Shown: positions 1 to 64,000 of the stretch, piece after piece
Position numbering within the stretch: position 1 is the stretch's first letter
How the letters are laid out: every line of letters starts with the position of its first letter
Source of the DNA: an uncultured Flavobacteriaceae bacterium
GTDB lineage: Bacteria; Bacteroidota; Bacteroidia; Flavobacteriales; Flavobacteriaceae
Assembly (NCBI GenBank): GCA_947487895.1
Contig: CANKYF010000017.1
Span: 1-64,000, forward strand
DNA: 64,000 nt
Direction: 5' to 3'
Notes under the pieces: generated by a model
What the model saw: the letters and a program-made list of their open reading frames with translations, nothing else
Told to the model about the DNA's origin: nothing
The model's database searches: none
Translations under genes and position numbers: made by a program

Positions 1-75
1 ATCTACAAGGTTAGAAACTAATTTAGTGTAAACACCTAATCTTTAACTTGTGTAAACTATGTATCTTAACGAACA
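1..75 (+). mobile_element. Right end of a truncated IS481-type element (copy 1)
   Basis: Bases 2-31 translate as S-T-R-L-E-T-N-L-V-stop, matching the last residues of the complete transposase at 1082-2263 (S-T-R-L-E-I-N-L-V-stop). The next 44 bases repeat the other copy's right end, including two spaced copies of the GTAAAC motif and the closing cgaaca at 70-75. The rest of this copy lies outside the window. The two ends differ at several positions, so the copies are related but not recent duplicates. Confidence 0.85.
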
Positions 76-91
76 TTAAAACAGAATTCAT

Positions 92-421
92 TTGAATGTA
101 ATTAGATTAACAATTTTGATTTTCTCATTTTTATTTCTCTTTGGTTGCGGAAATAAAATCAAGAATGAAAAGTTTGATTCAGAAAAGTGGAAAACTGGAA
201 CTCAAATTGACAAAGGAAATATGTCGACTGATTTAGTTAAGAGTAATATTCTAATTGGAAAAAACAAACCTGAGATTATAGCTTTGTTAGGAGAACCCAA
301 AGATAGTAGTGATACAAATTTTCATTATTTAGTAGATTTTGGATATATGACACCATTCCATTTAGATGTCGTGTTTGATATAAAAAATTTAAAAGTTAAT
401 AAAGTTGATTTATCTGATTAA
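92..421 (+). CDS. Small lipoprotein with a BamE/SmpA-like fold pattern
   Basis: 109 residues. The start is a TTG; no in-frame ATG precedes the signal peptide. Residues 1-19 form a lipoprotein signal (short n-region, hydrophobic stretch, lipobox L-F-G-C with Cys19). The mature part has the pattern G-K-x-K-x-E-I-I-x-L-L-G-E-P followed by a Y-L-V-D-F-G-Y strand, which resembles the two-layer BamE/SmpA/OmlA-like domain of small envelope lipoproteins. The specific role is unknown. It lies 17 bp after the end of IS copy 1 and 3 bp before the next gene, so the two are probably co-transcribed. Its position between repeats and IS ends suggests an exchangeable gene rather than core. Confidence 0.7.
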   Translation: MNVIRLTILIFSFLFLFGCGNKIKNEKFDSEKWKTGTQIDKGNMSTDLVKSNILIGKNKPEIIALLGEPKDSSDTNFHYLVDFGYMTPFHLDVVFDIKNLKVNKVDLSD

Positions 422-424
422 AAA

Positions 425-808
425 ATGAGTGATTTAAAATTAATAGACGAATTAAACGCAGAGGAAGGTTCTTTTATTCTTGAATTACGGACAGAATTGA
501 GTTGGAATCATAATTCCTTTATTAATCTCTTAAATGAATTAAATAAAGAATATAAAAACTCAAGAAACGATAAAAAACTTGACAGAGAAATTGCTTGTGG
601 AATTTGGTATATTTCAAATTTTATAGAGGATTGGAGTCAACACGAAAATTTCCCTAAAATATTACCTGATAGCTATTATGAAAAGTCTTATCAATTAATA
701 AATGATTTGACCTATCAATACTTTATGGCTGAATCTATATATCAATCAGAAAGTGAAATTGAAAAGAAAATTGATGAAATAAAAACGATTTGCCAACACG
801 GTGTATAA
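425..808 (+). CDS. Hypothetical protein of a repeat-bounded cassette
   Basis: 127 residues, acidic, predicted mostly helical, with no signal peptide or membrane segment, so probably cytoplasmic. I do not recognise the family. It begins 3 bp after the upstream lipoprotein stop. Its last codons (C-Q-H-G-V-stop) are supplied by the left arm of the palindromic repeat at 792-985, so the repeat defines the C-terminus. A gene end supplied by the flanking repeat is what a cassette-type arrangement would give. Confidence 0.6.
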   Translation: MSDLKLIDELNAEEGSFILELRTELSWNHNSFINLLNELNKEYKNSRNDKKLDREIACGIWYISNFIEDWSQHENFPKILPDSYYEKSYQLINDLTYQYFMAESIYQSESEIEKKIDEIKTICQHGV

Positions 809-985
809 AACATAGCTAATAAATGCCTAACCGAAAGGTTTGTGTATATTTAGTAAGTCCGCCAAATTTTTAATTTGGCTTTTAAAAAAGAGAAAATTAA
901 AAACAAAATATAAAAATTCGGCTCTGTGTTAATCCGAAAAGTTAGTGTCTTTTTGCACGCTACGTTTCATACACAATCCGTTGGC
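792..985. repeat. Long imperfect palindromic repeat (cassette boundary 1)
   Basis: The left arm starts gccaacacggtgtataaaa. The reverse complement of the right arm reads gccaacggattgtgtatga, then continues aaacgtagcg against aaacatagct on the left. The arms are about 30 bp with small bulges, and the centre (about 820-955) is variable and A-rich. The outer ends resemble those of the repeats at 3051-3187 and 3846-3976, although the centre differs. It contains the stop codon of the upstream gene, and the IS begins about 10 bp beyond it. The rest of the gap 809-1081 is IS left end. Confidence 0.7.
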
Positions 986-994
986 AACAAGCAG

Positions 995-2306
995 GTACGT
1001 TAAAGGCACATAGTTTACAAAGTTAAAGGGACATAGTTTACACTTTTTCAAGTTATAATTTGAGACTAAAATCAAATTATTATGCCTTGGAAAAACACAA
1101 CAACTATGGAACAAAAAATTGAATTTATTTGTGAATGGCGTACTGGAAAATATTCCATCACAGAATTATGTAGAAGTTTTGATATCTCCAGACCAACGGC
1201 TTATAAGTTGATAAGCAGGTTCGAAAAAGAAGGTTTTGAGGGCTTAAAAAAGCACTCGAGAGCACCTACAAATCATCCTAACGCAACAAAGGAAAACATC
1301 GTTAAAAGTATTCTAAACCTCAAAGCTGAATACAAACTTTGGGGTGCTAAAAAAATTAGAGAATTATTGTTTAAAGAATTTACAAAACAGGAAGTCCCTT
1401 CGGTGGTTACTGTGCATAATATTCTAAAGAAAAATGGATTGGTATGTCCTCAAAAGCGAATGCGAAGAGTTAAACCAACAAACCCTATTTTTGACCCAAA
1501 AAAATGTAATGAAGTTTGGAGTGCAGACTATAAAGGAAAGTTCTTAATGGGCAATAAAATTTACTGTCATCCACTAACCATTGCAGACTCTAAAAGCCGA
1601 TTCTTGTTTACTGCTAAAGGGCATTATAAAGAAAACCTAAAGTCCGCAAAGGCTGATTTTAAAAGGGTTTTTAGGATATATGGCATCCCTAAACAACTCC
1701 ACACCGATAATGGAAGTCCCTTTGGTTCGGTACGGGCGATTCAAAGATTTACTCAGCTTTCTTATTGGTTTATTGAATTGGGAATCACACCTGTGTTTTC
1801 TGACCCTGGACAGCCACAACAGAACGGTAGACATGAACGTATGCATCGTGATTTAAAAGCTGCTTGTGCTAAACCTTCTGCTTATGATTTAAAAGCTCAA
1901 CAAAGACGTTTAAATCACTTTGTAAAACAGTATAATAACATAAGACCTCATGAAGCATTGGACATGAAAACACCAGCTAATATTCATGATTTTTCTAACA
2001 GACCGTTCCCAGAAAAAATAACAAATTTTGACTATGATTCTAAGTATAAAATTCTTAAAGTTACTAAGAGTGGAGCTGTAAGATGGAAGTCCTATTATTG
2101 GGTATATGTATCGGCCGCTTTAAAAGGAAAATATATCGCTATTGAAGATATTGATAATGGGATTTGGAAAGTCTTTTTTAGAAATGTATTTTTAGGTTTC
2201 TTTGATGAAAAACATCTTAGAAATAAACAACAATCAACAAGATTAGAAATTAATTTAGTGTAAACCTTAATCTTTAACTTGTGTAAACTATCTCCCTTTA
2301 CGAACA
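995..2306 (+). mobile_element. Complete IS481-family-like insertion sequence (copy 2)
   Basis: About 1.3 kb with one transposase gene. The ends at 995-1043 and 2258-2306 are imperfect inverted repeats of roughly 49 bp. Each carries two tandem copies of a tagtttac-type motif about 20 bp apart, probably transposase binding sites. The exact tips are uncertain: outer bases gtacgttaaag (left) face gttcgtaaagg (reverse complement of right). A weak 5-bp direct repeat, agcag/agctg, flanks these tips. The element sits between the palindromic repeat and the lipoprotein gene at 2324, in that gene's 5' leader. Confidence 0.8.
1082..2263 (+). CDS. IS481-family transposase (DDE integrase core)
   Basis: 393 residues. 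It catalyses cut/joining of the IS ends. An N-terminal helix-turn-helix (about residues 12-60, with S-I-T-E-L-C-R-S-F-D-I-S-R-P-T) is typical of the IS481/IS3 group. An rve-type integrase core follows, with candidate catalytic residues D149 (W-S-A-D-Y), D209 (H-T-D-N-G) and E252 (N-G-R-H-E-R), all present. A C-terminal beta-rich tail of about 80 residues ends at the right inverted repeat. Length is normal and there are no stops or frameshifts, so the gene could be active. The start is an ATG 38 bp inside the left inverted repeat. Confidence 0.92.
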   Translation: MPWKNTTTMEQKIEFICEWRTGKYSITELCRSFDISRPTAYKLISRFEKEGFEGLKKHSRAPTNHPNATKENIVKSILNLKAEYKLWGAKKIRELLFKEFTKQEVPSVVTVHNILKKNGLVCPQKRMRRVKPTNPIFDPKKCNEVWSADYKGKFLMGNKIYCHPLTIADSKSRFLFTAKGHYKENLKSAKADFKRVFRIYGIPKQLHTDNGSPFGSVRAIQRFTQLSYWFIELGITPVFSDPGQPQQNGRHERMHRDLKAACAKPSAYDLKAQQRRLNHFVKQYNNIRPHEALDMKTPANIHDFSNRPFPEKITNFDYDSKYKILKVTKSGAVRWKSYYWVYVSAALKGKYIAIEDIDNGIWKVFFRNVFLGFFDEKHLRNKQQSTRLEINLV

Positions 2307-2323
2307 GCTGAAAAGCATAATTT

Positions 2324-3046
2324 ATGAAAGAAACATTTTTAATAATATTAGCTCTTTTTTTGGTTGGATGTAATCAAGAAAAGGCACTTGATGGGAAACT
2401 CATCTTAGAGAATGCAATAGTAAAACATGATTCGTTGGGCAATTGGAACAAAATTAAATTGGAGTTACATATACAAGAACCAAGAATCTCTAATCCTTAT
2501 CGATATTCTATACTGACTTTGAATAATTCTAATAATTCTTTCAAATTAAAAAGAAACAGAGACCAGTACATTTCTGAACATATAATTGATAGTAATGGAA
2601 TTAGTTTTACTCTATTGAATGGGAAAACAGAAGTTGATTCAATATTGATTAAGAAATATAGATTAAACCCCTCACGAAATATAGGATATAAGAATTTCTA
2701 CCAATTGCTTTACGGCTTACCAATGTCTCTAAATAATCATCTTAAAGAAATTATTAAAATATCTGAAAACGTTTTTAACGAGGAAGAATGTTATAAAATA
2801 GAAATGGAACTCAAAGAACCTATGATATCAAAATATTGGAATTTATTTGTGTCAAAATCTGATATGGAGGTTAAAGGAATTGAGATTATTCTTCCAGACA
2901 AACCAGATGGTGGTGAAAGAATTTACTTCGATAGGCTAATGACTGTTGATGGTGGAATTAAAATACCTCGAATAAGGCATTGGCATGAATTTAAAGATGA
3001 TACATATTCTGGAACAGATTTAATTATTAAAGAACTAAAAGAATAA
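2324..3046 (+). CDS. DUF6503-type outer lipoprotein
   Basis: 240 residues. A signal peptide with lipobox L-V-G-C (Cys16) predicts a lipid-anchored envelope protein. The motif Y-K-N-F-Y-x-x-L-Y-G-L-P-M at about 126-138, an early N-W-N-K segment, and a C-terminal G-G-I-K-I-P-R-I-R-x-W match my recollection of the flavobacterial DUF6503 family, a possible LolA-like beta fold whose function is unknown. It is preceded directly by the IS and followed by a palindromic repeat, so it looks like one cassette whose leader the IS entered. The lipoprotein at 4835 may be a distant relative. Confidence 0.75.
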   Translation: MKETFLIILALFLVGCNQEKALDGKLILENAIVKHDSLGNWNKIKLELHIQEPRISNPYRYSILTLNNSNNSFKLKRNRDQYISEHIIDSNGISFTLLNGKTEVDSILIKKYRLNPSRNIGYKNFYQLLYGLPMSLNNHLKEIIKISENVFNEEECYKIEMELKEPMISKYWNLFVSKSDMEVKGIEIILPDKPDGGERIYFDRLMTVDGGIKIPRIRHWHEFKDDTYSGTDLIIKELKE

Positions 3047-3050
3047 GCCA

Positions 3051-3187
3051 GTTACCAACACCATATATAATTCATTGCTGGCTTATTCCCTACTTGCGAA
3101 AGTTCCTGCGGACTTTCTTTGTCGGTCATTTTTACTAAATCAGTTTCTTGAAACACGCAATAAAGCATATATAAACACCTTGTAGCC
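3051..3187. repeat. Long imperfect palindromic repeat (cassette boundary 2)
   Basis: The left arm ccaacaccatatataattc and the reverse complement of the right arm (ggctacaaggtgtttatata, then tgctttattgc) pair imperfectly over about 30 bp. An inner hairpin gaaagt-tcctgcgg-actttc lies at about 3099-3118. It aligns directly along its length with 3846-3976: tattgct near the left, a tgcgga or cgcgga core, and agcatata near the right. It starts 5 bp after the upstream stop and ends 9 bp before the next start codon, filling the whole gap between genes. Confidence 0.72.
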
Positions 3188-3196
3188 AATTAGAAA

Positions 3197-3828
3197 ATGA
3201 ACCGAATAACAATCATATTTTTTATTCTATTTTTAAATTTTTCTTGTTCTGAAAAAGATGAAAATATTGGATTATTAAAAGAAAACAGTCTTTTAAAAAT
3301 AAAAATATCGGACTTGGAAAAAAACAATGCTGAACTGAGTAAACAGAACTCTATTCTTAAATCATTAAAGTCCAAAAAAAGAACAATAAAATTTCTGAAT
3401 TGAGAGATTCTAAAATAATAAAAATACTTGACGAACGATTTTCAAAAGACACGTTAGATTTACTGAAATATGGAAACGAATATATCTTCGAGAGAAATAT
3501 TGAGTTAACTAAATTAGATAACAGACTATTTGCTGAAGCTTTTGGAAATATTAGAGAGCAACTGAATTCTTTCGGCTATTCTGTTTTTAGCATTTGTGAC
3601 GGAGAATCTTTACCACTTGAAATGTGTAATTGTACAGATTCTATATATATTGTTATTGAACCAGAAGAACTTGGAAAAGATTACGAATTATATCGAGTTG
3701 GTTATTTCTTCAATGTTGATTTAGTTTCATTGAAACGCATTGAAAAAGAAAATCTTGAATACAATTTTGAATTAACTTTTGAACATGGAAAATACCCAAG
3801 AAAGAAAAAATTAGCTTGGAAAAAATGA
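3197..3828 (+). pseudogene. Frameshifted coiled-coil lipoprotein gene
   Basis: Two overlapping frames read as one gene. The first (3197-3403, ATG) encodes a lipoprotein signal ending L-N-F-S-C, then a coiled coil of K/E/L/N repeats. The second (to 3828) continues that coiled coil from the tract onward as K-I-S-E-L-R-D-S-K-I-I-K, then has a 130-residue soluble domain. They are joined at an A7 run (3374-3380). One more A would give an uninterrupted protein of about 210 residues. Either the gene is broken, the run is slippage-prone (on/off or transcriptional slippage), or the base is a sequencing error. If not rejoined, the downstream part has only a TTG at 3400 as start. I do not recognise the domain. 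Confidence 0.65.
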
Positions 3829-3845
3829 AATTGGAAAAATAACTA

Positions 3846-3976
3846 TTGGCAACACTGTTTATAATTTATTGCTAGTTCTAGCCTACTTATGAAAACCCTC
3901 GCGGATTTTATATTCGTTATTTATTTTCTAAATTACATGCTAAACCATTTAACATAGCATATACTAACACGTCAAA
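3846..3976. repeat. Long imperfect palindromic repeat (cassette boundary 3)
   Basis: It begins ggcaacactgtttataattt and ends gcatatactaacacgtcaaac. The ends are imperfect inverted repeats and the whole unit aligns directly with 3051-3187. It lies 17 bp after the end of the frameshifted gene and is the last such repeat before core-type genes begin on the minus strand at 4801, so it marks the right border of the cassette region. Nothing else is visible in 3829-4000. Confidence 0.68.
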
Positions 3977-4000
3977 CAAATAACCAAAACTAATTCCTCT

Positions 4001-4801
4001 TTAAATCTTTCTCGCCTTCAACTCAAAAATAAGCGGATATAATTTGTATTTAGTTTCAAACATACTGTCTTTAGTTTTAATCAAATTGGGCAGTACATTA
4101 TAAGGGCTTTGGTGGTGTTCTTTTAGATAATCAACATGCAAACCAGCTTCAGTTAAAGCAGACACAACTTCTCCCAGTCCATGATTCCATGCATATTCTT
4201 TACTTATCATATCTGAATTTTCATCTGCATAAGTGCCTTCGTACTCTTCATAAATCACCTCATCTTGCATGTAACCATATTTCATAATGGGCTTACCCTC
4301 CAAATAATCAAACATCCATACTATAGGGTGAAATTCTACCATATAAAACGTACCACCTTTGTTCAATTTTTCGGCTATCATTTGTCCCCAAGGTTTTAAA
4401 TCTGGTAACCACCCAATCACCCCATAACTTGTAAAAACAATATCAAAAGTATCTCTTATAAATTCTGAAGTATCTAATACATTACAACACACAAATTTAG
4501 CATCTAGTTGCAATTCATTATTTAAAGATTGTGCTAATTTAATACCTTCATCACTTAAATCAACCCCAGTACATTTAGCTCCCATCCTACTCCAACTCAG
4601 AGTATCTTGTCCAAAATGACATTGTAAATGCAATAAAGACTTTCCGTTTACATCTCCTAATGCATTCAACTCATATGGCATTAAAGAAGATTTACCACTT
4701 TTAAAAGCTTCTAAATTATACATCTCACTTTTGGCATGCACTTTTACCTTTTCATTCCAGGTCGTTTTATTTGTTTTAAAATAGGTGTCATGTTTACTCA
4801 T
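4001..4801 (-). CDS. Class I SAM-dependent methyltransferase
   Basis: 266 residues, soluble and cytoplasmic. The Rossmann motif I is modified: L-L-H-L-Q-C-H-F-G-Q-D-T (about residues 57-68) stands in place of the usual D-x-G-x-G-x-G. It is followed by the acidic T-G-V-D-L-S-D (motif Post I) and F-D-I-V-F-T-S-Y-G-V-I-G-W-L (motif IV). The H-L-Q-C-H-F-G-x-D-T signature defines a well-known uncharacterised subgroup of Methyltransf_11/25-like enzymes. Substrate is unknown. It is divergent from the lipoprotein at 4835 with a 33-bp gap, so their promoters must overlap the gene starts. Confidence 0.85.
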   Translation of the reverse strand: MSKHDTYFKTNKTTWNEKVKVHAKSEMYNLEAFKSGKSSLMPYELNALGDVNGKSLLHLQCHFGQDTLSWSRMGAKCTGVDLSDEGIKLAQSLNNELQLDAKFVCCNVLDTSEFIRDTFDIVFTSYGVIGWLPDLKPWGQMIAEKLNKGGTFYMVEFHPIVWMFDYLEGKPIMKYGYMQDEVIYEEYEGTYADENSDMISKEYAWNHGLGEVVSALTEAGLHVDYLKEHHQSPYNVLPNLIKTKDSMFETKYKLYPLIFELKARKI

Positions 4802-4834
4802 AACTAAATGATATCTTTACATAAATTCTAAAGT

Positions 4835-5482
4835 ATGAAAAAATCACTATTAATTTTAGGTATTATAGCGCTTTGTTTTTCTTGTAAACAAAAAGAAGAA
4901 AAAATAATTAAAGCGCCTGAATTAAGTATAGCCCAAAAAATTGCCAATGCCCATGGTTTTGAAAGATGGAACAAAGTGTCTGAAGTTCAATTTAAATTTG
5001 CAGGAAATCGTCTTTGGAACTGGAACCCAAAAACCGACGCTGTAAAACTAACCACAAATACAGATACTATTAGCTACAATAGAACATCTATGGATAGTAT
5101 TGCCACAAAAGCTGACCGTGCATTTATAAATGATAAATTTTGGTTACTTATCCCATTTCAATTAGTTTGGGATACTTCAGCATCAATTTCTGAACCTATT
5201 GAAGCAACTGCTCCAATAGCAAAAACTCAAATGAATAAAATAACCATAACCTATGCTAAAGAAGGTGGTTACACGCCTGGTGATGCTTATGATATTTATT
5301 TTGATAAAGATTTCATTATTAAAGAATGGGTATTTAGAAAAGGAAATGCAGAAGCTCCATCTTTAATAAATACATTTGAAAACTATCAAGATTTTAATGG
5401 TTTAAAAATAGCTTTAGACCATACAAAAGATGATGGAACTCCAATTGTAAAATTATCTGATGTGGTGATAACACTTGAATAG
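4835..5482 (+). CDS. Uncharacterised lipoprotein
   Basis: 215 residues. The signal peptide has lipobox C-F-S-C (Cys17), so a lipid-anchored envelope protein is predicted. The mature region begins with a helix ending H-G-F-E-R-W-N-K-V, followed by alternating beta strands (L-W-N-W-N-P-K-T-D; T-P-G-D-A-Y-D-I-Y-F-D) as in LolA-like or DUF6503-like lipoproteins. I recognise the type as common in Flavobacteriaceae but know no function. It is a single-gene unit ending at a bidirectional terminator. Confidence 0.75.
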   Translation: MKKSLLILGIIALCFSCKQKEEKIIKAPELSIAQKIANAHGFERWNKVSEVQFKFAGNRLWNWNPKTDAVKLTTNTDTISYNRTSMDSIATKADRAFINDKFWLLIPFQLVWDTSASISEPIEATAPIAKTQMNKITITYAKEGGYTPGDAYDIYFDKDFIIKEWVFRKGNAEAPSLINTFENYQDFNGLKIALDHTKDDGTPIVKLSDVVITLE

Positions 5483-5615
5483 TTTTGGCATGCATTTTGA
5501 ATATTACTTTTTGAAGCTATTTTTTTAGTTGTAGTTGTAATGAAAACATCTAACCTCCGACTAAAATCGTATATTAAATAAAAGATAATCTTCCGCATAT
5601 GCGCCTATATATATG

Positions 5616-5648
5616 AAAAGGGCTTTAACCAATGGTTAAAGCCCTTTT
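5616..5648. terminator. Bidirectional rho-independent terminator
   Basis: The stem aaaagggctttaacc pairs with ggttaaagccctttt around a 3-base loop. A and T runs on both sides serve the plus-strand lipoprotein gene and the minus-strand iron-sulfur gene, which converge here. Confidence 0.85.
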
Positions 5649-5714
5649 CCTTTTTAGTGAAACTCTATTTTGAAGAATTACGAAGTAATGAATTCAAAAT
5701 AGTTAGTTGAACTA

Positions 5715-5734
5715 ACCCCGATGCATATCGGGGT
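5715..5734. repeat. Short palindrome of the ccccgat-atcgggg type
   Basis: A near-perfect 20-bp dyad (accccgatgcatatcggggt) lies just downstream of the 5748 gene's stop. Palindromes of this kind are dispersed in many Bacteroidota genomes. It could also act as a weak extra terminator stem. Confidence 0.5.
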
Positions 5735-5747
5735 CTCATTTCAAACA

Positions 5748-6167
5748 TTACCCTTCAAAACCTTCTTTAATATGAGCACCATCACAATAAGGTTTATTGC
5801 TTGAAGCACCACATCTACAAAAAGCTGTTGTTTTATTTTTAATTTCTGAAGCACCATCTTTATGTGTAACTTTTAAAGTACCATATACTAATAATGGACC
5901 GTTTTTTAAAACTTCAATTTTAGTTTCTAGGGTGTCAGCTGTTTTATCTCCTTCAGCATTCATATAATAACTTAAAGCACCAGAAGGGCATTCTTTTATT
6001 TTATTAACAATAGCATCTGTTGAAGCAGCATCTATTTTAACCCAAGGACGTTCTTTTGGTTTAAATACTTCGGGCAATCCTTTTGCACAAATGGCAGAAT
6101 GAATGCATTTTTCAGGTTCCCAAACCACCGTTACGTCTCCGTTAGTATATTCCTTTATCTTTCCCAT
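5748..6167 (-). CDS. Two-domain iron-sulfur protein (Fer4_19 plus CDGSH)
   Basis: 139 residues from the ATG at 6167; a longer in-frame start at 6209 adds 14 residues that do not resemble the family. The N-terminal half (about 1-65) has W-E-P-E-K-C-I-H-S-A-I-C-A-K-G-L-P and later K-E-C-P-S-G-A-L, the cysteine pattern of the divergent single-cluster ferredoxin-like domain. The C-terminal half has C-R-C-G-A-S-S-N-K-P-Y-C-D-G-A-H, the Cys3-His ligands of a CDGSH 2Fe-2S domain. The expected role is electron transfer or iron/redox sensing in the cytoplasm. The partner is unknown. Confidence 0.9.
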   Translation of the reverse strand: MGKIKEYTNGDVTVVWEPEKCIHSAICAKGLPEVFKPKERPWVKIDAASTDAIVNKIKECPSGALSYYMNAEGDKTADTLETKIEVLKNGPLLVYGTLKVTHKDGASEIKNKTTAFCRCGASSNKPYCDGAHIKEGFEG

Positions 6168-6272
6168 ACTTAACTTGTTTTCCTTAAAGATACAAAATTT
6201 AGGTTTCAAAATAATCTCAAATATTAGTGATGAATTCTCTATTTTTGTTAGAAACCGAAAAACAAATTTACA

Positions 6273-7541
6273 TTGTCAACATACCAATTAGGTTTAGAGT
6301 TTGCCTTAGAATTAGATGAAAATGACGCTTTAGCTGCTTACAGAAAGCAATTTCATATTCCAAAAGATAAAAATGGGAATCATCTAATTTACATGACGGG
6401 TAACTCTTTAGGTTTACAACCAAAAAACACACAATCATACTTAAATCAAGAATTAACAGATTGGGCTAATTTAGGTGTTGAAGGTCATTTTGAAGCTAAA
6501 AACCCTTGGTTACCTTACCATGAATTTCTAACCGAAAGTATGGCACAAGTAGTAGGCGCTAAACCTATTGAAGTGGTAGTCATGAATACACTCACTACCA
6601 ACCTTCATTTAATGATGGTATCTTTCTATAAACCAACTCAAAAGCGTTATAAAATTTTAATAGAAAGTGATGCCTTTCCTTCAGATAAATATGCTGTGGA
6701 ATCACAATTACGCCATCACGGATTTGACCATAAAGAAGGGCTTGTTTTGTGGCAACCCAGAGAAGGAGAAGAATTATTACGTTATGATGATTTAGAAACC
6801 ATTCTTGAAGAACAAGGCGATGAAATAGCCTTGATTATGATTGGTGGTGTTAATTATTATACAGGGCAATATTTTGATTTTAAACGCATTACAGAACTAG
6901 GTCATAAAAATGGCTGTAAAGTAGGTTTTGATTGTGCTCATGGCGCCGGAAACGTGCAATTAAATCTCCATGATTCTGGGGCTGATTTTGCTGTTTGGTG
7001 TACCTACAAATATTTAAATTCTGGCCCAGGAAGTTTAGCAGGATGCTTTGTACATGAAAGGCATGCTCATAACAAAAATTTAAACAGATTTACTGGTTGG
7101 TGGAGCCATAATAAACAAACACGTTTTACCATGCGTGACGAGTTTGACCAATTACCAGGAGCTGAAGGTTGGCAATTAAGCAATCCTCCTATTCTATCTA
7201 TGGCAGCAATTAAAGCGTCTTTAGATATGTTTCATGAAGTAGGAATAGAAAAACTGGTTGAAAAATCAAAAAAGCTAACAGGTTATTTTGAATTTTTATT
7301 GAAAACATTAGGTGAAGATGTTATTAGAATCATCACACCAGAAAACCCTAAAGAACGTGGTTGCCAATTATCCATTCAAGTTAAAAATGCTGATAAATCA
7401 TTACATCATAAATTAACTGAAACAGGAGTTATTACAGATTGGAGAGAACCAGATGTTATAAGGTGTGCTCCAGTGCCTCTTTATAACTCTTTTGAGGATG
7501 TTTATAGGTTGGTTGAAAAATTAAAACGTATTTTGAAATAA
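6273..7541 (+). CDS. kynU: Kynureninase
   Basis: 422 residues. A PLP enzyme that splits L-kynurenine or 3-hydroxykynurenine into (3-hydroxy)anthranilate and alanine. Family marks: Y-M-T-G-N-S-L-G-L-Q-P near residue 43, G-F-D-C-A-H-G-A-G-N (PLP-binding Asp), W-C-T-Y-K-Y-L-N-S-G-P-G with the Schiff-base lysine at about 248, and G-W-W-S-H. The start is a TTG at 6273; the only downstream in-frame ATG falls inside conserved sequence, and homologues as I recall them begin at about this point. First gene of the kynurenine cluster, divergent from the iron-sulfur gene. Confidence 0.95.
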   Translation: MSTYQLGLEFALELDENDALAAYRKQFHIPKDKNGNHLIYMTGNSLGLQPKNTQSYLNQELTDWANLGVEGHFEAKNPWLPYHEFLTESMAQVVGAKPIEVVVMNTLTTNLHLMMVSFYKPTQKRYKILIESDAFPSDKYAVESQLRHHGFDHKEGLVLWQPREGEELLRYDDLETILEEQGDEIALIMIGGVNYYTGQYFDFKRITELGHKNGCKVGFDCAHGAGNVQLNLHDSGADFAVWCTYKYLNSGPGSLAGCFVHERHAHNKNLNRFTGWWSHNKQTRFTMRDEFDQLPGAEGWQLSNPPILSMAAIKASLDMFHEVGIEKLVEKSKKLTGYFEFLLKTLGEDVIRIITPENPKERGCQLSIQVKNADKSLHHKLTETGVITDWREPDVIRCAPVPLYNSFEDVYRLVEKLKRILK

Positions 7542-7544
7542 TTG

Positions 7545-7640
7545 TCATTTCTGCGTGTCACACTGAGCTTGTCGAAGTGAAGGCAGGAATCTATTTTCAT
7601 TTTAAAAATTATGAGATCCTGAAACAAGTTCAGGATGGCA
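7545..7640 (+). repeat. Dispersed GTCA...TGAGCTTGTCGAAGTG-type repeat
   Basis: It contains tgtcacactgagcttgtcg followed by a second half, gatcctgaaacaagttcag-gat. These short imperfect palindromes are common between Bacteroidota genes. This copy fills the kynU-kmo gap and supplies a spurious ATG at 7635 just before the real kmo start. Related pieces occur at about 10512-10550, 31803-31840, 37078-37106 and in the 45.1-46.0 kb array. Confidence 0.7.
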
Positions 7641-7643
7641 CAT

Positions 7644-9044
7644 ATGAAAGAAAAACAACAAAATATATTAATCATAGGTGCAGGACTCTGCGGCTCTCTT
7701 CTAGCCTTAAGACTTGGTCAACGCGGTTATAACGTAACCGTTTATGAAAAACGTCCTGATTTACGCAAAGTGGATATTAGTGCAGGACGTTCCATTAACC
7801 TAGCATTTTCCAATAGAGGTATCAAAGCCATGAAATTGGTTGGTCTAGAAGAAAAAGTAACGTCACTTTGTATTCCTATGAACGGAAGAATGATTCATGA
7901 TACAAAAGGCAACACTCATTTATCAAATTATAGCGGTAGGGAACACGAGTACATCAACTCTATTTCTAGAGGTGATTTAAATGCTCTTTTACTTGATGAA
8001 GCCGAAAAGCATAAAAATGTGTCCATTTATTTTAATAAAAAATGTGTTTCTGTTGATTTTGAAAAAACCACTGCACTTTTTAAAGATTACAATACTAAAA
8101 AAGAATTTATTGAAGATGCTGATATCATAATAGGTACAGACGGTGCGGGTTCTATTTTAAGAAAGAGCTATTATTTGGGTAAGAAGTTTTTATTCAGCTT
8201 TTCTCAAGAATACCTTAGTCATGGGTATAAAGAATTAAGCATACTTCCAAAAGGGAAAGATGGCTATAGAATACACAAAAACTCGCTACACATATGGCCA
8301 CGTGGTAGTTTTATGTTAATAGCATTACCAAATTTAGATGGTAGTTTTACTGTAACGCTCTTTTTAAGTTATAACGAAGGAATATATAACTTCAATAATT
8401 TAGATTCTGATGAAAAAGTACTAGAATTTTTCACCAAAGAATTCCCTGATATTTTGCCACATATGCCCAATTTATTAGAAGATTTTAATAACAACCCAAC
8501 CTCAGCACTTGGAACCATTAAATGTTCACCTTGGCATTATAAAGGCAACACCTTTTTAATGGGAGACGCGGCACATGCTATTGTTCCGTTTTACGGACAG
8601 GGTATGAACGCAAGTTTTGAAGATGTCGTTGAATTTGACAAAGTCTTAGATGAGAATTTAGGAAATTGGGAAACTATCTTTAAAACCTATGAAAAAAGGC
8701 GTAAAAAAGATACCGATGCTATTGCTGATTTAGCTATTGACAATTATTATGAAATGAGAGATCATGTCGCAAACCCAATTTTTCAGGAAAAACGAAAAAT
8801 AGAAATGGCTTTAGAAAAAGAATTTCCTAATGATTATTCATCTAAATACTCATTGGTTACCTTTAATGAAAACTTAAGTTATTCTGAAGCCATGTTGAAA
8901 GGAAGAGCTCAAGATAAAGCTATTTTAAACATGTTAGCAGATAAAATAATTGACCTAACTACAGATTTAAATATAGTTTTAGAAAAAGTAGAACAAGAAA
9001 CAAACAACATTCTTGAAGAAGATAAAATTGCTGGATTAAAATAA
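7644..9044 (+). CDS. kmo: Kynurenine 3-monooxygenase
   Basis: 466 residues. FAD and NADPH-dependent hydroxylation of L-kynurenine to 3-hydroxykynurenine. The N-terminal FAD motif is I-L-I-I-G-A-G-L-C-G-S-L-L-A-L-R-L; the R-S-I-N-L-A-F-S-N-R-G segment is typical of KMO; the second FAD motif is F-L-M-G-D-A-A-H-A-I-V-P-F-Y-G-Q-G-M-N-A (about 308-328). The C-terminal part is helical and in this family helps membrane association or substrate closure. I chose the ATG at 7644 because the in-frame ATG at 7635 lies in the dispersed repeat. The SDR gene follows after 8 bp. Confidence 0.95.
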   Translation: MKEKQQNILIIGAGLCGSLLALRLGQRGYNVTVYEKRPDLRKVDISAGRSINLAFSNRGIKAMKLVGLEEKVTSLCIPMNGRMIHDTKGNTHLSNYSGREHEYINSISRGDLNALLLDEAEKHKNVSIYFNKKCVSVDFEKTTALFKDYNTKKEFIEDADIIIGTDGAGSILRKSYYLGKKFLFSFSQEYLSHGYKELSILPKGKDGYRIHKNSLHIWPRGSFMLIALPNLDGSFTVTLFLSYNEGIYNFNNLDSDEKVLEFFTKEFPDILPHMPNLLEDFNNNPTSALGTIKCSPWHYKGNTFLMGDAAHAIVPFYGQGMNASFEDVVEFDKVLDENLGNWETIFKTYEKRRKKDTDAIADLAIDNYYEMRDHVANPIFQEKRKIEMALEKEFPNDYSSKYSLVTFNENLSYSEAMLKGRAQDKAILNMLADKIIDLTTDLNIVLEKVEQETNNILEEDKIAGLK

Positions 9045-9052
9045 TACAAACT

Positions 9053-9835
9053 ATGAATCTAAACATTAATGACAGAAACGCTCTTGTTTGCGGAAGCACA
9101 CAAGGCATTGGAAGAGCAACCGCTATAATGCTTGCAGAAGAAGGTGTTAAAGTTACTTTGGTGGCGAGAAATGAGGAAAAACTAAAACAAGTGTTAGCAG
9201 AATTACCGCAACAAAGAAAACACAGTTATATAGTAGCAGATTTTTCTAATCCTGAAGATTTAGACAAAAAAATAAAACAGTTTATTAGTGAAAATCATGG
9301 GTTTCATATTGTTATTAATAATACTGGAGGACCCAAAGGCGGCAATATTTTAGATGCCACATTAGAAGAGTTTGAAAATGCTTATACTATGCACCTAAAG
9401 TGCAATCATATTCTAGCACAATCTACAATTCCTTTTATGAAAGAAGAAGGTTTTGGGAGAATTGTAAATATAATATCTACTTCTGTTAAAGAACCAATTC
9501 CTGGTTTAGGTGTTAGCAATACTACAAGAGGCGCCGTTGGTAATTGGAGTAAAACATTATCACTAGAAGTTGCGCCATTTGGCATCACAGTAAACAATGT
9601 GTTACCTGGATTTACAGAAACGGAACGTTTATACAGTCTTATAAATACAAATGCTGACAAAGAAAATATAACTGCTGAAAATATGGTTGAAATAATGAAA
9701 AACAGCACACCCGCTAAACGTTTTGCTAAAGCTGAAGAAGTTGCTAACGCTATTGTATTTCTAGCTAGTGAAAAAGCCGCTTATATTAACGGAATTAACA
9801 TTCCCGTTGATGGTGGAAGAACAAAAAGTTTGTAA
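9053..9835 (+). CDS. SDR-family protein with altered active site, in kynurenine cluster
   Basis: 260 residues. It has a Rossmann fold with the cofactor motif C-G-S-T-Q-G-I-G-R-A-T (residues 13-23), N-N-T-G-G at about 89 and a C-terminal P-V-D-G-G motif, so NAD(P) binding is likely. The catalytic segment reads I-S-T-S-x(9)-G-V-S-N-T-T-R-G-A-V: the usual Tyr of YxxxK is Ser/Asn and the Lys is Arg. An SDR subgroup with P-I-P-G-L-x-x-S-N-x-x-R is known to me, but its chemistry is not. Only 8 bp after kmo, so co-transcribed. A role downstream in 3-hydroxyanthranilate or aminomuconate metabolism is inference. Confidence 0.85.
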   Translation: MNLNINDRNALVCGSTQGIGRATAIMLAEEGVKVTLVARNEEKLKQVLAELPQQRKHSYIVADFSNPEDLDKKIKQFISENHGFHIVINNTGGPKGGNILDATLEEFENAYTMHLKCNHILAQSTIPFMKEEGFGRIVNIISTSVKEPIPGLGVSNTTRGAVGNWSKTLSLEVAPFGITVNNVLPGFTETERLYSLINTNADKENITAENMVEIMKNSTPAKRFAKAEEVANAIVFLASEKAAYINGINIPVDGGRTKSL

Positions 9836-9849
9836 CTTTATATAGAACA

Positions 9850-9948
9850 AATGCGTGAAGGTTTTAGGTATTGCTGAAGCTTTCCCCATATTAAATCGGG
9901 AAGCGACTACCAAAAGCCTGACCGTGTCTAAAGCACGGGCACGCCCAA
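9850..9948 (+). repeat. REP-like intergenic repeat with several hairpins
   Basis: It contains imperfect stems: gctttccc/gggaagc (9879-9904), ccgtg/cacgg (9922-9938) and gggc-ac-gccc (9937-9946). It is GC-richer than its surroundings and resembles dispersed elements I recall from other Flavobacteriaceae that end in gggcacgccc. It fills the SDR-haao gap and may attenuate transcription between them. Confidence 0.55.
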
Positions 9949-9964
9949 AAACAGATAAAAAATC

Positions 9965-10495
9965 ATGGGCAAAAGCAAATTAGTAACGCCTTTAAATTTT
10001 AAAGCTTGGATTGATGAAAATAGACATCTTTTAAAACCACCTGTTGGTAATAAATGTGTTTGGAAAGATGGTGAATATATAGTTATGGTTGTTGGTGGGC
10101 CAAATAATAGAAAAGATTATCATTATAATGAAACTCCTGAGTTTTTCTATCAAGTTGAAGGAGATATGGTATTAAAAATAATTAATGAAGGTAAACCAGA
10201 AGATGTACATATAAAAGAAGGTGATATTTATTTACTACCCGCCAAAATACCGCATTCTCCACAAAGAGTAGCAGATACGGTAGGCTTGGTTATAGAGTAT
10301 CCACGTTCCAAAAAAATGAAAGATGCATTAGAATGGTACTGTGAAAACTGTGATAATTTGCTTTACAGAAAAAAGTTTAAGTTAGACGATATTGAAACCG
10401 ATATGCCTGCCATTTTTGATAAGTTTTACAGCAGTGATAAAAAAAGAACCTGTGATAATTGTGGTACCAAAATGGAGCCACCAAAGAAAGCATAA
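9965..10495 (+). CDS. haaO: 3-hydroxyanthranilate 3,4-dioxygenase
   Basis: 176 residues. A cupin Fe(II) enzyme that opens the ring of 3-hydroxyanthranilate to 2-amino-3-carboxymuconate semialdehyde. Metal ligands are visible in H-Y-N-E-T-P-E-F-F-Y-Q and I-P-H-S-P-Q-R. The bacterial form has a second, rubredoxin-like iron site: W-Y-C-E-N-C near 127 and T-C-D-N-C-G-T near 163 supply four cysteines. Length is typical for this form. Sits between the SDR and the decarboxylase that uses its product. Confidence 0.95.
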   Translation: MGKSKLVTPLNFKAWIDENRHLLKPPVGNKCVWKDGEYIVMVVGGPNNRKDYHYNETPEFFYQVEGDMVLKIINEGKPEDVHIKEGDIYLLPAKIPHSPQRVADTVGLVIEYPRSKKMKDALEWYCENCDNLLYRKKFKLDDIETDMPAIFDKFYSSDKKRTCDNCGTKMEPPKKA

Positions 10496-10592
10496 ATAAA
10501 CCACATTGGTACATGTCATTACGAGAAAGAATGACGAAGTAATCTCTGAATTAAACAAAATTGCTACGGGAAATATCTAGTAATTATTAAAG

Positions 10593-11678
10593 ATGAAACA
10601 GCGTAAACTTAGAATAAATGGTCATTCTCACCTTCTTCCATATCCAGAAGAAATACCAGACTATATGAGAGAAAAAGGTATTTTCTGGGTGGATAAGGAC
10701 AAAAAATTCATGCTTCAAAAAGATTGGAAACGCCCTGTTACAGATTCTAGTTTCTTCTTGAATGAAAAGTTAGAATGGATGGAGCGTAACCAAATTGACC
10801 ATGCCGTTGTTCTTAACTTATCTCAATTATATGGTAATGGTTTAAGGGTTGAAGAAATGAAACGTGCTTTACGTTTTCAGAACGATTTTAATGCCAGAAT
10901 ACAGCAAGAATACCCCAGTAAATTTACATGTGGTTTTGTAGTGCATCCAGGGTTTCTTAGAAGCGCATGTTGGGAAATTGAACGTTGTGTTGAAGAACTT
11001 GGTTTACGCTTGCTTTGCCTACCAACACATTACATGGATACTATTGGTACTTGGCGTTGTATTTATGATGAAGAAAATGAACCTATTTTTGAGTTAGCAA
11101 ACAAACACAATCTGGCTGTTGAAATTCATCCGTACGATGGTGAAAAATTCATAAAATTAGAGAATACTTCATGGCGCTTTCACCTTATCTGGATGCTGGC
11201 GCAATGTGCAGACGCTTATCATTTTTTAACTTTAAATGGATACCAAGATAAATACCCTAACATGCGCACTTGTTTTGCTCATGGGAGTCAATTATCTCAA
11301 ATAAACTTAGGAAGACGTATTCAAGGGTTTGATGGCAGACCAGACTTATTTGAAGGTATGGAACACCCTAGAAAAGCTGTAGGACATAAAAACATCTTTT
11401 TTGACACGCTAGTACATGATACTGGCGGATTAGAATTATTAATTAGAAACCATGGTTCTCAACAAGTAGTAATGGGCTTAGATGATCCGTATCCGCTTGG
11501 TGAAATGGAAAGTGATAAACAATCTTCATATCCAGGCAAAATTTTAGACTTAGCCATGGAAAGAAATATTTTAAACCAAAATGATTACGATGCTATTTGG
11601 CAAGACAATGTATTGCAATGGCTTTTTGGAGATGATAATTTAGCTAAACAACATTTAATTAGCAAAATTTTAGATTAA
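10593..11678 (+). CDS. 2-amino-3-carboxymuconate-6-semialdehyde decarboxylase (ACMSD)
   Basis: 361 residues. An amidohydrolase-2 fold Zn enzyme that removes CO2 from the HAAO product and diverts it from quinolinate towards 2-aminomuconate catabolism. N-G-H-S-H-L-L-P gives the HxH metal pair; later histidines (A-V-E-I-H-P-Y-D, C-F-A-H-G-S-Q) and G-L-D-D-P-Y-P (metal Asp) complete the site. Start at ATG 10593. The 97-bp gap before it contains a small gtcattacgag/gaatgac repeat (about 10512-10538). Tryptophan dioxygenase, formamidase and aminomuconate semialdehyde dehydrogenase are not in the window. Confidence 0.92.
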   Translation: MKQRKLRINGHSHLLPYPEEIPDYMREKGIFWVDKDKKFMLQKDWKRPVTDSSFFLNEKLEWMERNQIDHAVVLNLSQLYGNGLRVEEMKRALRFQNDFNARIQQEYPSKFTCGFVVHPGFLRSACWEIERCVEELGLRLLCLPTHYMDTIGTWRCIYDEENEPIFELANKHNLAVEIHPYDGEKFIKLENTSWRFHLIWMLAQCADAYHFLTLNGYQDKYPNMRTCFAHGSQLSQINLGRRIQGFDGRPDLFEGMEHPRKAVGHKNIFFDTLVHDTGGLELLIRNHGSQQVVMGLDDPYPLGEMESDKQSSYPGKILDLAMERNILNQNDYDAIWQDNVLQWLFGDDNLAKQHLISKILD

Positions 11679-11748
11679 AAAACCTACATAACAATCAGGA
11701 ATAAACATATTTATTTATATATTTATCTCAAATAAAACTACAAATATT

Positions 11749-11976
11749 ATGAGAAAAATAGGTTCTTACATGGTTTTCTTTGGGCTATTTGCAATTGTAC
11801 TAAACTTCTTTGATAGAGTACCAAGCATTTTAATGTGGATTTATAGTTGGGGAGATACAACTGCTTGGGTAATTAAATTAGCATTAGTTGTTGTGGGTGC
11901 TATATTATTTTTTGTTGGTGGTAAACCTGAAGAGTTAGAAACTCCTCAAAATTCTGAGCCAGAAGCTGGAGAATAA
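11749..11976 (+). CDS. Small two-TM membrane protein
   Basis: 75 residues with two hydrophobic segments (about 6-24 and 41-58) separated by a tryptophan-rich loop, and an acidic C-terminal tail (P-E-E-L-E-T-P...). Probably an inner-membrane protein; no family function is known to me. It follows the ACMSD gene by 70 bp and precedes a separate promoter for the O-methyltransferase. Confidence 0.65.
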   Translation: MRKIGSYMVFFGLFAIVLNFFDRVPSILMWIYSWGDTTAWVIKLALVVVGAILFFVGGKPEELETPQNSEPEAGE

Positions 11977-11998
11977 CATAATATCTATACTTTTATTT

Positions 11999-12006
11999 TA
12001 ACTTTG
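11999..12006 (+). promoter_or_regulatory. Bacteroidota -7 box for the O-methyltransferase gene
   Basis: taactttg fits TAnnTTTG and lies 26 bp before the start codon. The leader then contains a small stem, ctttgc/gcaaag (about 12002-12025). Confidence 0.5.
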
Positions 12007-12032
12007 CTTTAATTTAAGGCAAAGTTAATTTT

Positions 12033-12674
12033 ATGCATTTTATACCTGAAAAATTAGACGATTATGTTGTGGCGCATTCTGAAAACGAACCAGAATTACT
12101 ACAACTGCTCAATAGAGAAACGTACCAAAAAATACTGCAACCACGTATGCTTAGTGGGCATTACCAGGGACGTGTTTTAAGCATCATTTCTAAATTGGTA
12201 AACCCTAAAAACATTCTAGAAATTGGTACTTATACAGGTTACTCCGCATTGTGTTTAGCAGAGGGTATGCAAAAAGAAGGTGTATTACATACCATTGATG
12301 TTAATGAAGAACTATATGATTTTCAAAGAAAGTATTTTGATAAGTCTGGTTATGGCAATCAAATTGTTCAGCATTTAGGAAATGCTCTAGAAATTATACC
12401 TGATTTAGATGTAACTTTTGACTTAATTTTTATTGATGCAGATAAGGATAATTATCCTAATTATTTCAATATTATTATAGACAAACTAAATACAGGAGGT
12501 ATTATATTATCTGATAATGTGCTTTGGAGTGGAAAAGTAATTGAAGAACTTAAAGTTGATGACATATCTACAAAAGCTTTACTGAAATATAACAAACTAC
12601 TTAAAGAAGACCCTAGACTAGAAACTGTTATTCTGCCTATAAGAGACGGGCTTACCATAAGTAGAAAACTTTAA
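12033..12674 (+). CDS. Class I SAM-dependent O-methyltransferase
   Basis: 213 residues, cytoplasmic, of the catechol/caffeoyl-CoA O-methyltransferase group. SAM motif I is I-L-E-I-G-T-Y-T-G-Y-S (about residues 67-77); F-D-L-I-F-I-D-A-D-K-D-N-Y gives the metal-binding Asp residues; D-N-V-L-W-S-G is also diagnostic. Length is typical. The 3' end (12617-12674) has a decayed second copy at 15953-16012 on the far side of the lyase gene. A terminator follows. Confidence 0.92.
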   Translation: MHFIPEKLDDYVVAHSENEPELLQLLNRETYQKILQPRMLSGHYQGRVLSIISKLVNPKNILEIGTYTGYSALCLAEGMQKEGVLHTIDVNEELYDFQRKYFDKSGYGNQIVQHLGNALEIIPDLDVTFDLIFIDADKDNYPNYFNIIIDKLNTGGIILSDNVLWSGKVIEELKVDDISTKALLKYNKLLKEDPRLETVILPIRDGLTISRKL

Positions 12675-12694
12675 ACATTATTTACTAAAATGAA

Positions 12695-12731
12695 AAAACT
12701 CGTCGAGAAATTAATTTTATAGACGAGTTTT
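12695..12731. terminator. Bidirectional terminator between O-methyltransferase and lyase genes
   Basis: The stem aaaactcgtc/gacgagtttt surrounds a 17-base loop. The two genes converge here. Confidence 0.75.
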
Positions 12732-12752
12732 ATTTAATACTATTAATAAAAA

Positions 12753-15700
12753 TTAGCGAACTATTATTTTTACTTCTTGATTATTATTTTCACTTTGAAT
12801 TTTCAAAAAATATAATCCTTTGCTATCAAATATATTAGAATTAATATTTAACATATTTTCGTTTGTATTCTCTTTATACATCAACCTACCTAATGTATCA
12901 AATATACTAATTGAAACATTACTTGTATACCCATGAAGATTAATGGTAAAATGCTCATTTGTAACTGGATTTGGATATAAGATTACTTTTTTCTCTAAAT
13001 CGTTATTCGAGGAATTCACTCCCAATGAATTATCATACCCAGTCCAAGTAATATCATCAAATGCTACAGTTCGGTTGCCTCCATCACTAGAAGCATTTTT
13101 TATTGCTAAAGTTAGATCCCCAGAAATATTAATATCATCTACTGTATAGGTATATTCAGAATCACCAGTATGCGTAAATGTGTCTACCACATTACCATTG
13201 ATAAGTAATTGCAGTTTACGTTCTATACCTCCTTCCCATAAATCTTTACAACTCACAGAAAATGTAGCTATCCCTCCTGAAATGGTTCCTGATTGAATAC
13301 CAATAACATTTTTTTGAAAGTATACACCTTGAGAAGAATTTATAAATCCATTGACTCCCTTGGCTGTAACAGTCCAACTAATTCCATTATCTCCTACGTA
13401 AGTTTCAGTACCCCAACCTGATAATGTCATTTTGGTAAACGTTTCACTACCACCACTAGTCCCTTCAGCTATATCAACAATAATATTACTTGTATCAGTG
13501 AAACCTCCATCTTCTGTAGTTGCTGTAATAATTGCATTGCCATTAGCTACCGCTGTAACTACTCCTGTATTTTGATCAACTGTGGCTACTAATTCATCAT
13601 CCGATTCCCATGTTACTGTTTTATTGGTAGCTATAGATGGATATATAGTAGCAGATAAGTTAGAGGTTTCTCCTTCATAAGTTAAGGTAACTGTATCTGG
13701 GCTTGTACTTATGCCTGTTACATCAATGATTTCTTGTGAACTATATCCAGTCCATGTAATATCATCAAATGCTACAGTTCGACCTCCACCATCAATAGAG
13801 GCATTTTTAATAGCTATGGTTATATCACCAAAGATATTAATATCGTCTACTGAATAGGTGTATATGGAAGTTCCTGTGTGCTTAAATGTATCCACAACAT
13901 TATCATTAATAAGCAATTGTAGAGTACGTTCTACGCCATCTTCCCATAAATCTTTACAACTAACCGAAAACGATCCAATTCCTCCAGAAATTACTCCAGA
14001 TTGAATACCAGTGGTATTCTTTTGAAAATATATACCTTTAGATGAATTGATATGTCCAGTTACTCCTTTACCATTAACAGTCCAGCTTATTCCATTATCT
14101 CCTGTATAAGTTTCAGTACCCCAACCAGACAATGTCATATTGGTAAATGTTTCACTACCATTTCCTGCGCTTTGTCCTTCATACCACTCAGTTTTTAACA
14201 ATTCATATTTAGTAATAGCCGCGTCTATCCAAGCAGGTTTTGATCCTAACCTATACTCAACTTGTGCTTCATATAAAGATTCTGGGCTCACTTTTGCACC
14301 ATTACTTTCTTCATATTTAACATTAGATTGATCGAAAGTTGTAGAAGCACTACCATGGTAACCTACAATAATAGGATTTACAACTGTTGTTCCACAATAA
14401 TTACCACCACAACTAGTATTCCAGAAATTATAATTCGCTTCATCTCCTCCTGTGCGTTCTTGATTCCAAATGGTTAAGCCTGATAAATGGTTCGGGTTAT
14501 TAGAATAATGTCCCCCAGAACCAGACAAGCCATCACTTGAATACAAGTCTATTAAATTAGTACGAGGTTGTGCCGAATGTAAGTCCCAGCCTCTAGCTGC
14601 CGATTCTACTCTCCAAACTACCGATCCAGAAGTGCGCCCAGACATATCTGTTCCATGCCATTGTCCATTATTTGTATTATCCCATATTAAACCTTGAAGT
14701 ACTCTGGTAGAACCTCCATCTGCTGTAGATACAGCATGACCTGCATTTCCATCAACCAATATATTCATTAAAGTTGATGCATATACTGCATGAAACTTAG
14801 CAGTCATTGAAACGTTTGAAAATTTGGAGCGTCTCACCCATGAGTTTGCTGCATTTCTAATAAGTATAGCATGCCAAGCATAGTCATGTATGTAATCTTT
14901 ATGATGTTGAAAAGGGTCATTAAAATTACCTTTAAAATGAATGTCTTCAAAACCACAATTTTCAATTAGACTAACCGTATGAGCTTTCCATCCTAAAGTG
15001 AAATCAATATCATCAAGAATAGGATCTTTTAGTGTTACAATATTGTTTAAAATGTCAATAGACTCAATTTCATGGAACTCAGATACTTTAACACCATCAT
15101 TAATAACATTTGTCCAAATATCTCGCGGTGTCTTACCATCAAGGAAATAACTATTAGCAGCTACATTACTATTCATTTCAAGCTTGAGGTACTTTTTATT
15201 TTGGAAAATGCTCGCATTTTCCACTTTAACCGTGAAATCACCTCGATTTTGGTCTTGTGCGATATTAGTACCCCCTGTGTTACTCGACCCTCCAATAAAC
15301 TGTATCATTTGAGGCGTATTCCATGGACTTTGTCCGTTTGGTAATAACATATGATTCACCATATTAATCACCGTACCACCTGGTGTTGAGCCACTACCTT
15401 TAAGGATAATATTTGATCCTGTAATAGTAATACTACTGGTACTACTTGCGTTAGTATTTATTAGAAATTCACCAGATGGAAAGAATACTATTCCACCACC
15501 ATTGGCCTCTGCTGCATCAATGGCAGCTTGAATAGCTGCCTGATCTGAATTACTATCGTTGGCAACTGCACCATAATTAGTAACATCAAAAGTCATAAGA
15601 TTCTGTGAATCTGGAATGGCTTCTTGCCCTTGTTTGTAACCTGCATAGCCATAATTGGGGAGAACTGGTATATCTGGATCAGAAATAGTACCAATATACT

Positions 15701-15791
15701 TATTCCATATTTGTGCATCCTGACTGAAACTAGTTATTGAAAACAAAATAACAATCATGAAAACTGTTAGTGAAATAGTAGTTTTTTTCAT
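12753..15791 (-). CDS. Secreted beta-helix (pectate-lyase-3-like) protein with T9SS signal
   Basis: 1012 residues. A Sec signal peptide (1-24). About 68-510 is a right-handed beta-helix: F-D-V-T-N-Y-G-A-V-A-N-D-S then A-A-I-Q-A-A-I-D-A-A marks the Pectate_lyase_3 group of polysaccharide lyases and hydrolases. Two near-identical modules of about 140 residues follow (about 545-685 and 779-920), separated by a bacterial Ig-like Big_2 domain (V-T-G-I-S-T-S-P-D-T-V). The last 75 residues (V-I-L-Y-P-N-P-V-T-N...) form a type A T9SS sorting domain, so it should be exported and anchored or released by T9SS. Substrate is not deducible; algal polysaccharide is a guess. No SusC/SusD or sulfatase neighbours. 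Confidence 0.85.
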   Translation of the reverse strand: MKKTTISLTVFMIVILFSITSFSQDAQIWNKYIGTISDPDIPVLPNYGYAGYKQGQEAIPDSQNLMTFDVTNYGAVANDSNSDQAAIQAAIDAAEANGGGIVFFPSGEFLINTNASSTSSITITGSNIILKGSGSTPGGTVINMVNHMLLPNGQSPWNTPQMIQFIGGSSNTGGTNIAQDQNRGDFTVKVENASIFQNKKYLKLEMNSNVAANSYFLDGKTPRDIWTNVINDGVKVSEFHEIESIDILNNIVTLKDPILDDIDFTLGWKAHTVSLIENCGFEDIHFKGNFNDPFQHHKDYIHDYAWHAILIRNAANSWVRRSKFSNVSMTAKFHAVYASTLMNILVDGNAGHAVSTADGGSTRVLQGLIWDNTNNGQWHGTDMSGRTSGSVVWRVESAARGWDLHSAQPRTNLIDLYSSDGLSGSGGHYSNNPNHLSGLTIWNQERTGGDEANYNFWNTSCGGNYCGTTVVNPIIVGYHGSASTTFDQSNVKYEESNGAKVSPESLYEAQVEYRLGSKPAWIDAAITKYELLKTEWYEGQSAGNGSETFTNMTLSGWGTETYTGDNGISWTVNGKGVTGHINSSKGIYFQKNTTGIQSGVISGGIGSFSVSCKDLWEDGVERTLQLLINDNVVDTFKHTGTSIYTYSVDDINIFGDITIAIKNASIDGGGRTVAFDDITWTGYSSQEIIDVTGISTSPDTVTLTYEGETSNLSATIYPSIATNKTVTWESDDELVATVDQNTGVVTAVANGNAIITATTEDGGFTDTSNIIVDIAEGTSGGSETFTKMTLSGWGTETYVGDNGISWTVTAKGVNGFINSSQGVYFQKNVIGIQSGTISGGIATFSVSCKDLWEGGIERKLQLLINGNVVDTFTHTGDSEYTYTVDDINISGDLTLAIKNASSDGGNRTVAFDDITWTGYDNSLGVNSSNNDLEKKVILYPNPVTNEHFTINLHGYTSNVSISIFDTLGRLMYKENTNENMLNINSNIFDSKGLYFLKIQSENNNQEVKIIVR
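13023..14155 (-). repeat. Intragenic duplication encoding two beta-sandwich modules
   Basis: About 13023-13450 and 13745-14155 are direct repeats inside the lyase gene, strongly alike at the DNA level (for example both contain taatatcatcaaatgctaca, and both contain tcccataaatctttacaact). The intervening segment encodes the Ig-like domain. Confidence 0.8.
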
Positions 15792-15952
15792 TATAATAAG
15801 TTTTAGTTTAAATTAGACTATAAACTTATATTATGATTCTGATTGCTATGGGAAATATATATCTAAAAAGAGGGGTTAAATCGTTCGCTTATCTGATTTT
15901 TCAAACTTCATGCATCAGTTATTAATAAAAAAACATAATAATAACCATTTAA

Positions 15953-16012
15953 ACTAGAAACTGTTATTTTATCTATTAGAGATGGGGCTAACTATTAGCT
16001 GAAAAATTTAGT
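15953..16012 (+). pseudogene. Decayed copy of the O-methyltransferase 3' end
   Basis: Bases 15953-15968 are identical to 12617-12632 (actagaaactgttatt). The similarity continues to the stop region at roughly 80 percent, with one inserted base. It reads L-E-T-V-I-L-S-I-R-D-G against L-E-T-V-I-L-P-I-R-D-G in the intact gene. It lies between the lyase start and the histidine kinase end. The rest of the gap 15792-15952 holds only the expected lyase promoter region; I see nothing else there. Confidence 0.75.
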
Positions 16013-16014
16013 TT

Positions 16015-18282
16015 TTAACAGGCGTTATAAAAAGTATCAGTACCATTCTTTCTCATATTACTTTTATGTATTTGTGTATTAATTATTTGAAAAAACTCAT
16101 AGTTATCAAAAGGTTTTATGATAATGTCTTTATAACCTATTTCTTCATAATTACTTTTTACTTCTTCTATATCTGCAGCTGTTAAAGCTATAATTGGTAT
16201 GTTATTATCAATCTTATAAATTAGTTCTGTAGCTTCATTACCGTTCATTACAGGCATATTAATATCCATAAGTATTAAATCATACTTATCCTTATTATTA
16301 TAAAATTCTTCTACAGCTTGCTTTCCGTTACTAACAATTGTACAACTGTAATTCTGCTTTTCTAATAAATTCTTAGTAACTATCTGGTTTATTTTATTGT
16401 CTTCAGCAACTAAAATGTGATAATTATTCTGATTAATTAAGCTTCGTTTTAGCGCTTTTCTAACATTTCCATTTTCTTTTTCTTTTTCTACTGCAAAATC
16501 TATTGCGAACCTAAAGATAGACCCTTTTCCTTCTTCACTTTCTACTTCAATCTTACTATTAAAAAGTTCTATTAAATTTTTAGTTATAGCTAACCCTAAC
16601 CCTGTCCCTTTATAATCAAAGTTACTTTCGTCTAATTGAGAAAACACATCAAATATGGTTTTAAATTTATCTTTTGAAATTCCCATACCATTATCTTCTA
16701 CTTCAAAGCCTAAACGTACTTGTTCATTATTTTCATTTAAGTATCTTATTCTTAAATTAATTTCTCCATTAGATGTGAACTTGATACTATTTCCTAATAA
16801 ATTAAAAATGATTTGAGACAATCTCACTTTATCTGTTCTCACATATTTAGGAACTTCTTCATCTATAATAATATTTATGTTATTATTTGTTTCTACTAAC
16901 CTGGATTGAAAAGAATTAACTATATTCTCAAATAGAGACTTAAGATTTACAGAACTATCTTTTAATTTAATTTCTTTAGCCTCAATCTTACCTACTTGTA
17001 AAATATCGTTTATAAGATTTAAAAGGTAATCACCAGAATATTTAAGTGATTTTAAATTTTTCCTATCATCTTTATCTAAATTACTATTCTCTAATAACAT
17101 TGAAGTAATGCCCACAACACCATATAATGGCGTTCTTAATTCATGCGTTACATTAGAAATAAATTTGGACTTTAACTCTGATGTTTTTAAAGCATCATTA
17201 CGAGCAGATTCTAATTCAAAATTCTTAACTTCTAAAACTTTACTAAGCTTTCTCTTGGCAATATAACCATAACCTATGAAAGCTAATGACGCTACTAAAA
17301 GTAATAACATTATAAGTATTCCAAAAGTTACTTTCTTTAAACGATTGGCAATTGCTATTTGCTCTAATTTTGCCTGATTTGCTTCTTTAATATCATTTTT
17401 AAAATCTTCAAGTAAATACTTAGACTTTGCTATTATTTCTTGTTTTAACTTTTCTTCATTTAAAAATTTATTGGTGAATTTGTTAGCCTGTAATAAAGCT
17501 TCATAAGCTTCATTAGCTTCACTTTCAGATTTGGCTAGAGATATTGATAAGTCTTCATATACTTTACTAAGTAATTTGTAGTTATCTTTTTCTTTTCCTT
17601 TTAATAACTCAATAACTTTGTTGTATTTACTTGATGCATTATTGTATAATTGCTTTTTAGCATAGTACAAACCATATATGTAGTAAAAAAGACCTTTAGA
17701 AGAATTATTTCTAGTATTATCTATATACTGCTCTGTTCTTAGCAAGTTAAGAAACGTATTTTCTAAATTCCCTTTATCAAGATTGAGCTTGCATAAATTA
17801 ATTCTGGCACATAAAGCTACATCATTTAAAGCCTCTATATCAGATTTAGTATGGTAATTCTTTTCACTGGAGTGCTTAATAGCTTTCAATAAAAACTGTT
17901 GCCCTTTAGAGTAGTTCAAATTACTATTAAATATCTCTGCCAAACTTAGATATGTATTAGCAATTAACAAATCGTTATTTATCTTCTCAGCCGCATCTAG
18001 AGCATAGCGATAGTATATTTTGGCAGTATCATGATTATCCATTAAAAAATGGATTTTACCAAGGTTATAATTAGAGGTTGCACTACCATAGAAATCACGA
18101 ATAGAATCTGATAACTTTTTTGCCTTTAAAAATCCTTTGAAAGACTCTAAAATACGATGATTATCGTAGTGTTTTAGGGCTGTAGAATTGATTTCATCAA
18201 TTTCTTTTATTATATGTCTATCGCTATTGGCAGATATAATAATAGAAAACGACAAGAAACACAAAAGTAGGATTGTTTTCAT
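16015..18282 (-). CDS. TPR hybrid sensor histidine kinase with receiver domain
   Basis: 755 residues from the ATG at 18282, which opens a clean signal peptide (an upstream ATG at 18324 adds 14 unlike residues). The N-terminal 300 residues carry TPR helices outside the cytoplasm, followed by a membrane segment (G-I-L-I-M-L-L-L-L-V-A-S-L-A-F) and a coiled linker. HisKA has F-I-S-N-V-T-H-E-L-R-T-P-L (phospho-His); the HATPase has D-N-G-M-G-I and G-T-G-L-G-L-A-I; a C-terminal REC domain has L-M-D-I-N-M-P. There is no DNA-binding output, so signalling must pass to another protein. No cognate regulator is adjacent. Confidence 0.92.
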   Translation of the reverse strand: MKTILLLCFLSFSIIISANSDRHIIKEIDEINSTALKHYDNHRILESFKGFLKAKKLSDSIRDFYGSATSNYNLGKIHFLMDNHDTAKIYYRYALDAAEKINNDLLIANTYLSLAEIFNSNLNYSKGQQFLLKAIKHSSEKNYHTKSDIEALNDVALCARINLCKLNLDKGNLENTFLNLLRTEQYIDNTRNNSSKGLFYYIYGLYYAKKQLYNNASSKYNKVIELLKGKEKDNYKLLSKVYEDLSISLAKSESEANEAYEALLQANKFTNKFLNEEKLKQEIIAKSKYLLEDFKNDIKEANQAKLEQIAIANRLKKVTFGILIMLLLLVASLAFIGYGYIAKRKLSKVLEVKNFELESARNDALKTSELKSKFISNVTHELRTPLYGVVGITSMLLENSNLDKDDRKNLKSLKYSGDYLLNLINDILQVGKIEAKEIKLKDSSVNLKSLFENIVNSFQSRLVETNNNINIIIDEEVPKYVRTDKVRLSQIIFNLLGNSIKFTSNGEINLRIRYLNENNEQVRLGFEVEDNGMGISKDKFKTIFDVFSQLDESNFDYKGTGLGLAITKNLIELFNSKIEVESEEGKGSIFRFAIDFAVEKEKENGNVRKALKRSLINQNNYHILVAEDNKINQIVTKNLLEKQNYSCTIVSNGKQAVEEFYNNKDKYDLILMDINMPVMNGNEATELIYKIDNNIPIIALTAADIEEVKSNYEEIGYKDIIIKPFDNYEFFQIINTQIHKSNMRKNGTDTFYNAC

Positions 18283-18408
18283 AGTCTTATTAGTATGATT
18301 TGGTACAATAAAATTAGTTAACATTTATTAACCTAAAAAACACTAATCGACAAAAAACATTATTCAGAGATTAAAAACAAAATGAAGTATCGATGAAAGT
18401 GTAAAAAG

Positions 18409-18696
18409 CTAAAATTTCCGTTTAACGGAGCCCGTAAAATCTTCTAAATCATCTTTTACTTTCTCAATTTCTTTTTTTACATCTTTAGTGATAGAAGTAT
18501 CAATTCCATGGTCTTCAGCACTCTTTGTTATTTCATGCTTAATATCGTTAGTAGCATCTTTGAGTGTACGCATACCTTTGCCCAAGCCTCGTGCTATTTC
18601 TGGTAGCTTATCAGCTCCAAAAACCATCACCACAACTAATAGTATAACTACTATTTCTGGACCACTAATAAATAAAAATGTAGGTTGTAAAATCAC
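18409..18696 (-). CDS. tatA: Twin-arginine translocase subunit TatA/TatE
   Basis: 95 residues. One N-terminal membrane helix (I-S-G-P-E-I-V-V-I-L-L-V-V-V-M-V-F-G), the F-G-A-D-K-L-P-E-I-A-R-G-L-G-K-G hinge and amphipathic helix, then a charged coiled tail. It forms the pore of the Tat system for folded proteins. The start is a GTG at 18696. A TAnnTTTG box ends only 4 bp upstream, which implies an almost leaderless transcript. TatC is not in the window. Confidence 0.9.
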   Translation of the reverse strand: MILQPTFLFISGPEIVVILLVVVMVFGADKLPEIARGLGKGMRTLKDATNDIKHEITKSAEDHGIDTSITKDVKKEIEKVKDDLEDFTGSVKRKF

Positions 18697-18700
18697 AGAA

Positions 18701-18708
18701 CAAATATA
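18701..18708 (-). promoter_or_regulatory. -7 box very close to the tatA start
   Basis: On the minus strand the bases read tatatttg, matching TAnnTTTG, with 4 bp between the box and the GTG start of tatA. Confidence 0.4.
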
Positions 18709-18781
18709 GTGAGTGTTTGGTAGAATAAAAAAAAGCCAACTTAAAAAGTCGACTTTATTTTACAATACGTTATTTGTAGGG

Positions 18782-21094
18782 TTAACCCTTTATTTTATTT
18801 TTAAAATTGTCAAATTCACTTTCCTTAACTTCTTTAGGCCAAGAATTATTTGTAGTATCTACATCTGCAGTTTCTAAATTTGGGTCTATCACAATATTTA
18901 TTATCTCTTTATCTGAAGCAATAGCTTTAGTCACTTCATTATCATTAAGTCTCCATATTTGCGCAGGATATTCTTCAATTTTCTTTGTGTTATCTGCATA
19001 CGTATATTCTACAATAATTGGCATTACCAAACCTCCTGGCTTTTCAAAAGTAATATTATAAAAATACTTAGGAGATTTTATACCTTTTTGTTCTTCTGGA
19101 GTAAAGTTATCCATTATATACTCTTTAAGAGGTTTAGAATTATCTAATAAAGAAGATTTTTTCATTTCTGATTTGAAATCTTCACTTCCTTCTTCAACTA
19201 AATATACTAAAGGAGGTAAATCTTTTAATTTCATCCCTCTTTCTTCAGCTAAATCTTTTACGAACCTATTAGGTTTAGACGATACGTAAAATTTCTTAAC
19301 ATCTTTTACTGCAATATCTACCCAATCTGTAGTATAGAACCAGCCTCTCCAATACCAATCTAAATCAAAGGCAGAAGCATCTTCCATAGTTCTAAAGAAA
19401 TCTTCTGGTGTTGGGTGTTTAAACATCCAACGTCTTGAATATTCTTTAAACGCATAATCAAACAAATCACGCCCCATTACTGTTTCTCTTAAAATATTGA
19501 GTGCCGTAGCAGGTTTTCCATAGGCATTATTTCCAAATTGATAGGTATTAAGACCTTTAGTCATAATTGGTGCTATGAAATCTTGATTTCCGCTCATATA
19601 ATTAACAATTTTAGCTGCTGGACCACGTCGTGAGGGGTATGCCTCATCACCTGAAGACAATGCATCTGGGTGTTTTTCAGCAAAATCTTGCTCTGCTACA
19701 TATTGAACAAAGGTATTTAGACCTTCATCCATCCAAGTCCATTGGCGTTCATCACTATTCACAATCATTGGGAAAAAATTATGACCTACTTCATGAATAA
19801 TTACACTCATCATTCCATACTTAGTTCTATCGTTGTATGTACCATCTTCTTTTGGTCTCCCATAATTCCAACAAATCATTGGATATTCCATACCTTGCCT
19901 TCTAGCATGTACAGAAATAGCTTTGTGATATGGATAATCGAATGTCATTCGTGAGTAGCTTTCTAAAGTACTTGCAACTGCTTTTGTAGACCAATCTTCC
20001 CATAGTGGGTTTCCTTCTTTAGGGTACATAGATACTGCCATAACATCTTTGTTTCCAATTTTAACCGCCATCATATCCCAAATAAATTTTCTTGATGTAG
20101 CAAATCCAAAATCACGAACATTTTTTGCTCTTAATTTCCAAGTTTTAGTTTTTTCAGAAAACCCTTTTTCGGCAGCTTCAGCTTCTTCTTGAGTGACAAT
20201 TAATACAGGTTTATCATAAGATTGCTTAGCAGCCTCATAACGTTTCATCATTTCTTTAGTATAAACCTCTTTACGGTTTATGAGAACCCCAGTTCCATCT
20301 AACATGTGATCTGCTGGTACTGTGATATCTACATCAAAATCACCAAATGGTAAAGCAAATTCATCACGTCCCCAAAACTGAGAATTTTGCCACCCTTCAA
20401 CATCACTATATACAGCCATTCTAGGATAAAACTGAGCAATTACATATAATTTGTTATTATCCTTTTCAAAATATTCATATCCAGAACGACCTCCTTCATC
20501 TATATAGTTATTTATGTTATACCACCATTTAATCGAAAATGAAAATTTATCACCAGTTACCATAGGTTTTGGTAACTCAATACGCATCATAGTTCTATTG
20601 ATCATATGTGGCAAAGCTTTTCCGTTTGCATCTGTTACCTGTTCAATATTAAAACCTCTTTCTAAAGATGTTTTTAAGAATTTTTTAGTAAACTCTTCTG
20701 GACGCATTACTGGTTGTACTCCACTATTTTCAATTAATGGAGATTTAGAATCTTTAGCTCTTTGGTTTTGATCTAGCTGTACCCAAAGGTATTTTAATTC
20801 ATCTGGAGAATTGTTAGTATATGTAATAGTTTCAAAACCTGAAATTTTAGTGTTTTTATCATCTAACACTAAGTTCATTTTGTAATCTGCCTGCTGTTGG
20901 TAATATGCTGTTCCTGGTGCTCCAGAAGCTGCTCTATACATATTAGGAGATGAAAATTCATCGTATAATTGTTTAAACTTGTTATTATTTACATGACCAG
21001 TTTTAACTTCCTTCTCTTCTTGATTTTGAGCAAAAACCCCTACAGATAAAAATGTTACAGATAGTAGGTAATACTTCAGTTTTTTCATTTTCAA
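18782..21094 (-). CDS. M1-family zinc metallopeptidase
   Basis: 770 residues. The signal peptide ends near residue 22 (V-G-V-F-A-Q-N), so periplasmic or surface. The gluzincin motif H-E-V-G-H-N-F-F followed by 18 residues and W-M-D-E-G gives the Zn ligands and catalytic Glu of M1 aminopeptidases. The N-terminal beta domain and the G-M-E-Y-P-M-I-C-W exopeptidase region (G-M-E-N-like) are present. Length fits the flavobacterial M1 group. Single-gene unit. Confidence 0.92.
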   Translation of the reverse strand: MKMKKLKYYLLSVTFLSVGVFAQNQEEKEVKTGHVNNNKFKQLYDEFSSPNMYRAASGAPGTAYYQQQADYKMNLVLDDKNTKISGFETITYTNNSPDELKYLWVQLDQNQRAKDSKSPLIENSGVQPVMRPEEFTKKFLKTSLERGFNIEQVTDANGKALPHMINRTMMRIELPKPMVTGDKFSFSIKWWYNINNYIDEGGRSGYEYFEKDNNKLYVIAQFYPRMAVYSDVEGWQNSQFWGRDEFALPFGDFDVDITVPADHMLDGTGVLINRKEVYTKEMMKRYEAAKQSYDKPVLIVTQEEAEAAEKGFSEKTKTWKLRAKNVRDFGFATSRKFIWDMMAVKIGNKDVMAVSMYPKEGNPLWEDWSTKAVASTLESYSRMTFDYPYHKAISVHARRQGMEYPMICWNYGRPKEDGTYNDRTKYGMMSVIIHEVGHNFFPMIVNSDERQWTWMDEGLNTFVQYVAEQDFAEKHPDALSSGDEAYPSRRGPAAKIVNYMSGNQDFIAPIMTKGLNTYQFGNNAYGKPATALNILRETVMGRDLFDYAFKEYSRRWMFKHPTPEDFFRTMEDASAFDLDWYWRGWFYTTDWVDIAVKDVKKFYVSSKPNRFVKDLAEERGMKLKDLPPLVYLVEEGSEDFKSEMKKSSLLDNSKPLKEYIMDNFTPEEQKGIKSPKYFYNITFEKPGGLVMPIIVEYTYADNTKKIEEYPAQIWRLNDNEVTKAIASDKEIINIVIDPNLETADVDTTNNSWPKEVKESEFDNFKNKIKG

Positions 21095-21197
21095 ATTTTA
21101 TTTTTATTTAATATTACATTACTGTTTATAACCTCAAACAGTGTTTCTAATAAGAAACTGAACGAAAATAAGTATTTTAAGATGACTTTAACGTATT

Positions 21198-21701
21198 TTA
21201 ATTAAAATTTAACACCGCTTTATTATTTTGAGAAGTTAGCATAAAGCTTTTCTGTTTTGCGTTAATTTTTGTCTTAATAATGTTCTGTTGATCATCAAAC
21301 ATATCGAATAATACCTTGTTAGATATTTCAATAGAATTGATGTTTTTAATCCCCTCTATTTCTAAATAACATTTAACAAGTTCTAAATCATACTTTTTGC
21401 CAATAAAATTAAGTTTAGCTTGTTCTCCGTTAATCTTAATGGTGAGCTTATCTGCTAAGTATTTTTCTATATACATATTTGTATTTGCCAATTCTTCACC
21501 TTCATCTAGAACGATGGTGTCATCATAACGTTCTTTAAGTAAGTTTTCAAAATCATCAATAAATATCCTAGTTATTATTTGTAAAGATTGCTTTTCTTGA
21601 ACATAATCTACTTGTGTTACACTAATGTAATATTTATGAAAACTGTTAAACGCAAATAGTGGTAATAGTAATAAGAGAATATATAATTTTGAAAACTTCA
21701 T
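21198..21701 (-). CDS. DUF6702-like exported protein
   Basis: 167 residues. N-terminal signal peptide; the mature part begins H-K-Y-Y-I-S-V-T-Q-V-D-Y, followed by R-I-F-I-D-D-F-E, a pattern I associate with the DUF6702 family of Bacteroidota periplasmic proteins. Function unknown. In other genomes as I recall it, this family sits beside M1 peptidase and carboxypeptidase-regulatory-like genes, as here (104 bp upstream of the M1 gene in transcription order). Confidence 0.8.
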   Translation of the reverse strand: MKFSKLYILLLLLPLFAFNSFHKYYISVTQVDYVQEKQSLQIITRIFIDDFENLLKERYDDTIVLDEGEELANTNMYIEKYLADKLTIKINGEQAKLNFIGKKYDLELVKCYLEIEGIKNINSIEISNKVLFDMFDDQQNIIKTKINAKQKSFMLTSQNNKAVLNFN

Positions 21702-21758
21702 GTATATTTTTTTGCTAATGTAATTATAAATGTGATTTCAAAAAGTATTCCAGAATTA

Positions 21759-22556
21759 TTAATCTTTTTTAGATTGTTGGTTTTCTTTGTACTTAATAAG
21801 CATTTCTTGCAAGTAGAAATAAATTTCTAAATCTGATTTTCCAACACAACGCTTTTCAAAATTAGGGTCTTCTTCACAGAAATAGAAAAAATCTGTTCTT
21901 AAATCTTCCTCTAAATGATGATTTTCAAAAAATTCAACTGAAAAATCATTCTTAATTCTTCTTATCAAATCTTTTTTCTTTTCGATTCTCACTCGTTCCT
22001 TGAGCATTTTAGTTCTCCCTGAGATACCATTTAGTATTGGATTTAAGGGTACTCCGCCACCAAGTAAACCTAATAACATTTGTGGTTTAAACTGTCCTGC
22101 TTCACTTAAGCGTCTTTCACTTTGAGTTGCAATTTTTCCTGTGTAACCAGGAATACCAACATCATAAAAATTAATAGGGGCATTTTGATCTGCATTTTCA
22201 ATATCAGATAGTAAATCTCCTGTAAGCACTTTGCCTACCACAACTTCTTCTAATTCATTAATCTGCTCATCGAGATTTACAATCATGGTTTTAGAAACTA
22301 AAGTGCCCTTGGAGACAATGATACTTTTTACACCATGCTGAATGGAAGAAAATTGTAGTGTATCATTTACTTTTGCTGTAATATTAAAAACACCTTTAAT
22401 ATTAGTTACTGTAAAAACTTTTGCTGTTTTATTAATTACATGAATATTTTCAACATCGGTCTTACTTATTACCCTACCTGAAATATTTACAGTTTGAGAA
22501 AATACTACACTAGAAAAAAACAAAAAAAGTAAAAAATAGTGACTAGTTTTTATCAT
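21759..22556 (-). CDS. Carboxypeptidase-regulatory-like domain protein (second of a pair)
   Basis: 265 residues. A signal peptide ends F-S-Q-T. Residues about 24-105 form a CarboxypepD_reg-like beta-sandwich (V-N-I-S-G-R-V-I-S-K-T-D, then F-N-I-T-A-K-V-N-D-T-L-Q-F-S-S). A charged helical C-terminal part is unique. This fold is the N-terminal domain of many TonB-dependent receptors, but no barrel follows here. Its start overlaps the end of the upstream paralogue by 14 bp, so they are translationally coupled. Role unknown, envelope-associated. Confidence 0.8.
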   Translation of the reverse strand: MIKTSHYFLLFLFFSSVVFSQTVNISGRVISKTDVENIHVINKTAKVFTVTNIKGVFNITAKVNDTLQFSSIQHGVKSIIVSKGTLVSKTMIVNLDEQINELEEVVVGKVLTGDLLSDIENADQNAPINFYDVGIPGYTGKIATQSERRLSEAGQFKPQMLLGLLGGGVPLNPILNGISGRTKMLKERVRIEKKKDLIRRIKNDFSVEFFENHHLEEDLRTDFFYFCEEDPNFEKRCVGKSDLEIYFYLQEMLIKYKENQQSKKD

Positions 22557-23346
22557 TTACGGTTTTTAAAAACTGTTTACTTTTTTCATATAAAAATTGT
22601 AAACATTTAATTTCATTTCCCTTTTTAAGTAACTCTTTATCTAAATTTTGTGTATCTACATAAGCTACAAAATCACTCACCTGATCTAAAGGGATTTCAA
22701 ACATTTCACTAATATATTCATGAGAATAAACATCTACTAATTCTATAGGTTTTTCAACAGATATGTATTCTGGTTTCTTATATTTTTTGTCTTTTGCTCC
22801 AAAAATTAACTTAGATATTTTCTTTAAATCAAAACCGTTATATAATTCACCATTATTTGTTACAGATTTAAAATCATTTTGTACTACTCCAGCATCAAAT
22901 GCTTTGTCATCTATGTATTCAAAGTCTACATTCATATTTCCCATATCTAAAATAATTGGTTTTAAATAAGCTACATTTTCAATGTCTTTAGAAATATTTC
23001 CTGTTAATCCAGATGATAATAAAACAGCATCTAACTTATGTATTTGCTCTACCAAATGAATTTTTAATTTTCTTGATTTTACAACTTCGTTTGTAACCGT
23101 AATTGAAATAGGATTAAACTGAAGTGCAGAAATTTGAATGATATCATTGGCAGCTACGGATAGTATAAATTCCCCTTTTTCATCTGTTATTGTGCCTTGA
23201 TTTGAAGATGTATTAAAAACAGTTACGCTTTCAACATCATTAGATACGGCATGTATTTTTCCTCGTACCTCAACTCTTTTGATAGTTTGAGCTTTAATAC
23301 TTGAAATTACTATTAAAAAAAATGAAAAAAACAGATAACGTTTCAT
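22543..23346 (-). CDS. Carboxypeptidase-regulatory-like domain protein (first of a pair)
   Basis: 267 residues from the ATG at 23346 (a second ATG two codons upstream is possible). Signal peptide to about 20. A CarboxypepD_reg-like domain (V-E-V-R-G-K-I-H-A-V-S-N-D, I-T-D-E-K-G-E-F-I-L-S) has the same layout as the following gene: domain, an S-G-L-T-G-N or V-L-T-G-D motif, and a helical tail. Sequence has diverged strongly between the pair. First gene of the unit that runs on towards 21198. A pair of periplasmic proteins acting together is inference. Confidence 0.8.
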   Translation of the reverse strand: MKRYLFFSFFLIVISSIKAQTIKRVEVRGKIHAVSNDVESVTVFNTSSNQGTITDEKGEFILSVAANDIIQISALQFNPISITVTNEVVKSRKLKIHLVEQIHKLDAVLLSSGLTGNISKDIENVAYLKPIILDMGNMNVDFEYIDDKAFDAGVVQNDFKSVTNNGELYNGFDLKKISKLIFGAKDKKYKKPEYISVEKPIELVDVYSHEYISEMFEIPLDQVSDFVAYVDTQNLDKELLKKGNEIKCLQFLYEKSKQFLKTVNDKN

Positions 23347-23460
23347 AGGCACTATTTAAAAATTAAAGTTCGGTTTTAAAATCTTAATTTAATTGAAATA
23401 ACTATTTAAACTTTTGTTAAAACATTCATTTGGTTAATTTTACTTTATAAACAACTACGA

Positions 23461-24168
23461 ATGAAAAACATACTTATTGTTAGTACTTCCACCGTTCATG
23501 GAAGCGAATATTTAGAATATATTTTAAATGAATTGACCAATTTCTTTAAAGATACTGAAGAAATTTTATTTATACCCTATGCTAGACCAAGTGGTATATC
23601 TTATGATGCATATACCCAAATAGCGAGACAAGCGTTTTCTAAAATTAATATTAAAGTAAAGGGAATGCATACTTATGAAAACCCAATTGAAGCTATAAAT
23701 AATGCAAAAGGTATTTTTGTGGGAGGTGGCAATACATTTGTGTTAACACACATGCTTTATAAATTAAATTTAATGACGCAATTAAATAATGCTGTAAATA
23801 AAGGAACTCCCTATCTAGGTACCAGTGCTGGAAGCAATATTTGCGGACTTACTATTAAAACCACCAACGATATGCCTATTGTATATCCACCTAGTTTTGA
23901 AGCATTAAAATTAGTACCATTCAATATTAATCCGCATTATCTAGACCCCAACACAAATAGCACTCATATGGGTGAAACTAGAGAAACTAGAATAAAAGAA
24001 TTTCATAATTTTAATACACAACCTGTTATTGGATTGAGAGAAGGAAGCTGGTTACACGTTAAAAACGATTCTATTATTTTGAAAGGAACTCTAACTGCTC
24101 GTGTTTTTGAGGCCAGAAAAAAACCTTATGAAATTGAATCTGGTACAGAATTAAATGCTTTAAAATAA
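23461..24168 (+). CDS. pepE: Dipeptidase E (alpha-aspartyl dipeptidase)
   Basis: 235 residues, cytoplasmic, peptidase family S51. The nucleophile elbow is G-T-S-A-G-S-N (Ser about 122); G-I-F-V-G-G-G-N-T-F-V-L precedes it; I-N-P-H-Y-L-D supplies the expected His. It hydrolyses N-terminal Asp dipeptides. Length matches the family. Ends at a hairpin terminator next to tRNA-Gly. Confidence 0.93.
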   Translation: MKNILIVSTSTVHGSEYLEYILNELTNFFKDTEEILFIPYARPSGISYDAYTQIARQAFSKINIKVKGMHTYENPIEAINNAKGIFVGGGNTFVLTHMLYKLNLMTQLNNAVNKGTPYLGTSAGSNICGLTIKTTNDMPIVYPPSFEALKLVPFNINPHYLDPNTNSTHMGETRETRIKEFHNFNTQPVIGLREGSWLHVKNDSIILKGTLTARVFEARKKPYEIESGTELNALK

Positions 24169-24169
24169 A

Positions 24170-24197
24170 AAAGACCTCACTATTTTGTGAGGTCTTT
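24170..24197. terminator. Terminator between pepE and tRNA-Gly
   Basis: The perfect 11-bp stem aaagacctcac/gtgaggtcttt has a 6-base loop. The A and T flanks allow it to end both pepE and the convergent tRNA. Confidence 0.85.
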
Positions 24198-24198
24198 G

Positions 24199-24271
24199 AG
24201 CGGGAGACCAGGTTCGAACTGGCGACATTCAGCTTGGAAGGCTGACGCTCTACCAACTGAGCTACTCCCGC
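24199..24271 (-). tRNA. tRNA-Gly (anticodon TCC)
   Basis: 73 nt. The acceptor stem gcgggag/ctcccgc, D-arm gctcagttggtagagc, anticodon loop ccttccaag with TCC, and T-arm ccagttcgaacctgg are all intact. CCA is not encoded. The GNAT gene lies 44 bp upstream of the tRNA 5' end on the same strand. Confidence 0.95.
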
Positions 24272-24314
24272 CTTTTAGCGGTTGCAAATATAAAACCTAT
24301 TTCCATATCTGCAA

Positions 24315-24746
24315 CTATTTTTTTAGCTTTTTTAAAAAATGAAATCCCAAAATGTCAAAACCTTCATTGTAATAAAACCTATGAGAAGCGGTGTTTGAGA
24401 CATAAGTATTAAGTTCAATTGTTTCATAACCTTTGTTTATCAAATAGTTATATATCCAAGTAAAAAATTGTTTCCCTAAACCTTGTCCTCTATAGTTTTC
24501 ATCAATAAAAACATGATCTGATTCCACACTTTTACCAGAATAATGTCTTGTACAAAACCACAGCCCTGTTACTCCTATTAATTTTTCATCATCATAAATT
24601 ACAGCGCACTCATAATTTTGCATAACCATTTCAGAAAAACGCTGTTTTAAAGTAAGTTCATCTATTTTACCATTGTTTAACTTATAAACTAGTGGCACAA
24701 CTTCTTCAATTTTATCTTTTTCTAAAATTTTAAACGTTATTGACAT
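24315..24746 (-). CDS. GNAT-family N-acetyltransferase
   Basis: 143 residues from the third of three consecutive in-frame ATGs (24752, 24749, 24746); a longer ATG start at 24779 is less family-like. The acetyl-CoA loop Y-R-G-Q-G-L-G-K-Q-F-F and the later N-x-A-S-H-R-F-Y-x-x-x-G-F motif are standard. Substrate unknown. Confidence 0.85.
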   Translation of the reverse strand: MSITFKILEKDKIEEVVPLVYKLNNGKIDELTLKQRFSEMVMQNYECAVIYDDEKLIGVTGLWFCTRHYSGKSVESDHVFIDENYRGQGLGKQFFTWIYNYLINKGYETIELNTYVSNTASHRFYYNEGFDILGFHFLKKLKK

Positions 24747-24883
24747 CATCATTAATTTGTAAAGGCAATTTAACAACAAAAGTAAGTGACTTTAACTAAA
24801 AATTGGGTCTAAGATATACTAACAATCAAATTTTACTGTAACAATTACTTTATTTTGTAAATTGAACTCTAATTTATTCAATC

Positions 24884-25654
24884 ATGAGAGGAAGAAATCT
24901 AAAATTCAGACTGTTAATTGGTGTTGCCATTGCTGCTTTTTTCTTTATTAAAAAATGTAATCAGCAAGAAGAAAACCCATACACTCATAGAATGCAAACC
25001 ATATCTATGACAACAGATCAAGAAGTGCAAATGGGTTTGCAAAACCGAGATCCGATGGCTCAACAACATGGTGGTTTACATCCCAATAATCAATATCAGG
25101 CTCTTGTTGATAATGTAGGAAGTAAACTAATTAACAGTAGTATGGCAAAAGGTTCTTCCTATAGGTATGAATTTCATTTATTAAATGACGATAGAACAAT
25201 AAATGCTTTTGCGCTACCTGGTGGGCAAATTTTTATAACTTATGCTCTATTTTCAAAATTAAAAAATGAAGACCAATTGGCTGGTGTTCTTGGGCATGAA
25301 ATAGGTCATGTTTTGGGTAGGCATAGTGCAGAGCGTATTGCGGAAAGTGAATTTTGGCAAGGTTTAGCTACTGCTGGTTCAGTGGGAGCAGATATGGGGG
25401 GATTAATTGGAGGCATTGGTCAGCAAAAATTATTGACTAATGGTAGAGATGATGAGTTAGAAAGTGATGATTTAGGTGTAAAATTTATGATTGATGCGGG
25501 TTATAACCCTGAAGAAATGATTGGCGTTATGCAAATATTAAAAGCTGCTGCTGGTCCAAATAGAGTGCCAGAATTTCAAAGCACACATCCAGATCCGGAC
25601 AACAGAATTGAAAAAATTAAAGAAGCTATTAGAAAACATAACAATCTACAATAA
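24884..25654 (+). CDS. M48-family metallopeptidase
   Basis: 256 residues. One N-terminal hydrophobic segment (L-L-I-G-V-A-I-A-A-F-F-F) followed by K-K-C, so either a signal anchor or an atypical lipoprotein. The zinc motif G-H-E-I-G-H-V-L-G-R-H is at about 139-149, with D-E-L-E-S-D-D-L-G giving the third ligand. Typical of BepA/LoiP-like periplasmic M48 proteases involved in outer-membrane quality control; the specific role here is inferred. Confidence 0.9.
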   Translation: MRGRNLKFRLLIGVAIAAFFFIKKCNQQEENPYTHRMQTISMTTDQEVQMGLQNRDPMAQQHGGLHPNNQYQALVDNVGSKLINSSMAKGSSYRYEFHLLNDDRTINAFALPGGQIFITYALFSKLKNEDQLAGVLGHEIGHVLGRHSAERIAESEFWQGLATAGSVGADMGGLIGGIGQQKLLTNGRDDELESDDLGVKFMIDAGYNPEEMIGVMQILKAAAGPNRVPEFQSTHPDPDNRIEKIKEAIRKHNNLQ

Positions 25655-25657
25655 CAC

Positions 25658-25685
25658 AAAAAGCCTCGTATTGCGAGGCTTTTTT
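25658..25685. terminator. Terminator after the M48 peptidase
   Basis: The stem aaaaagcctcg/cgaggcttttt has a short loop. It probably also serves the convergent ankyrin gene. Confidence 0.85.
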
Positions 25686-25726
25686 AATTGACTAACTCAA
25701 AATAATTATTTAAAAATATTATATAA

Positions 25727-26131
25727 TTACTTTTTCTTTTTCTTATCTAAAGCATCTTTAATTAAAGATGCCGCTTCATCTGCTCCATGCAATTGTGCAT
25801 ATTTAAGAGCAGTATAACTTTTAGTAGTTGAAGATCTCAACTTTAAATTTGCGCCTTCTTCTATTAAAAGTTTCAAAATATCTACTCTATTAAATTTAGC
25901 AGCATACATTGCAGGCGTCATCCCATTCGATTTTTCATTAACATCTGCTCCTCTTTCAATTAACTTCTTTACAGTGTCAAAATCTCCTTTTGCAATAGAT
26001 ACGCAAAATGAATTTACTTTAAAGAAATATTCAGATGAACTATTTTCAATAGTTAAAGGAGTAGTAAATGCATTTACTGAAACAACAGAAATACAAAGAG
26101 CAATAGCTGTGGTAATAATTGATTTTTTCAT
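25727..26131 (-). CDS. Small exported ankyrin-repeat protein
   Basis: 134 residues. Signal peptide to about 22 (A-L-C-I-S-V-V-S-V-N-A-F). Two to three ankyrin repeats follow (G-D-F-D-T-V-K-K-L-I-E-R-G-A-D-V-N; M-T-P-A-M-Y-A-A-K-F-N-R-V-D-I-L-K-L-L). A lysine-rich tail ends it. Periplasmic protein-binding role inferred; partner unknown. Divergent from gpmI. Confidence 0.85.
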   Translation of the reverse strand: MKKSIITTAIALCISVVSVNAFTTPLTIENSSSEYFFKVNSFCVSIAKGDFDTVKKLIERGADVNEKSNGMTPAMYAAKFNRVDILKLLIEEGANLKLRSSTTKSYTALKYAQLHGADEAASLIKDALDKKKKK

Positions 26132-26262
26132 GATGAAAGATTTTAAGTTTGATTAAATATGATTCGCTTTTTGATATATTAAAGAGACGACTTTTTTTTT
26201 AAATTGTTACAGTTAATTATTTTTATAACAGATTTTTAACGTTTTTTTCACATAGCATTAAC

Positions 26263-26274
26263 GAAAACGTTTTC
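26263..26274. promoter_or_regulatory. Perfect 12-bp palindrome, possible operator
   Basis: gaaaacgttttc lies between the divergent ankyrin and gpmI genes. The AACGTT centre is typical of LacI-type or similar dimer operators, but no regulator is encoded nearby. The rest of 26132-26383 shows only A/T-rich sequence and the gpmI promoter. Confidence 0.3.
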
Positions 26275-26352
26275 TTTAATAACTTTCCTAAAAAGCTAGA
26301 AAAAACAGGGTTTTTCGGCATTTTATTTTCATTATATTCTAATCAACTTCCA

Positions 26353-26360
26353 TATCTTTG
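26353..26360 (+). promoter_or_regulatory. -7 box for gpmI
   Basis: tatctttg matches TAnnTTTG exactly, 23 bp before the gpmI ATG. Confidence 0.6.
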
Positions 26361-26383
26361 CTTAGTTTTAAAATTTAACAAAA

Positions 26384-27898
26384 ATGAACAAAAAAGTAAT
26401 CTTAATGATACTTGATGGATGGGGAAATTCTCCAGATCCTAAAGTTTCTGCTATTGATAATGCCAAAACTCCTTTCATAGATTCCCTTTATAATAAATAT
26501 CCTTACGCTACATTAAGAACTGATGGTCTTCATGTAGGTTTACCAGAAGGACAAATGGGAAACAGCGAAGTTGGACACATGAATCTGGGAGCAGGGCGTA
26601 TAGTATATCAAGATTTAGCTAAAATTAACTTAGCTATAGAAAAAGATACTTTAAAAGATGAAAAAGTATTAATTGATGCTCTTAAATATGCATCAGATAA
26701 TAATAAAAATGTTCATTTTTTAGGACTTTTAAGTAACGGTGGAGTTCATGCTCACACTAGCCATTTAAAAGGCTTTATTGATGCTGCTAATAACGCAGGA
26801 GTAAATTCTTTTGTTCACGCTTTTACAGATGGTAGGGATGTTGATCCTAAATCTGGAAAAGGATATATTGAAGACTTAGAAAATTACATTGCAGGTACAA
26901 ATACCAAATTAGCCACTGTTACAGGACGTTATTACGCAATGGATAGAGATAAACGTTGGGAACGTGTACAATTAGCTTATGACGCTATAGTAAATGGCGT
27001 TGGAACTAAAACAACTAATGCTGCTGAATCTGTTCAATCTAATTATGACAACGATATAACAGATGAATTTGTTAAGCCATTAATTGTAACTAACGAAAAT
27101 GGAGAACCTATGGCAAAAGTTCAAAAAGACGATGTTGTAATATTCTATAATTTTAGAACAGATAGAGGTCGTGAATTAACAGAAATGTTAAACCAAAAAG
27201 ATTTCCCAGATTACAATACAGAAAAACTTGATTTATATTATGTAACCATTACTAATTATAGTGATGATTTTGAAGGTATTAAAGTCATTTTTAATAAAGA
27301 TAATATTTCTGAAACATTAGGTGAAGTTTTAGCCAAAAATGGTAAAAAACAAATTAGAATTGCCGAAACTGAAAAATACCCTCATGTTACATTTTTCTTT
27401 TCAGGAGGTCAAGAAACACCATTTGAAGGTGAGTCAAGAATTTTAAAAAATTCGCCAAAAGTAGCTACTTACGATTTAAAACCTGAAATGAGTGCTTATG
27501 AATTGCGTGATGCATTAGTACCAGAATTGCAAAAAGGTGAAGCTGATTTTGTTTGTCTAAACTTTGCGAATGGTGATATGGTTGGGCATACTGGTGTTAT
27601 GGAAGCTGCTATTAAAGCTTGTGAGGTAGTAGATGCTTGTGCTAAAGATGTTATTACAACGGGATTAGAAAATGGTTATACCACATTATTAATTGCAGAT
27701 CACGGTAATTGTGAAACTATGATTAATCCTGATGGATCTCCTCATACAGCGCATACTACAAACCCAGTACCTGTTATTTTAATAGACAACGATTTAAAGC
27801 AAATCAAAGACGGCGTTCTAGGTGATATGGCTCCAACTATCCTAAAACTTATAGGAGTTGAACAACCTGTAGCTATGACGCAACACTCATTAGTATAA
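26384..27898 (+). CDS. gpmI: 2,3-bisphosphoglycerate-independent phosphoglycerate mutase
   Basis: 504 residues, cytoplasmic. Interconverts 3- and 2-phosphoglycerate in glycolysis/gluconeogenesis. The alkaline-phosphatase fold starts I-L-M-I-L-D-G-W-G; the phosphoserine loop is M-G-N-S-E-V-G-H (Ser about 63); T-D-G-R-D-V-D-P-K-S-G and A-D-H-G-N-C-E complete the two-Mn site. Length standard. Own promoter and terminator, so monocistronic. Confidence 0.96.
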   Translation: MNKKVILMILDGWGNSPDPKVSAIDNAKTPFIDSLYNKYPYATLRTDGLHVGLPEGQMGNSEVGHMNLGAGRIVYQDLAKINLAIEKDTLKDEKVLIDALKYASDNNKNVHFLGLLSNGGVHAHTSHLKGFIDAANNAGVNSFVHAFTDGRDVDPKSGKGYIEDLENYIAGTNTKLATVTGRYYAMDRDKRWERVQLAYDAIVNGVGTKTTNAAESVQSNYDNDITDEFVKPLIVTNENGEPMAKVQKDDVVIFYNFRTDRGRELTEMLNQKDFPDYNTEKLDLYYVTITNYSDDFEGIKVIFNKDNISETLGEVLAKNGKKQIRIAETEKYPHVTFFFSGGQETPFEGESRILKNSPKVATYDLKPEMSAYELRDALVPELQKGEADFVCLNFANGDMVGHTGVMEAAIKACEVVDACAKDVITTGLENGYTTLLIADHGNCETMINPDGSPHTAHTTNPVPVILIDNDLKQIKDGVLGDMAPTILKLIGVEQPVAMTQHSLV

Positions 27899-27923
27899 TT
27901 AAAACTATTTTATAAAATATTTT

Positions 27924-27950
27924 AAAAGCCTGTTTTAAGCAGGCTTTTTT
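27924..27950 (+). terminator. Terminator after gpmI
   Basis: The hairpin aaaagcctg/caggctttttt ends in a T run. Confidence 0.85.
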
Positions 27951-28028
27951 GCACTAACGATCTAATTAGTAACACACTGAAAATCAAATACAAGTATACT
28001 GTTAAATTCAGATACTAAAAAAATAATG

Positions 28029-28036
28029 TACTTTTG
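28029..28036 (+). promoter_or_regulatory. -7 box for the HAD phosphatase gene
   Basis: tacttttg fits TAnnTTTG, 24 bp before the ATG. Confidence 0.5.
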
Positions 28037-28060
28037 TACAAACTCAAATCTACTCTCTAA

Positions 28061-28465
28061 ATGAAATTTAACCAACAATTGGTAATTGCAGTTGACTTTG
28101 ACGGCACAGTTGTAGAAGATGCCTATCCTAAGATAGGTAAACCTCAACTATTTGCTTTTGAAACCTTAAAAATGCTTCAAGATAAAGGCCATAGGTTAAT
28201 TTTATGGACCTACAGATCTGGCTCTAAACTAGATGAAGCTGTTAAATTCTGTGAAGATAATGGTCTTATTTTTTATGCCGTGAATAACAGTTTTCCTGAA
28301 GAAGAATTTCATAATGAAGTAAGCAGGAAAATTAATGCCGATTTATTCATTGACGATAGAAACTTTGGTGGTTTTCCTGGTTGGGGAGAAATTTATCAGG
28401 AAATAACAAACACTGCTCCACCTAAAATTGAAAAGAAAAAAGGTTTCTTTGGTCTTTTTAAATAG
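28061..28465 (+). CDS. BT0820-type HAD phosphatase
   Basis: 134 residues. HAD motif I is V-D-F-D-G-T-V-V (nucleophile Asp13), motif II is L-W-T-Y-R-S-G, and the acidic motif is L-F-I-D-D-R-N-F-G-G. It lacks a cap domain and matches the short Bacteroidota BT0820-like group. Substrate unknown. Confidence 0.85.
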   Translation: MKFNQQLVIAVDFDGTVVEDAYPKIGKPQLFAFETLKMLQDKGHRLILWTYRSGSKLDEAVKFCEDNGLIFYAVNNSFPEEEFHNEVSRKINADLFIDDRNFGGFPGWGEIYQEITNTAPPKIEKKKGFFGLFK

Positions 28466-28512
28466 CCACAAATCATATATTATTTTCTAATTCGTACTTG
28501 TCCAGTATTTAG

Positions 28513-28520
28513 TATCTTTG
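28513..28520 (+). promoter_or_regulatory. -7 box for map
   Basis: tatctttg fits TAnnTTTG exactly, 16 bp before the ATG of map. Confidence 0.55.
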
Positions 28521-28536
28521 CCATTATTTTTGAAGC

Positions 28537-29355
28537 ATGATAGTAGTTAAAACTAGAGAAGAAATTGAGTTAATGCGTGAAAGCGCTCTAATTGTATCTA
28601 AAACATTAGGTATTTTGGCCAAGGAAATTAAGCCAGGTATTACCACATTACAATTAGATAAAATTGCAGAAGAGCATATTAGAGATCATGGTGCTGAACC
28701 TGGCTTTTTAGGATTATATGACTTTCCTAATACGCTTTGCATGAGTCCAAACGAGCAAGTGGTACATGGCATTCCTAATGGCACTCCCCTAGAAGAAGGT
28801 GATATTATATCTATAGACTGTGGAGCTTTAAAAAATGATTTTTATGGAGATCATGCTTATACATTTGCTATAGGTGAAATTGATGAAGCCACAAAAAAAC
28901 TACTTCAAGTTACCAAAGAGTCTCTTTACGTTGGTATTAGAGAATTTAAAGCCAATAATAGAGTTGGAGATGTAGGTTATGCCATTCAGCAATATTGTGA
29001 ATCTCATGGTTATGGAGTTGTTAGAGAGTTAGTTGGTCATGGTCTTGGAAAAAAAATGCATGAAGATCCTGAAATGCCTAATTACGGCAGACGAGGAAAG
29101 GGCAAAAAATTTGTAGAAGGTATGGTAGTTGCTATTGAGCCTATGATTAACTTAGGAACTCATAGAATTAAACAACATAGAGATGGTTGGACCATTACTA
29201 CCCAAGATAAAAAACCAAGTGCACATTTTGAACATGATGTAGCCTTGGTTGATGGAAAACCTGAATTACTTTCAACTTTTGCATATATTTATGATGCTTT
29301 AGGAATTGAAAGCGATGAAGAATTAAAATTTAGACAAAACGCTTTGGTGTTATAA
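28537..29355 (+). CDS. map: Type I methionine aminopeptidase
   Basis: 272 residues. Removes initiator Met. Metal ligands: I-S-I-D-C-G-A, F-Y-G-D-H-A-Y-T, V-G-H-G-L-G-K-K-M-H-E-D-P and V-A-I-E-P-M-I; G-W-T-I-T-T-Q-D-K-K-P-S-A-H-F-E-H precedes the last ligand Glu. Slightly longer than E. coli Map, as usual in Bacteroidota. The cupin gene follows by 2 bp. Confidence 0.96.
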   Translation: MIVVKTREEIELMRESALIVSKTLGILAKEIKPGITTLQLDKIAEEHIRDHGAEPGFLGLYDFPNTLCMSPNEQVVHGIPNGTPLEEGDIISIDCGALKNDFYGDHAYTFAIGEIDEATKKLLQVTKESLYVGIREFKANNRVGDVGYAIQQYCESHGYGVVRELVGHGLGKKMHEDPEMPNYGRRGKGKKFVEGMVVAIEPMINLGTHRIKQHRDGWTITTQDKKPSAHFEHDVALVDGKPELLSTFAYIYDALGIESDEELKFRQNALVL

Positions 29356-29357
29356 TC

Positions 29358-29675
29358 ATGACTATTAAAATTGAGGATATTGCTAAAAAAGAACTTGTTA
29401 AAGGTATAACCGGCAGATATGTTCATTCAAAAAATGTAACAGTTGGTTATATCAATATTGATAAAGGCGCTATTTTACCAGAACATTCTCATGTTAATGA
29501 ACAAATAACACAAATGATTTCAGGTAATTTAGAAATGACTATTAATGGTATAACTAAAGTACTTGAACCAGATACCATAATCATTATCCCTTCAAATGCA
29601 ATTCATAGCGCTGTTGCCCTTACAGATTGTGTCGTTATTGATACCTTCTACCCTATTCGCGAAGATTATAAATAA
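29358..29675 (+). CDS. Single-domain cupin protein
   Basis: 105 residues. The conserved cupin metal motif P-E-H-S-H-V-N-E-Q-I-T appears with G-x-L-E-M-T-I and P-S-N-A-I-H-S-A. Small metal-binding barrel of unknown substrate. Very tight spacing to map and the following methyltransferase suggests one transcript. Confidence 0.85.
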   Translation: MTIKIEDIAKKELVKGITGRYVHSKNVTVGYINIDKGAILPEHSHVNEQITQMISGNLEMTINGITKVLEPDTIIIIPSNAIHSAVALTDCVVIDTFYPIREDYK

Positions 29676-29681
29676 TCTCTC

Positions 29682-30446
29682 TTGAAAAAGTTATTCAAAT
29701 TTCTACTCAATATAATCCCAAGACCCTTATTAATAAGAGTTAGTTACCTTGTGAGGCCTATAATAGCTTTCTTTTTAAGAGGTGATAATTTTGTAGATCC
29801 TATAGATAGTAAAAGTTTTAAATCGTTTTTACCGTATGGCTATGGCAACCAACGTAATAATGTTTTATCTCCTTCTACACTTTCCTTAGAAAGACATAGA
29901 CTACTTTGGTTATATCTAAAAAACGAAAGTGATTTTTTTACAACACCAAGTAAAGTATTGCACTTTGCGCCAGAACAAGCGTTCTATAAAAGATTCAAAA
30001 AAATGAATCATTTAGAATATACAACTACAGATTTAAACTCACCATTAGCAGATGTAAAGGCAGATATCTGCAATTTACCTTTTGAAGACAATTCTTTTGA
30101 TGTTATTTTTTGTAATCATGTTTTAGAGCACATTCCAGATGATACTAAGGCAATGCAAGAATTATATAGAATTATGAAGCCAGGTGGCTGGGGTGTATTT
30201 CAAATACCGCAAGATTTAAATAGAGCTACTACTTTTGAAGATGATAGTATTACTGATAAAAAAGAACGCGCCAAAATATTTGGTCAGTATGATCATGTTA
30301 GAATTTACGGAAGAGATTATTTTGATAAATTACGCAGCGTTGGTTTTAATGTTGAAGAAGTAAATTATACAGCAGATTTTACCGAAGAGGATATTTTAAA
30401 ATACAGTTTAGCCAAAGGCGAAATAATACCTTTAGTTCACAAATAG
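29682..30446 (+). CDS. Class I SAM-dependent methyltransferase
   Basis: 254 residues with a TTG start 6 bp after the cupin stop. A hydrophobic, basic N-terminus (about 1-30) may contact the membrane. The Methyltransf_11 core: V-L-H-F-A-P-E replaces the usual glycine-rich motif I, T-T-D-L-N-S follows, and F-D-V-I-F-C-N-H-V-L-E-H-I is motif IV. Similar proteins act on sugars or lipids; substrate here is unknown. Confidence 0.82.
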   Translation: MKKLFKFLLNIIPRPLLIRVSYLVRPIIAFFLRGDNFVDPIDSKSFKSFLPYGYGNQRNNVLSPSTLSLERHRLLWLYLKNESDFFTTPSKVLHFAPEQAFYKRFKKMNHLEYTTTDLNSPLADVKADICNLPFEDNSFDVIFCNHVLEHIPDDTKAMQELYRIMKPGGWGVFQIPQDLNRATTFEDDSITDKKERAKIFGQYDHVRIYGRDYFDKLRSVGFNVEEVNYTADFTEEDILKYSLAKGEIIPLVHK

Positions 30447-30456
30447 TTTTACAAAA

Positions 30457-30825
30457 ATGACACAGCAAGTTATTATAATCACAGGCGCTTTATTTGGAAT
30501 GTTATCTGTTATTTTTGGAGCATTTGGAGCACATGCACTAAAAAAAACACTATCTAAAGAACAACTTAAAAGTTTTGAAACAGGCGTAAAATATCAAATG
30601 TATCACGCTATCGTTTTATTAGTTCTTGGGTTTAATTTTGAATATTCTACCAATGCCATATACTGGTGTTTTATATTAGGTATAGTACTTTTCTCTTTTA
30701 GTATTTATGGACTTGTTTTAAGTGATTCTAAAGGCAAAAAATTAAAATTCTTGGGACCAATTACACCATTAGGAGGCTTACTTTTTGTTGTAGGTTGGTT
30801 ATTAATAATTATCAATGTAATCTAA
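30457..30825 (+). CDS. DUF423 family inner-membrane protein
   Basis: 122 residues, four membrane helices. The signature F-G-A-F-G-A-H-A-L-K (about 22-31), Y-Q-M-Y-H-A and a C-terminal G-P-I-T-P-L-G-G are those of the DUF423/YgdD family. Function unknown. It overlaps the convergent apbE stop by 4 bp. Confidence 0.9.
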   Translation: MTQQVIIITGALFGMLSVIFGAFGAHALKKTLSKEQLKSFETGVKYQMYHAIVLLVLGFNFEYSTNAIYWCFILGIVLFSFSIYGLVLSDSKGKKLKFLGPITPLGGLLFVVGWLLIIINVI

Positions 30826-31838
30826 GATTCAGGAAACCCATTTAAAGCTAAAGTTTCAAACTCCTTGTTTTTGTTTTCAAAAATTAAAAACACTTTAAGT
30901 TCAGGGTGTTTTGTTAAAAAACTTTTTACTCTTTTTATACCCATCGTTTTAAATGCAGTAGCATAAGCATCAGCAGTCATACAATCATCAGCAATGACCG
31001 AAATACTTAATAAATTGGTTTTGCTAGAATACCCTGTTTTCGTATCAATTATATGCGAATATCTGTTGCCATTTTCATCAACTTTAAATTTTCTATACGT
31101 CCCTGAAGTAGCCATAGCGGCATCTTTCAAACTAATAGCTTTTAAAATAGATTGATGACCATCAAAATGAGGATTTTCAACCCCTACTTTCCAAGGTAAC
31201 TGTTTCTCTATGTTTTCGCCTTTAACTCTTATCTCCCCTCCTATTTCAACTAAATAATTTTTAATACCCTTACTCTCTAAAAATTCACTAATCACATCAA
31301 CACCATACCCCTTTGCAAGTGCATTAAACTCTAAGTAAATATTAGAATCTGCTTTTTCAATATCATGTCCTTTTCTTGTAGTTTTGTTAAAACCTACGTA
31401 CTGCATTAAGCTATCAATTTTTAAACTATCTAAATCTTTAATAGCCTTTTCTGCACCAAAACTCCAAGCATTTACCACGTTACCAATAGTAGGATCAAAA
31501 GCACCTTCGGTTAAATTAAAAATAGCTTTAGACCTATCATATACTTTTATAAAATGATGGTCTATTTTTATAGTTTCATTTCTATTTAATTTTGAAATGT
31601 CTGAATTTGCTTGATAGGTAGATAACGATTTATTCAATACATAAAATAAGCTATCAAACTCCTTTTGATGATTAACTTCAGAATTATATATGAATGAGTA
31701 AGACGTACCAAAAACACTTCCTGATAGCTTTGTGTTTTTTATGTCTTGCTTACAGGAAAACAAACAAAAAGTTAGAACCACCCCAATAATAAGTTTAAAA
31801 ACTTTTTGGGGTTTCTCACTTCTTTCAAAATGACACAT
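30822..31838 (-). CDS. apbE: FAD:protein FMN transferase
   Basis: 338 residues from the ATG at 31838; in-frame ATGs at 31862 and 31847 are also possible. Lipoprotein signal L-C-F-L-F-S-C-like (F-C-L-F-S-C) places it on the periplasmic side. ApbE marks: F-N-A-L-A-K-G-Y-G-V-D, V-E-I-G-G-E-I-R, the S-H-I-I-D-T-K-T-G-Y motif and S-V-I-A-D-D-C-M-T-A-D-A-Y-A-T (Mg/FAD). It attaches FMN to Thr of NqrB and NqrC, encoded 6 kb away. The n-region of the signal peptide reads C-H-F-E-R-S-E, a translated piece of the dispersed GTCATTtcGAA-type repeat. Confidence 0.92.
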   Translation of the reverse strand: MCHFERSEKPQKVFKLIIGVVLTFCLFSCKQDIKNTKLSGSVFGTSYSFIYNSEVNHQKEFDSLFYVLNKSLSTYQANSDISKLNRNETIKIDHHFIKVYDRSKAIFNLTEGAFDPTIGNVVNAWSFGAEKAIKDLDSLKIDSLMQYVGFNKTTRKGHDIEKADSNIYLEFNALAKGYGVDVISEFLESKGIKNYLVEIGGEIRVKGENIEKQLPWKVGVENPHFDGHQSILKAISLKDAAMATSGTYRKFKVDENGNRYSHIIDTKTGYSSKTNLLSISVIADDCMTADAYATAFKTMGIKRVKSFLTKHPELKVFLIFENKNKEFETLALNGFPES

Positions 31839-31877
31839 AGCCTTCATCTTTGTAGCTTTCATTTTCTTTTCTATGTT

Positions 31878-32255
31878 CTAATTTAAGTTAGTTTCGACTA
31901 CTTGAATACCGTTATATTCTATTAAATATTCTTCATTTAAAAGTAATGGTGAATTTTCATCTTTTGGATTTCCCAATCCCACACCTGCATATAATACTTT
32001 AGCATCATTTTCTCTGGCATGTTTTTTAAAAGACTCCATCCAAATTACATCATAGTTATTAGGATTATCTGGCAACAAGACGGCTTTAACAATCACAAAA
32101 TAGTATTGTTTATTCTTGTCGATACATACAAACTGCGGATGTTTTTTTAATTGACTATTTATGGCTATAAATTCAAAACCACGTTGTTCTAAATCTTTGC
32201 CAACATGATTCATAGCCAAATTGTGAAGCTCTTGGGGTGTAAGTGGTTTACTCAT
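31878..32255 (-). CDS. Small uncharacterised protein near apbE
   Basis: 125 residues, soluble. It has E-L-H-N-L-A-M-N-x-V-G-K-D-L-E-x-x-G-F-E-F at the start and a V-L-Y-A-G-V-G-L-G-N strand. As I recall, homologues are often labelled as NQR subunit F in databases, but there is no ferredoxin or FAD/NAD motif here, so that name is unsupported by the sequence. It lies upstream of apbE in one transcription unit (15-39 bp gap depending on the apbE start), which keeps a link to flavin transfer possible. Confidence 0.75.
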   Translation of the reverse strand: MSKPLTPQELHNLAMNHVGKDLEQRGFEFIAINSQLKKHPQFVCIDKNKQYYFVIVKAVLLPDNPNNYDVIWMESFKKHARENDAKVLYAGVGLGNPKDENSPLLLNEEYLIEYNGIQVVETNLN

Positions 32256-32333
32256 GGTGCAAAAATAACATTAAAAACCATGCTTTTAAACCGTATTTAA
32301 AAATGTTTAAATTTATACCTTCAACCAACTTTA

Positions 32334-33773
32334 ATGAGCACACATACTTTATCTAAAAAGATTGGATTATTTCTAGGTCCACTAGTTTTTATTAGTCTTA
32401 AAATTATTCCTTTTGAAATTATTTCTGATAAAGGCGACACTGTTTTAGCTGTTGCTTTCTGGATGATCTGTTGGTGGATCACTGAAGCTGTTTCAATTTC
32501 TGTTACCGCTTTATTGCCATTATTATTATTTCCTTTGTTTAAAGTCATGCCTATAGCTGATGTTGGAGCAAATTATGGTAGCCCCATTGTATTTTTATTC
32601 TTTGGAGGTTTTGTATTGGCTTTAGCTCTAGAAAAAGTAAATCTACACAAACGTATTGCTCTTAATATTATAAAAAAGACAGGAACTACACCTAATAAGG
32701 TCATTTTGGGTTTTATGATTGCCACAGCTTTTATGAGTATGTGGATTAGTAATACAGCCAGTACAGTAGTGATGTTACCCATTGCCATGTCCGTCATTCA
32801 ATTATTGATTGATGATGAAGATGGTTTTACTAAAAAAGATCAAAATTTTGCCTTAAGCGTTATGCTAGGAATAGCGTTTTCTGCCAATGCAGGAGGTATA
32901 GCAACTGTTATTGGTACGCCGCCAAATTCCGTTCTTATTGGTCTTTTGGAAAACGAATACAATATTGAAATATCATTTCTTAATTGGATGCTTTTAGGTC
33001 TGCCTTTTTCTGCTATTTTAATTACAATCATTTATTTGGTGATGGTAAAATGGTTATTTCCAAACACTGGATTAACATTTAAAACTTCTGAAACTATTAT
33101 AGATAATGAATTAAAGAACCTTGGAAACATAACTGCTAAAGAAAAACATGTACTCATTATTTTTGCTGTTACTGTGAGTCTTTGGATATTCAGATCACTT
33201 ATTAACTCATTAATTCCAAATCTTGGACTCTCTGATACCATGATAAGTATTTTTGGAGCACTCGCACTTTTCACAGTGCCCTTCAATTTTAAAAAAGGGG
33301 AGTTTATTTTAGTTTGGACAGACACTCAAAAACTAGCTTGGGGGATTCTTATTCTATTTGGAGGTGGTTTAGCACTTGCCAAAGGGATGTCTTCTAGTGG
33401 TATTGTAGATGCTGTAGCTACTTTAATAGCAAATAGCAATATAAGTATCTTATTAATGGCTTCATTATTAATCTTCTTGATGCTATTCATGACTGAACTT
33501 ATGAGTAACGTAGCTTTGGTAGCTGTTTTGGCACCTGTAGTGGCTGGTATTGCCTTAGGATTAGATATTCCTATTCTCTATTTATTAATTCCTGTAACTA
33601 TGGCAAGTAGCTGTGCATTTATGTTGCCTATGGCTACACCACCTAATGCCATAGTTTTTGCTAGTGGTTTTATAAAAGTAAATGAAATGGCTAGAGTTGG
33701 AATTATCTTGAATTTAATTGCTGTATTTTTGCTAATTCTCGTTTTTAAATTCTTTGTACCATTAATTTTCTAA
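32334..33773 (+). CDS. DASS/SLC13 sodium-coupled anion transporter
   Basis: 479 residues, about 11-12 membrane helices, inner membrane. The two S-N-T-A-S / S-N-V-A-L type motifs of the family are present: W-I-S-N-T-A-S-T-V-V-M-L-P and L-M-S-N-V-A-L-V-A-V-L-A-P, each with a matching G-T-P-P-N or A-T-P-P-N-A. Probable substrates are C4-dicarboxylates or citrate with Na+, which would use the Na+ gradient made by NQR; specificity cannot be read from sequence. Confidence 0.92.
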   Translation: MSTHTLSKKIGLFLGPLVFISLKIIPFEIISDKGDTVLAVAFWMICWWITEAVSISVTALLPLLLFPLFKVMPIADVGANYGSPIVFLFFGGFVLALALEKVNLHKRIALNIIKKTGTTPNKVILGFMIATAFMSMWISNTASTVVMLPIAMSVIQLLIDDEDGFTKKDQNFALSVMLGIAFSANAGGIATVIGTPPNSVLIGLLENEYNIEISFLNWMLLGLPFSAILITIIYLVMVKWLFPNTGLTFKTSETIIDNELKNLGNITAKEKHVLIIFAVTVSLWIFRSLINSLIPNLGLSDTMISIFGALALFTVPFNFKKGEFILVWTDTQKLAWGILILFGGGLALAKGMSSSGIVDAVATLIANSNISILLMASLLIFLMLFMTELMSNVALVAVLAPVVAGIALGLDIPILYLLIPVTMASSCAFMLPMATPPNAIVFASGFIKVNEMARVGIILNLIAVFLLILVFKFFVPLIF

Positions 33774-33776
33774 GAA

Positions 33777-34646
33777 TCACTTAAATCTAACAAATTTAGA
33801 ATCGTAAAATGTATAGTTTGATACGGGAATAACAGTCCCTTTTTCTAAATGATACCATGGTGAAATCGTATTATTTTCTAAATTTTTCACCAAATGCACA
33901 CTTTGCGCGGGTGTATTCCCTTGAAATAATAAATACAGTTTTTCACCATTTGTATTCACTATTTCATCGCAAATCATAACAATATGCCCAGGAGAACCTC
34001 CAATAATGAGCATATCTCCTATTTTAAGGTTTTTTGCATCATTCACTTTTGGTAATTCGTGATACAATGACAAAGTGCCAGAATAGATATAAATTAAATT
34101 CAAGTATTTATAAAAATTAGCTTTGGAATGATCTTTAGAAGCTGTTTTATGAAAGCTTACTTTATTACCTTTTATTTTTGGTCTGTAACCTTCAGCATAT
34201 TTAATCCAAGAACAATAATGTCCGCTGGTAAAATTAAATCCTATTTCAGACTTTCTATTGCTATCCCATAAATACTCACTTCTTATACGAATTAAAGCAT
34301 CTGCGCATTGTTGTAATCCATTTTTAGGTACTGGAATATCTAAAACTCCAATATGTCCCATTTGCCAGAAATATTCGCTTCCATCATAATTAATAATTTT
34401 AGAACCGAATGCTTTTAACTTATAGTTTCTTAAGTACTCCTGAAACGATCCTTTTTTATATTCAACACGTTTATAGTCTTTAGGAATTTTAACCCTATCT
34501 TTAATAGTTACACCTTCTTTATTGATTAAATCAACTGGTTTTACAGTGGTAATAATAGCATTCGCAGTACGCTTTACAGGTTTAAATTGAAAAGCTGTTA
34601 TTATAATTAAGACAAGAACTGATAAAATTAAAAGTATTTTTCGCAT
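33777..34646 (-). CDS. DUF4846 family exported protein
   Basis: 289 residues. N-terminal membrane/signal segment (I-L-L-I-L-S-V-L-V-L-I-I-I). The domain contains Y-F-W-Q-M-G-H-I-G-V-L-D, Q-Q-C-A-D-A-L-I-R-I-R-S-E-Y, S-P-G-H-I-V-M-I, and L-L-F-Q-G-N-T-P-A-Q-S, which I recognise as DUF4846. The conserved Cys and the P-G-H-x-V-x-I segment look like an NlpC/P60-like arrangement, but no activity is known. Stops 3 bp from the convergent transporter stop. Confidence 0.85.
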   Translation of the reverse strand: MRKILLILSVLVLIIITAFQFKPVKRTANAIITTVKPVDLINKEGVTIKDRVKIPKDYKRVEYKKGSFQEYLRNYKLKAFGSKIINYDGSEYFWQMGHIGVLDIPVPKNGLQQCADALIRIRSEYLWDSNRKSEIGFNFTSGHYCSWIKYAEGYRPKIKGNKVSFHKTASKDHSKANFYKYLNLIYIYSGTLSLYHELPKVNDAKNLKIGDMLIIGGSPGHIVMICDEIVNTNGEKLYLLFQGNTPAQSVHLVKNLENNTISPWYHLEKGTVIPVSNYTFYDSKFVRFK

Positions 34647-34747
34647 AAAAACTAAACGATTAGGTAAGCCTTTTCGTATTGAAATATAAAATTATGTAAC
34701 TTACAAACACAATTATTAACTTTTAATTAAGTTTTAAAACTAACCTC

Positions 34748-36067
34748 ATGATTTATGTAGTAGCACTAATTTTAGCGCTTACCTTTCTAATAATAGGAAT
34801 AGTAAAATTCAAAGTACATCCATTTTTTGTATTACTCCTTGCCGCCATTTTGTATGGATTCTTAACAGGTATGTCTATAGATTTAATCATTGAATCTATT
34901 AATTCTGGTTTTGGAAACATTATGGGTAAAATTGGTTTGATTATTCTTTTTGGAGTTACTATGGGAACCATTCTTGAAAAATCTGGTGGTGCTATGGTCA
35001 TAGCTACAAAAATTTTAAAAATTATAGGCGAAAAATCAATCCATTTGGCAATGATGTTAACAGGTTATGTATTATCTATTCCAATTTTTGCAGATAGTGC
35101 GCTTTTAATCATGAATCCGCTTAATAAAGTATTGTCTAAAAAAGCTGGTGTTTCATTTGCAGGGACAACTATTGCATTAGCAATTGGTTTAACCGCTGCA
35201 CATGTTATGGTTCCACCAACACCAGGACCTATTGCTGCTGCTGGAATTTTGAATGCCAATTTGGGAGATGTTATTTTATGGGGGCTATTGGTAAGTCTTA
35301 TTGCTTTGATACCTTGCTACTTTTTTGCTACCCAAATTGCTTCAAAAGTGGAGCTTCCAATAGCCTTAGAACCTATTGCAAATCCTGATAAAACCCCTGC
35401 TCTATGGAAATCGCTTCTTGCTTTAATAATTCCTTTGGTGTTAATTCTGTTGAAGTCGGTTTTAGATTATCCTGAAATTCAAATTGAAGCATCTTTCTTT
35501 ACAAAATCAATTTCTTTTTTAGGCACACCAGTTATTGCTTTATTAATTGGCGTTTTATTATCTCTTGTGTTACCAGAAAAATTAGATGACACTATTTTTT
35601 CTGCCAATGGCTGGATTGGTGAATCTCTAAAAGTAGCAGCACCTATAATTCTAATTACTGGCGCAGGTGGTATTTTTGGAAAAATGCTCCAAAATTCTGG
35701 AATTGCAGATGTAATTACCGAAGGATTATCTGGAGTTAATATTGGGCTCTTTTTTCCATTTCTTTTAGCCGTTTGTTTAAAAATAGCTCAAGGGTCTTCT
35801 ACTGTTGCTCTTGTTACTGCAGCCTCAATTGTAGCACCTTTAATGCCTGCTTTAGGATTAAACGAACCTTTCATGCAAACTTTAACTGTATTGGCTATTG
35901 GTGGAGGTTCTGCGGTTTTTGCTCATGTTAATGATAGTTTTTTCTGGGTATTAACACAACTAACTGGTATGTCCGTAAAACAAGGTTACCAAACGCAGAG
36001 TGTAGCAACCTTTATATTTGGTGTTTCCGCAATGTTAGTAATTTATATCATTACGTTAATTGTTTAG
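34748..36067 (+). CDS. GntP-family gluconate/organic acid:H+ symporter
   Basis: 439 residues, about 12 membrane helices. Family pattern: F-G-N-I-M-G-K-I-G-L-I-I-L-F-G, G-Y-V-L-S-I-P-I-F-A-D-S, H-V-M-V-P-P-T-P-G-P, and A-Q-G-S-S-T-V-A-L-V-T. Likely imports gluconate or a related sugar acid. No gluconate kinase or dehydratase gene is adjacent, so specificity stays open. Confidence 0.92.
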   Translation: MIYVVALILALTFLIIGIVKFKVHPFFVLLLAAILYGFLTGMSIDLIIESINSGFGNIMGKIGLIILFGVTMGTILEKSGGAMVIATKILKIIGEKSIHLAMMLTGYVLSIPIFADSALLIMNPLNKVLSKKAGVSFAGTTIALAIGLTAAHVMVPPTPGPIAAAGILNANLGDVILWGLLVSLIALIPCYFFATQIASKVELPIALEPIANPDKTPALWKSLLALIIPLVLILLKSVLDYPEIQIEASFFTKSISFLGTPVIALLIGVLLSLVLPEKLDDTIFSANGWIGESLKVAAPIILITGAGGIFGKMLQNSGIADVITEGLSGVNIGLFFPFLLAVCLKIAQGSSTVALVTAASIVAPLMPALGLNEPFMQTLTVLAIGGGSAVFAHVNDSFFWVLTQLTGMSVKQGYQTQSVATFIFGVSAMLVIYIITLIV

Positions 36068-36123
36068 TAAAAAATCGAATCTACAGTTATTTTTTGTAAT
36101 TTAATGTTGAAAAATTCATTGAT

Positions 36124-36573
36124 ATGAAAACCACACCTCGTTTTGAAAATGCCATTAAAAGACTATATAAAGCTTTTCATGATAATACTTTAAACCCTGA
36201 GTGTTGCAAACAATGTGCTGTGGGTAATATTTTAGATAACACAGATAGTTGGAAACATCTTTCTGACCTTCATGGTTCTTTAGAATTAAATTACGTTGGA
36301 AAAGTACATCAAACTTTGGGTAGAAAATTTAATGGCTATTCGCCTTTAGAATTGCTTAAAATTGAAGCTACTTTTTTAAAGGCTTGCGGTTTTCAAATTC
36401 CATTAAATCATCGAAACGAAAAACCTAAAAATCTTGGTGGCAAAGACATTCTATTTAATGGGCTTTCTGAAACTATAGCGCTTTTGTGTAAACTTGACGA
36501 TATTCCTGATGTGATGGATTATCAGAGGTTGTTTGAGGTTGAAAAAAAGCCAAAAAAACTCATAATGAATTAA
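36124..36573 (+). CDS. Small cysteine-containing protein of unknown function
   Basis: 149 residues, soluble. N-terminal T-L-N-P-E-C-C-K-Q-C-A-V-G-N gives three close cysteines, with further Cys at about 90 (K-A-C-G-F) and 124, suggesting metal or redox chemistry. The family is widespread in Flavobacteriaceae as I recall, and is also sometimes named as NQR subunit F without domain support. Located 57 bp after the GntP transporter and 6.5 kb from nqrA. Confidence 0.72.
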   Translation: MKTTPRFENAIKRLYKAFHDNTLNPECCKQCAVGNILDNTDSWKHLSDLHGSLELNYVGKVHQTLGRKFNGYSPLELLKIEATFLKACGFQIPLNHRNEKPKNLGGKDILFNGLSETIALLCKLDDIPDVMDYQRLFEVEKKPKKLIMN

Positions 36574-36621
36574 ACAAAAATTTTATACCTATACATTCAT
36601 TTAGGTCAAATCAAAAATATA

Positions 36622-37008
36622 ATGATTCTTAAAGCGTACTATATAAACTCAAAAAAAGAGTTTGAAATAAGTGTATTAGTTTTTGATGATAATAATGAAG
36701 ATTTATTTCGCATTTCAACTGAGCTCAACAATAAAAAAGTAGAAGTATTTGACGAGTTTCACTTTAAAGCATTTCAAAAATTCAGAATAGAGTTAATTGA
36801 CAATAATATTGATTTAAAATGTAATGGTGCTTTAATAAATGTCTACCCTTCTATGATGATGTCATCTGAAAAAGCCTATTTTCTTGAACATGGAAAACAA
36901 GCTAAAATGGATTCTGTAGTAAACATTTACGATCATATAGAAATCTCAGAAAGTAATCATCCTGAAAAACAAAATATATTTTATCAAAATTGGTTGCAGA
37001 GCTTATAA
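36622..37008 (+). CDS. Hypothetical soluble protein
   Basis: 128 residues, no signal peptide or membrane segment. Alternating beta-strand pattern at the N-terminus (F-E-I-S-V-L-V-F-D-D) and an acidic composition. Not recognised. It follows the 36124 gene after 48 bp and ends at a strong terminator shared with the nqr operon. Confidence 0.6.
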   Translation: MILKAYYINSKKEFEISVLVFDDNNEDLFRISTELNNKKVEVFDEFHFKAFQKFRIELIDNNIDLKCNGALINVYPSMMMSSEKAYFLEHGKQAKMDSVVNIYDHIEISESNHPEKQNIFYQNWLQSL

Positions 37009-37034
37009 AATTGATATTTTATTTTAGTTTCTTT

Positions 37035-37073
37035 AAAACAAAAACCAACTCAAATTGAGTTGGTTTTTGTTTT
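37035..37073. terminator. Long bidirectional terminator
   Basis: A perfect 19-bp stem (aaaacaaaaaccaactcaa and its complement) with a single-base loop separates the hypothetical gene from the convergent nqr operon. Confidence 0.9.
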
Positions 37074-37077
37074 ATAT

Positions 37078-37106
37078 GAGATGCTGAAACAAGTTCAGCA
37101 TGACAA
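37078..37106. repeat. Short dispersed repeat (gctgaaacaagttcagc type)
   Basis: gagatgctgaaacaagttca-gcatgaca is the same half-element as the gatcctgaaacaagttcaggat unit before kmo at 7612-7640. It lies just downstream of nqrF. Confidence 0.65.
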
Positions 37107-37116
37107 ATCTTTATGA

Positions 37117-38430
37117 TTATCCACCAAAGTCATCAAATCTGATGTTTTCATCAGGAATACCAAAATCTTCTCCCATTTTTTGAACAGCTTTGTTCATTAA
37201 TGGTGGGCCACAGAAATATAATTCTATATCTTCTGGTGATTCATGAAGGTTTAAGTAATTATCAATTACACAGTTGTGAATAAACCCAACAAAACCATCT
37301 CCTTCAGCATCATTAATATCTTTTTTCACTTTCCAGTTATCTTCCTCTAAAGGTTCAGATAATGCTAAGAAGAACTTAAAGTTATCAAACTTACGCTCTA
37401 ATTCATAGAAATGCTCTAAATAGAATAACTCACGTTTAGAACGTCCACCGTACCAATAAGTAACAGTTCTACCTGTTTCTAATGTTTTGAATAAATGGTA
37501 TAAGTGAGAACGCATTGGTGCCATACCAGCTCCACCACCTACATATAACATTTCTGAATCACTTTCATTGATAAAGAATTCACCATAAGGTCCAGAAATA
37601 GTACATTTATCGCCTTTCTTCAAGTTAAATATGTAAGATGAAGCGACACCTGGATTTACATCCATCCAACCATTCTTGGCTCTATCCCATGGTGGTGTTG
37701 CTATACGTACGTTTAACATAACTTCTCTCCCTTCAGCAGGGTAAGAAGCCATAGAATAAGCACGCTCTACAGTTTCAGTATTTTTCATTACTAATGGCCA
37801 AAGACCAAATTTGTCCCATTCCGCTTGAAACTTATCTGGAGTTTCATGTTCTTCTGGATGCGCAGTAATGTCAATATCAGAATATTTTATCTCACAAGGA
37901 GGGATTTCAATTTGAATATATCCACCTGCCTTGTATCCCATATCTTCTGGAATTTCAACAACAAATTCCTTAATAAAAGAGGCAACATTATAATTACGCA
38001 CAACAACAGCTTCCCATTTTTTGATACCAAATACCTCTTCAGGGATACTAATGTCCATGTCTTGCTTCACTTTTACCTGACAAGCTAAACGTGCACCATG
38101 TTGTAACTCTTTACGTGTAAAATGTGGTGTTTCTGTTGGTAAAGCTTCTCCTCCTCCATCATGAACATGACATTCACATTGAATACAAGTTCCACCACCT
38201 CCACATGCAGATGGTAAAAATATTTTTTCGTTTCCTAAAGTAGATAACAAACTACCTCCTGAAGGTACTTCAATTTCTTTTTCACCGTTAATTTTAATCT
38301 TAACAGGACCAGACGGTGCTAACTTTTGCTTTACAAATAATAATAACCCAACTAACGCTAAGGTTAAAACTAAAAACGCTGCTACCGTTGCTACAATTGT
38401 ACCTGTTGTACTAGCTGCTAATAAAATCAT
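37117..38430 (-). CDS. nqrF: Na+-translocating NADH:quinone reductase subunit F
   Basis: 437 residues. Electron entry subunit of NQR: one N-terminal membrane helix (about 10-30), then a 2Fe-2S ferredoxin domain with S-A-C-G-G-G-G-T-C-I-Q-C-E-C, an FAD domain with R-A-Y-S-M-A-S-Y-P, and an NADH domain with G-G-G-A-G-M-A-P-M-R-S and Y-F-C-G-P-P. All cofactor residues are present. Last gene of the operon, 1 bp after nqrE. Confidence 0.97.
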   Translation of the reverse strand: MILLAASTTGTIVATVAAFLVLTLALVGLLLFVKQKLAPSGPVKIKINGEKEIEVPSGGSLLSTLGNEKIFLPSACGGGGTCIQCECHVHDGGGEALPTETPHFTRKELQHGARLACQVKVKQDMDISIPEEVFGIKKWEAVVVRNYNVASFIKEFVVEIPEDMGYKAGGYIQIEIPPCEIKYSDIDITAHPEEHETPDKFQAEWDKFGLWPLVMKNTETVERAYSMASYPAEGREVMLNVRIATPPWDRAKNGWMDVNPGVASSYIFNLKKGDKCTISGPYGEFFINESDSEMLYVGGGAGMAPMRSHLYHLFKTLETGRTVTYWYGGRSKRELFYLEHFYELERKFDNFKFFLALSEPLEEDNWKVKKDINDAEGDGFVGFIHNCVIDNYLNLHESPEDIELYFCGPPLMNKAVQKMGEDFGIPDENIRFDDFGG

Positions 38431-38431
38431 G

Positions 38432-39148
38432 TTATTCTACTACTTTTATTGTGTTATCAGCTAATTTCTTACTCTCTTCTTTTTTCTCTTCTATTTTAGC
38501 TGTTTTTTCTTCTTTCTTATCGTCGTCACCACCTGTTAGCATACCTCCAAAACTCATAAATCCTATCGCCATTAAACCTGTGATGATAAATGTAATACCT
38601 AAACCTCTTAATGCTGGTGGTACGTTTGAATATCTAATTTTCTCACGAATAGCAGCAATTGCTAAAATTGCTAAAAACCATCCTATTCCAGATCCTAATC
38701 CATAAACCGTTGCTAAACTAATAGTAGGAATTTCACGAGACTGCATGAATAAAGACCCTCCTAATATTGCACAGTTTACAGCAATTAATGGTAAAAAGAT
38801 ACCTAATGAATTATATAATGCTGGTGCAAACTTTTCAACTATAATTTCTACTAATTGTACCATGGTTGCAATAGTTGCAATAAACATGATAAATGATAAG
38901 AAACTTAAGTCATAAGATGCATACTCTTCACCTAACCATTTACCAAGAGCTCCTGGTTGTAAAATATATTGATCTAATAACCAGTTTACAGGTACAGTTA
39001 CTAATAATACAAATATTACCGCTGCCCCCAGACCAACTGCTGTTGATACTTTTTTAGATACCGCTAGGTAAGAACACATCCCTAAGAATGTGGCAAATAC
39101 CATATTATCTATAAATATTGATTTAAAAAATAATTCTAAATGTTCCAT
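38432..39148 (-). CDS. nqrE: Na+-translocating NADH:quinone reductase subunit E with long tail
   Basis: 238 residues. Six membrane helices; half of the NqrD/E pair that holds an intramembrane 2Fe-2S cluster, with the cysteines F-L-G-M-C-S-Y and A-V-N-C-A-I-L-G-G visible. The usual NqrE is about 198-205 residues; here an extra lysine/glutamate-rich tail (from about 205, G-D-D-D-K-K-E-E-K...) extends the C-terminus. Separated from nqrD by 72 bp that hold a heptamer repeat. Confidence 0.96.
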
Positions 39149-39160
39149 ATATTTTAGTGT

Positions 39161-39216
39161 TCAGTATTCAGTATTCAGTGCTCAGTACTACTTACTGCGA
39201 CTGCGTACTGCTTACT
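39161..39216. repeat. Heptamer tandem repeat inside the nqr operon
   Basis: About eight consecutive near-7-bp units (tcagtat, tcagtat, tcagtgc, tcagtac, tacttac, tgcgac, tgcgtac, tgcttac) fill the nqrE-nqrD gap. The other nqr gaps are only 1-3 bp or overlap, so this looks like a later expansion or insertion. Confidence 0.85.
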
Positions 39217-39220
39217 AATT

Positions 39221-39868
39221 TTAATGATCTTCTACTAAAGCTTTATTTCTTGTACGTTGTACCCAAATAATAATTCCTACAACTATTAATGCCATTGGTG
39301 CTAATAACATGAATCCGTTATTTTCATAACCTATAGCATATAATCCTGTTTTCGCAATTGGGTCTCCTAATACTTTAAATCCTAATAAAGTACCAGATCC
39401 TAATAATTCTCTAAAGAATCCTACAATTATTAAAATTACACCGTAACCTAAAGCATTACCTACACCATCTAAAAACGATTTCCAAGGTCCATTACCTAAA
39501 GCAAAGGCTTCAAAACGTCCCATGATGATACAGTTTGTAATAATTAGCCCAATAAAAGCACCTAACTCTTTACTTAATTGATAAGAGAACGCTTTTAAAA
39601 CCTGATCTACTATAATTACTAATGCAGCAACTACTGTTAACTGTACAATAATTCTAATTTTTGAGGGGATGATATTTCTAATTAAAGAAATTACCACGTT
39701 TCCTAATCCTAATACGAAGATTACAGAAACAGTCATTACAATAGACGCTTTTAATTGCGCTGTAATTGCTAATGCTGAACAAATACCAAGTACTTGTATA
39801 GTAATTGGGTTATCGTCTGCTAAAGGATCTAATATTAATTTTTGATCTTTCTTTGATAAAAGTCCCAT
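39221..39868 (-). CDS. nqrD: Na+-translocating NADH:quinone reductase subunit D
   Basis: 215 residues, six membrane helices, topological mirror of NqrE. Cluster cysteines are in Q-V-L-G-I-C-S-A-L-A-I and I-T-N-C-I-I-M-G-R. It shares the intramembrane 2Fe-2S centre and Na+ path with NqrE. 3 bp from nqrC. Confidence 0.97.
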   Translation of the reverse strand: MGLLSKKDQKLILDPLADDNPITIQVLGICSALAITAQLKASIVMTVSVIFVLGLGNVVISLIRNIIPSKIRIIVQLTVVAALVIIVDQVLKAFSYQLSKELGAFIGLIITNCIIMGRFEAFALGNGPWKSFLDGVGNALGYGVILIIVGFFRELLGSGTLLGFKVLGDPIAKTGLYAIGYENNGFMLLAPMALIVVGIIIWVQRTRNKALVEDH

Positions 39869-39871
39869 AGG

Positions 39872-40621
39872 TTATTTTTTTAATGTATTAAAATAAGGCA
39901 TATATAATTTAAGCTCTGATTTAATCATAGCTGCCACCCCATCACCAGTAATAGTTGCACCAGCAATAGCATCTACCTCATTATCTGTTTTATCATTATT
40001 TAAAGGATCTGCATTACTTTTAGAAATTGCAATACCTACAAATTTTCCTGAAGCATCTTTTAAATGTTCACCAGCAAAATCATCCATAAAGAAACGCTCC
40101 TTAATATTTGCTCCTAAACCTGCTGTTTCACCTTTATGGTCAAAGTAAGCTCCCTGAACCACCATATTTGCATCCATTGCTACATATCCCCAAACAGCAT
40201 CCCAAAGTCCTTTTCCTCTAATTGGAGCTACATAGAATTTCTTTCCATCTTTCTCCCCAACAAATAAAGGCAACTTTCTTTCTTTACCTTCTTTAGCGTT
40301 AGATTGTTCTTTTTTAACATCAATCAAGTAAGCATCATTACTTTCTTCAACATTAGTTCCATCAGTTATTACTAATTGCTTAGTAATGTATTTTTCAAAA
40401 ACTTCAGCAACTTCCGCATCTGAAATAAAAATAGCGCTACTTTCATCATTTTCATTTACACCCATAGCGTAAAGAATATTTTGTTGCTTTTCAATACGTT
40501 TATTTTCATCAATTTTTGGTCTTAATGATGATGCCACAAACGCCAATAATGCACCTACTACTAACACCATACCAACGGCGAATAGTATTGTATATGAATT
40601 TGAATCTGTTCTATTACTCAT
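39872..40621 (-). CDS. nqrC: Na+-translocating NADH:quinone reductase subunit C
   Basis: 249 residues. One N-terminal membrane helix and a periplasmic FMN-binding domain. The flavinylation motif D-A-I-A-G-A-T-I-T at about 221-229 carries the acceptor Thr modified by ApbE; G-L-W-D-A-V-W-G-Y and A-G-L-G-A are conserved contacts. Normal length. 3 bp from nqrB. Confidence 0.97.
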   Translation of the reverse strand: MSNRTDSNSYTILFAVGMVLVVGALLAFVASSLRPKIDENKRIEKQQNILYAMGVNENDESSAIFISDAEVAEVFEKYITKQLVITDGTNVEESNDAYLIDVKKEQSNAKEGKERKLPLFVGEKDGKKFYVAPIRGKGLWDAVWGYVAMDANMVVQGAYFDHKGETAGLGANIKERFFMDDFAGEHLKDASGKFVGIAISKSNADPLNNDKTDNEVDAIAGATITGDGVAAMIKSELKLYMPYFNTLKK

Positions 40622-40624
40622 GGC

Positions 40625-41839
40625 TTAAGCAGTTTTAGCTTTTAAACGTTTCATTCTTTTCTTAACATTTCCTTGTACCACATAATGATCTATAGTTGGC
40701 GCAAATACGTTCATTAAAAGTATCGCTAACATTACACCTTCTGGGTAAGCTGGGTTGAACACACGAATCATAATTGAAATGAATCCAACTAAGAAACCAT
40801 AAATCCACTTTCCTTTATTTGTTTGTGAAGCTGTTACAGGATCTGTTGCCATAAACACTGTACCAAAAGCAAAACCTCCAATTAATAAATGATGCCAGAA
40901 AGGTAAGCTAGCTAAACCAACAAATTTAGCAGGCATGATATCTGCAACACCATTAAATATAAGTCCCATAGCAATGGCTCCTATTACTGAAGACAGCATA
41001 ATTCTCCAACTTCCTATTTTAGTAAAGATTAAGAATAAACCTCCTAATAAAATCAATATAGCTGAAGTTTCTCCAACAGAACCTGGTATGAATCCATAAA
41101 ACATATCCATAACACTGTAACCAACATCGTTATTTTGAGCTAAACTACCTAAAATAGTTTCACCTGAAATAGCATCTAAATTAGCGCCTCCTGCAATTTC
41201 TTCTGCGCGCTCTCTTGCTCCATGAACCCAAACTTTATCTCCAGACATCCAAGTAGGATATGCAAAGAATAAAAAGGCTCTAATAGTTAAAGCAGGATTT
41301 AAGATATTCATTCCTGTGCCACCAAAAACTTCTTTCCCTATTACTACACCAAAAGCAACTGCTACTACCAACATCCAAAGTGGTGTATCTACAGGAACAA
41401 TTAATGGTACTAACATACCAGTTACTAAGTAACCTTCTTCTATTTCGTGTCCTTTTATAATACAGAAAACAAATTCTATGGCTAAACCAACAACATATGA
41501 TACAATGACTAAAGGTAACACCTTCATTGCACCAATTAAGAAGTTATCTAGGGTCCAAAATTCAGCACTAAAAAATCCAGCAGATACTCTTTCTATCTCA
41601 CCTAATTGCACATAATGCTGATATCCGGCGTTGAACATACCAAAGATTAAACATGGTAACAATGCCATGATAACAGTATTCATGGTACGTTTTAAATCAT
41701 CTACAGATTTAATATGAGTTCCATTATGAGTTACCTCATCTGGACTATATAAGAAGGTATGGAACCCATTAAACAAAGGTGCCATTTTGGTGCCTTCATA
41801 CTTCTTTTTTAATTTATGTAAATTACTTTTTAGTCCCAT
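40625..41839 (-). CDS. nqrB: Na+-translocating NADH:quinone reductase subunit B
   Basis: 404 residues, about ten membrane helices; carries covalent FMN and riboflavin and the Na+ channel. The flavinylated region D-A-I-S-G-E-T-I-L-G is at about 225-234; M-A-T-D-P-V-T-A-S and G-T-G-M-N-I-L-N-P-A-L are family-conserved. Start codon overlaps the nqrA stop by 1 bp (taatg), indicating coupling. Confidence 0.97.
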   Translation of the reverse strand: MGLKSNLHKLKKKYEGTKMAPLFNGFHTFLYSPDEVTHNGTHIKSVDDLKRTMNTVIMALLPCLIFGMFNAGYQHYVQLGEIERVSAGFFSAEFWTLDNFLIGAMKVLPLVIVSYVVGLAIEFVFCIIKGHEIEEGYLVTGMLVPLIVPVDTPLWMLVVAVAFGVVIGKEVFGGTGMNILNPALTIRAFLFFAYPTWMSGDKVWVHGARERAEEIAGGANLDAISGETILGSLAQNNDVGYSVMDMFYGFIPGSVGETSAILILLGGLFLIFTKIGSWRIMLSSVIGAIAMGLIFNGVADIMPAKFVGLASLPFWHHLLIGGFAFGTVFMATDPVTASQTNKGKWIYGFLVGFISIMIRVFNPAYPEGVMLAILLMNVFAPTIDHYVVQGNVKKRMKRLKAKTA

Positions 41840-43194
41840 TATCCAATCTCTTTAAGCATTAAGTCTAAACCTTCTCTAATTATTTTTTGATGTGGTTGTT
41901 TAGACACACAAATAAATTCTGTTAAGGCAAAATCTTCAGGAGCTACTTCATACATTCCTAAAGCTTCCATTTCATCTAAATCTTTATACATACATGCTTT
42001 TAAGATTTGTAATGGATAGATATCTAGAGGAAACACTTCTTCATAACCACCAGTAACCACAAATGCTCTGTGCTCACCGTTAGTATTGGTATCTAAATCG
42101 TATTCTTTCTTTGGGTTTAACCAAGAGAATGTTAACGCTCTAGATGTTGATATCTTATTGAAAACTGGTTTATTCCATCCAAACAACTCATAATCATCAC
42201 CTTCAGGAATGATAGAAATTACATTGCTGTAATAGTCTAATTCTCCATCTGGTTTTACTTCTTTTCCACTTAATACATTACCAGAAATAATTCTAGCATT
42301 TGCATCTTTAGCAATCCCTTTATCATAAACCATTGTAGAAATTTCACTTCCTATTTTAGTTTTAAAATATCTAGGAGCTTCAACTGATGAGCCAGCCATT
42401 GCTATAACACGTTCTGCATTAAATTTACCAGTCAATAATAATTCACCAATAATAACAAGGTCTTGTGCACTAACTGTCCAAACAGTTTCTCCTTTATTGA
42501 TAGGATCTATTTTATTAATCTGTGTACCTACATTCCCTGATGGATGAGGTCCAGACACTTTATGTACAGTTGCTCCAGAAACAGCTGCTAAAGGCGAATT
42601 TGAATTCTTACCAACAGAAATATGAACTTTACCTTCTGTTAATTTTCCTAAAGCAGTAATGGCAGCTTGTAATTCAGCGTCTTTTCCTTGAAGCGTAAAA
42701 TCTAAATCAGCAGCTAATGGTGCACTAGCGTATGCAGAAACAAAAATAGCTTTAGGTGACTTGTCTGGATTTGCAATAACATCATATGGACGTTGTTTTA
42801 CAAATGGCCAACATCCTGAAGCTAATAAATGTGTTTTTACATCTTCTGAGTTTGCTGAGTCTACATCAAACGTTCCATTATCTTGGAACTCTTGTGTTTT
42901 GTCTGCCTGAATTTTAATAGCTAAAATTCGTCTTTTTTCTCCACGGATAATTTCTGTAATTTCACCAGAAACTGGAGAAACAAATTTTACATTTTCGTTA
43001 GATTTATCATAAAAAACAGCTTCTCCTGCTTTTACTTTAGATCCAACTTTTAAAATTAATTTAGGAATAATGCCGTGAAAATCTTCAGGTCTAATGGTGC
43101 AAAAGTTGCTTACTATAGCCGTATCTAACGTTTTTTCAGCTGCACCTTTAAGGTTTATGTTTAGACCTTTTTTAATGCGAATGTCGTTTGACAT
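41839..43194 (-). CDS. nqrA: Na+-translocating NADH:quinone reductase subunit A
   Basis: 451 residues, soluble cytoplasmic subunit, no cofactor motif. N-terminal biotinyl-lipoyl-like region (K-V-K-A-G-E-A-V-F-Y-D-K, V-S-P-V-S-G-E-I) and G-R-x or S-G-P-H-P-S-G-N-V-G-T segment as in NqrA. First gene of the operon. It completes a six-gene NQR that couples NADH:menaquinone oxidation to Na+ export. Confidence 0.97.
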   Translation of the reverse strand: MSNDIRIKKGLNINLKGAAEKTLDTAIVSNFCTIRPEDFHGIIPKLILKVGSKVKAGEAVFYDKSNENVKFVSPVSGEITEIIRGEKRRILAIKIQADKTQEFQDNGTFDVDSANSEDVKTHLLASGCWPFVKQRPYDVIANPDKSPKAIFVSAYASAPLAADLDFTLQGKDAELQAAITALGKLTEGKVHISVGKNSNSPLAAVSGATVHKVSGPHPSGNVGTQINKIDPINKGETVWTVSAQDLVIIGELLLTGKFNAERVIAMAGSSVEAPRYFKTKIGSEISTMVYDKGIAKDANARIISGNVLSGKEVKPDGELDYYSNVISIIPEGDDYELFGWNKPVFNKISTSRALTFSWLNPKKEYDLDTNTNGEHRAFVVTGGYEEVFPLDIYPLQILKACMYKDLDEMEALGMYEVAPEDFALTEFICVSKQPHQKIIREGLDLMLKEIG

Positions 43195-43231
43195 ATTTTT
43201 TTCTTTGAAATTATTTGTCTAAAAATCGGTG

Positions 43232-43239
43232 CAAAAATA
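43232..43239 (-). promoter_or_regulatory. -7 box for the nqr operon
   Basis: On the minus strand the bases read tatttttg, fitting TAnnTTTG, 37 bp before the nqrA ATG. The 165-bp gap to the divergent plug gene otherwise shows nothing definite. Confidence 0.55.
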
Positions 43240-43359
43240 CAAATTAATAAGTCAATCTTTTATTGAAAATCGTTAACCTTTACTTATTTATATAGATTCT
43301 AAATAAACTAAAATTACTTAGGCATTAAATTTGATTATATTTACACCAAATAGCATTTT

Positions 43360-44610
43360 ATGTTAAAAAAAATCATTGTTTTTCTATTTTCATTGTACTT
43401 CTTTCAATTTGCAAATTGTCAATTAAACGAGGTAAATCCGCCAGATTATATTAAGACCATAAATTTTAGAGGCAGCACACCAGAAACCCAACTTCCAGTG
43501 CTAAGATTTGGTGAGCCTGTTGTTTTAGAATTTGATGCTTTAAATGGAAACGAGGATGATTACTATTATAAAATTCAGCATTGTAATTTTGATTGGACGC
43601 CTTCGGTTTTGGCTAAATCTGAATATTTAGATGGTTTTGATAATCAACGCATAAGAGATTATGAAAACTCATACAATACGCTTCAAATTTTTTCTCATTA
43701 CAAATTAACTATACCTAATCAATTTTCAAGACGTCTTAAAAAATCGGGTAATTATTTAATAAGTATTTTCAATAGTGATGATGAATTGGTGTTTTCAAGA
43801 AAATTTATGATATATGAAGATAAAGTAAATGTTGGTATTTCACTAAAACGCTCTAGAGATATTCAATGTATTGATACTAAACAACGTACTGAAATCATTA
43901 TAGCTCCCAGATCTATTCAATTAAACAACCCAATGCAAACCATAAAGACCCTTGTGGTTCAAAACAACAACTTAAATACGGCAATTTCAAACTTAAAACC
44001 ACAATATACTGTTGGCAATCAACTTATTTATAGATATGATACAGAAGCTAGTTTTTGGGGAGGTAACGAGTATTTGTATTTTGAAAACAAAGATGTTAGA
44101 GCTGCTGCTACAGGCGTACAACGTATAGAGTTAGAAGACTTATATCACAATTACCTATATACCAATCTGCAACGTAGTAATAGACCATATACTTATAATC
44201 CAGATATTAATGGTAATTATCTGATAACCAATGTCAATAATACAGATGTTAGCATAGAATCTGATTATGTTTGGGTACATTTCTCATTTCAACCTAATCA
44301 AGGTTTTGACACTTCGCAATCTGTTTTTGTTTATGGTAATTTTAATAATTACGCTATAAACGATATTAATAAAATGACCTATGATGCGTCTAAAAATATT
44401 TACACCAAAGCTATTTTGTTAAAGCAAGGGTTTTACAATTATAAATTTGTCACTCTAAATGATGACACTGTAAATGAAGGTATTATAAGCGGTAACTTTT
44501 ATCAAACCGAGAATAATTATAAAGTACTAGTATATTATAGAGATTTAGCAGGGAGATATGACAAGATAATTGGCATGGGAGAGGCCTCTTCTATAAACAT
44601 TAGCAATTAA
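43360..44610 (+). CDS. Type IX secretion system plug protein (DUF5103)
   Basis: 416 residues. Signal peptide ends near F-A-N-C-Q (about 21). Contains the DUF5103 / T9SS plug domain: Y-Y-Y-K-I-Q-H-C-N-F-D-W-T-P and S-R-K-F-M-I-Y-E-D-K. The C-terminal third resembles an early-set Ig-like fold (V-F-V-Y-G-N-F-N-N-Y). In the SprA translocon structure a protein of this family closes the pore on its periplasmic side. Fits with the T9SS sorting domain on the lyase at 12753. Confidence 0.88.
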   Translation: MLKKIIVFLFSLYFFQFANCQLNEVNPPDYIKTINFRGSTPETQLPVLRFGEPVVLEFDALNGNEDDYYYKIQHCNFDWTPSVLAKSEYLDGFDNQRIRDYENSYNTLQIFSHYKLTIPNQFSRRLKKSGNYLISIFNSDDELVFSRKFMIYEDKVNVGISLKRSRDIQCIDTKQRTEIIIAPRSIQLNNPMQTIKTLVVQNNNLNTAISNLKPQYTVGNQLIYRYDTEASFWGGNEYLYFENKDVRAAATGVQRIELEDLYHNYLYTNLQRSNRPYTYNPDINGNYLITNVNNTDVSIESDYVWVHFSFQPNQGFDTSQSVFVYGNFNNYAINDINKMTYDASKNIYTKAILLKQGFYNYKFVTLNDDTVNEGIISGNFYQTENNYKVLVYYRDLAGRYDKIIGMGEASSINISN

Positions 44611-44656
44611 AACAGGCATTTCACCTAGTTTTTTAAGTACTACAGTAAAAAATTAC

Positions 44657-44664
44657 TACTTTTG
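44657..44664 (+). promoter_or_regulatory. -7 box for apaG
   Basis: tacttttg fits TAnnTTTG, 32 bp before the apaG ATG. Confidence 0.5.
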
Positions 44665-44696
44665 CTTCCTAAATATACTATTTATCAGCTCCTAAC

Positions 44697-45083
44697 ATGG
44701 TTCAACAAGTAACTAAAGGCATTAAAATTTCGGTAGAAACCACTTTTGAAGGCTCGTTTTATAGAAACTATAAAATACAGTATGCTTTTGGATACAAAGT
44801 AACCATTGAAAACCAGAGCAAAGATTCGGTACAATTACAATCACGCCATTGGGAAATTTTAGATTCTTTAAACAATGAAGAAGTTGTTGATGGAGAAGGT
44901 GTTATTGGAAAAAAGCCTGTATTAAAACCGGGTGAATCTCATACTTATACTTCTGGTTGTTTACTAACCTCGCCTTTTGGTGCTATGCAAGGTTACTATA
45001 CCATGGTGAACTTTACTACTACAAAAAAATTCACTGTAGATATTCCTACTTTTAAGTTAAGTGCTCCTTTTGCTATAAATTAA
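44697..45083 (+). CDS. apaG: ApaG-domain protein
   Basis: 128 residues. The ApaG fibronectin-like fold: V-T-I-E-N-Q-S-K-D-S-V-Q-L-Q-S-R-H-W, G-E-G-V-I-G-K-K-P, L-K-P-G-E-S-H-T-Y-T-S-G-C and G-x-M-Q-G-Y-Y-T-M are all diagnostic. In proteobacteria it is linked to Co/Mg resistance; role in Bacteroidota unproven. Followed directly by the repeat array. Confidence 0.93.
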   Translation: MVQQVTKGIKISVETTFEGSFYRNYKIQYAFGYKVTIENQSKDSVQLQSRHWEILDSLNNEEVVDGEGVIGKKPVLKPGESHTYTSGCLLTSPFGAMQGYYTMVNFTTTKKFTVDIPTFKLSAPFAIN

Positions 45084-45104
45084 TATTAGAAACTTAACAA
45101 ATAT

Positions 45105-45266
45105 GCCCTCATTGTGAGGCACTGCATTGAGCTTGTCGAAATGAGAGCAGCGACGCAACAACCTCTTTAGTTTTCAGAAGAACTAAAAAAAGCCGTCAAT
45201 CGATCTAACAGATTCTCACAGTCACTTCGTCAAGCTCAGCGCATCGCGTACCTCCCTCAGAATGAC
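45105..45266. repeat. MITE-like unit U1 of the GTCATTGTGAGG family
   Basis: Begins gccctcattgtgagg and ends ctccctcagaatgac. Preceded by acttaacaaatat and followed by the 16-bp spacer gaaataacattaagaa, the same flanks as unit U3, which carries a gene. The interior includes aagaactaaaaaaagccgtc, which is shared with U4. Confidence 0.8.
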
Positions 45267-45282
45267 GAAATAACATTAAGAA

Positions 45283-45395
45283 GCCGTCATTATGAGGAAC
45301 GTAGTGACGTGACAATCTTTGTCTTTTAATAAGAACTAAAAAAATTAGTCAATCCATTTAAAAGATTCTTACGGTCGTACCTCCCTCAGAATGAC
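45283..45395. repeat. MITE-like unit U2
   Basis: 113 bp. Left arm gccgtcattatgaggaacgt...gacaatcttt, right arm aaagattcttacggtcgtac...cagaatgac; the arms form an imperfect inverted repeat of about 36 bp and enclose only a short A-rich centre. Confidence 0.8.
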
Positions 45396-45411
45396 ACGAC
45401 TTAACAAATAT

Positions 45412-45825
45412 GCCGTCATTGTGAGGAGCTCAGCGACGTAACAATCTCTTAATCCAAAAGAGTTAACCAAAATAAAACAACCAACCATCTGACAAATCTT
45501 TCCATTCGGAATTTTCTTTTTCAATAAGATCTATCTTTTTATATCGCTTATACTTTTTAATCTGCTTTTCTCTTTCAATAGTCATTTCTATTGAGTTAAA
45601 AGTTTCAAAATAAACTAACTTTTCACAATTGTATTTTGAAGCAAAACCTTTAAAAGTCTTCGATTTATGCTGATACATACGTTTTACTAAATCACTAGTT
45701 ACTCCAGTATATAAGACTGTATTATTCTTATTAGTAATAATGTAAATGTATGATTGTTTCATAAAAAGAAATTTGTAGCTTTTCAATTTAAAAGATTCCT
45801 ACGCTCGTACCTCGCTCAGAATGAC
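45412..45825 (-). mobile_element. Unit U3: repeat arms enclosing a GIY-YIG gene
   Basis: Left arm gccgtcattgtgaggagctc...acaatctctt (45412-45450) and right arm aaaagattcctacgctcgta...cagaatgac (about 45790-45825) match the two arms of U2, but a nuclease gene occupies the centre. 414 bp in all. It has the same upstream flank (acttaacaaatat) and downstream 16-bp spacer as U1. This is the arrangement expected of an autonomous element beside deletion derivatives. Confidence 0.65.
45463..45762 (-). CDS. GIY-YIG nuclease family protein inside a repeat unit
   Basis: 99 residues from the ATG at 45762 (an ATG at 45786 lies in repeat-derived sequence). The single domain: Y-I-Y-I-I-T-N and L-Y-T-G-V-T-S-D-L are the GIY-YIG strands, with R-M-Y-Q-H-K after and a later E-R-E-K-Q-I-K-K-Y-K-R (catalytic Glu region). 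Matches the short UvrC N-terminal-like UPF0213 type. It may cut DNA at the flanking palindromic repeats; this is inference. Its C-terminal W-K-D-L-S ends close to the left arm. Confidence 0.9.
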   Translation of the reverse strand: MKQSYIYIITNKNNTVLYTGVTSDLVKRMYQHKSKTFKGFASKYNCEKLVYFETFNSIEMTIEREKQIKKYKRYKKIDLIEKENSEWKDLSDGWLFYFG

Positions 45826-45841
45826 GAAATAACATTAAGAA

Positions 45842-45978
45842 GCCGTCATTGTGAGGAACGTAGTGACGTGACAATCTTTGTTTTTTAAGAAGAACTAAAA
45901 AAAGCCGTCAATCCATCTAACAGATTCTCACGGTCACTTCGTCAAGCTCAGCGCATCGCGTACCTCGCTCAGAATGAC
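45842..45978. repeat. MITE-like unit U4
   Basis: 137 bp. Left arm gccgtcattgtgaggaacg...gacaatctttg; right arm cagattctcacggtcacttc...cagaatgac. Shares the left half with U2 and the right half with U1. It ends 9 bp before the stop of the convergent-side gene at 45987. Confidence 0.8.
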
Positions 45979-45986
45979 GTCTCCAA

Positions 45987-46979
45987 TCAATTAATTCTAT
46001 GAAACCGAAAAACAGTACCATTTTGCTCCACATGAAAGAATTTACAATTAGAATAGTGCACAAACTTATAATCTAAACTGAAGTTAAAAGCATTATTTTC
46101 AACCTTAAAAATAGCGTCACAATCTACATTTCCGTAAGGAGAAAGTCTTCTAAAACGGTATTCTGAAGCATTTTCAGCTTCATGTAATTCAAACCAAGCA
46201 CCCGCAGCTATACCAGAGAGCCACTGTGCATTTTCATGAACACCTTCAGCCTGTTTAGGTTGCAGAGTCCCTACTAAATTCACTTTATGACCTTTCAATC
46301 TATCCAAGAAATAGCTTAGGTTTTCACTTTTTTGTGAACCAGTAAATTTTGAAATATCTCCAGTTTCTGACACCTCATAAGGATAATTTTCAGTATCTGC
46401 TAACAGTACATTCCCCACTGTACTTGGTGTAAACCATTTAGACTTTATAAGTTGTTTCTTAATCTTAGCATTGGTTACAGAAGCTATTAAACTATCGGTT
46501 ACAAAACGAGCACAATTACAAGCATCTTTAACAAACGCCGCATAACGTATAAAATGTTGCTCTTGCATTTTCGTTATGTGTGTTCTTGCTTTTTTATAAT
46601 CAACGGCATTACAAACAGATGCCACCAATTTACCATCTCCATGAGTGAGTTTAGGATGTGTGCTTAAAAACTCTAGAATATCATTAAGGTTTTTAATCTT
46701 ATCGTTTTCAATAGTTGCTTTTATAGGAAAATGCAATTCGTTATCGGTATCACTCCCACGAACGCGACCATTTGGTTCTGGGGTGATGTAACGTCCAAAA
46801 TCATGATATTCTAAAACTCCCGTTTCTTTATCTATTAAAACCAATGCTGCATGACCAGCCCTCAAGTAGTCCTTTTTACCTATACCAATAAATCTTAAAA
46901 AGGGAGAATACCATTCATCAGCTACCATAACAATGGTTTCAGGATAGGCCAATGTTAAAATAATACCTGTATTATTCAT
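45987..46979 (-). CDS. DUF6695-like protein, coupled to an NRDE protein
   Basis: 330 residues, no signal peptide. Conserved parts include E-Y-H-D-F-G-R-Y-I-T-P, G-R-V-R-G-S-D-T-D-N-E-L, N-C-A-R-F-V-T-D-S-L and W-F-T-P-S-T-V-G-N-V. The H-x(n)-N-C-A-R pattern recalls a papain-like or LRAT/NlpC-like Cys-His arrangement, but I know the family only as DUF6695 of unknown function. Its start overlaps the NRDE gene end by 8 bp, so they are made together. Confidence 0.78.
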   Translation of the reverse strand: MNNTGIILTLAYPETIVMVADEWYSPFLRFIGIGKKDYLRAGHAALVLIDKETGVLEYHDFGRYITPEPNGRVRGSDTDNELHFPIKATIENDKIKNLNDILEFLSTHPKLTHGDGKLVASVCNAVDYKKARTHITKMQEQHFIRYAAFVKDACNCARFVTDSLIASVTNAKIKKQLIKSKWFTPSTVGNVLLADTENYPYEVSETGDISKFTGSQKSENLSYFLDRLKGHKVNLVGTLQPKQAEGVHENAQWLSGIAAGAWFELHEAENASEYRFRRLSPYGNVDCDAIFKVENNAFNFSLDYKFVHYSNCKFFHVEQNGTVFRFHRIN

Positions 46980-47697
46980 TAACTATTTGGGGTAAGCTTA
47001 ACATTTGATTTGCTATAATACCATCTTGTAGATTTTCATAACTCATATAAACAGCATCACCAATTTTTTTAACTTGAGTAATACTGGTTGTTTTCACAAA
47101 ACCCCTATCCATTATCACACCATAATTACTATTACCAGCTCCTGCTTCTTTATGAAATTCAAGTAACGATTCAGCATTTAAGTTCTTTTTCAACTTAAAA
47201 TCATTAAACCATTGCAAACGTTCGGTTTTCATTTTTTGATTATACAACGTTGAAGACGACCAAACTTTAGGTTCAAAAGGTAATCTTGAAAAATGCTTTT
47301 TACTTCCATCCCAAACCAATTCAAAAAACTGTAAACTGTTATTCCAGTCTATTATAACCATAGTAAATGGTTCTATATCGTTTAGATTGTAAGCTTCAAT
47401 TTCATCTACAATTGCACTAGCAACCATAAAATCTTTTGCTACTACGCCTCTGCTCTTTCTATATTCAGCTTTTCTTTCATGAATTTCAAACCCGCCATTA
47501 AGCACACAAACTAGCCTGTTTTGTTCACTAACACCAATCCATGTGCCTCCAGATAACTTATCTTTTGGATATAAGGCATTAACACCATTAATATCATAAA
47601 AATCTGGAGTTAGAGATATTCTATTAGGGGCTTCATCTCTATTTGATGTTAAAACAAAATCGTTATTCCCTTTATAAGTTATTGTTACGGTACACAT
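46972..47697 (-). CDS. NRDE/TANGO2 family protein
   Basis: 241 residues starting M-C-T-V-T-I-T-Y at 47697; a longer in-frame start at 47745 would hide the Cys2 that is conserved as an Ntn-hydrolase-like nucleophile. The N-R-D-E motif occurs in L-T-S-N-R-D-E-A (about 18-25), followed by G-G-T-W-I-G and N-G-G-F. Eukaryotic TANGO2 relatives concern lipid/haem handling; bacterial role unknown. Confidence 0.9.
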   Translation of the reverse strand: MCTVTITYKGNNDFVLTSNRDEAPNRISLTPDFYDINGVNALYPKDKLSGGTWIGVSEQNRLVCVLNGGFEIHERKAEYRKSRGVVAKDFMVASAIVDEIEAYNLNDIEPFTMVIIDWNNSLQFFELVWDGSKKHFSRLPFEPKVWSSSTLYNQKMKTERLQWFNDFKLKKNLNAESLLEFHKEAGAGNSNYGVIMDRGFVKTTSITQVKKIGDAVYMSYENLQDGIIANQMLSLPQIVNE

Positions 47698-47925
47698 GTA
47701 TTTTGTAGTCTTAATACAAAGTACCAACTTACAAAAAATAAACAATTAAGCAGGCAAATCATTTTACTTTAAATCAAGTTTACACAATTAAGAAACCACA
47801 ATTTATACTTCAAACACTATTTTAAACTTATATATTAAAACAAAAAAACAACAAAATTGAAAAAATTAACGTCTTTTTAATTATTTAACCCATTATTTAC
47901 AATTTAAATATTCTTAGATTTGCAG

Positions 47926-47933
47926 TCTATTCA
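47926..47933 (+). promoter_or_regulatory. -7 box for pruA
   Basis: tagatttg fits TAnnTTTG, 31 bp before the pruA ATG. Confidence 0.55.
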
Positions 47934-47964
47934 TTAAAAATTTTTTAACAAAAACACATAAATC

Positions 47965-49599
47965 ATGGGAAAAGGCTTTTTTAATGTTCCTATTGCGGTT
48001 AATGAACCCGTAAAAGAGTATGCTCCAGGATCTCCTGAGCGTGAAGCTGTTTTACAAGCTTATAAAGACATGTTTAATAGTAAAATTAACGTGCCTTTAT
48101 ATATAAATGGTGAATATATTGATACTGGAAACACCAGAACCATGTCTCCTCCTCATGACCATCAGCATATTGTTGGCTCTTACCATTTAGCAGAACAACA
48201 TCATATTGATTACGCCATAAGCACTGCTTTAGAAGCTAGAAAAACTTGGTCTCAAACACCATGGGAACAACGTGCTGCTATCTTTTTAAAAGCTGCTGAG
48301 TTAATTGCTGATCCGTACAGAGCTAAAATTAATGCTGCCACTATGATTGCGCAATCAAAAACTATTCACCAAGCTGAGATTGATGCTGCCTGTGAGTTTA
48401 TAGATTTCTTGCGTTTTAATGTGCAATTTATGACAGATATTTATGCTGAACAGCCTGAAAGCACCAGCGATTCTTGGAATAGGGTTGAGTATCGTCCGCT
48501 AGAAGGTTTCACTTATGCTGTAACCCCTTTTAACTTTACAGCTATTGCGGGTAACTTACCTGCCTGTATGGCTTTAATGGGAAATGTGGTAGTTTGGAAA
48601 CCAAGTGATAGTCAAGTATATTCAGCTAAAGTTATCATGGATGTTTTTGAAGAAGCGGGCGTACCCCCTGGAGTCATCAACGTAGTTTTTGGTGAGCCTG
48701 TGATGATTACAAATACTGTTTTAGCAAGTCCTGATTTTTCTGGCTTACATTTTACTGGCTCTACATTTATTTTTAAAGAACTTTGGAAACAAATAGGTAC
48801 TAACATTCATAACTACAAAACCTACCCAAAGATTGTTGGAGAAACTGGTGGTAAAGATTTTATAATTGCGCATGCATCTGCAAATCCAAAACAAGTGGCA
48901 ACTGCTATTTCTAGAGGGGCTTTTGAATTTCAAGGGCAAAAATGTAGTGCAGCTTCCAGAGTATATATTGCAAAAAGTATTTGGGCTGAAGTTAAAACAC
49001 TCCTAATAGCAGATATAGAATCTTTTAAAATGGGATCTCCTGAAGATATGAGCAACTTTATTACTGCTGTAATTCACGAAGGCTCATTTGATAAATTGGC
49101 TAAATATATAGATCAAGCTAAAGCAGATAAAGACGTTGAAATTATTGCTGGCGGGAACTATAACAAAAGTAAAGGCTACTTTATTGAGCCAACAGTTTTG
49201 GTTGCCAAAGATCCGAAATACACTACCATGTGTACAGAATTATTTGGACCCGTAGTGACAATTTATGTATATGAAGATGATGCTTATACAGAAACACTTA
49301 AACTGGTAGACAGCACAAGTGATTATGCTCTAACTGGCGCTATAATTTCTACTGATAGATATGCTATAGTTGAAGCCACTAATATTTTACAAAATAGTGC
49401 AGGTAACTTCTATATTAATGATAAACCAACTGGAGCCGTTGTTGGTCAACAACCATTTGGTGGTGCAAGAGCTTCTGGAACTAATGATAAAGCGGGAAGT
49501 GCTCAAAACTTATTAAGATGGGTATCTCCTAGATTAATAAAAGAAACATTTGTAACTCCTACGGATTATAGGTATCCGTTTTTAGGGAATAAGCTATAA
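47965..49599 (+). CDS. pruA: L-glutamate gamma-semialdehyde (P5C) dehydrogenase
   Basis: 544 residues. Oxidises P5C to glutamate with NAD in proline breakdown. An aldehyde dehydrogenase fold of the P5CDH group: N-F-T-A-I-A-G-N-L, G-E-T-G-G-K-D-F (catalytic-side Glu), Q-G-Q-K-C-S-A-A-S-R (catalytic Cys about 327), and G-Q-Q-P-F-G-G-A-R-A-S-G-T-N. Own promoter and terminator. Proline dehydrogenase is not in the window. Confidence 0.96.
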   Translation: MGKGFFNVPIAVNEPVKEYAPGSPEREAVLQAYKDMFNSKINVPLYINGEYIDTGNTRTMSPPHDHQHIVGSYHLAEQHHIDYAISTALEARKTWSQTPWEQRAAIFLKAAELIADPYRAKINAATMIAQSKTIHQAEIDAACEFIDFLRFNVQFMTDIYAEQPESTSDSWNRVEYRPLEGFTYAVTPFNFTAIAGNLPACMALMGNVVVWKPSDSQVYSAKVIMDVFEEAGVPPGVINVVFGEPVMITNTVLASPDFSGLHFTGSTFIFKELWKQIGTNIHNYKTYPKIVGETGGKDFIIAHASANPKQVATAISRGAFEFQGQKCSAASRVYIAKSIWAEVKTLLIADIESFKMGSPEDMSNFITAVIHEGSFDKLAKYIDQAKADKDVEIIAGGNYNKSKGYFIEPTVLVAKDPKYTTMCTELFGPVVTIYVYEDDAYTETLKLVDSTSDYALTGAIISTDRYAIVEATNILQNSAGNFYINDKPTGAVVGQQPFGGARASGTNDKAGSAQNLLRWVSPRLIKETFVTPTDYRYPFLGNKL

Positions 49600-49743
49600 T
49601 TACAATAAATTCACTAAAGAGATTCAATATTAATTTGATTTCTTTTTTTTGTGAATAAATAAATCTGCAGCTCACATAGTATAAAAATAGCCGCTAGTTC
49701 TTTCAGAAATATAATTGTGCTAACAAAACATTTAACATCTTTA

Positions 49744-49776
49744 TAAACCCATCATTATTTGATGGGTTTATTTTTT
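49744..49776 (+). terminator. Terminator after pruA
   Basis: The stem taaacccatc/gatgggttta is followed by six T. It ends about 170 bp after the pruA stop; nothing else is visible in 49600-49743. Confidence 0.8.
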
Positions 49777-49856
49777 CAATTAAATTTGAAATAAATGTCC
49801 CCTTTTAATTTTTAATACACGTCTTAATAATATAACATTTAAAAAACTTTATAATT

Positions 49857-50204
49857 ATGAAAGAATTTATGATGATTTTCATTGGAGCTGATTACACAGA
49901 TTTGGGATTATCCCCAGAAGATTTACAAAACAGAATGAGTAAATGGTTTGCCTGGAATGACAAAATGGAAAAAGAAGGTGTTGTAGTTAGTGGTAATGCA
50001 CTTACTCCGCAAATAAGACGTGTAGTTGGAGCCAATAGAACAGTAACAGATTTAACATCAGCAGAAGTGAAAGAAATTGTTGGAGGTTATTATTTAGTAA
50101 AGGCTAACAATTTTGATGACGTACAAAAAATTGCTCAAGACTATCCAGATTATGATTTAGGAGGCACTGTAGAAATTCGTGAAATTATGGTGTTTGATCA
50201 ATAA
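49857..50204 (+). CDS. YCII/DGPF-domain protein
   Basis: 115 residues. YCII-like alpha-beta barrel: M-M-I-F-I-G-A-D, W-x-A-W-N-D-K-M-E-K-E-G-V-V, and G-G-Y-Y-L-V-K-A-N. The DGPF subgroup is typically encoded beside ECF sigma factors of the ECF42 kind. The stop overlaps the sigma gene start (taatg). Confidence 0.92.
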   Translation: MKEFMMIFIGADYTDLGLSPEDLQNRMSKWFAWNDKMEKEGVVVSGNALTPQIRRVVGANRTVTDLTSAEVKEIVGGYYLVKANNFDDVQKIAQDYPDYDLGGTVEIREIMVFDQ

Positions 50205-51448
50205 TGGAATCTAAACTTATAGACCATCTTTTTCGCTATCATAGCGGAAAGATGGTTTCTGTATTAACTAAAATATTCGGTTTATCTAACTTAGACATTA
50301 TTGAAGATGCGGTTCAAGACACCTTCATAAAAGCTAGTATTTCTTGGAGACAAAAACAACCTGACAACCCTGAAGCTTGGTTAACACAAGCCGCTAAAAA
50401 TAGGGTCATTGATATTTTCAGAAAACTAAAAACAGAGCAAAAACACCTTCCAAATATCAATCAAGGAACGAACGCTATTGCTATAAATGATCTGTTTTTA
50501 GATTCTGAAATTGAAGATGCACAATTGCGCATGATTTTTACTGCTTGTCACCCTAAATTAGATTCTAGAGATCGTATTTCTTTCGCCTTAAAAACTGTAT
50601 CTGGTTTTAGTATCAAAGAAATATCTTCAGCATTACTTACCAAAGAAGAAACCGTAAAAAAACGCCTTTCTAGAGCTCGCAAAACCATTCAGAAGAAAGG
50701 ATTAAAGTTTAAAATTCCACAAGGAAAATCACTCCCTGAACGCTTAGAAAGTGTTATGGAAGTGTTGTATTTAATATTTAATGAAGGGTTTCATTCCAAT
50801 AAAAAAGAAATTTTAATACGAAAAGAATTGTGTGGTGAGGCACTTAGATTAACACAATTACTGCTAAAAAAACCACTCACTAGAACACCAGATGTATATG
50901 CACTATGTGCACTAATGTGCTTCCATTCATCTCGACTAGAAAGTAAAACTACCACTGGTAACACTATACAAGATTTAAAAACACAAGATAGAAGTAAATG
51001 GTATTTCCCTCTAATTAAATTAGGAAATGCTATGATGAACAAAGCTGTTGAAACCAAAGAACTATCCTGCTATCATTATGAGGCAGCCATAGCTTCTGAA
51101 CATATTTGTTCTAAAACATTTGAAGACACTAATTGGGATAAAATTCTGTATTGGTATGAATGCTTAAATGCGTTACAACCTATGCCGTCAAATCTATTAA
51201 CCATGGCTGTTGTTTGCATTCAAAATAACAAGTTAGAAATTGCTGAAAAATATTTTGACCAACTCTCTCATGAAAATTTTGAATCTAGAGCCTATCTATA
51301 TTATGGGGCTTTGTCAGATTACTATTATGCGTTAGGCAATCTAACTAAAGCCCTCATTAACATTGATTTTGCAATAAACGCAGTGAATAATACTCTTGAA
51401 AAAGAGCATCTACTAAAAAAGAAAGCTCAACTTACTGCGTTACAGTAA
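50204..51448 (+). CDS. ECF42-type sigma factor with long C-terminal TPR-like extension
   Basis: 414 residues. Sigma region 2 (A-V-Q-D-T-F-I-K-A, N-P-E-A-W-L-T-Q-A-A-K-N) and region 4 (K-T-V-S-G-F-S-I-K-E-I-S-S-A-L, E-E-T-V-K-K-R-L-S-R-A-R) occupy about 1-180. The rest is a helical DUF6596/TPR-like tail with no anti-sigma gene nearby; known ECF42 members are controlled through that tail. It probably transcribes its own YCII operon. The signal is unknown. Confidence 0.92.
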   Translation: MESKLIDHLFRYHSGKMVSVLTKIFGLSNLDIIEDAVQDTFIKASISWRQKQPDNPEAWLTQAAKNRVIDIFRKLKTEQKHLPNINQGTNAIAINDLFLDSEIEDAQLRMIFTACHPKLDSRDRISFALKTVSGFSIKEISSALLTKEETVKKRLSRARKTIQKKGLKFKIPQGKSLPERLESVMEVLYLIFNEGFHSNKKEILIRKELCGEALRLTQLLLKKPLTRTPDVYALCALMCFHSSRLESKTTTGNTIQDLKTQDRSKWYFPLIKLGNAMMNKAVETKELSCYHYEAAIASEHICSKTFEDTNWDKILYWYECLNALQPMPSNLLTMAVVCIQNNKLEIAEKYFDQLSHENFESRAYLYYGALSDYYYALGNLTKALINIDFAINAVNNTLEKEHLLKKKAQLTALQ

Positions 51449-51537
51449 TAACTTTTAATCTGTCTTCTTTTTTTATCTCAAATTTTAATTATCTTTCCAA
51501 TAAAATTACGGCATATTATTTGTGGTTTGGTTTGCAT

Positions 51538-52500
51538 ATGAAAAATCTTCTATTCCTTTTTACTATAATTCCTGTTCTTGCTTTTGGTCAAGCAAATAAA
51601 CTATACCGTAAAGCTCAAAGAACTATAGATCCAGTTGAAAAAATTAAATTTTTAGATGAAGCCATAAAATTAGATATTAATCATTTAGATGCTTATTTCC
51701 TTAGAGCACTGACTAAAAATGATATAGGTGACTACAGTGGTGCTATTGTAGATTATTCTAAAATAGTTGCAACAAAACCAGATGCAGATTCTTATTTTAA
51801 CAGGGGCAATTCAAGGTTTAGCTTAAAAGATTTAGAAGGAGCCAGAAACGATTATGCTAAAGCTTATGAATTAGATCCAAGTTTTTTAGAACCTTTGTAT
51901 AGTTTGGCTTGCGTAAAATATGATTTAGAAGAGTATAAAAGTGCTATTCAAGACTTTAACAAAGTATTAAAAATTGCGCCAAATTCCCCTAATGTTTATA
52001 TGCTTAGAGCCGCTTGCTATAAAAGTTTAGAGTTGCCAAAAAAGGCATTAGAAGACTACACTATTGCTATCTATATTTCACCAAATGCAAATACCTACTA
52101 CAACCGTGGTGTCTTTTATATGGATGTTAATTATTATGCAAAAGCCAATAGAGATTTAACGAAATCTATTCGTTTAAATAACAATAATACGTTTGCACAT
52201 TTTTACAGAGGCGCCTCTTTTTTACTTTTAGGAAAATATGATAAAGCTGTTGAAGACTTTTCAAATGCCTTAAAATTAGATTCGTTAGATTTTGATGCGT
52301 ATTTAGGTTTGGCTTTAACCTATTATAAAATGAACAATCTTTCTAAAGCAAAAGAGTTTTTAGATAAAGCTAAAAATATACTCAACCCGGAAAACAGTCT
52401 CGAATCTATTAATATTTATGAAAACACCTATTGGTTTCAAAACCAATATTACTTTTTTAAAAATAATGTAGAGTCTTTAGAAAAAACCACTAAAAATTAG
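51538..52500 (+). CDS. Exported TPR-repeat protein
   Basis: 320 residues from the ATG at 51538 (an upstream in-frame ATG at 51520 gives a non-signal start). Signal peptide ends A-F-G-Q-A. At least seven TPR units follow (for example N-R-G-N-S-R-F-S-L-K-D-L-E-G-A, Y-Y-N-R-G-V-F-Y-M-D). Periplasmic scaffold role inferred. Ends 1 bp from the convergent rsmG stop. Confidence 0.88.
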   Translation: MKNLLFLFTIIPVLAFGQANKLYRKAQRTIDPVEKIKFLDEAIKLDINHLDAYFLRALTKNDIGDYSGAIVDYSKIVATKPDADSYFNRGNSRFSLKDLEGARNDYAKAYELDPSFLEPLYSLACVKYDLEEYKSAIQDFNKVLKIAPNSPNVYMLRAACYKSLELPKKALEDYTIAIYISPNANTYYNRGVFYMDVNYYAKANRDLTKSIRLNNNNTFAHFYRGASFLLLGKYDKAVEDFSNALKLDSLDFDAYLGLALTYYKMNNLSKAKEFLDKAKNILNPENSLESINIYENTYWFQNQYYFFKNNVESLEKTTKN

Positions 52501-52501
52501 A

Positions 52502-53131
52502 CTAGACCTTAAACTTCTGAGGTAAATGCACTAGTTTTTTTGTTTCAAAAAAAGCTTCTTCATAATAATCTGATAAATTATAAATGTTTGCTGTAGCATA
52601 ACCTTTTAATTCTTCGGTTAAATCGCCTCCTTTTAGATATAATATCCCGTTTCTTAAATCATTTTTTTGAGGCTTACTTATTTTACCTTTTATCCAATGT
52701 ACAAAAGTAGGCATTGCAGCAACTGCTCTGCTCACTATAAAGTCGTAAGTATCATCAATATCTTCTACTCTACTATGGGTCGTTTTCACATTCGTCAAAC
52801 CTAAACCTTCTGCTACCTCGTTAACTACTTTTAGCTTCTTAGCAATACTATCTACTAAATGAAAAGAACACTCCGGAAACATTATAGCTAGAGGAATTCC
52901 TGGAAAACCCCCACCAGTACCAACATCCATAATTTTTGTACCATCTTTAAACGAAATAAGCTTTGAAATAGCCAAAGAATGCAGTACATGGCGTAAGTAT
53001 AATTCGTCTATATCTTTTCTTGAAACTACATTTATTTTCAAGTTCCAATCTTGATATAATGCTTCTAATTTTTCAAATTTTGAAATTTGATCTTCAGTAA
53101 GATCTGGAAAGTATTTTAAGATTAGCTCCAT
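52502..53131 (-). CDS. rsmG: 16S rRNA (guanine527-N7)-methyltransferase
   Basis: 209 residues. SAM motif I is I-M-D-V-G-T-G-G-G-F-P-G-I-P-L-A (about 69-84), with H-L-V-D-S-I-A-K-K and F-I-V-S-R-A-V-A downstream, diagnostic of RsmG/GidB. The N-terminal Y-Q-D-W-N-L-K-I-N-V-V-S-R-K-D also fits. Length typical. Confidence 0.96.
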   Translation of the reverse strand: MELILKYFPDLTEDQISKFEKLEALYQDWNLKINVVSRKDIDELYLRHVLHSLAISKLISFKDGTKIMDVGTGGGFPGIPLAIMFPECSFHLVDSIAKKLKVVNEVAEGLGLTNVKTTHSRVEDIDDTYDFIVSRAVAAMPTFVHWIKGKISKPQKNDLRNGILYLKGGDLTEELKGYATANIYNLSDYYEEAFFETKKLVHLPQKFKV

Positions 53132-53262
53132 TAAAGTCTTCTTTTAAGACAAAAATCATGTTTTTATCTACACTTAAATCAATCTGTTAAATTTTCAACA
53201 AAAATATGTTTTCATATCCATATTTTTACATAAAAACGTTATTACTTAAATATGTTTATACC

Positions 53263-53270
53263 TATCTTTG
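53263..53270 (+). promoter_or_regulatory. -7 box for the desaturase gene
   Basis: tatctttg matches TAnnTTTG exactly, 48 bp before the ATG. Confidence 0.55.
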
Positions 53271-53318
53271 CCGGTCGTAGGTATGAGCTATAATATTTTA
53301 TAGACAAAAATTAGTAGC

Positions 53319-54416
53319 ATGACTAAACAAACACTTTCATTTTCAAGAAATGATTCTGCAAAATTCTTTAAAACGCTAAACAAACGCGTTAATAACTATT
53401 TTAAAGAAAATAACATAAAACGTACGGGAAACTGGAAACTATACTCTAAAGCCATAGTAATGTTTTCTCTTTTTATTGCTCCAGCAATTGTAGTTTTTAC
53501 AGTTAAAGATCTTCCTGCATGGGCTCAAATACTTCTAATGGTAATAGTTGGAATTGGTATGGCTGGTGTTGGTATGAACGTTATGCATGATGCAAACCAC
53601 GGTTCTTTTTCCAGTAAAAAATGGGTTAACAAATTAATGGGAAGTAGTATTTATATTTTAGCTGGTAATGACTATAACTGGAAAGTTCAGCATAATGTAC
53701 TACACCATACCTACACTAATATTCAGGGGCATGACGAAGATATTGATGCTGGCAGAATTATTAGATTTTCTAAACATGCTAAATGGTTTAAATTCCACCA
53801 ATATCAAAAATATTACGCGTTCTTCCTATACGGGTTATTAACTGCAAATTGGGCTATTACTACAGATTTTACTCAAACATATAATTATCTAAAAAGAAAA
53901 TTAGCATACGGTAAATTCCCTAATCCAGCAACGCAATGGACCAAATTAATAATTGGCAAAATTGTGTATTATTCTGTTTGGGTTGTTTTACCTCTATTAC
54001 TTGGTTTTAAATGGTGGGAAGTATTAATAGGATTTCTTATAATGCATTACACTGCAGGAATTATACTAAGTGTTATTTTCCAATTAGCACATGTTATGCC
54101 TAATACAGAAATGCCATTACCAGATGAAGATGGGAATATGAAAAACACCTGGGCAATTCACCAGTTGTTTACTACTTCAAACTTTTCACCTAAAAGCTGG
54201 TTAGTTGGTTTTTATACTGGAGGTTTAAATAGGCAAGTAGAGCATCACTTATTTGCTCATATTAGTCATATTCACTACAAAAAATTAGCAAAAATCGTAA
54301 AAGAAACTGCTCAAGAGTTTAGTTTACCTTATAACGAATATAGAACGTTTTGGAAGGCTGTTGCAGAACATTATAATCAATTAAAAGTACTGGGAAAAAA
54401 ACCTAGTTTAGCATAA
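53319..54416 (+). CDS. Membrane fatty-acid desaturase
   Basis: 365 residues, integral inner-membrane di-iron enzyme. Three histidine boxes: H-D-A-N-H (about 95), H-N-V-L-H-H (about 129) and Q-V-E-H-H (about 307). The Q-x-x-H-H third box is typical of front-end/linoleoyl-type acyl desaturases, though no cytochrome b5 domain is fused. Inserts double bonds in membrane acyl chains. The aminotransferase follows by 35 bp. Confidence 0.93.
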   Translation: MTKQTLSFSRNDSAKFFKTLNKRVNNYFKENNIKRTGNWKLYSKAIVMFSLFIAPAIVVFTVKDLPAWAQILLMVIVGIGMAGVGMNVMHDANHGSFSSKKWVNKLMGSSIYILAGNDYNWKVQHNVLHHTYTNIQGHDEDIDAGRIIRFSKHAKWFKFHQYQKYYAFFLYGLLTANWAITTDFTQTYNYLKRKLAYGKFPNPATQWTKLIIGKIVYYSVWVVLPLLLGFKWWEVLIGFLIMHYTAGIILSVIFQLAHVMPNTEMPLPDEDGNMKNTWAIHQLFTTSNFSPKSWLVGFYTGGLNRQVEHHLFAHISHIHYKKLAKIVKETAQEFSLPYNEYRTFWKAVAEHYNQLKVLGKKPSLA

Positions 54417-54451
54417 AACAAATTACTTACAATAAAAACAATTAATAAAAA

Positions 54452-55636
54452 ATGAGCTTACTATCTGACAGAATTTTAAACATGTCAACATCTGCTACTT
54501 TAGCTATGGCTGCTAAAGCAAGAGAATTGAGAGGAGAAGGAAAAGATATTATTGGTTTAAGTCTTGGAGAACCAGACTTTAAAGTACCAGATTTTGTTAA
54601 AGATGCTGCTATAGATGCTATTAATGAAGGTTATAACTCTTACACACCTGTAGATGGTTATGGAGATTTAAAAGAAGCTATTATCACAAAATTTAAGCGT
54701 GATAATAATTTAACTTATTCACCTTCTCAAATTGTTGTTTCTACGGGAGCAAAACAAGCGTTGTTTAATGTTGCAGGAGTTATGTTGAATGATGGTGATG
54801 AAGTTATTTTGCCATGTCCTTACTGGGTAAGTTATTCAGATATTGTAAAGTTATTTGGCGGTGTTCCTGTTGAAGTAAAAACTTCTATTGATACAGATTT
54901 TAAAATGACTGCTGAACAATTAGAAGCAGCTATTACACCAAACACAAAAATGATGTGGTTTAGTTCTCCTTGTAACCCAAGTGGATCTGTATATAGTAAA
55001 GAAGAATTACAAGCTTTAGTTGATGTATTAGCTAAATACCCAGATATTTATGTAGTTTCTGATGAAATTTATGAACACATTAACTATGGTAAAGGGCATA
55101 CTAGTATAGCAGAGTTTGAAGTATTGTATGACCGTACTATCACTGTAAATGGTGTTTCTAAGGCCTATGCAATGACTGGATGGCGTATTGGTTTTATTGG
55201 TGCTCCTGAAAAAATTGCAAGAGCTTGTAATAAACTTCAAGGACAAACAACTAGTGGAGCTAACTGTATTGCGCAACGTGCTGTTATAACTGCTCTAAAT
55301 GAGTCTCCTTCTCGTATTAAATATATGATTGATGAGTTTAATGTACGTAGAGATATGATATTAGACTTATTAAACGACATAGAAGGGGTTAAAACAAATA
55401 CTCCAGATGGTGCTTTTTATGTGTTTCCAGATGTTTCTTATTTCTTTGGAAAAACGCTTAAAGGAAAAACTATAAACAACGCTACAGATTTCTCTTTATA
55501 CTTATTAGAAGAAGCTCTGGTAGCCACTGTAACAGGTGATGCTTTTGGTAACCCTAATTGTATTAGAATTTCTTATGCTGCATCTCAAGATCAGATTAAA
55601 GAAGCTATTAGAAGAATAAAGGACGCTGTAAGCTAA
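54452..55636 (+). CDS. PLP-dependent aminotransferase, class I (aspartate type)
   Basis: 394 residues. P-x-G-Y-G-D-L-like binding start (T-P-V-D-G-Y-G-D-L), P-C-N-P-S-G, V-S-D-E-I-Y-E-H-I and the Schiff-base lysine in G-V-S-K-A-Y-A-M-T-G-W-R-I-G (about 235). Fold I, group I-gamma, most likely aspartate/prephenate aminotransferase. Terminator follows. Confidence 0.93.
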   Translation: MSLLSDRILNMSTSATLAMAAKARELRGEGKDIIGLSLGEPDFKVPDFVKDAAIDAINEGYNSYTPVDGYGDLKEAIITKFKRDNNLTYSPSQIVVSTGAKQALFNVAGVMLNDGDEVILPCPYWVSYSDIVKLFGGVPVEVKTSIDTDFKMTAEQLEAAITPNTKMMWFSSPCNPSGSVYSKEELQALVDVLAKYPDIYVVSDEIYEHINYGKGHTSIAEFEVLYDRTITVNGVSKAYAMTGWRIGFIGAPEKIARACNKLQGQTTSGANCIAQRAVITALNESPSRIKYMIDEFNVRRDMILDLLNDIEGVKTNTPDGAFYVFPDVSYFFGKTLKGKTINNATDFSLYLLEEALVATVTGDAFGNPNCIRISYAASQDQIKEAIRRIKDAVS

Positions 55637-55656
55637 ATATATATTCTAAATAAATT

Positions 55657-55693
55657 AAAAAAGCCACTGTTGAGTTATAACAGTGGCTTTTTT
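55657..55693. terminator. Bidirectional terminator after the aminotransferase
   Basis: The stem aaaaaagccactgtt/aacagtggctttttt has a 7-base loop. It overlaps the stop codon of the convergent gene at 55692. Confidence 0.9.
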
Positions 55694-55964
55694 AACTTAA
55701 AACATACAGAAAAGCAATCGAAACCGCTATAAGGATAACTAAAAACAAAACTGTATGCATTGTTTTTATTTTTGTATTCTCCTTTTTTACTTTTTCCCTA
55801 ATCTCATCCAAATCTTGCTCAGTTGCCTTTGGTAAATTTCTTAGTGTATTTTTTGACCAGTCATAACTACCTTTTGTCTTTCTAAATCGTCTTGATTTAT
55901 CAAGCATTATAGCTTTATTACTTTTTAAAGCACTTATCATTGATTCAGCAAAAGGCATAGTCAA
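55692..55964 (-). CDS. Small membrane-tail protein (paralogue B)
   Basis: 90 residues: basic linker, a conserved block P-K-A-T-E-Q-D-L-D-E-I-R-E-K-V-K-K-E-N, then one C-terminal membrane helix (L-F-L-V-I-L-I-A-V-S-I-A-F-L). The same plan and block occur in the adjacent gene, so the two arose by tandem duplication. Tail-anchored topology is inferred. Function unknown. 4 bp after paralogue A. Confidence 0.75.
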   Translation of the reverse strand: MTMPFAESMISALKSNKAIMLDKSRRFRKTKGSYDWSKNTLRNLPKATEQDLDEIREKVKKENTKIKTMHTVLFLVILIAVSIAFLYVLS

Positions 55965-55968
55965 AAAT

Positions 55969-56235
55969 TTAACGTATTAAGAAAAAAATACTTGTAAGAA
56001 TTCCAATAAATAAAATAAAAAAAACAATTATTTGTTTTGTTCTAATTTTTCTATGTTCCTTCTTTAGCCTTTCTTGAATTTCCTTAAGTGTTTGTTCTGA
56101 TGCTTCTGGAAACTCTTTCATTTTCGCATTTGCATAACTTCCTCCCAAAGCAGACTTTTCTTTTCTTTTTGATAACATACTTCTATTGTTATTCAAAGAA
56201 GTATTTGCATTCATCATAGACCCTTCTCCACCCAT
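55969..56235 (-). CDS. Small membrane-tail protein (paralogue A)
   Basis: 88 residues. The basic N-terminal part has S-N-A-like low complexity and K-R-K-E-K-S-A-L-G-G-S-Y; a block P-E-A-S-E-Q-T-L-K-E-I-Q-E-R-L-K-K-E-H is shared with the next gene; one C-terminal helix (I-I-V-F-F-I-L-F-I-G-I-L). The first gene of a two-gene unit, with a palindrome upstream. Not recognised beyond this. Confidence 0.75.
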   Translation of the reverse strand: MGGEGSMMNANTSLNNNRSMLSKRKEKSALGGSYANAKMKEFPEASEQTLKEIQERLKKEHRKIRTKQIIVFFILFIGILTSIFFLIR

Positions 56236-56536
56236 AATTTAGTTTTTTACATTAGTATTAACAAAGCATAACATACCTATTCAATACATATAGTATTGAA
56301 TTAAGGTTAAAAAATAAAAGATAAATTTTGAGAGGTTTGCTCAAAAGATCATCAGTTAACAATCTAAAAAAGCTGCTTTATATAATAAGTAGTAAAAACC
56401 TTAAAATTGTTACATTAGATATTAATACGTTAGGGATTAAAGCACTTGTTGGAGTTCTTTGATGTAAATTATTAAACAAAAAGCGAGTACTGAAAACCCT
56501 CCCTGTTCTATATCAGGAAATGCTCAAAAAAGTGTT
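56236..56536. other. Intergenic stretch with one dyad
   Basis: No gene seen. The only clear structure is a perfect inverted repeat attcaatac/gtattgaat at 56279-56301, 44 bp upstream of the 56235 start, a possible operator for the paralogue pair. The rest is A/T-rich without coding signal in any frame I could read. Confidence 0.45.
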
Positions 56537-56755
56537 TTAAGAAAAAACGACTATTAGCAGCGACACAAACAGACTTACTTTTAATGCTATTCCTAATCCT
56601 GTAATGAATTGGTGCTGCTTGTTTTTAATACGCTGTTTAATACTATAAAGTGAATTTGATTTCGTTTTTGTAAAGGTACACTTTACAATACGTTTGTATC
56701 TTGAATTTAAAATTCCTTCTGGTTCAAAATCTTGTTCTAAAGTTAATGTTTCCAT
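56537..56755 (-). CDS. Small single-helix membrane protein
   Basis: 72 residues from the ATG at 56755, M-E-T-L-T-L-E-Q; an in-frame ATG at 56836 adds an improbable Cys-rich start. A basic middle (R-Y-K-R-I-V-K-C-T-F-T-K) and one C-terminal membrane helix (L-K-V-S-L-F-V-S-L-L-I-V-V-F). Same general plan as the two upstream small proteins but no shared block. Unknown function. Confidence 0.6.
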   Translation of the reverse strand: METLTLEQDFEPEGILNSRYKRIVKCTFTKTKSNSLYSIKQRIKNKQHQFITGLGIALKVSLFVSLLIVVFS

Positions 56756-56851
56756 AATTGATTGATTATTTATTAGTTTATACAATATCAACGACTCATA
56801 ATCAATCTTGTTACAAAAAAAACACATAACATTCATTTACAACACATTAAA

Positions 56852-56883
56852 CAAAAAAAACCATCAATAAAATTGATGGTTTT
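56852..56883 (-). terminator. Leftward terminator-like hairpin upstream of a small gene
   Basis: The stem aaccatcaat/attgatggtt is followed on the minus strand by eight T, so it would end transcription running left. No gene on that strand lies to its right before 57089, so it points to a leader attenuator for the 56755 gene or an unannotated short RNA in 56885-57088. Confidence 0.5.
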
Positions 56884-57088
56884 AAATTCTCTCTGTTGTT
56901 AAGATAAAATTAATTAAAGCCCAAACAATATCTAAAAACAGCAGGTACAAAAAAAGAAGATTTAAAGGTTTTTCTGATGTGGTTTTTCCACATATTTTTC
57001 TTACGATGATAAATAAACAAGAAACAATATCTATTTTTGTTTATCAGCAGATAAAAATTTAATAACCTAACTGTTAAAAAAATTATTC

Positions 57089-57745
57089 ATGGGCTCAGAA
57101 AATATTAAGCTTTTAATTATTGAAGATCATAAAATTATAGCTAAGGCTTATGAAACCATTTTAAGTACCATTCCTGATTCTACTTTCAACATCTCTTTTG
57201 CAAGAAACTGTGATGAAGCGGTAAAGCAAATAGACAAAACACATCATAAGATTGCTATTTTAGATTTGCAACTTCCTATCTCTAAAAACGAGCGTTTTAT
57301 TTGTGGTGAAGATATTGGGTTATACATTAGAGAAAAAGCCCCAAATACAAAAATTATAATTTTAACTTCTATTACAGATCAAGCAAGAGTTTTAAGTATT
57401 ATAAATGAAATTAATCCTGAAGGCTTTATGATTAAATCTGATATTGAAGCTAAAGATTTAAAAGAAGCTATTGCTGAGGTTTCTGCTGATAAGCAGTTCT
57501 ACAGTAAAACCATTAAGGCTTATGCCAATACAACAAACATAAATGGCTTTACCATTGATGATTTTGACAGACAAATTCTTTATCATTTATCTATGGGAGA
57601 AAAAACTAAAGACCTTACTAAATACATTCCTTTATCTACAAGAGCCATTGAAGTAAGAAAAACAAAACTAAAAAACCTTTTAGACACTACAGACAATGGT
57701 AGTTTTAACCTTGTGAAAAGTGCTAAAAAATTAGGGTACGTTTAA
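57089..57745 (+). CDS. Orphan response regulator (REC plus LuxR-like HTH)
   Basis: 218 residues. REC domain: L-L-I-I-E-D-H-K (acidic pocket), A-I-L-D-L-Q-L-P (phospho-Asp about 58), L-T-S-I and F-M-I-K-S-D (Lys). The C-terminal 65 residues form a LuxR/NarL-type HTH (I-L-Y-H-L-S-M-G-E-K-T-K-D-L, then S-T-R-A-I-E-V-R-K). No kinase gene adjacent. Convergent with trkH, 6 bp between stops. Confidence 0.9.
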   Translation: MGSENIKLLIIEDHKIIAKAYETILSTIPDSTFNISFARNCDEAVKQIDKTHHKIAILDLQLPISKNERFICGEDIGLYIREKAPNTKIIILTSITDQARVLSIINEINPEGFMIKSDIEAKDLKEAIAEVSADKQFYSKTIKAYANTTNINGFTIDDFDRQILYHLSMGEKTKDLTKYIPLSTRAIEVRKTKLKNLLDTTDNGSFNLVKSAKKLGYV

Positions 57746-57751
57746 TTTTCC

Positions 57752-59245
57752 CTATCTATTTCTCCAGAAAAAAGGCGTAAATAATATTAAGACTGTAAAT
57801 AATTCTAACCTACCTATAAGCATTAAAAATGATGCCCACCATTTTGCTAATGGTGGTAATGCTGAATAGTTATTAACAGGACCAAAGTCTCCTAAAGCTG
57901 GACCTACATTACCTAAAGTAGAAGCTGATAATCCAATAGCAGAATCAAAATCTATTTGAAACATAGAAAACACCAGACTTCCTATTATAAACGACAACAT
58001 GTATAGTATAAAAAAGGCAAGTACATTAAACACAATAAACCTATTAATGGCTTTCTTATTATAACGTACAGGAACTATAGCATTTGGATGCAATGTCCTC
58101 TTAAACTCTAAAAAACCATTTTTTATAAGAATTAAATGGCGTACCACTTTTACCCCACCAGAAGTACTTCCTGCAGATCCTCCTAAAAACATTAACCCAA
58201 AAAAGAAAACCACCAAAAATGGTGTCCACATAGTATAATCTGCTGTGACAAATCCTGTAGTTGTAATTACTGCTAAAACTTGAAATAATGAATGTCTAAA
58301 TGCACTTTCTGCCCTACCCCAAACCATTGGATGTTCTATGGATGATGCACTTACATCTGCTTTAAAGTAAATAATTAAAGCAGCTATAACCGTAAAAACT
58401 AAAACAAATTTAAAGTATAGTTTCACCTCTTCATCTTCCAATATCTTTTGTACTTTTCCTGTAAAAGCAAAATAGCTTAATACAAAATTGGTACCTGCCA
58501 AGAACATAAAGAATATGATAATATATTGAATAATTGGCTTATGGTTCCAATAGGCTACACTTGCATTTTTTGTTGAAAACCCTCCTGTTGATAGTGTACA
58601 TAATGCGTGGTTTATAGCATCGAAAAAAGACATACCAGCCACATTAAGTAATATAGTTTCGGCAGCTGTATACCCAAAGTAAATAAGCCATAAGCGTTTA
58701 GCTGTATCTGTAATTCTAGGATGTAATTTATCTCCGCTTGGCCCAGGAGCTTCGGCAGCAAAAAGTTGCATCCCTCCAATTCCTAATAATGGAAGAATAG
58801 CAATTGCTAAAACAATAATACCCATACCTCCAATCCAATGTGTTAAACTACGCCAAAACAACACACCTTCTGGCATTGCTTCAATGTCATTTAATATAGA
58901 TGCACCTGTGGTAGTATAACCAGACATTGTTTCAAAAAAGGCATTTGTAAAACTAGGAATGGTTTGTGTAAAAACATATGGTAACGTACCTGAAAGAGAC
59001 ATAATTACCCAACCTAATGCAACAACTATATAGCCTTCTCTTTTGTTTATTTCTTTTTCATGTTTTCGAGTAAAAAACATACCAATAGCGCCAATAGCTA
59101 AAGTTACGATACCTGCTAAAAACAATTGAAATGTGAAACCATCTTTATAAAGTAAACTTACTAAAGCAGATAATAACATAAAACCACCATTGAACAACAA
59201 TAGCAGCCCCATAAAATGAAAAATTATTTTGTAATTAAGTTTCAT
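57752..59245 (-). CDS. trkH: Trk/Ktr-type potassium uptake channel subunit
   Basis: 497 residues, about ten or more membrane helices, inner membrane. Four selectivity loops are visible: S-G-Y-T-T-T-G-A-S, L-S-T-G-G-F-S-T-K, I-T-T-T-G-F-V-T-A and S-T-L-G-N-V-G-P-A, the K+ filter of the TrkH family. Pairs with TrkA, 3 bp upstream. Confidence 0.96.
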   Translation of the reverse strand: MKLNYKIIFHFMGLLLLFNGGFMLLSALVSLLYKDGFTFQLFLAGIVTLAIGAIGMFFTRKHEKEINKREGYIVVALGWVIMSLSGTLPYVFTQTIPSFTNAFFETMSGYTTTGASILNDIEAMPEGVLFWRSLTHWIGGMGIIVLAIAILPLLGIGGMQLFAAEAPGPSGDKLHPRITDTAKRLWLIYFGYTAAETILLNVAGMSFFDAINHALCTLSTGGFSTKNASVAYWNHKPIIQYIIIFFMFLAGTNFVLSYFAFTGKVQKILEDEEVKLYFKFVLVFTVIAALIIYFKADVSASSIEHPMVWGRAESAFRHSLFQVLAVITTTGFVTADYTMWTPFLVVFFFGLMFLGGSAGSTSGGVKVVRHLILIKNGFLEFKRTLHPNAIVPVRYNKKAINRFIVFNVLAFFILYMLSFIIGSLVFSMFQIDFDSAIGLSASTLGNVGPALGDFGPVNNYSALPPLAKWWASFLMLIGRLELFTVLILFTPFFWRNR

Positions 59246-59248
59246 CTA

Positions 59249-60598
59249 TTAAAGAAATAATTTCTCAACGCGTTTTATGGATTTCAACAAACAACAAACT
59301 ACTACTCTATCATCTTTTTGTATAATAAAATCTCCAAGTGCAATCATACCTACACCATTTCTAATTACGCCACCAACAATAGATGTTCTAGGGAAATCAA
59401 TAGACTTAATAGCTTTATTACATACAGCAGAACCTTCTTTTACTTCAAACTCTAATAACTCAGCATTTAAATTACTTAGTTTTGTCATTGCTACGACTTC
59501 TCCTTTACGTATGTATCTAAAGATATTATTTGCTGCTAATAACTTTTTATTAATTAATGTATCAATACCGATAGAGTGAGATAAATCAAAGTAATCCATA
59601 TTCTCAACTAAGGCAATGGTTTTTTTAACTTCTTTCGATTTAGCTACCAAACAAGACATAATGTTAGCTTCAGAATTAGGCCCAACAGCAATAAAGGCAT
59701 CCATATCACTGATATTTTCTTCATCGAGCGTATCAACGTTTCTACCATCACTATTAATTACTAAAACCTTAGTAAGGTCATCTGCAATTTCAAAAGCTTT
59801 ATCTCTATCTCCTTCCAACAACTTAACATTTAAGCCTTTTTCACTCAAATCTCTCGCCGTTTTATAAGCTATTTGAGAGCCACCAAGAATCATAACGTTC
59901 TTAATCTCTCTATTTTCTTTTCCTGTTAATCTACAAAGTTCATCTCCTCCTCCTTCAGAAGTTATAAAAACAACTGTATCGCCTCTTCTAAACTTAGTAT
60001 CACCTCTAGGAATAATTGTATACTGCGTACCAAAGCGTTGAATTGCAATAGGTACAAAGTGAATTTCTGGAAAAATTTGAGCAGCTTCTTTTACAGATTT
60101 CCCAACAAATGATGCTGTACTAGACAAGGTTAGTCCTGCCATAGTTAATGCGCCATCTTCAAACTCATAGTTTTCGTTAAAAGAAGATTGCTTTAAAGAT
60201 AATTCTATTTCTGCTGCGGCTAATGCTTGTGGAGAAATTAACTCATCAATGCCAAACTTAGTAAAACCTACTTCATCTTTATACTTAATAAACTCAGTAT
60301 TAGATATTCTGGCTATCGTTTTTTCTGCTCCTAGCTGTTTTGCTAACACACACACTGTAATGTTTGTGGTTTCACTAGAAGTGACAGCTATAAATAATTC
60401 TGTTTGGTCTACTCTAGCTTCTTTAAGAATAGCTATAGACGTAGCATCTCCCTTTACAACTCTTATATCTAACTGTGAATTGGCGTAGGCTAAACTTTTT
60501 TTATTGGGGTCTATTAAAGTTATTTCCTGAGATTCGTAAGACAATAATTTAGCCAAATGAAACCCTACTTCACCAGCTCCTGCAATTATTATTTTCAT
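59249..60598 (-). CDS. trkA: Trk system potassium transporter regulator TrkA
   Basis: 449 residues, cytoplasmic. Two tandem RCK_N/RCK_C halves: G-A-G-E-V-G-F-H-L-A at residues 6-15 and a second, G-G-S-Q-I-A-Y-K-T-A at about 236-245, are the NAD-binding loops. It gates TrkH by nucleotide binding. First gene of a two-gene operon. Confidence 0.96.
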   Translation of the reverse strand: MKIIIAGAGEVGFHLAKLLSYESQEITLIDPNKKSLAYANSQLDIRVVKGDATSIAILKEARVDQTELFIAVTSSETTNITVCVLAKQLGAEKTIARISNTEFIKYKDEVGFTKFGIDELISPQALAAAEIELSLKQSSFNENYEFEDGALTMAGLTLSSTASFVGKSVKEAAQIFPEIHFVPIAIQRFGTQYTIIPRGDTKFRRGDTVVFITSEGGGDELCRLTGKENREIKNVMILGGSQIAYKTARDLSEKGLNVKLLEGDRDKAFEIADDLTKVLVINSDGRNVDTLDEENISDMDAFIAVGPNSEANIMSCLVAKSKEVKKTIALVENMDYFDLSHSIGIDTLINKKLLAANNIFRYIRKGEVVAMTKLSNLNAELLEFEVKEGSAVCNKAIKSIDFPRTSIVGGVIRNGVGMIALGDFIIQKDDRVVVCCLLKSIKRVEKLFL

Positions 60599-60724
60599 TT
60601 TCTACTATATCATAAAAAGTGTAGCAAATATACTATAAAATACAAATAGCTGTATTAAATAATAATATTATAATTAAATATGAATGTATTCTTTCTTGGT
60701 TTTTTATAGTAGCAATAAATTATG

Positions 60725-60732
60725 TAGGTTTG
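60725..60732 (+). promoter_or_regulatory. -7 box overlapping the first possible ubiE start
   Basis: taggtttg fits TAnnTTTG and contains the TTG at 60730. If real, transcription begins near 60738 and translation must use a later start such as the TTG at 60748. Confidence 0.4.
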
Positions 60733-60747
60733 CCAAAAATTATTGAT

Positions 60748-61473
60748 TTGTCAAAAATAAAACCCTACAAAGACAGCGATTTAGGCAAAAAAGAACAGGT
60801 TACTAAAATGTTTGATAACATTTCTGGAGATTATGATGGCTTAAATCGTGTTATTTCTTTTGGTATTGATATTAAATGGAGAAAAAAGGTTGTTAGTCTC
60901 GTAAAAAACACGCAGCCTGATTCTATATTAGATATTGCCACTGGAACTGGTGACTTAGCTATTAATTTAGCGAAAACTAACGCTTCTAAAATTGTAGGAC
61001 TAGACATAAGCAGTGGTATGCTTGAAGTTGGTAAGGAAAAAGTTAAAAATAAGGGCTTAGACTCTAAAATTGAAATGGTTTTAGGGGATAGTGAAAATAT
61101 GCCTTTTGATGATAATACTTTTGAGGCCATAACAGTTTCTTTTGGTATAAGAAACTTTGAGAACTTAGAAAACGGTTTAAAAGAAATATTAAGAGTCTTA
61201 AAACCAAACGGTACCTTTGTTATTTTAGAAACTTCTGTTCCTACAAAAACACCTTATAAACAGGGTTATAAACTTTACACTAAAAACATTTTACCTTTAA
61301 TAGGTAAAGTTTTTTCGAAAGATAGAAGTGCTTATAAATATTTAAGTGAATCTGCTTCTGTTTTCCCTCATGGTGAAGCTATGAACAATATTTTGCGTAA
61401 AATTGGGTTTATTAATGTTGAAGATTTTCCGCAAACCTTTGGGGTTGCAACAATTTACAAATCATCTAAGTAA
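60748..61473 (+). CDS. ubiE: Demethylmenaquinone/ubiquinone C-methyltransferase
   Basis: 241 residues from the TTG at 60748 ([10 protein letters not shown]); a TTG at 60730 adds six residues but overlaps a promoter-like box. Homologues as I recall them begin just before K-x-x-P-Y-K-D-S. Motif I is [20 protein letters not shown] and the early [13 protein letters not shown] are UbiE/MenG signatures. Last methylation in menaquinone synthesis; menaquinone is the NQR electron acceptor. 4 bp before the PorT-like gene. Confidence 0.94.
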
Positions 61474-61477
61474 AAAT

Positions 61478-62206
61478 ATGAAGCAGGTTTTTGCATTAAT
61501 AACGTTTTTATTAGTAATTCAGACTTCTGAAGCACAGTTGTTTAAAAAAGAAAAAGTAACATACGACGCTAACCAAGGAAGAGGTTCTACAGACAATAAT
61601 TTATTACGTTGGGGGTATTTTTTGGGGTTCAGTCAATATGACTTTAACTTTGACTATAAGGAAGACTTACGAGATGTATATGTAGGACGAACCGCTGGTT
61701 TTAATGTTGGATTAATAGGAAACTTACGCATAAACAGTTTTTTAGACTTACGCTTAGAGCCTGGTTTATTTATAACTAGCAGAGAATTGCATTATGGTTT
61801 AGATACATTTGTTGGTATGTCAGTATCTGATAATGATTTATTAAGAGAAGTAAAATCTACCTATATTCATGTACCATTACTTTTAAAGGTATCTACCAAA
61901 AGGATCAATAATTTTAAACCATTTATTGTTGGTGGAATATCTACAGCATTAAATTTATCGAGTAACGAAAGTAACCCACAAGACAATAGCAATGGTCAGT
62001 TTAGGACTAAGAAAAACGTTTTGTTTTATGAACTAGGTTTTGGTATAGACTTTTACCTATATAATTTTAAATTTACACCTTCTATACGTGGTGTATTTGG
62101 TATAAATGATGAATTAGTAAGAGATGATGATCCTAACAGCCCTTGGACTAGTAATATTGCTAGCATGAAGACTAGAGGTGTTTTTGTGAATTTTACGTTT
62201 CAGTAA
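61478..62206 (+). CDS. porT: PorT-like outer-membrane barrel of the T9SS
   Basis: 242 residues from the ATG at 61478, which opens a signal peptide ending S-E-A-Q (an in-frame ATG at 61403 lies inside ubiE). Alternating beta strands typical of an eight-strand barrel: L-G-F-S-Q-Y-D-F, D-L-R-L-E-P-G-L, Y-I-H-V-P-L-L-L-K, and a C-terminal F-V-N-F-T-F. Size and the ubiE-porT order match what I recall of flavobacterial PorT/SprT, needed for T9SS and gliding. A generic PorT-family porin remains possible. Confidence 0.82.
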   Translation: MKQVFALITFLLVIQTSEAQLFKKEKVTYDANQGRGSTDNNLLRWGYFLGFSQYDFNFDYKEDLRDVYVGRTAGFNVGLIGNLRINSFLDLRLEPGLFITSRELHYGLDTFVGMSVSDNDLLREVKSTYIHVPLLLKVSTKRINNFKPFIVGGISTALNLSSNESNPQDNSNGQFRTKKNVLFYELGFGIDFYLYNFKFTPSIRGVFGINDELVRDDDPNSPWTSNIASMKTRGVFVNFTFQ

Positions 62207-62242
62207 TCTAGTTAGCAATAGCAGTTTCTTCCAGTACTCTGT

Positions 62243-62962
62243 TTAGCTTCTTCTAAACTCACTCAACAGAATAGCTGTAGCTGTAGCTACATTCAAACTT
62301 TCAGTAGCTTGTAAATCTCCAAATCGAGGTATTGATATTTTTTCGGTTACCAAGTTTTCAACCTCTAATGATACTCCATTAGCTTCATTACCCATCACCA
62401 AAATACCATCATTAGGCAATTTAGATTTGTAAACATTGTCTCCTTCCATAAAAGCTCCAAAAACTGGCATATTAGCTTTTTTCAAAAAGACTTCTAAATC
62501 AAGATAACTAATATTAACTCTGGTAATTGATCCCATGGTAGCTTGTATTACTTTTGGATTAAAACAGTCTACCGTTTTTTTACTACACACCAAATCTTTT
62601 ACTCCAAACCAATCACAAAGTCTAATAATGGTTCCTAAATTACCTGGGTCTCTAACATCATCTAAAGCAACTATAAGTTTAGTTTTATCTACAGTCTTTA
62701 CCTCAGGAATTTTAAAAATAGCTAAAGCTTTATTTGGTGTCTTTAGAAAACTTATTTTTTTTAATTCAGTTTCAGATATAATAAATTCTTTTTTGGCATC
62801 AATATTGAAGGTTTCAGTAGTATATAACGCATAAAGCTCTAAATTAGACTCTAATAGTTCTTTTATTGTTTTAACACCTTCAACAACAAAATAACCATAC
62901 TGTTGTCTATATTTTTTTTGCTTTAAACTCGTTATTAATTTAATATGGCTTTTAGATAGCAT
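62243..62962 (-). CDS. SpoU/TrmH-family RNA 2'-O-methyltransferase
   Basis: 239 residues from the ATG at 62962; the in-frame ATG at 63013 adds a non-conserved stretch. The N-terminal substrate-binding part has K-K-Y-R-Q-Q-Y-G-Y-F-V-V-E-G; the SPOUT knot motifs are D-D-V-R-D-P-G-N-L-G-T-I-I-R, V-M-G-N-E-A-N-G-V and S-L-N-V-A-T-A-T-A-I-L-L. Probably modifies 23S rRNA or tRNA. Divergent from the BamA-like gene. Confidence 0.93.
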   Translation of the reverse strand: MLSKSHIKLITSLKQKKYRQQYGYFVVEGVKTIKELLESNLELYALYTTETFNIDAKKEFIISETELKKISFLKTPNKALAIFKIPEVKTVDKTKLIVALDDVRDPGNLGTIIRLCDWFGVKDLVCSKKTVDCFNPKVIQATMGSITRVNISYLDLEVFLKKANMPVFGAFMEGDNVYKSKLPNDGILVMGNEANGVSLEVENLVTEKISIPRFGDLQATESLNVATATAILLSEFRRS

Positions 62963-63135
62963 GAAATACGCGCTAGTTTTTAGTGTATAAAGAAAAAGAA
63001 AATATCTTGTCAAGAGTATCTAAGAGCAAAATTATTTAAATAAACACATGAAATAGTGTATTTTTGGACAAGTTTTCAACAAACACTATTTCCCTTAAAA
63101 TTTAATTATTTAATCTAAATCACCTGTTATTCCAT

Positions 63136-64000
63136 TTGAAAAAGCGTTTTTCAAAAATATTAATTCTTATAATTTTAATTGAGTGTTTTACAGCGTGCGA
63201 AGCCACTAAAAGGATCACTGAAGACGAGCAATTATTAATAGGTAATACTGTCTTAGTAAACGAGAAAAAAACGAATACAGAAATAATAAATAATTTAATA
63301 GTTCAAAGCCCTAATAGAAAAATTTTAGGAGTCCCACTTAGATTACACATATACAATTTAGCGAGACCTAAACGAGATTCTTTATTTGAAGTCTGGTTAG
63401 ATAAAAACCCAAAACGTAGAGAACGATTAACCAAAAAACTATCTAAAAAACAAGTTGAGAACTTAAAAGAATCCTCAATTGGTTTTAACAATTGGTTAAA
63501 AAGAACTGGAGAAGCTCCTGTTATTTTAAACGAGTCTAAAACGAAAAAATCTAAGAGAAATCTAGAACTTTACTATAAGGCAAATGGCTGGTTTGATAAT
63601 GAAGTGACTTTTGATGTTGAAAAAAACAAAAATAAACGAGCTAGTGTTATTTATAATGTAACAACTGGGTCACCAAAAATAATGGATTCTCTATACGCTA
63701 CCATTTCATCTAGTGCTATTGATTCTATTTTTAAAGCATCGCAAGCGGAAAGTTTTCTCAAAAAAAACGAACAGTATAGAGACATTCATCTTATAAATGA
63801 AAGAGAGAGACTAACAGCTGCTTTTAGAAATTCTGGGATATACCATTTCTCTCAAGAAAATATAAGTTTTGATGTTATTCATAATAAAGAAAATGAAAAC
63901 GTAGACATTGATCTAATAATAACTGATAGAGCTGTTACAACTCAAGATTCTACTACAAGAGAACCATTTAAAATTTATGATATTAGGGAAGTAAATATCA
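63136..64000 (+). CDS. BamA/TamA-like outer-membrane lipoprotein (5' part)
   Basis: Open from a TTG at 63136 to the window end (288 codons, no stop). Signal peptide with lipobox F-T-A-C (Cys21). The region read so far is E-D-E-Q-L-L-I-G-N-T, then POTRA-like repeats with Y-Y-K-A-N-G-W-F-D-N-E-V, V-I-Y-N-V-T-T-G-S-P and E-R-L-T-A-A-F-R-N-S-G. This matches the TamA-like surface-antigen lipoproteins of Bacteroidota; the barrel would lie beyond the edge. As I recall, a SpoU gene next to such a gene is common in the family. Confidence 0.82.
   Translation, partial: MKKRFSKILILIILIECFTACEATKRITEDEQLLIGNTVLVNEKKTNTEIINNLIVQSPNRKILGVPLRLHIYNLARPKRDSLFEVWLDKNPKRRERLTKKLSKKQVENLKESSIGFNNWLKRTGEAPVILNESKTKKSKRNLELYYKANGWFDNEVTFDVEKNKNKRASVIYNVTTGSPKIMDSLYATISSSAIDSIFKASQAESFLKKNEQYRDIHLINERERLTAAFRNSGIYHFSQENISFDVIHNKENENVDIDLIITDRAVTTQDSTTREPFKIYDIREVNI

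Follow-up and report, generated by a model that had tools for sequence, protein, structure and literature searches.

The closest described counterpart of the locus presented here is the REP/RAYT system (REPtron) with its REPINs, in which an enzyme gene lies inside inverted hairpin repeats whose one end bears an unpaired tag, inverted pairs without a gene are found elsewhere in the genome, and repeat type goes with enzyme lineage. The RAYT is a Y1 HUH transposase, and the tag of its repeats is GTAG (or GGAG). GIY-YIG is a homing-endonuclease fold; free-standing GIY-YIG homing endonucleases take a conserved gene site as their target, and an intron or intein context is also typical of such enzymes.

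The CGTC REPs form a large class of bacterial repeats for which the 2013 description gives no dedicated enzyme. In the parts of that description drawn on here, the superfamily is defined by the tags CGTC, TGTC and CCTC, by an A-T pair that opens the stem and by CCA tails; Neisseria dRS3 is equated with CGTC-1, and dRS3 and the Rickettsia elements RPE-4 and RPE-6 are placed in the superfamily (Di Nocera et al. 2013, PMC3733652). The same parts state that these repeats 'apparently lack a dedicated transposase', report no association with transposase genes and suggest that the repeats are perhaps heading for extinction (PMC3733652). The UPF0213/COG2827 proteins, kin of Escherichia coli YhbQ and Bacillus subtilis YazA and Slx1-like, are described as possible repair nucleases; a 2007 paper proposes that three Caulobacter genes of this type act in repair, and one of the three has an SOS box (PMC1839093). 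A link between UPF0213/COG2827 and REPs is absent from the texts searched. No literature linking GIY-YIG to REP, RAYT, REPIN, dRS3, palindromic repeats or MITEs was found in the sources searched, which exclude subscription journals and preprints, so that an earlier description is possible. Since enzyme and fitting repeat are found together in distantly related bacteria as well, the small GIY-YIG enzyme is a strong candidate for the so far missing agent by which a common bacterial repeat family spreads.

The repeat array and its nuclease gene

The window, which is the whole stretch of 64,000 nucleotides analysed from an uncultured Flavobacteriaceae bacterium, contains a repeat array at 45107-45979. 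Its left neighbour is apaG (44697-45083, plus strand; DUF525/ApaG domain, PF04379) and its right neighbour is a TseH-like/DUF6695 gene (45987-46979, minus strand; PF25218) that is convergent to apaG. The first-pass annotation had described four repeat units, one of them with a gene, and this arrangement was recovered with coordinates and unit lengths shifted by a few bases. The gene-less units, to which no strand is assigned, are U1 (45107-45267), U2 (45285-45395) and U4 (45844-45979), and U3 (45414-45826) encloses an intact GIY-YIG gene. The units had been said to share the same imperfect inverted arms; the units are real, but the two arms of a unit are related, non-identical types (GTCATTcTGAG.., GTCATTgTGAGG..). 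Both arms of U3 point their heads outward. The type B arm (CGTCATTGTGAGG..ACAATCT; 45414-45447, plus strand; exact pattern site 45415-45447) lies on the 3' side of the gene and the type A arm (CGTCATTCTGAG..GAATCT; 45783-45826, minus strand; 0 mismatches to arm A) on its 5' side, both being evident in the direct repeats.

U1 and U3 do have a common upstream flank, as had been noted, of 28 nt at 96% identity (45092-45119 and 45399-45426). Their common downstream spacer is equally real and falls within a 130-nt direct repeat of 92% identity (45247-45376 and 45806-45935), in which the end of U1, the spacer and U2 match the end of U3, the spacer and U4. These two direct repeats suggest that the array is a two-unit block in duplicate, only one copy of which has the gene. 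The whole gene-less units U2 and U4 fold better than shuffled sequences (z of -3.1 and -3.3), and single arms of the window's repeat, of which two were folded, do not. Blastn places the array's sequences at 12 further sites in the genome, consisting of 10 repeats and two gene paralogues, and the type B arm pattern has eight sites in the genome, three of them inside the window. The loops of U1 and U4 harbor pieces of another REP family (TTGAGCTTGTCGAA / TTCGTCAAGCTCAG; 45120-45150 and 45938-45951), so that repeats are nested in repeat loops; the loops of U1 are enlarged by such a piece.

The gene (45463-45762, minus strand) encodes a stand-alone nuclease of 99 amino acids and is complete, as annotated (PF01541, E=6.3e-16). 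The Pfam domains of the protein are GIY-YIG and, weakly, T5orf172, with no others and thus no Y1 HUH domain of the RAYT kind. Residues Y7, Y18, G20, R28, H32 and E65, which we take to be the catalytic residues of the GIY-YIG motifs, are invariant in an alignment of 25 relatives, and the catalytic domain has its active-site residues intact, a trait of GIY-YIG homing endonucleases. The profile of this alignment matches the UPF0213 structures 1zg2 and 1ywl, and UvrC and Slx1 weakly; UPF0213/COG2827 proteins are like the window enzyme in domain and similar in size.

PF01541 is found at 12 places in the window's genome, three in large frames (436, 604 and 468 aa) and nine in small genes, two of which contain stops. 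By eye, each small GIY-YIG gene of this genome adjoins inverted repeats or a tRNA gene (L004, L009), and the flanking repeat varies from gene to gene. Stops interrupt the copies L005 and L012 and the one at the L135 locus. Across genomes, the number of matches to the enzyme alignment ranges from 0 to 23, some of them larger GIY-YIG proteins.

The nuclease may alternatively be a host repair or recombination enzyme (Slx1/Cho-like) that works on REP cruciforms and is kept adjacent to them by selection for regulation or repeat control, with no spreading involved. The nearest solved structures, which are UPF0213 with weaker UvrC and Slx1 matches, and the repair role proposed in 2007 for the Caulobacter genes favor such a role. 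The patchy, multi-copy presence of the gene and the copies with stops point instead to a mobile gene, and clade-specific repeats and presence or absence between close strains are likewise signs of a mobile gene, not of housekeeping. A host repair function is therefore regarded as improbable.

Several frames in these genomes are unusual in architecture. A 436-aa frame of genome G000 (L001, 1476-2787, contig C18) joins a small GIY-YIG domain to a long downstream protein sequence and is perhaps a fusion across a read-through repeat; a 435-aa frame of G066 may resemble it. The 5' extensions of the GIY-YIG frames L058, L068, L075 and L082 run through REPs and would give REP-encoded N-terminal peptides (e.g. 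HSERSEES), which are probably annotation artefacts if counted in the protein. In the 3.0-Mb genome G090, from a member of the window's family, the small GIY-YIG alignment has 23 matches, and three or more of these cluster on a single contig.

Inverted repeats around small GIY-YIG genes

Bracketing was scored by aligning up to 250 bp upstream of each gene to the reverse complement of up to 250 bp downstream, with a threshold score of at least 28. The 150 distinct small GIY-YIG genes, of which 147 had enough flank (L055, L134 and L138 had too little), come from three sets. The related set holds 84 genes from 24 of 39 searched genomes, among the matches listed. The phylum set holds 49 genes at 47 loci, each the best-listed match of 47 of the 78 match-bearing genomes (118 searched), and is biased to good matches. 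The plasmid-collection set holds 14 genes, taken from 15 of the 32 records in which a relative occurs. Set aside from the count were GIY-YIG proteins over 230 aa (including L108), duplicates of one gene, L001, UvrC-type or other large-frame loci (L010, L011, L046, L048, L051-L054) and loci fetched for other purposes (L013-L025, L095-L101, L117-L126, L141).

The first-pass annotation had proposed that the flanks of small GIY-YIG genes would be richer in repeats than those of other genes. This expectation was strongly confirmed, also beyond Bacteroidota: 76 of the 147 genes reach the threshold vs 13 of 303 control ORFs of the same loci and 6 of 114 control ORFs with gaps of at least 80 bp on both sides. 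Fisher's test gives 3e-31 against the 303 controls and 2e-17 against the gap controls, with genes taken as independent and some of them being orthologues. The passing genes comprise 44/84 of the relatives, 21/49 of the phylum set and 11/14 of the named plasmid-collection genes. At a score of at least 36, the proportions are 42/147 vs 3/303. Hairpins with a GTC head facing outward stand on both sides of 31/147 genes, in comparison with 0/114 gap controls and 2/303 controls; a looser hairpin definition gives 34/147 vs 2/114 and 9/303. Tagged hairpins face inward on both sides at 10/147 genes vs 2/114 gap controls. Small GIY-YIG genes and REP-type repeats are associated, a conclusion held with near certainty.

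Two figures count against the reading of the enzyme as a partner of REPs. On a loose definition, any REP-like hairpin lies in reach of 57/114 gap controls, and 71 of the 147 genes score below 28; apart from the 17 tRNA-locus genes among the 147, the arms of these are imperfect, one-sided or absent. Passive hitch-hiking, in which REPs gather in loose intergenic space where unneeded small genes survive, draws on the fact that REPs are intergenic and common and that 13/303 control ORFs also have flanking inverted repeats. This explanation is largely refuted by the gap controls, 6/114 of which are bracketed and none of which has an outward-headed pair; repeat types are also matched to clades, with exact copies found only alongside a cognate gene, and hitch-hiking is considered highly improbable.

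The named loci extend the pattern to other phyla, as bracketing passes at alphaproteobacterial, betaproteobacterial and cyanobacterial loci. A score of at least 36 is reached by 11 of the 15 named plasmid-collection loci: Planktothrix, Neorhizobium, Rhizobium CIAT894, Sinorhizobium meliloti, Neisseria gonorrhoeae, Shinella, Azospirillum, Novosphingobium, Spirosoma and two from Sphingobium, which represent a single locus present in two strains. Scores of 20 or less were obtained for Aeromonas, Sinorhizobium K101, Photobacterium and R. tumorigenes. The failure of two gammaproteobacterial loci (scores 20 and 16) counts against the partner-enzyme reading, as does a scan of genome contigs with the window protein, in which 6 of the 20 loci with an open frame, out of 21 found, score at least 28. 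Those that pass include Mcinerneyibacterium, a Clostridia MAG and a Caulobacteraceae MAG. A scan of viral contigs gave no relative. On a Planktothrix agardhii plasmid, a REP-bracketed GIY-YIG gene (L102, 1501-1785) has a type IIL restriction-modification gene (MmeI) on one side and the DISARM gene drmA on the other.

Repeat types, enzyme lineages and orthologous sites

A typical arm reads 5'-(C)GTCA-stem-loop-stem-TC(CA) and has its tag outermost. The short arms of L005, L008, L071, L111 and L114 fit a stem of 8-9 bp starting with A-T, a loop of 4-5 nt and a CCA-like tail, and the GIY-YIG gene of N. gonorrhoeae sits between CGTCATTCCCGCGCAGGCGGGAATC-type arms. As in CGTC REPs, the unpaired tag stands at one end only: repeat family P1 has 91 one-headed and 0 two-headed sites in 39 genomes, and U1 has the head CCTC, a variant of CGTC. 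In family P3, the stem covaries, with 97/105 sites keeping both variable Watson-Crick pairs in comparison with a shuffled mean of 21 and maximum of 35. Paired units are seen in U2 and U4 and in genome G100 at 308650/308696, 317864/317910, 1103263/1103309 and 1708553/1708599.

Within the cited parts of its description, the CGTC superfamily is like these repeats in its tag (CGTC/TGTC/CCTC) and, as regards the short arms, in its A-T stem start, small loop and TCC/CCA tail; paired units occur in both, and its hosts overlap the tblastn matches (Azospirillum lipoferum, Sinorhizobium meliloti, Neisseria and Bacteroidetes). It differs in that no dedicated transposase is reported there, whereas the repeats studied here enclose GIY-YIG genes. 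Compared with the four CGTC families covered in those parts, the window's repeat is longer and less perfect, and its arms are without the form of an 8-9 bp stem and 4-5 nt loop. The arms of GIY-YIG genes thus appear to fit the CGTC REP superfamily, the window's own being a long, imperfect version. This goes beyond the first-pass annotation in connecting the arms with a known superfamily whose partner enzyme is reported missing, and in suggesting that enzyme clades have their own repeats.

Arm similarity and protein similarity between genomes are correlated over 76 genes (Spearman 0.33; Mantel, 0/500 permutations), and part of this correlation is fed by orthologues at the same site, since 26/144 close protein pairs are syntenic, sharing a neighbour gene within the fetched stretches. 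Among same-genome pairs with protein identity below 0.4, similar arms occur in 0/27. For three repeat families, 7/91, 6/10 and 11/111 REP sites are no more than 400 bp away from a listed small GIY-YIG gene, with at most 0.37, 0.04 and 0.46 expected, respectively. The type B arm, in a pattern written from the arms of G000 and G002 themselves, has 12 sites without mismatch, seven in G000 and five in G002, and none in the 37 other genomes; these two genomes hold the intact cognate genes L006 (G000) and L070 (G002). With one or two mismatches, one further site appears in G000, three in G002 and one each in G004, G005, G011, G021 and G027; the one-mismatch copy of G005 lies beside a shorter relative of the gene (L131).

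The REP family group GTCATNCCNGC.. is present in 26/118 Bacteroidota genomes, and a match to the enzyme alignment is found in 25 of these 26 vs 53/92 of the genomes without the REP (p=1.1e-4, uncorrected for relatedness). Against the partner-enzyme reading stand the exception, G116, with eight REPs and no gene match, and the P1-rich genomes G000 (14 copies) and G012 (17), which have no confirmed intact cognate gene. Eight close relatives of the window gene from named records are flanked by its repeat type on either side, six of them in other neighbourhoods; the upstream arms of L196 point the other way and the right arm of L194 is imperfect. The inverted-repeat score passes for one of the eight (L194), the low score of the others being due to the difference between arms A and B.

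At the window's site, no array follows apaG in any of six same-genus genomes. The right neighbour begins at most 123 bp after apaG in five of the six congeners, in three of which it overlaps the end of apaG, and in the sixth (L097) synteny is broken after apaG; congener L100 retains a short REP-like remnant. In Flavivirga aquimarina and Hyunsoonleella aquatilis, however, this place is filled by the same gene, so the window insertion is either old and was lost several times or came more than once. The gene at this site can accordingly be old and inherited, and frequent recent mobility here appears unsupported, as the site is filled in these two species and no precise junction was read. Relatives of 74-87% identity lie in other neighbourhoods (L189-L192, which share one neighbourhood, L070, L131, L195 and L196), where the 2-3 kb fetched contain none of the window's neighbour genes.

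Filled and unfilled sites also occur in Alphaproteobacteria. In Azospirillum lipoferum the unit lies between sufB and sufC, and three relatives of 95-96% identity are without it; Shinella has filled and unfilled versions of a site. One Sphingobium site, aligned with L123 left out, differs between strains: some have REP-gene-REP there, two have one two-headed REP instead (imperfect in one of the two), and others are without both. The two-headed strains are TomTYG64 (L121) and TomTYG74 (L120), with the REP between fnrL and a response regulator gene, and it looks as if the unit was lost by recombination through the stem halves, or as if this were the pre-insertion state. A loop-to-loop exchange mechanism, drawn from this REP, was rejected as not general given the 39 genomes without two-headed P1 sites. 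The comparison of strains for empty sites that the first-pass annotation had called for thus yielded presence and absence at orthologous sites, and in three alphaproteobacterial groups and the window's genus the flanks are too diverged for a clean junction or target duplication to be read. No fresh REP insertions were flagged in two 50-kb plasmid pairs, with a flank filter so strict that it missed the known sufB/sufC insertion.

The single Sphingobium site that holds either REP-gene-REP or one two-headed REP would also suit a homing-endonuclease-like parasite. In such a case the REPs would spread otherwise, and the nuclease would cut gene-free REPs and be copied in by break repair, so that its gene ends up between the arms. 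The fold is of the homing-endonuclease type, the gene lies between two arms of an otherwise gene-less unit, and free-standing GIY-YIG homing endonucleases are alike both in catalytic domain and in a gene enclosed by its putative target. Here, however, a dispersed hairpin repeat family would be the target in place of a conserved gene site. The window gene lies between two convergent genes, and Rfam gives no intron family at 44600-46600 (two matches under the gathering score, both implausible). The window's REP arm occurs without mismatch in two of the 39 genomes only, both of which have the intact cognate gene, and genomes with the REP nearly always have the gene as well (25/26); such patterns would not be required if a parasite had come late to REPs that spread independently. 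Two-headed P1 REPs are absent from the 39 genomes. A parasite of this kind is considered unlikely.

A candidate dispersal mechanism and the tRNA-associated clade

The reading preferred here, and held to be fairly probable, is that the small GIY-YIG nuclease is a dedicated partner enzyme that acts on its own REPs and is responsible for their spread. The features observed are inverted bracketing, often outward, the one-headed polarity of P1, the covariation of P3, clade-matched repeats, co-occurrence of REP and gene, intact active-site residues and filled and empty orthologous sites. Of a REP/RAYT-like system one would expect tagged hairpins, outward pairing, a nuclease matched to the repeats with intact active-site residues, and dispersed gene-less pairs. 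The parallel with REP/RAYT drawn in the first-pass annotation is apt in that the enzyme gene is flanked by inverted cognate REPs with copies dispersed in the genome; the differences are the GIY-YIG nuclease in place of a Y1 HUH enzyme and the tag, since arms with a visible tag have (C)GTCA or a near variant.

In the proposed mechanism, the gene would belong together with its two outward-headed repeats as a single unit, in which a small GIY-YIG nuclease has a CGTC-type REP of its own, and the gene-less units would be non-autonomous satellites, as REPs and REPINs are to RAYT. The enzyme would recognise the folded hairpin with its unpaired (C)GTCA head and nick at the hairpin or head of a single-stranded or extruded repeat; the repeat, or rarely the whole unit, would then be copied elsewhere by host repair or recombination. 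To our knowledge, GIY-YIG enzymes hydrolyse DNA and do not join it. Joining would hence fall to the host, its chemistry would have to differ from that of REP/RAYT, and no fixed target duplication is predicted. The role of mover or maintainer that had been suggested for the enzyme is an inference of this kind.

A broader proposal, given about even weight, is that small GIY-YIGs are the missing dispersal enzymes of the CGTC REP superfamily. They would be widespread minimal elements in which a hydrolytic nuclease of ∼100 residues nicks the tagged hairpin and host repair finishes the process, with a sister clade doing the same at tRNA gene ends. If true, a question that has stood for more than ten years can be put to the test with a single protein and a single oligonucleotide, the common annotations 'GIY-YIG nuclease family protein' and 'excinuclease ABC subunit C' gain a function, and RAYT-like REP biology has evolved with two unrelated nuclease folds.

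The tRNA-associated clade may be a parallel system. A tRNA gene lies within 200 bp of 15/150 small GIY-YIG genes vs 9/303 controls, and 13 of these 15 belong to a short (∼80-aa) class of 19, defined by motif after the tRNA-adjacent genes had been seen. The inclusion of this clade in the tested set dilutes the REP bracketing figures, as tRNA-type loci account for 17/147 genes in the bracketing test and three of them pass. The tRNA-site loci are L004, L009, L032, L038, L039, L049, L050, L055, L074, L077, L078, L127, L133 and L137. The tRNAs concerned are Val, Arg, Met, His and Pro, and several genes of the short clade overlap the end of a tRNA, lie between two tRNA-like copies or occur in tandem.
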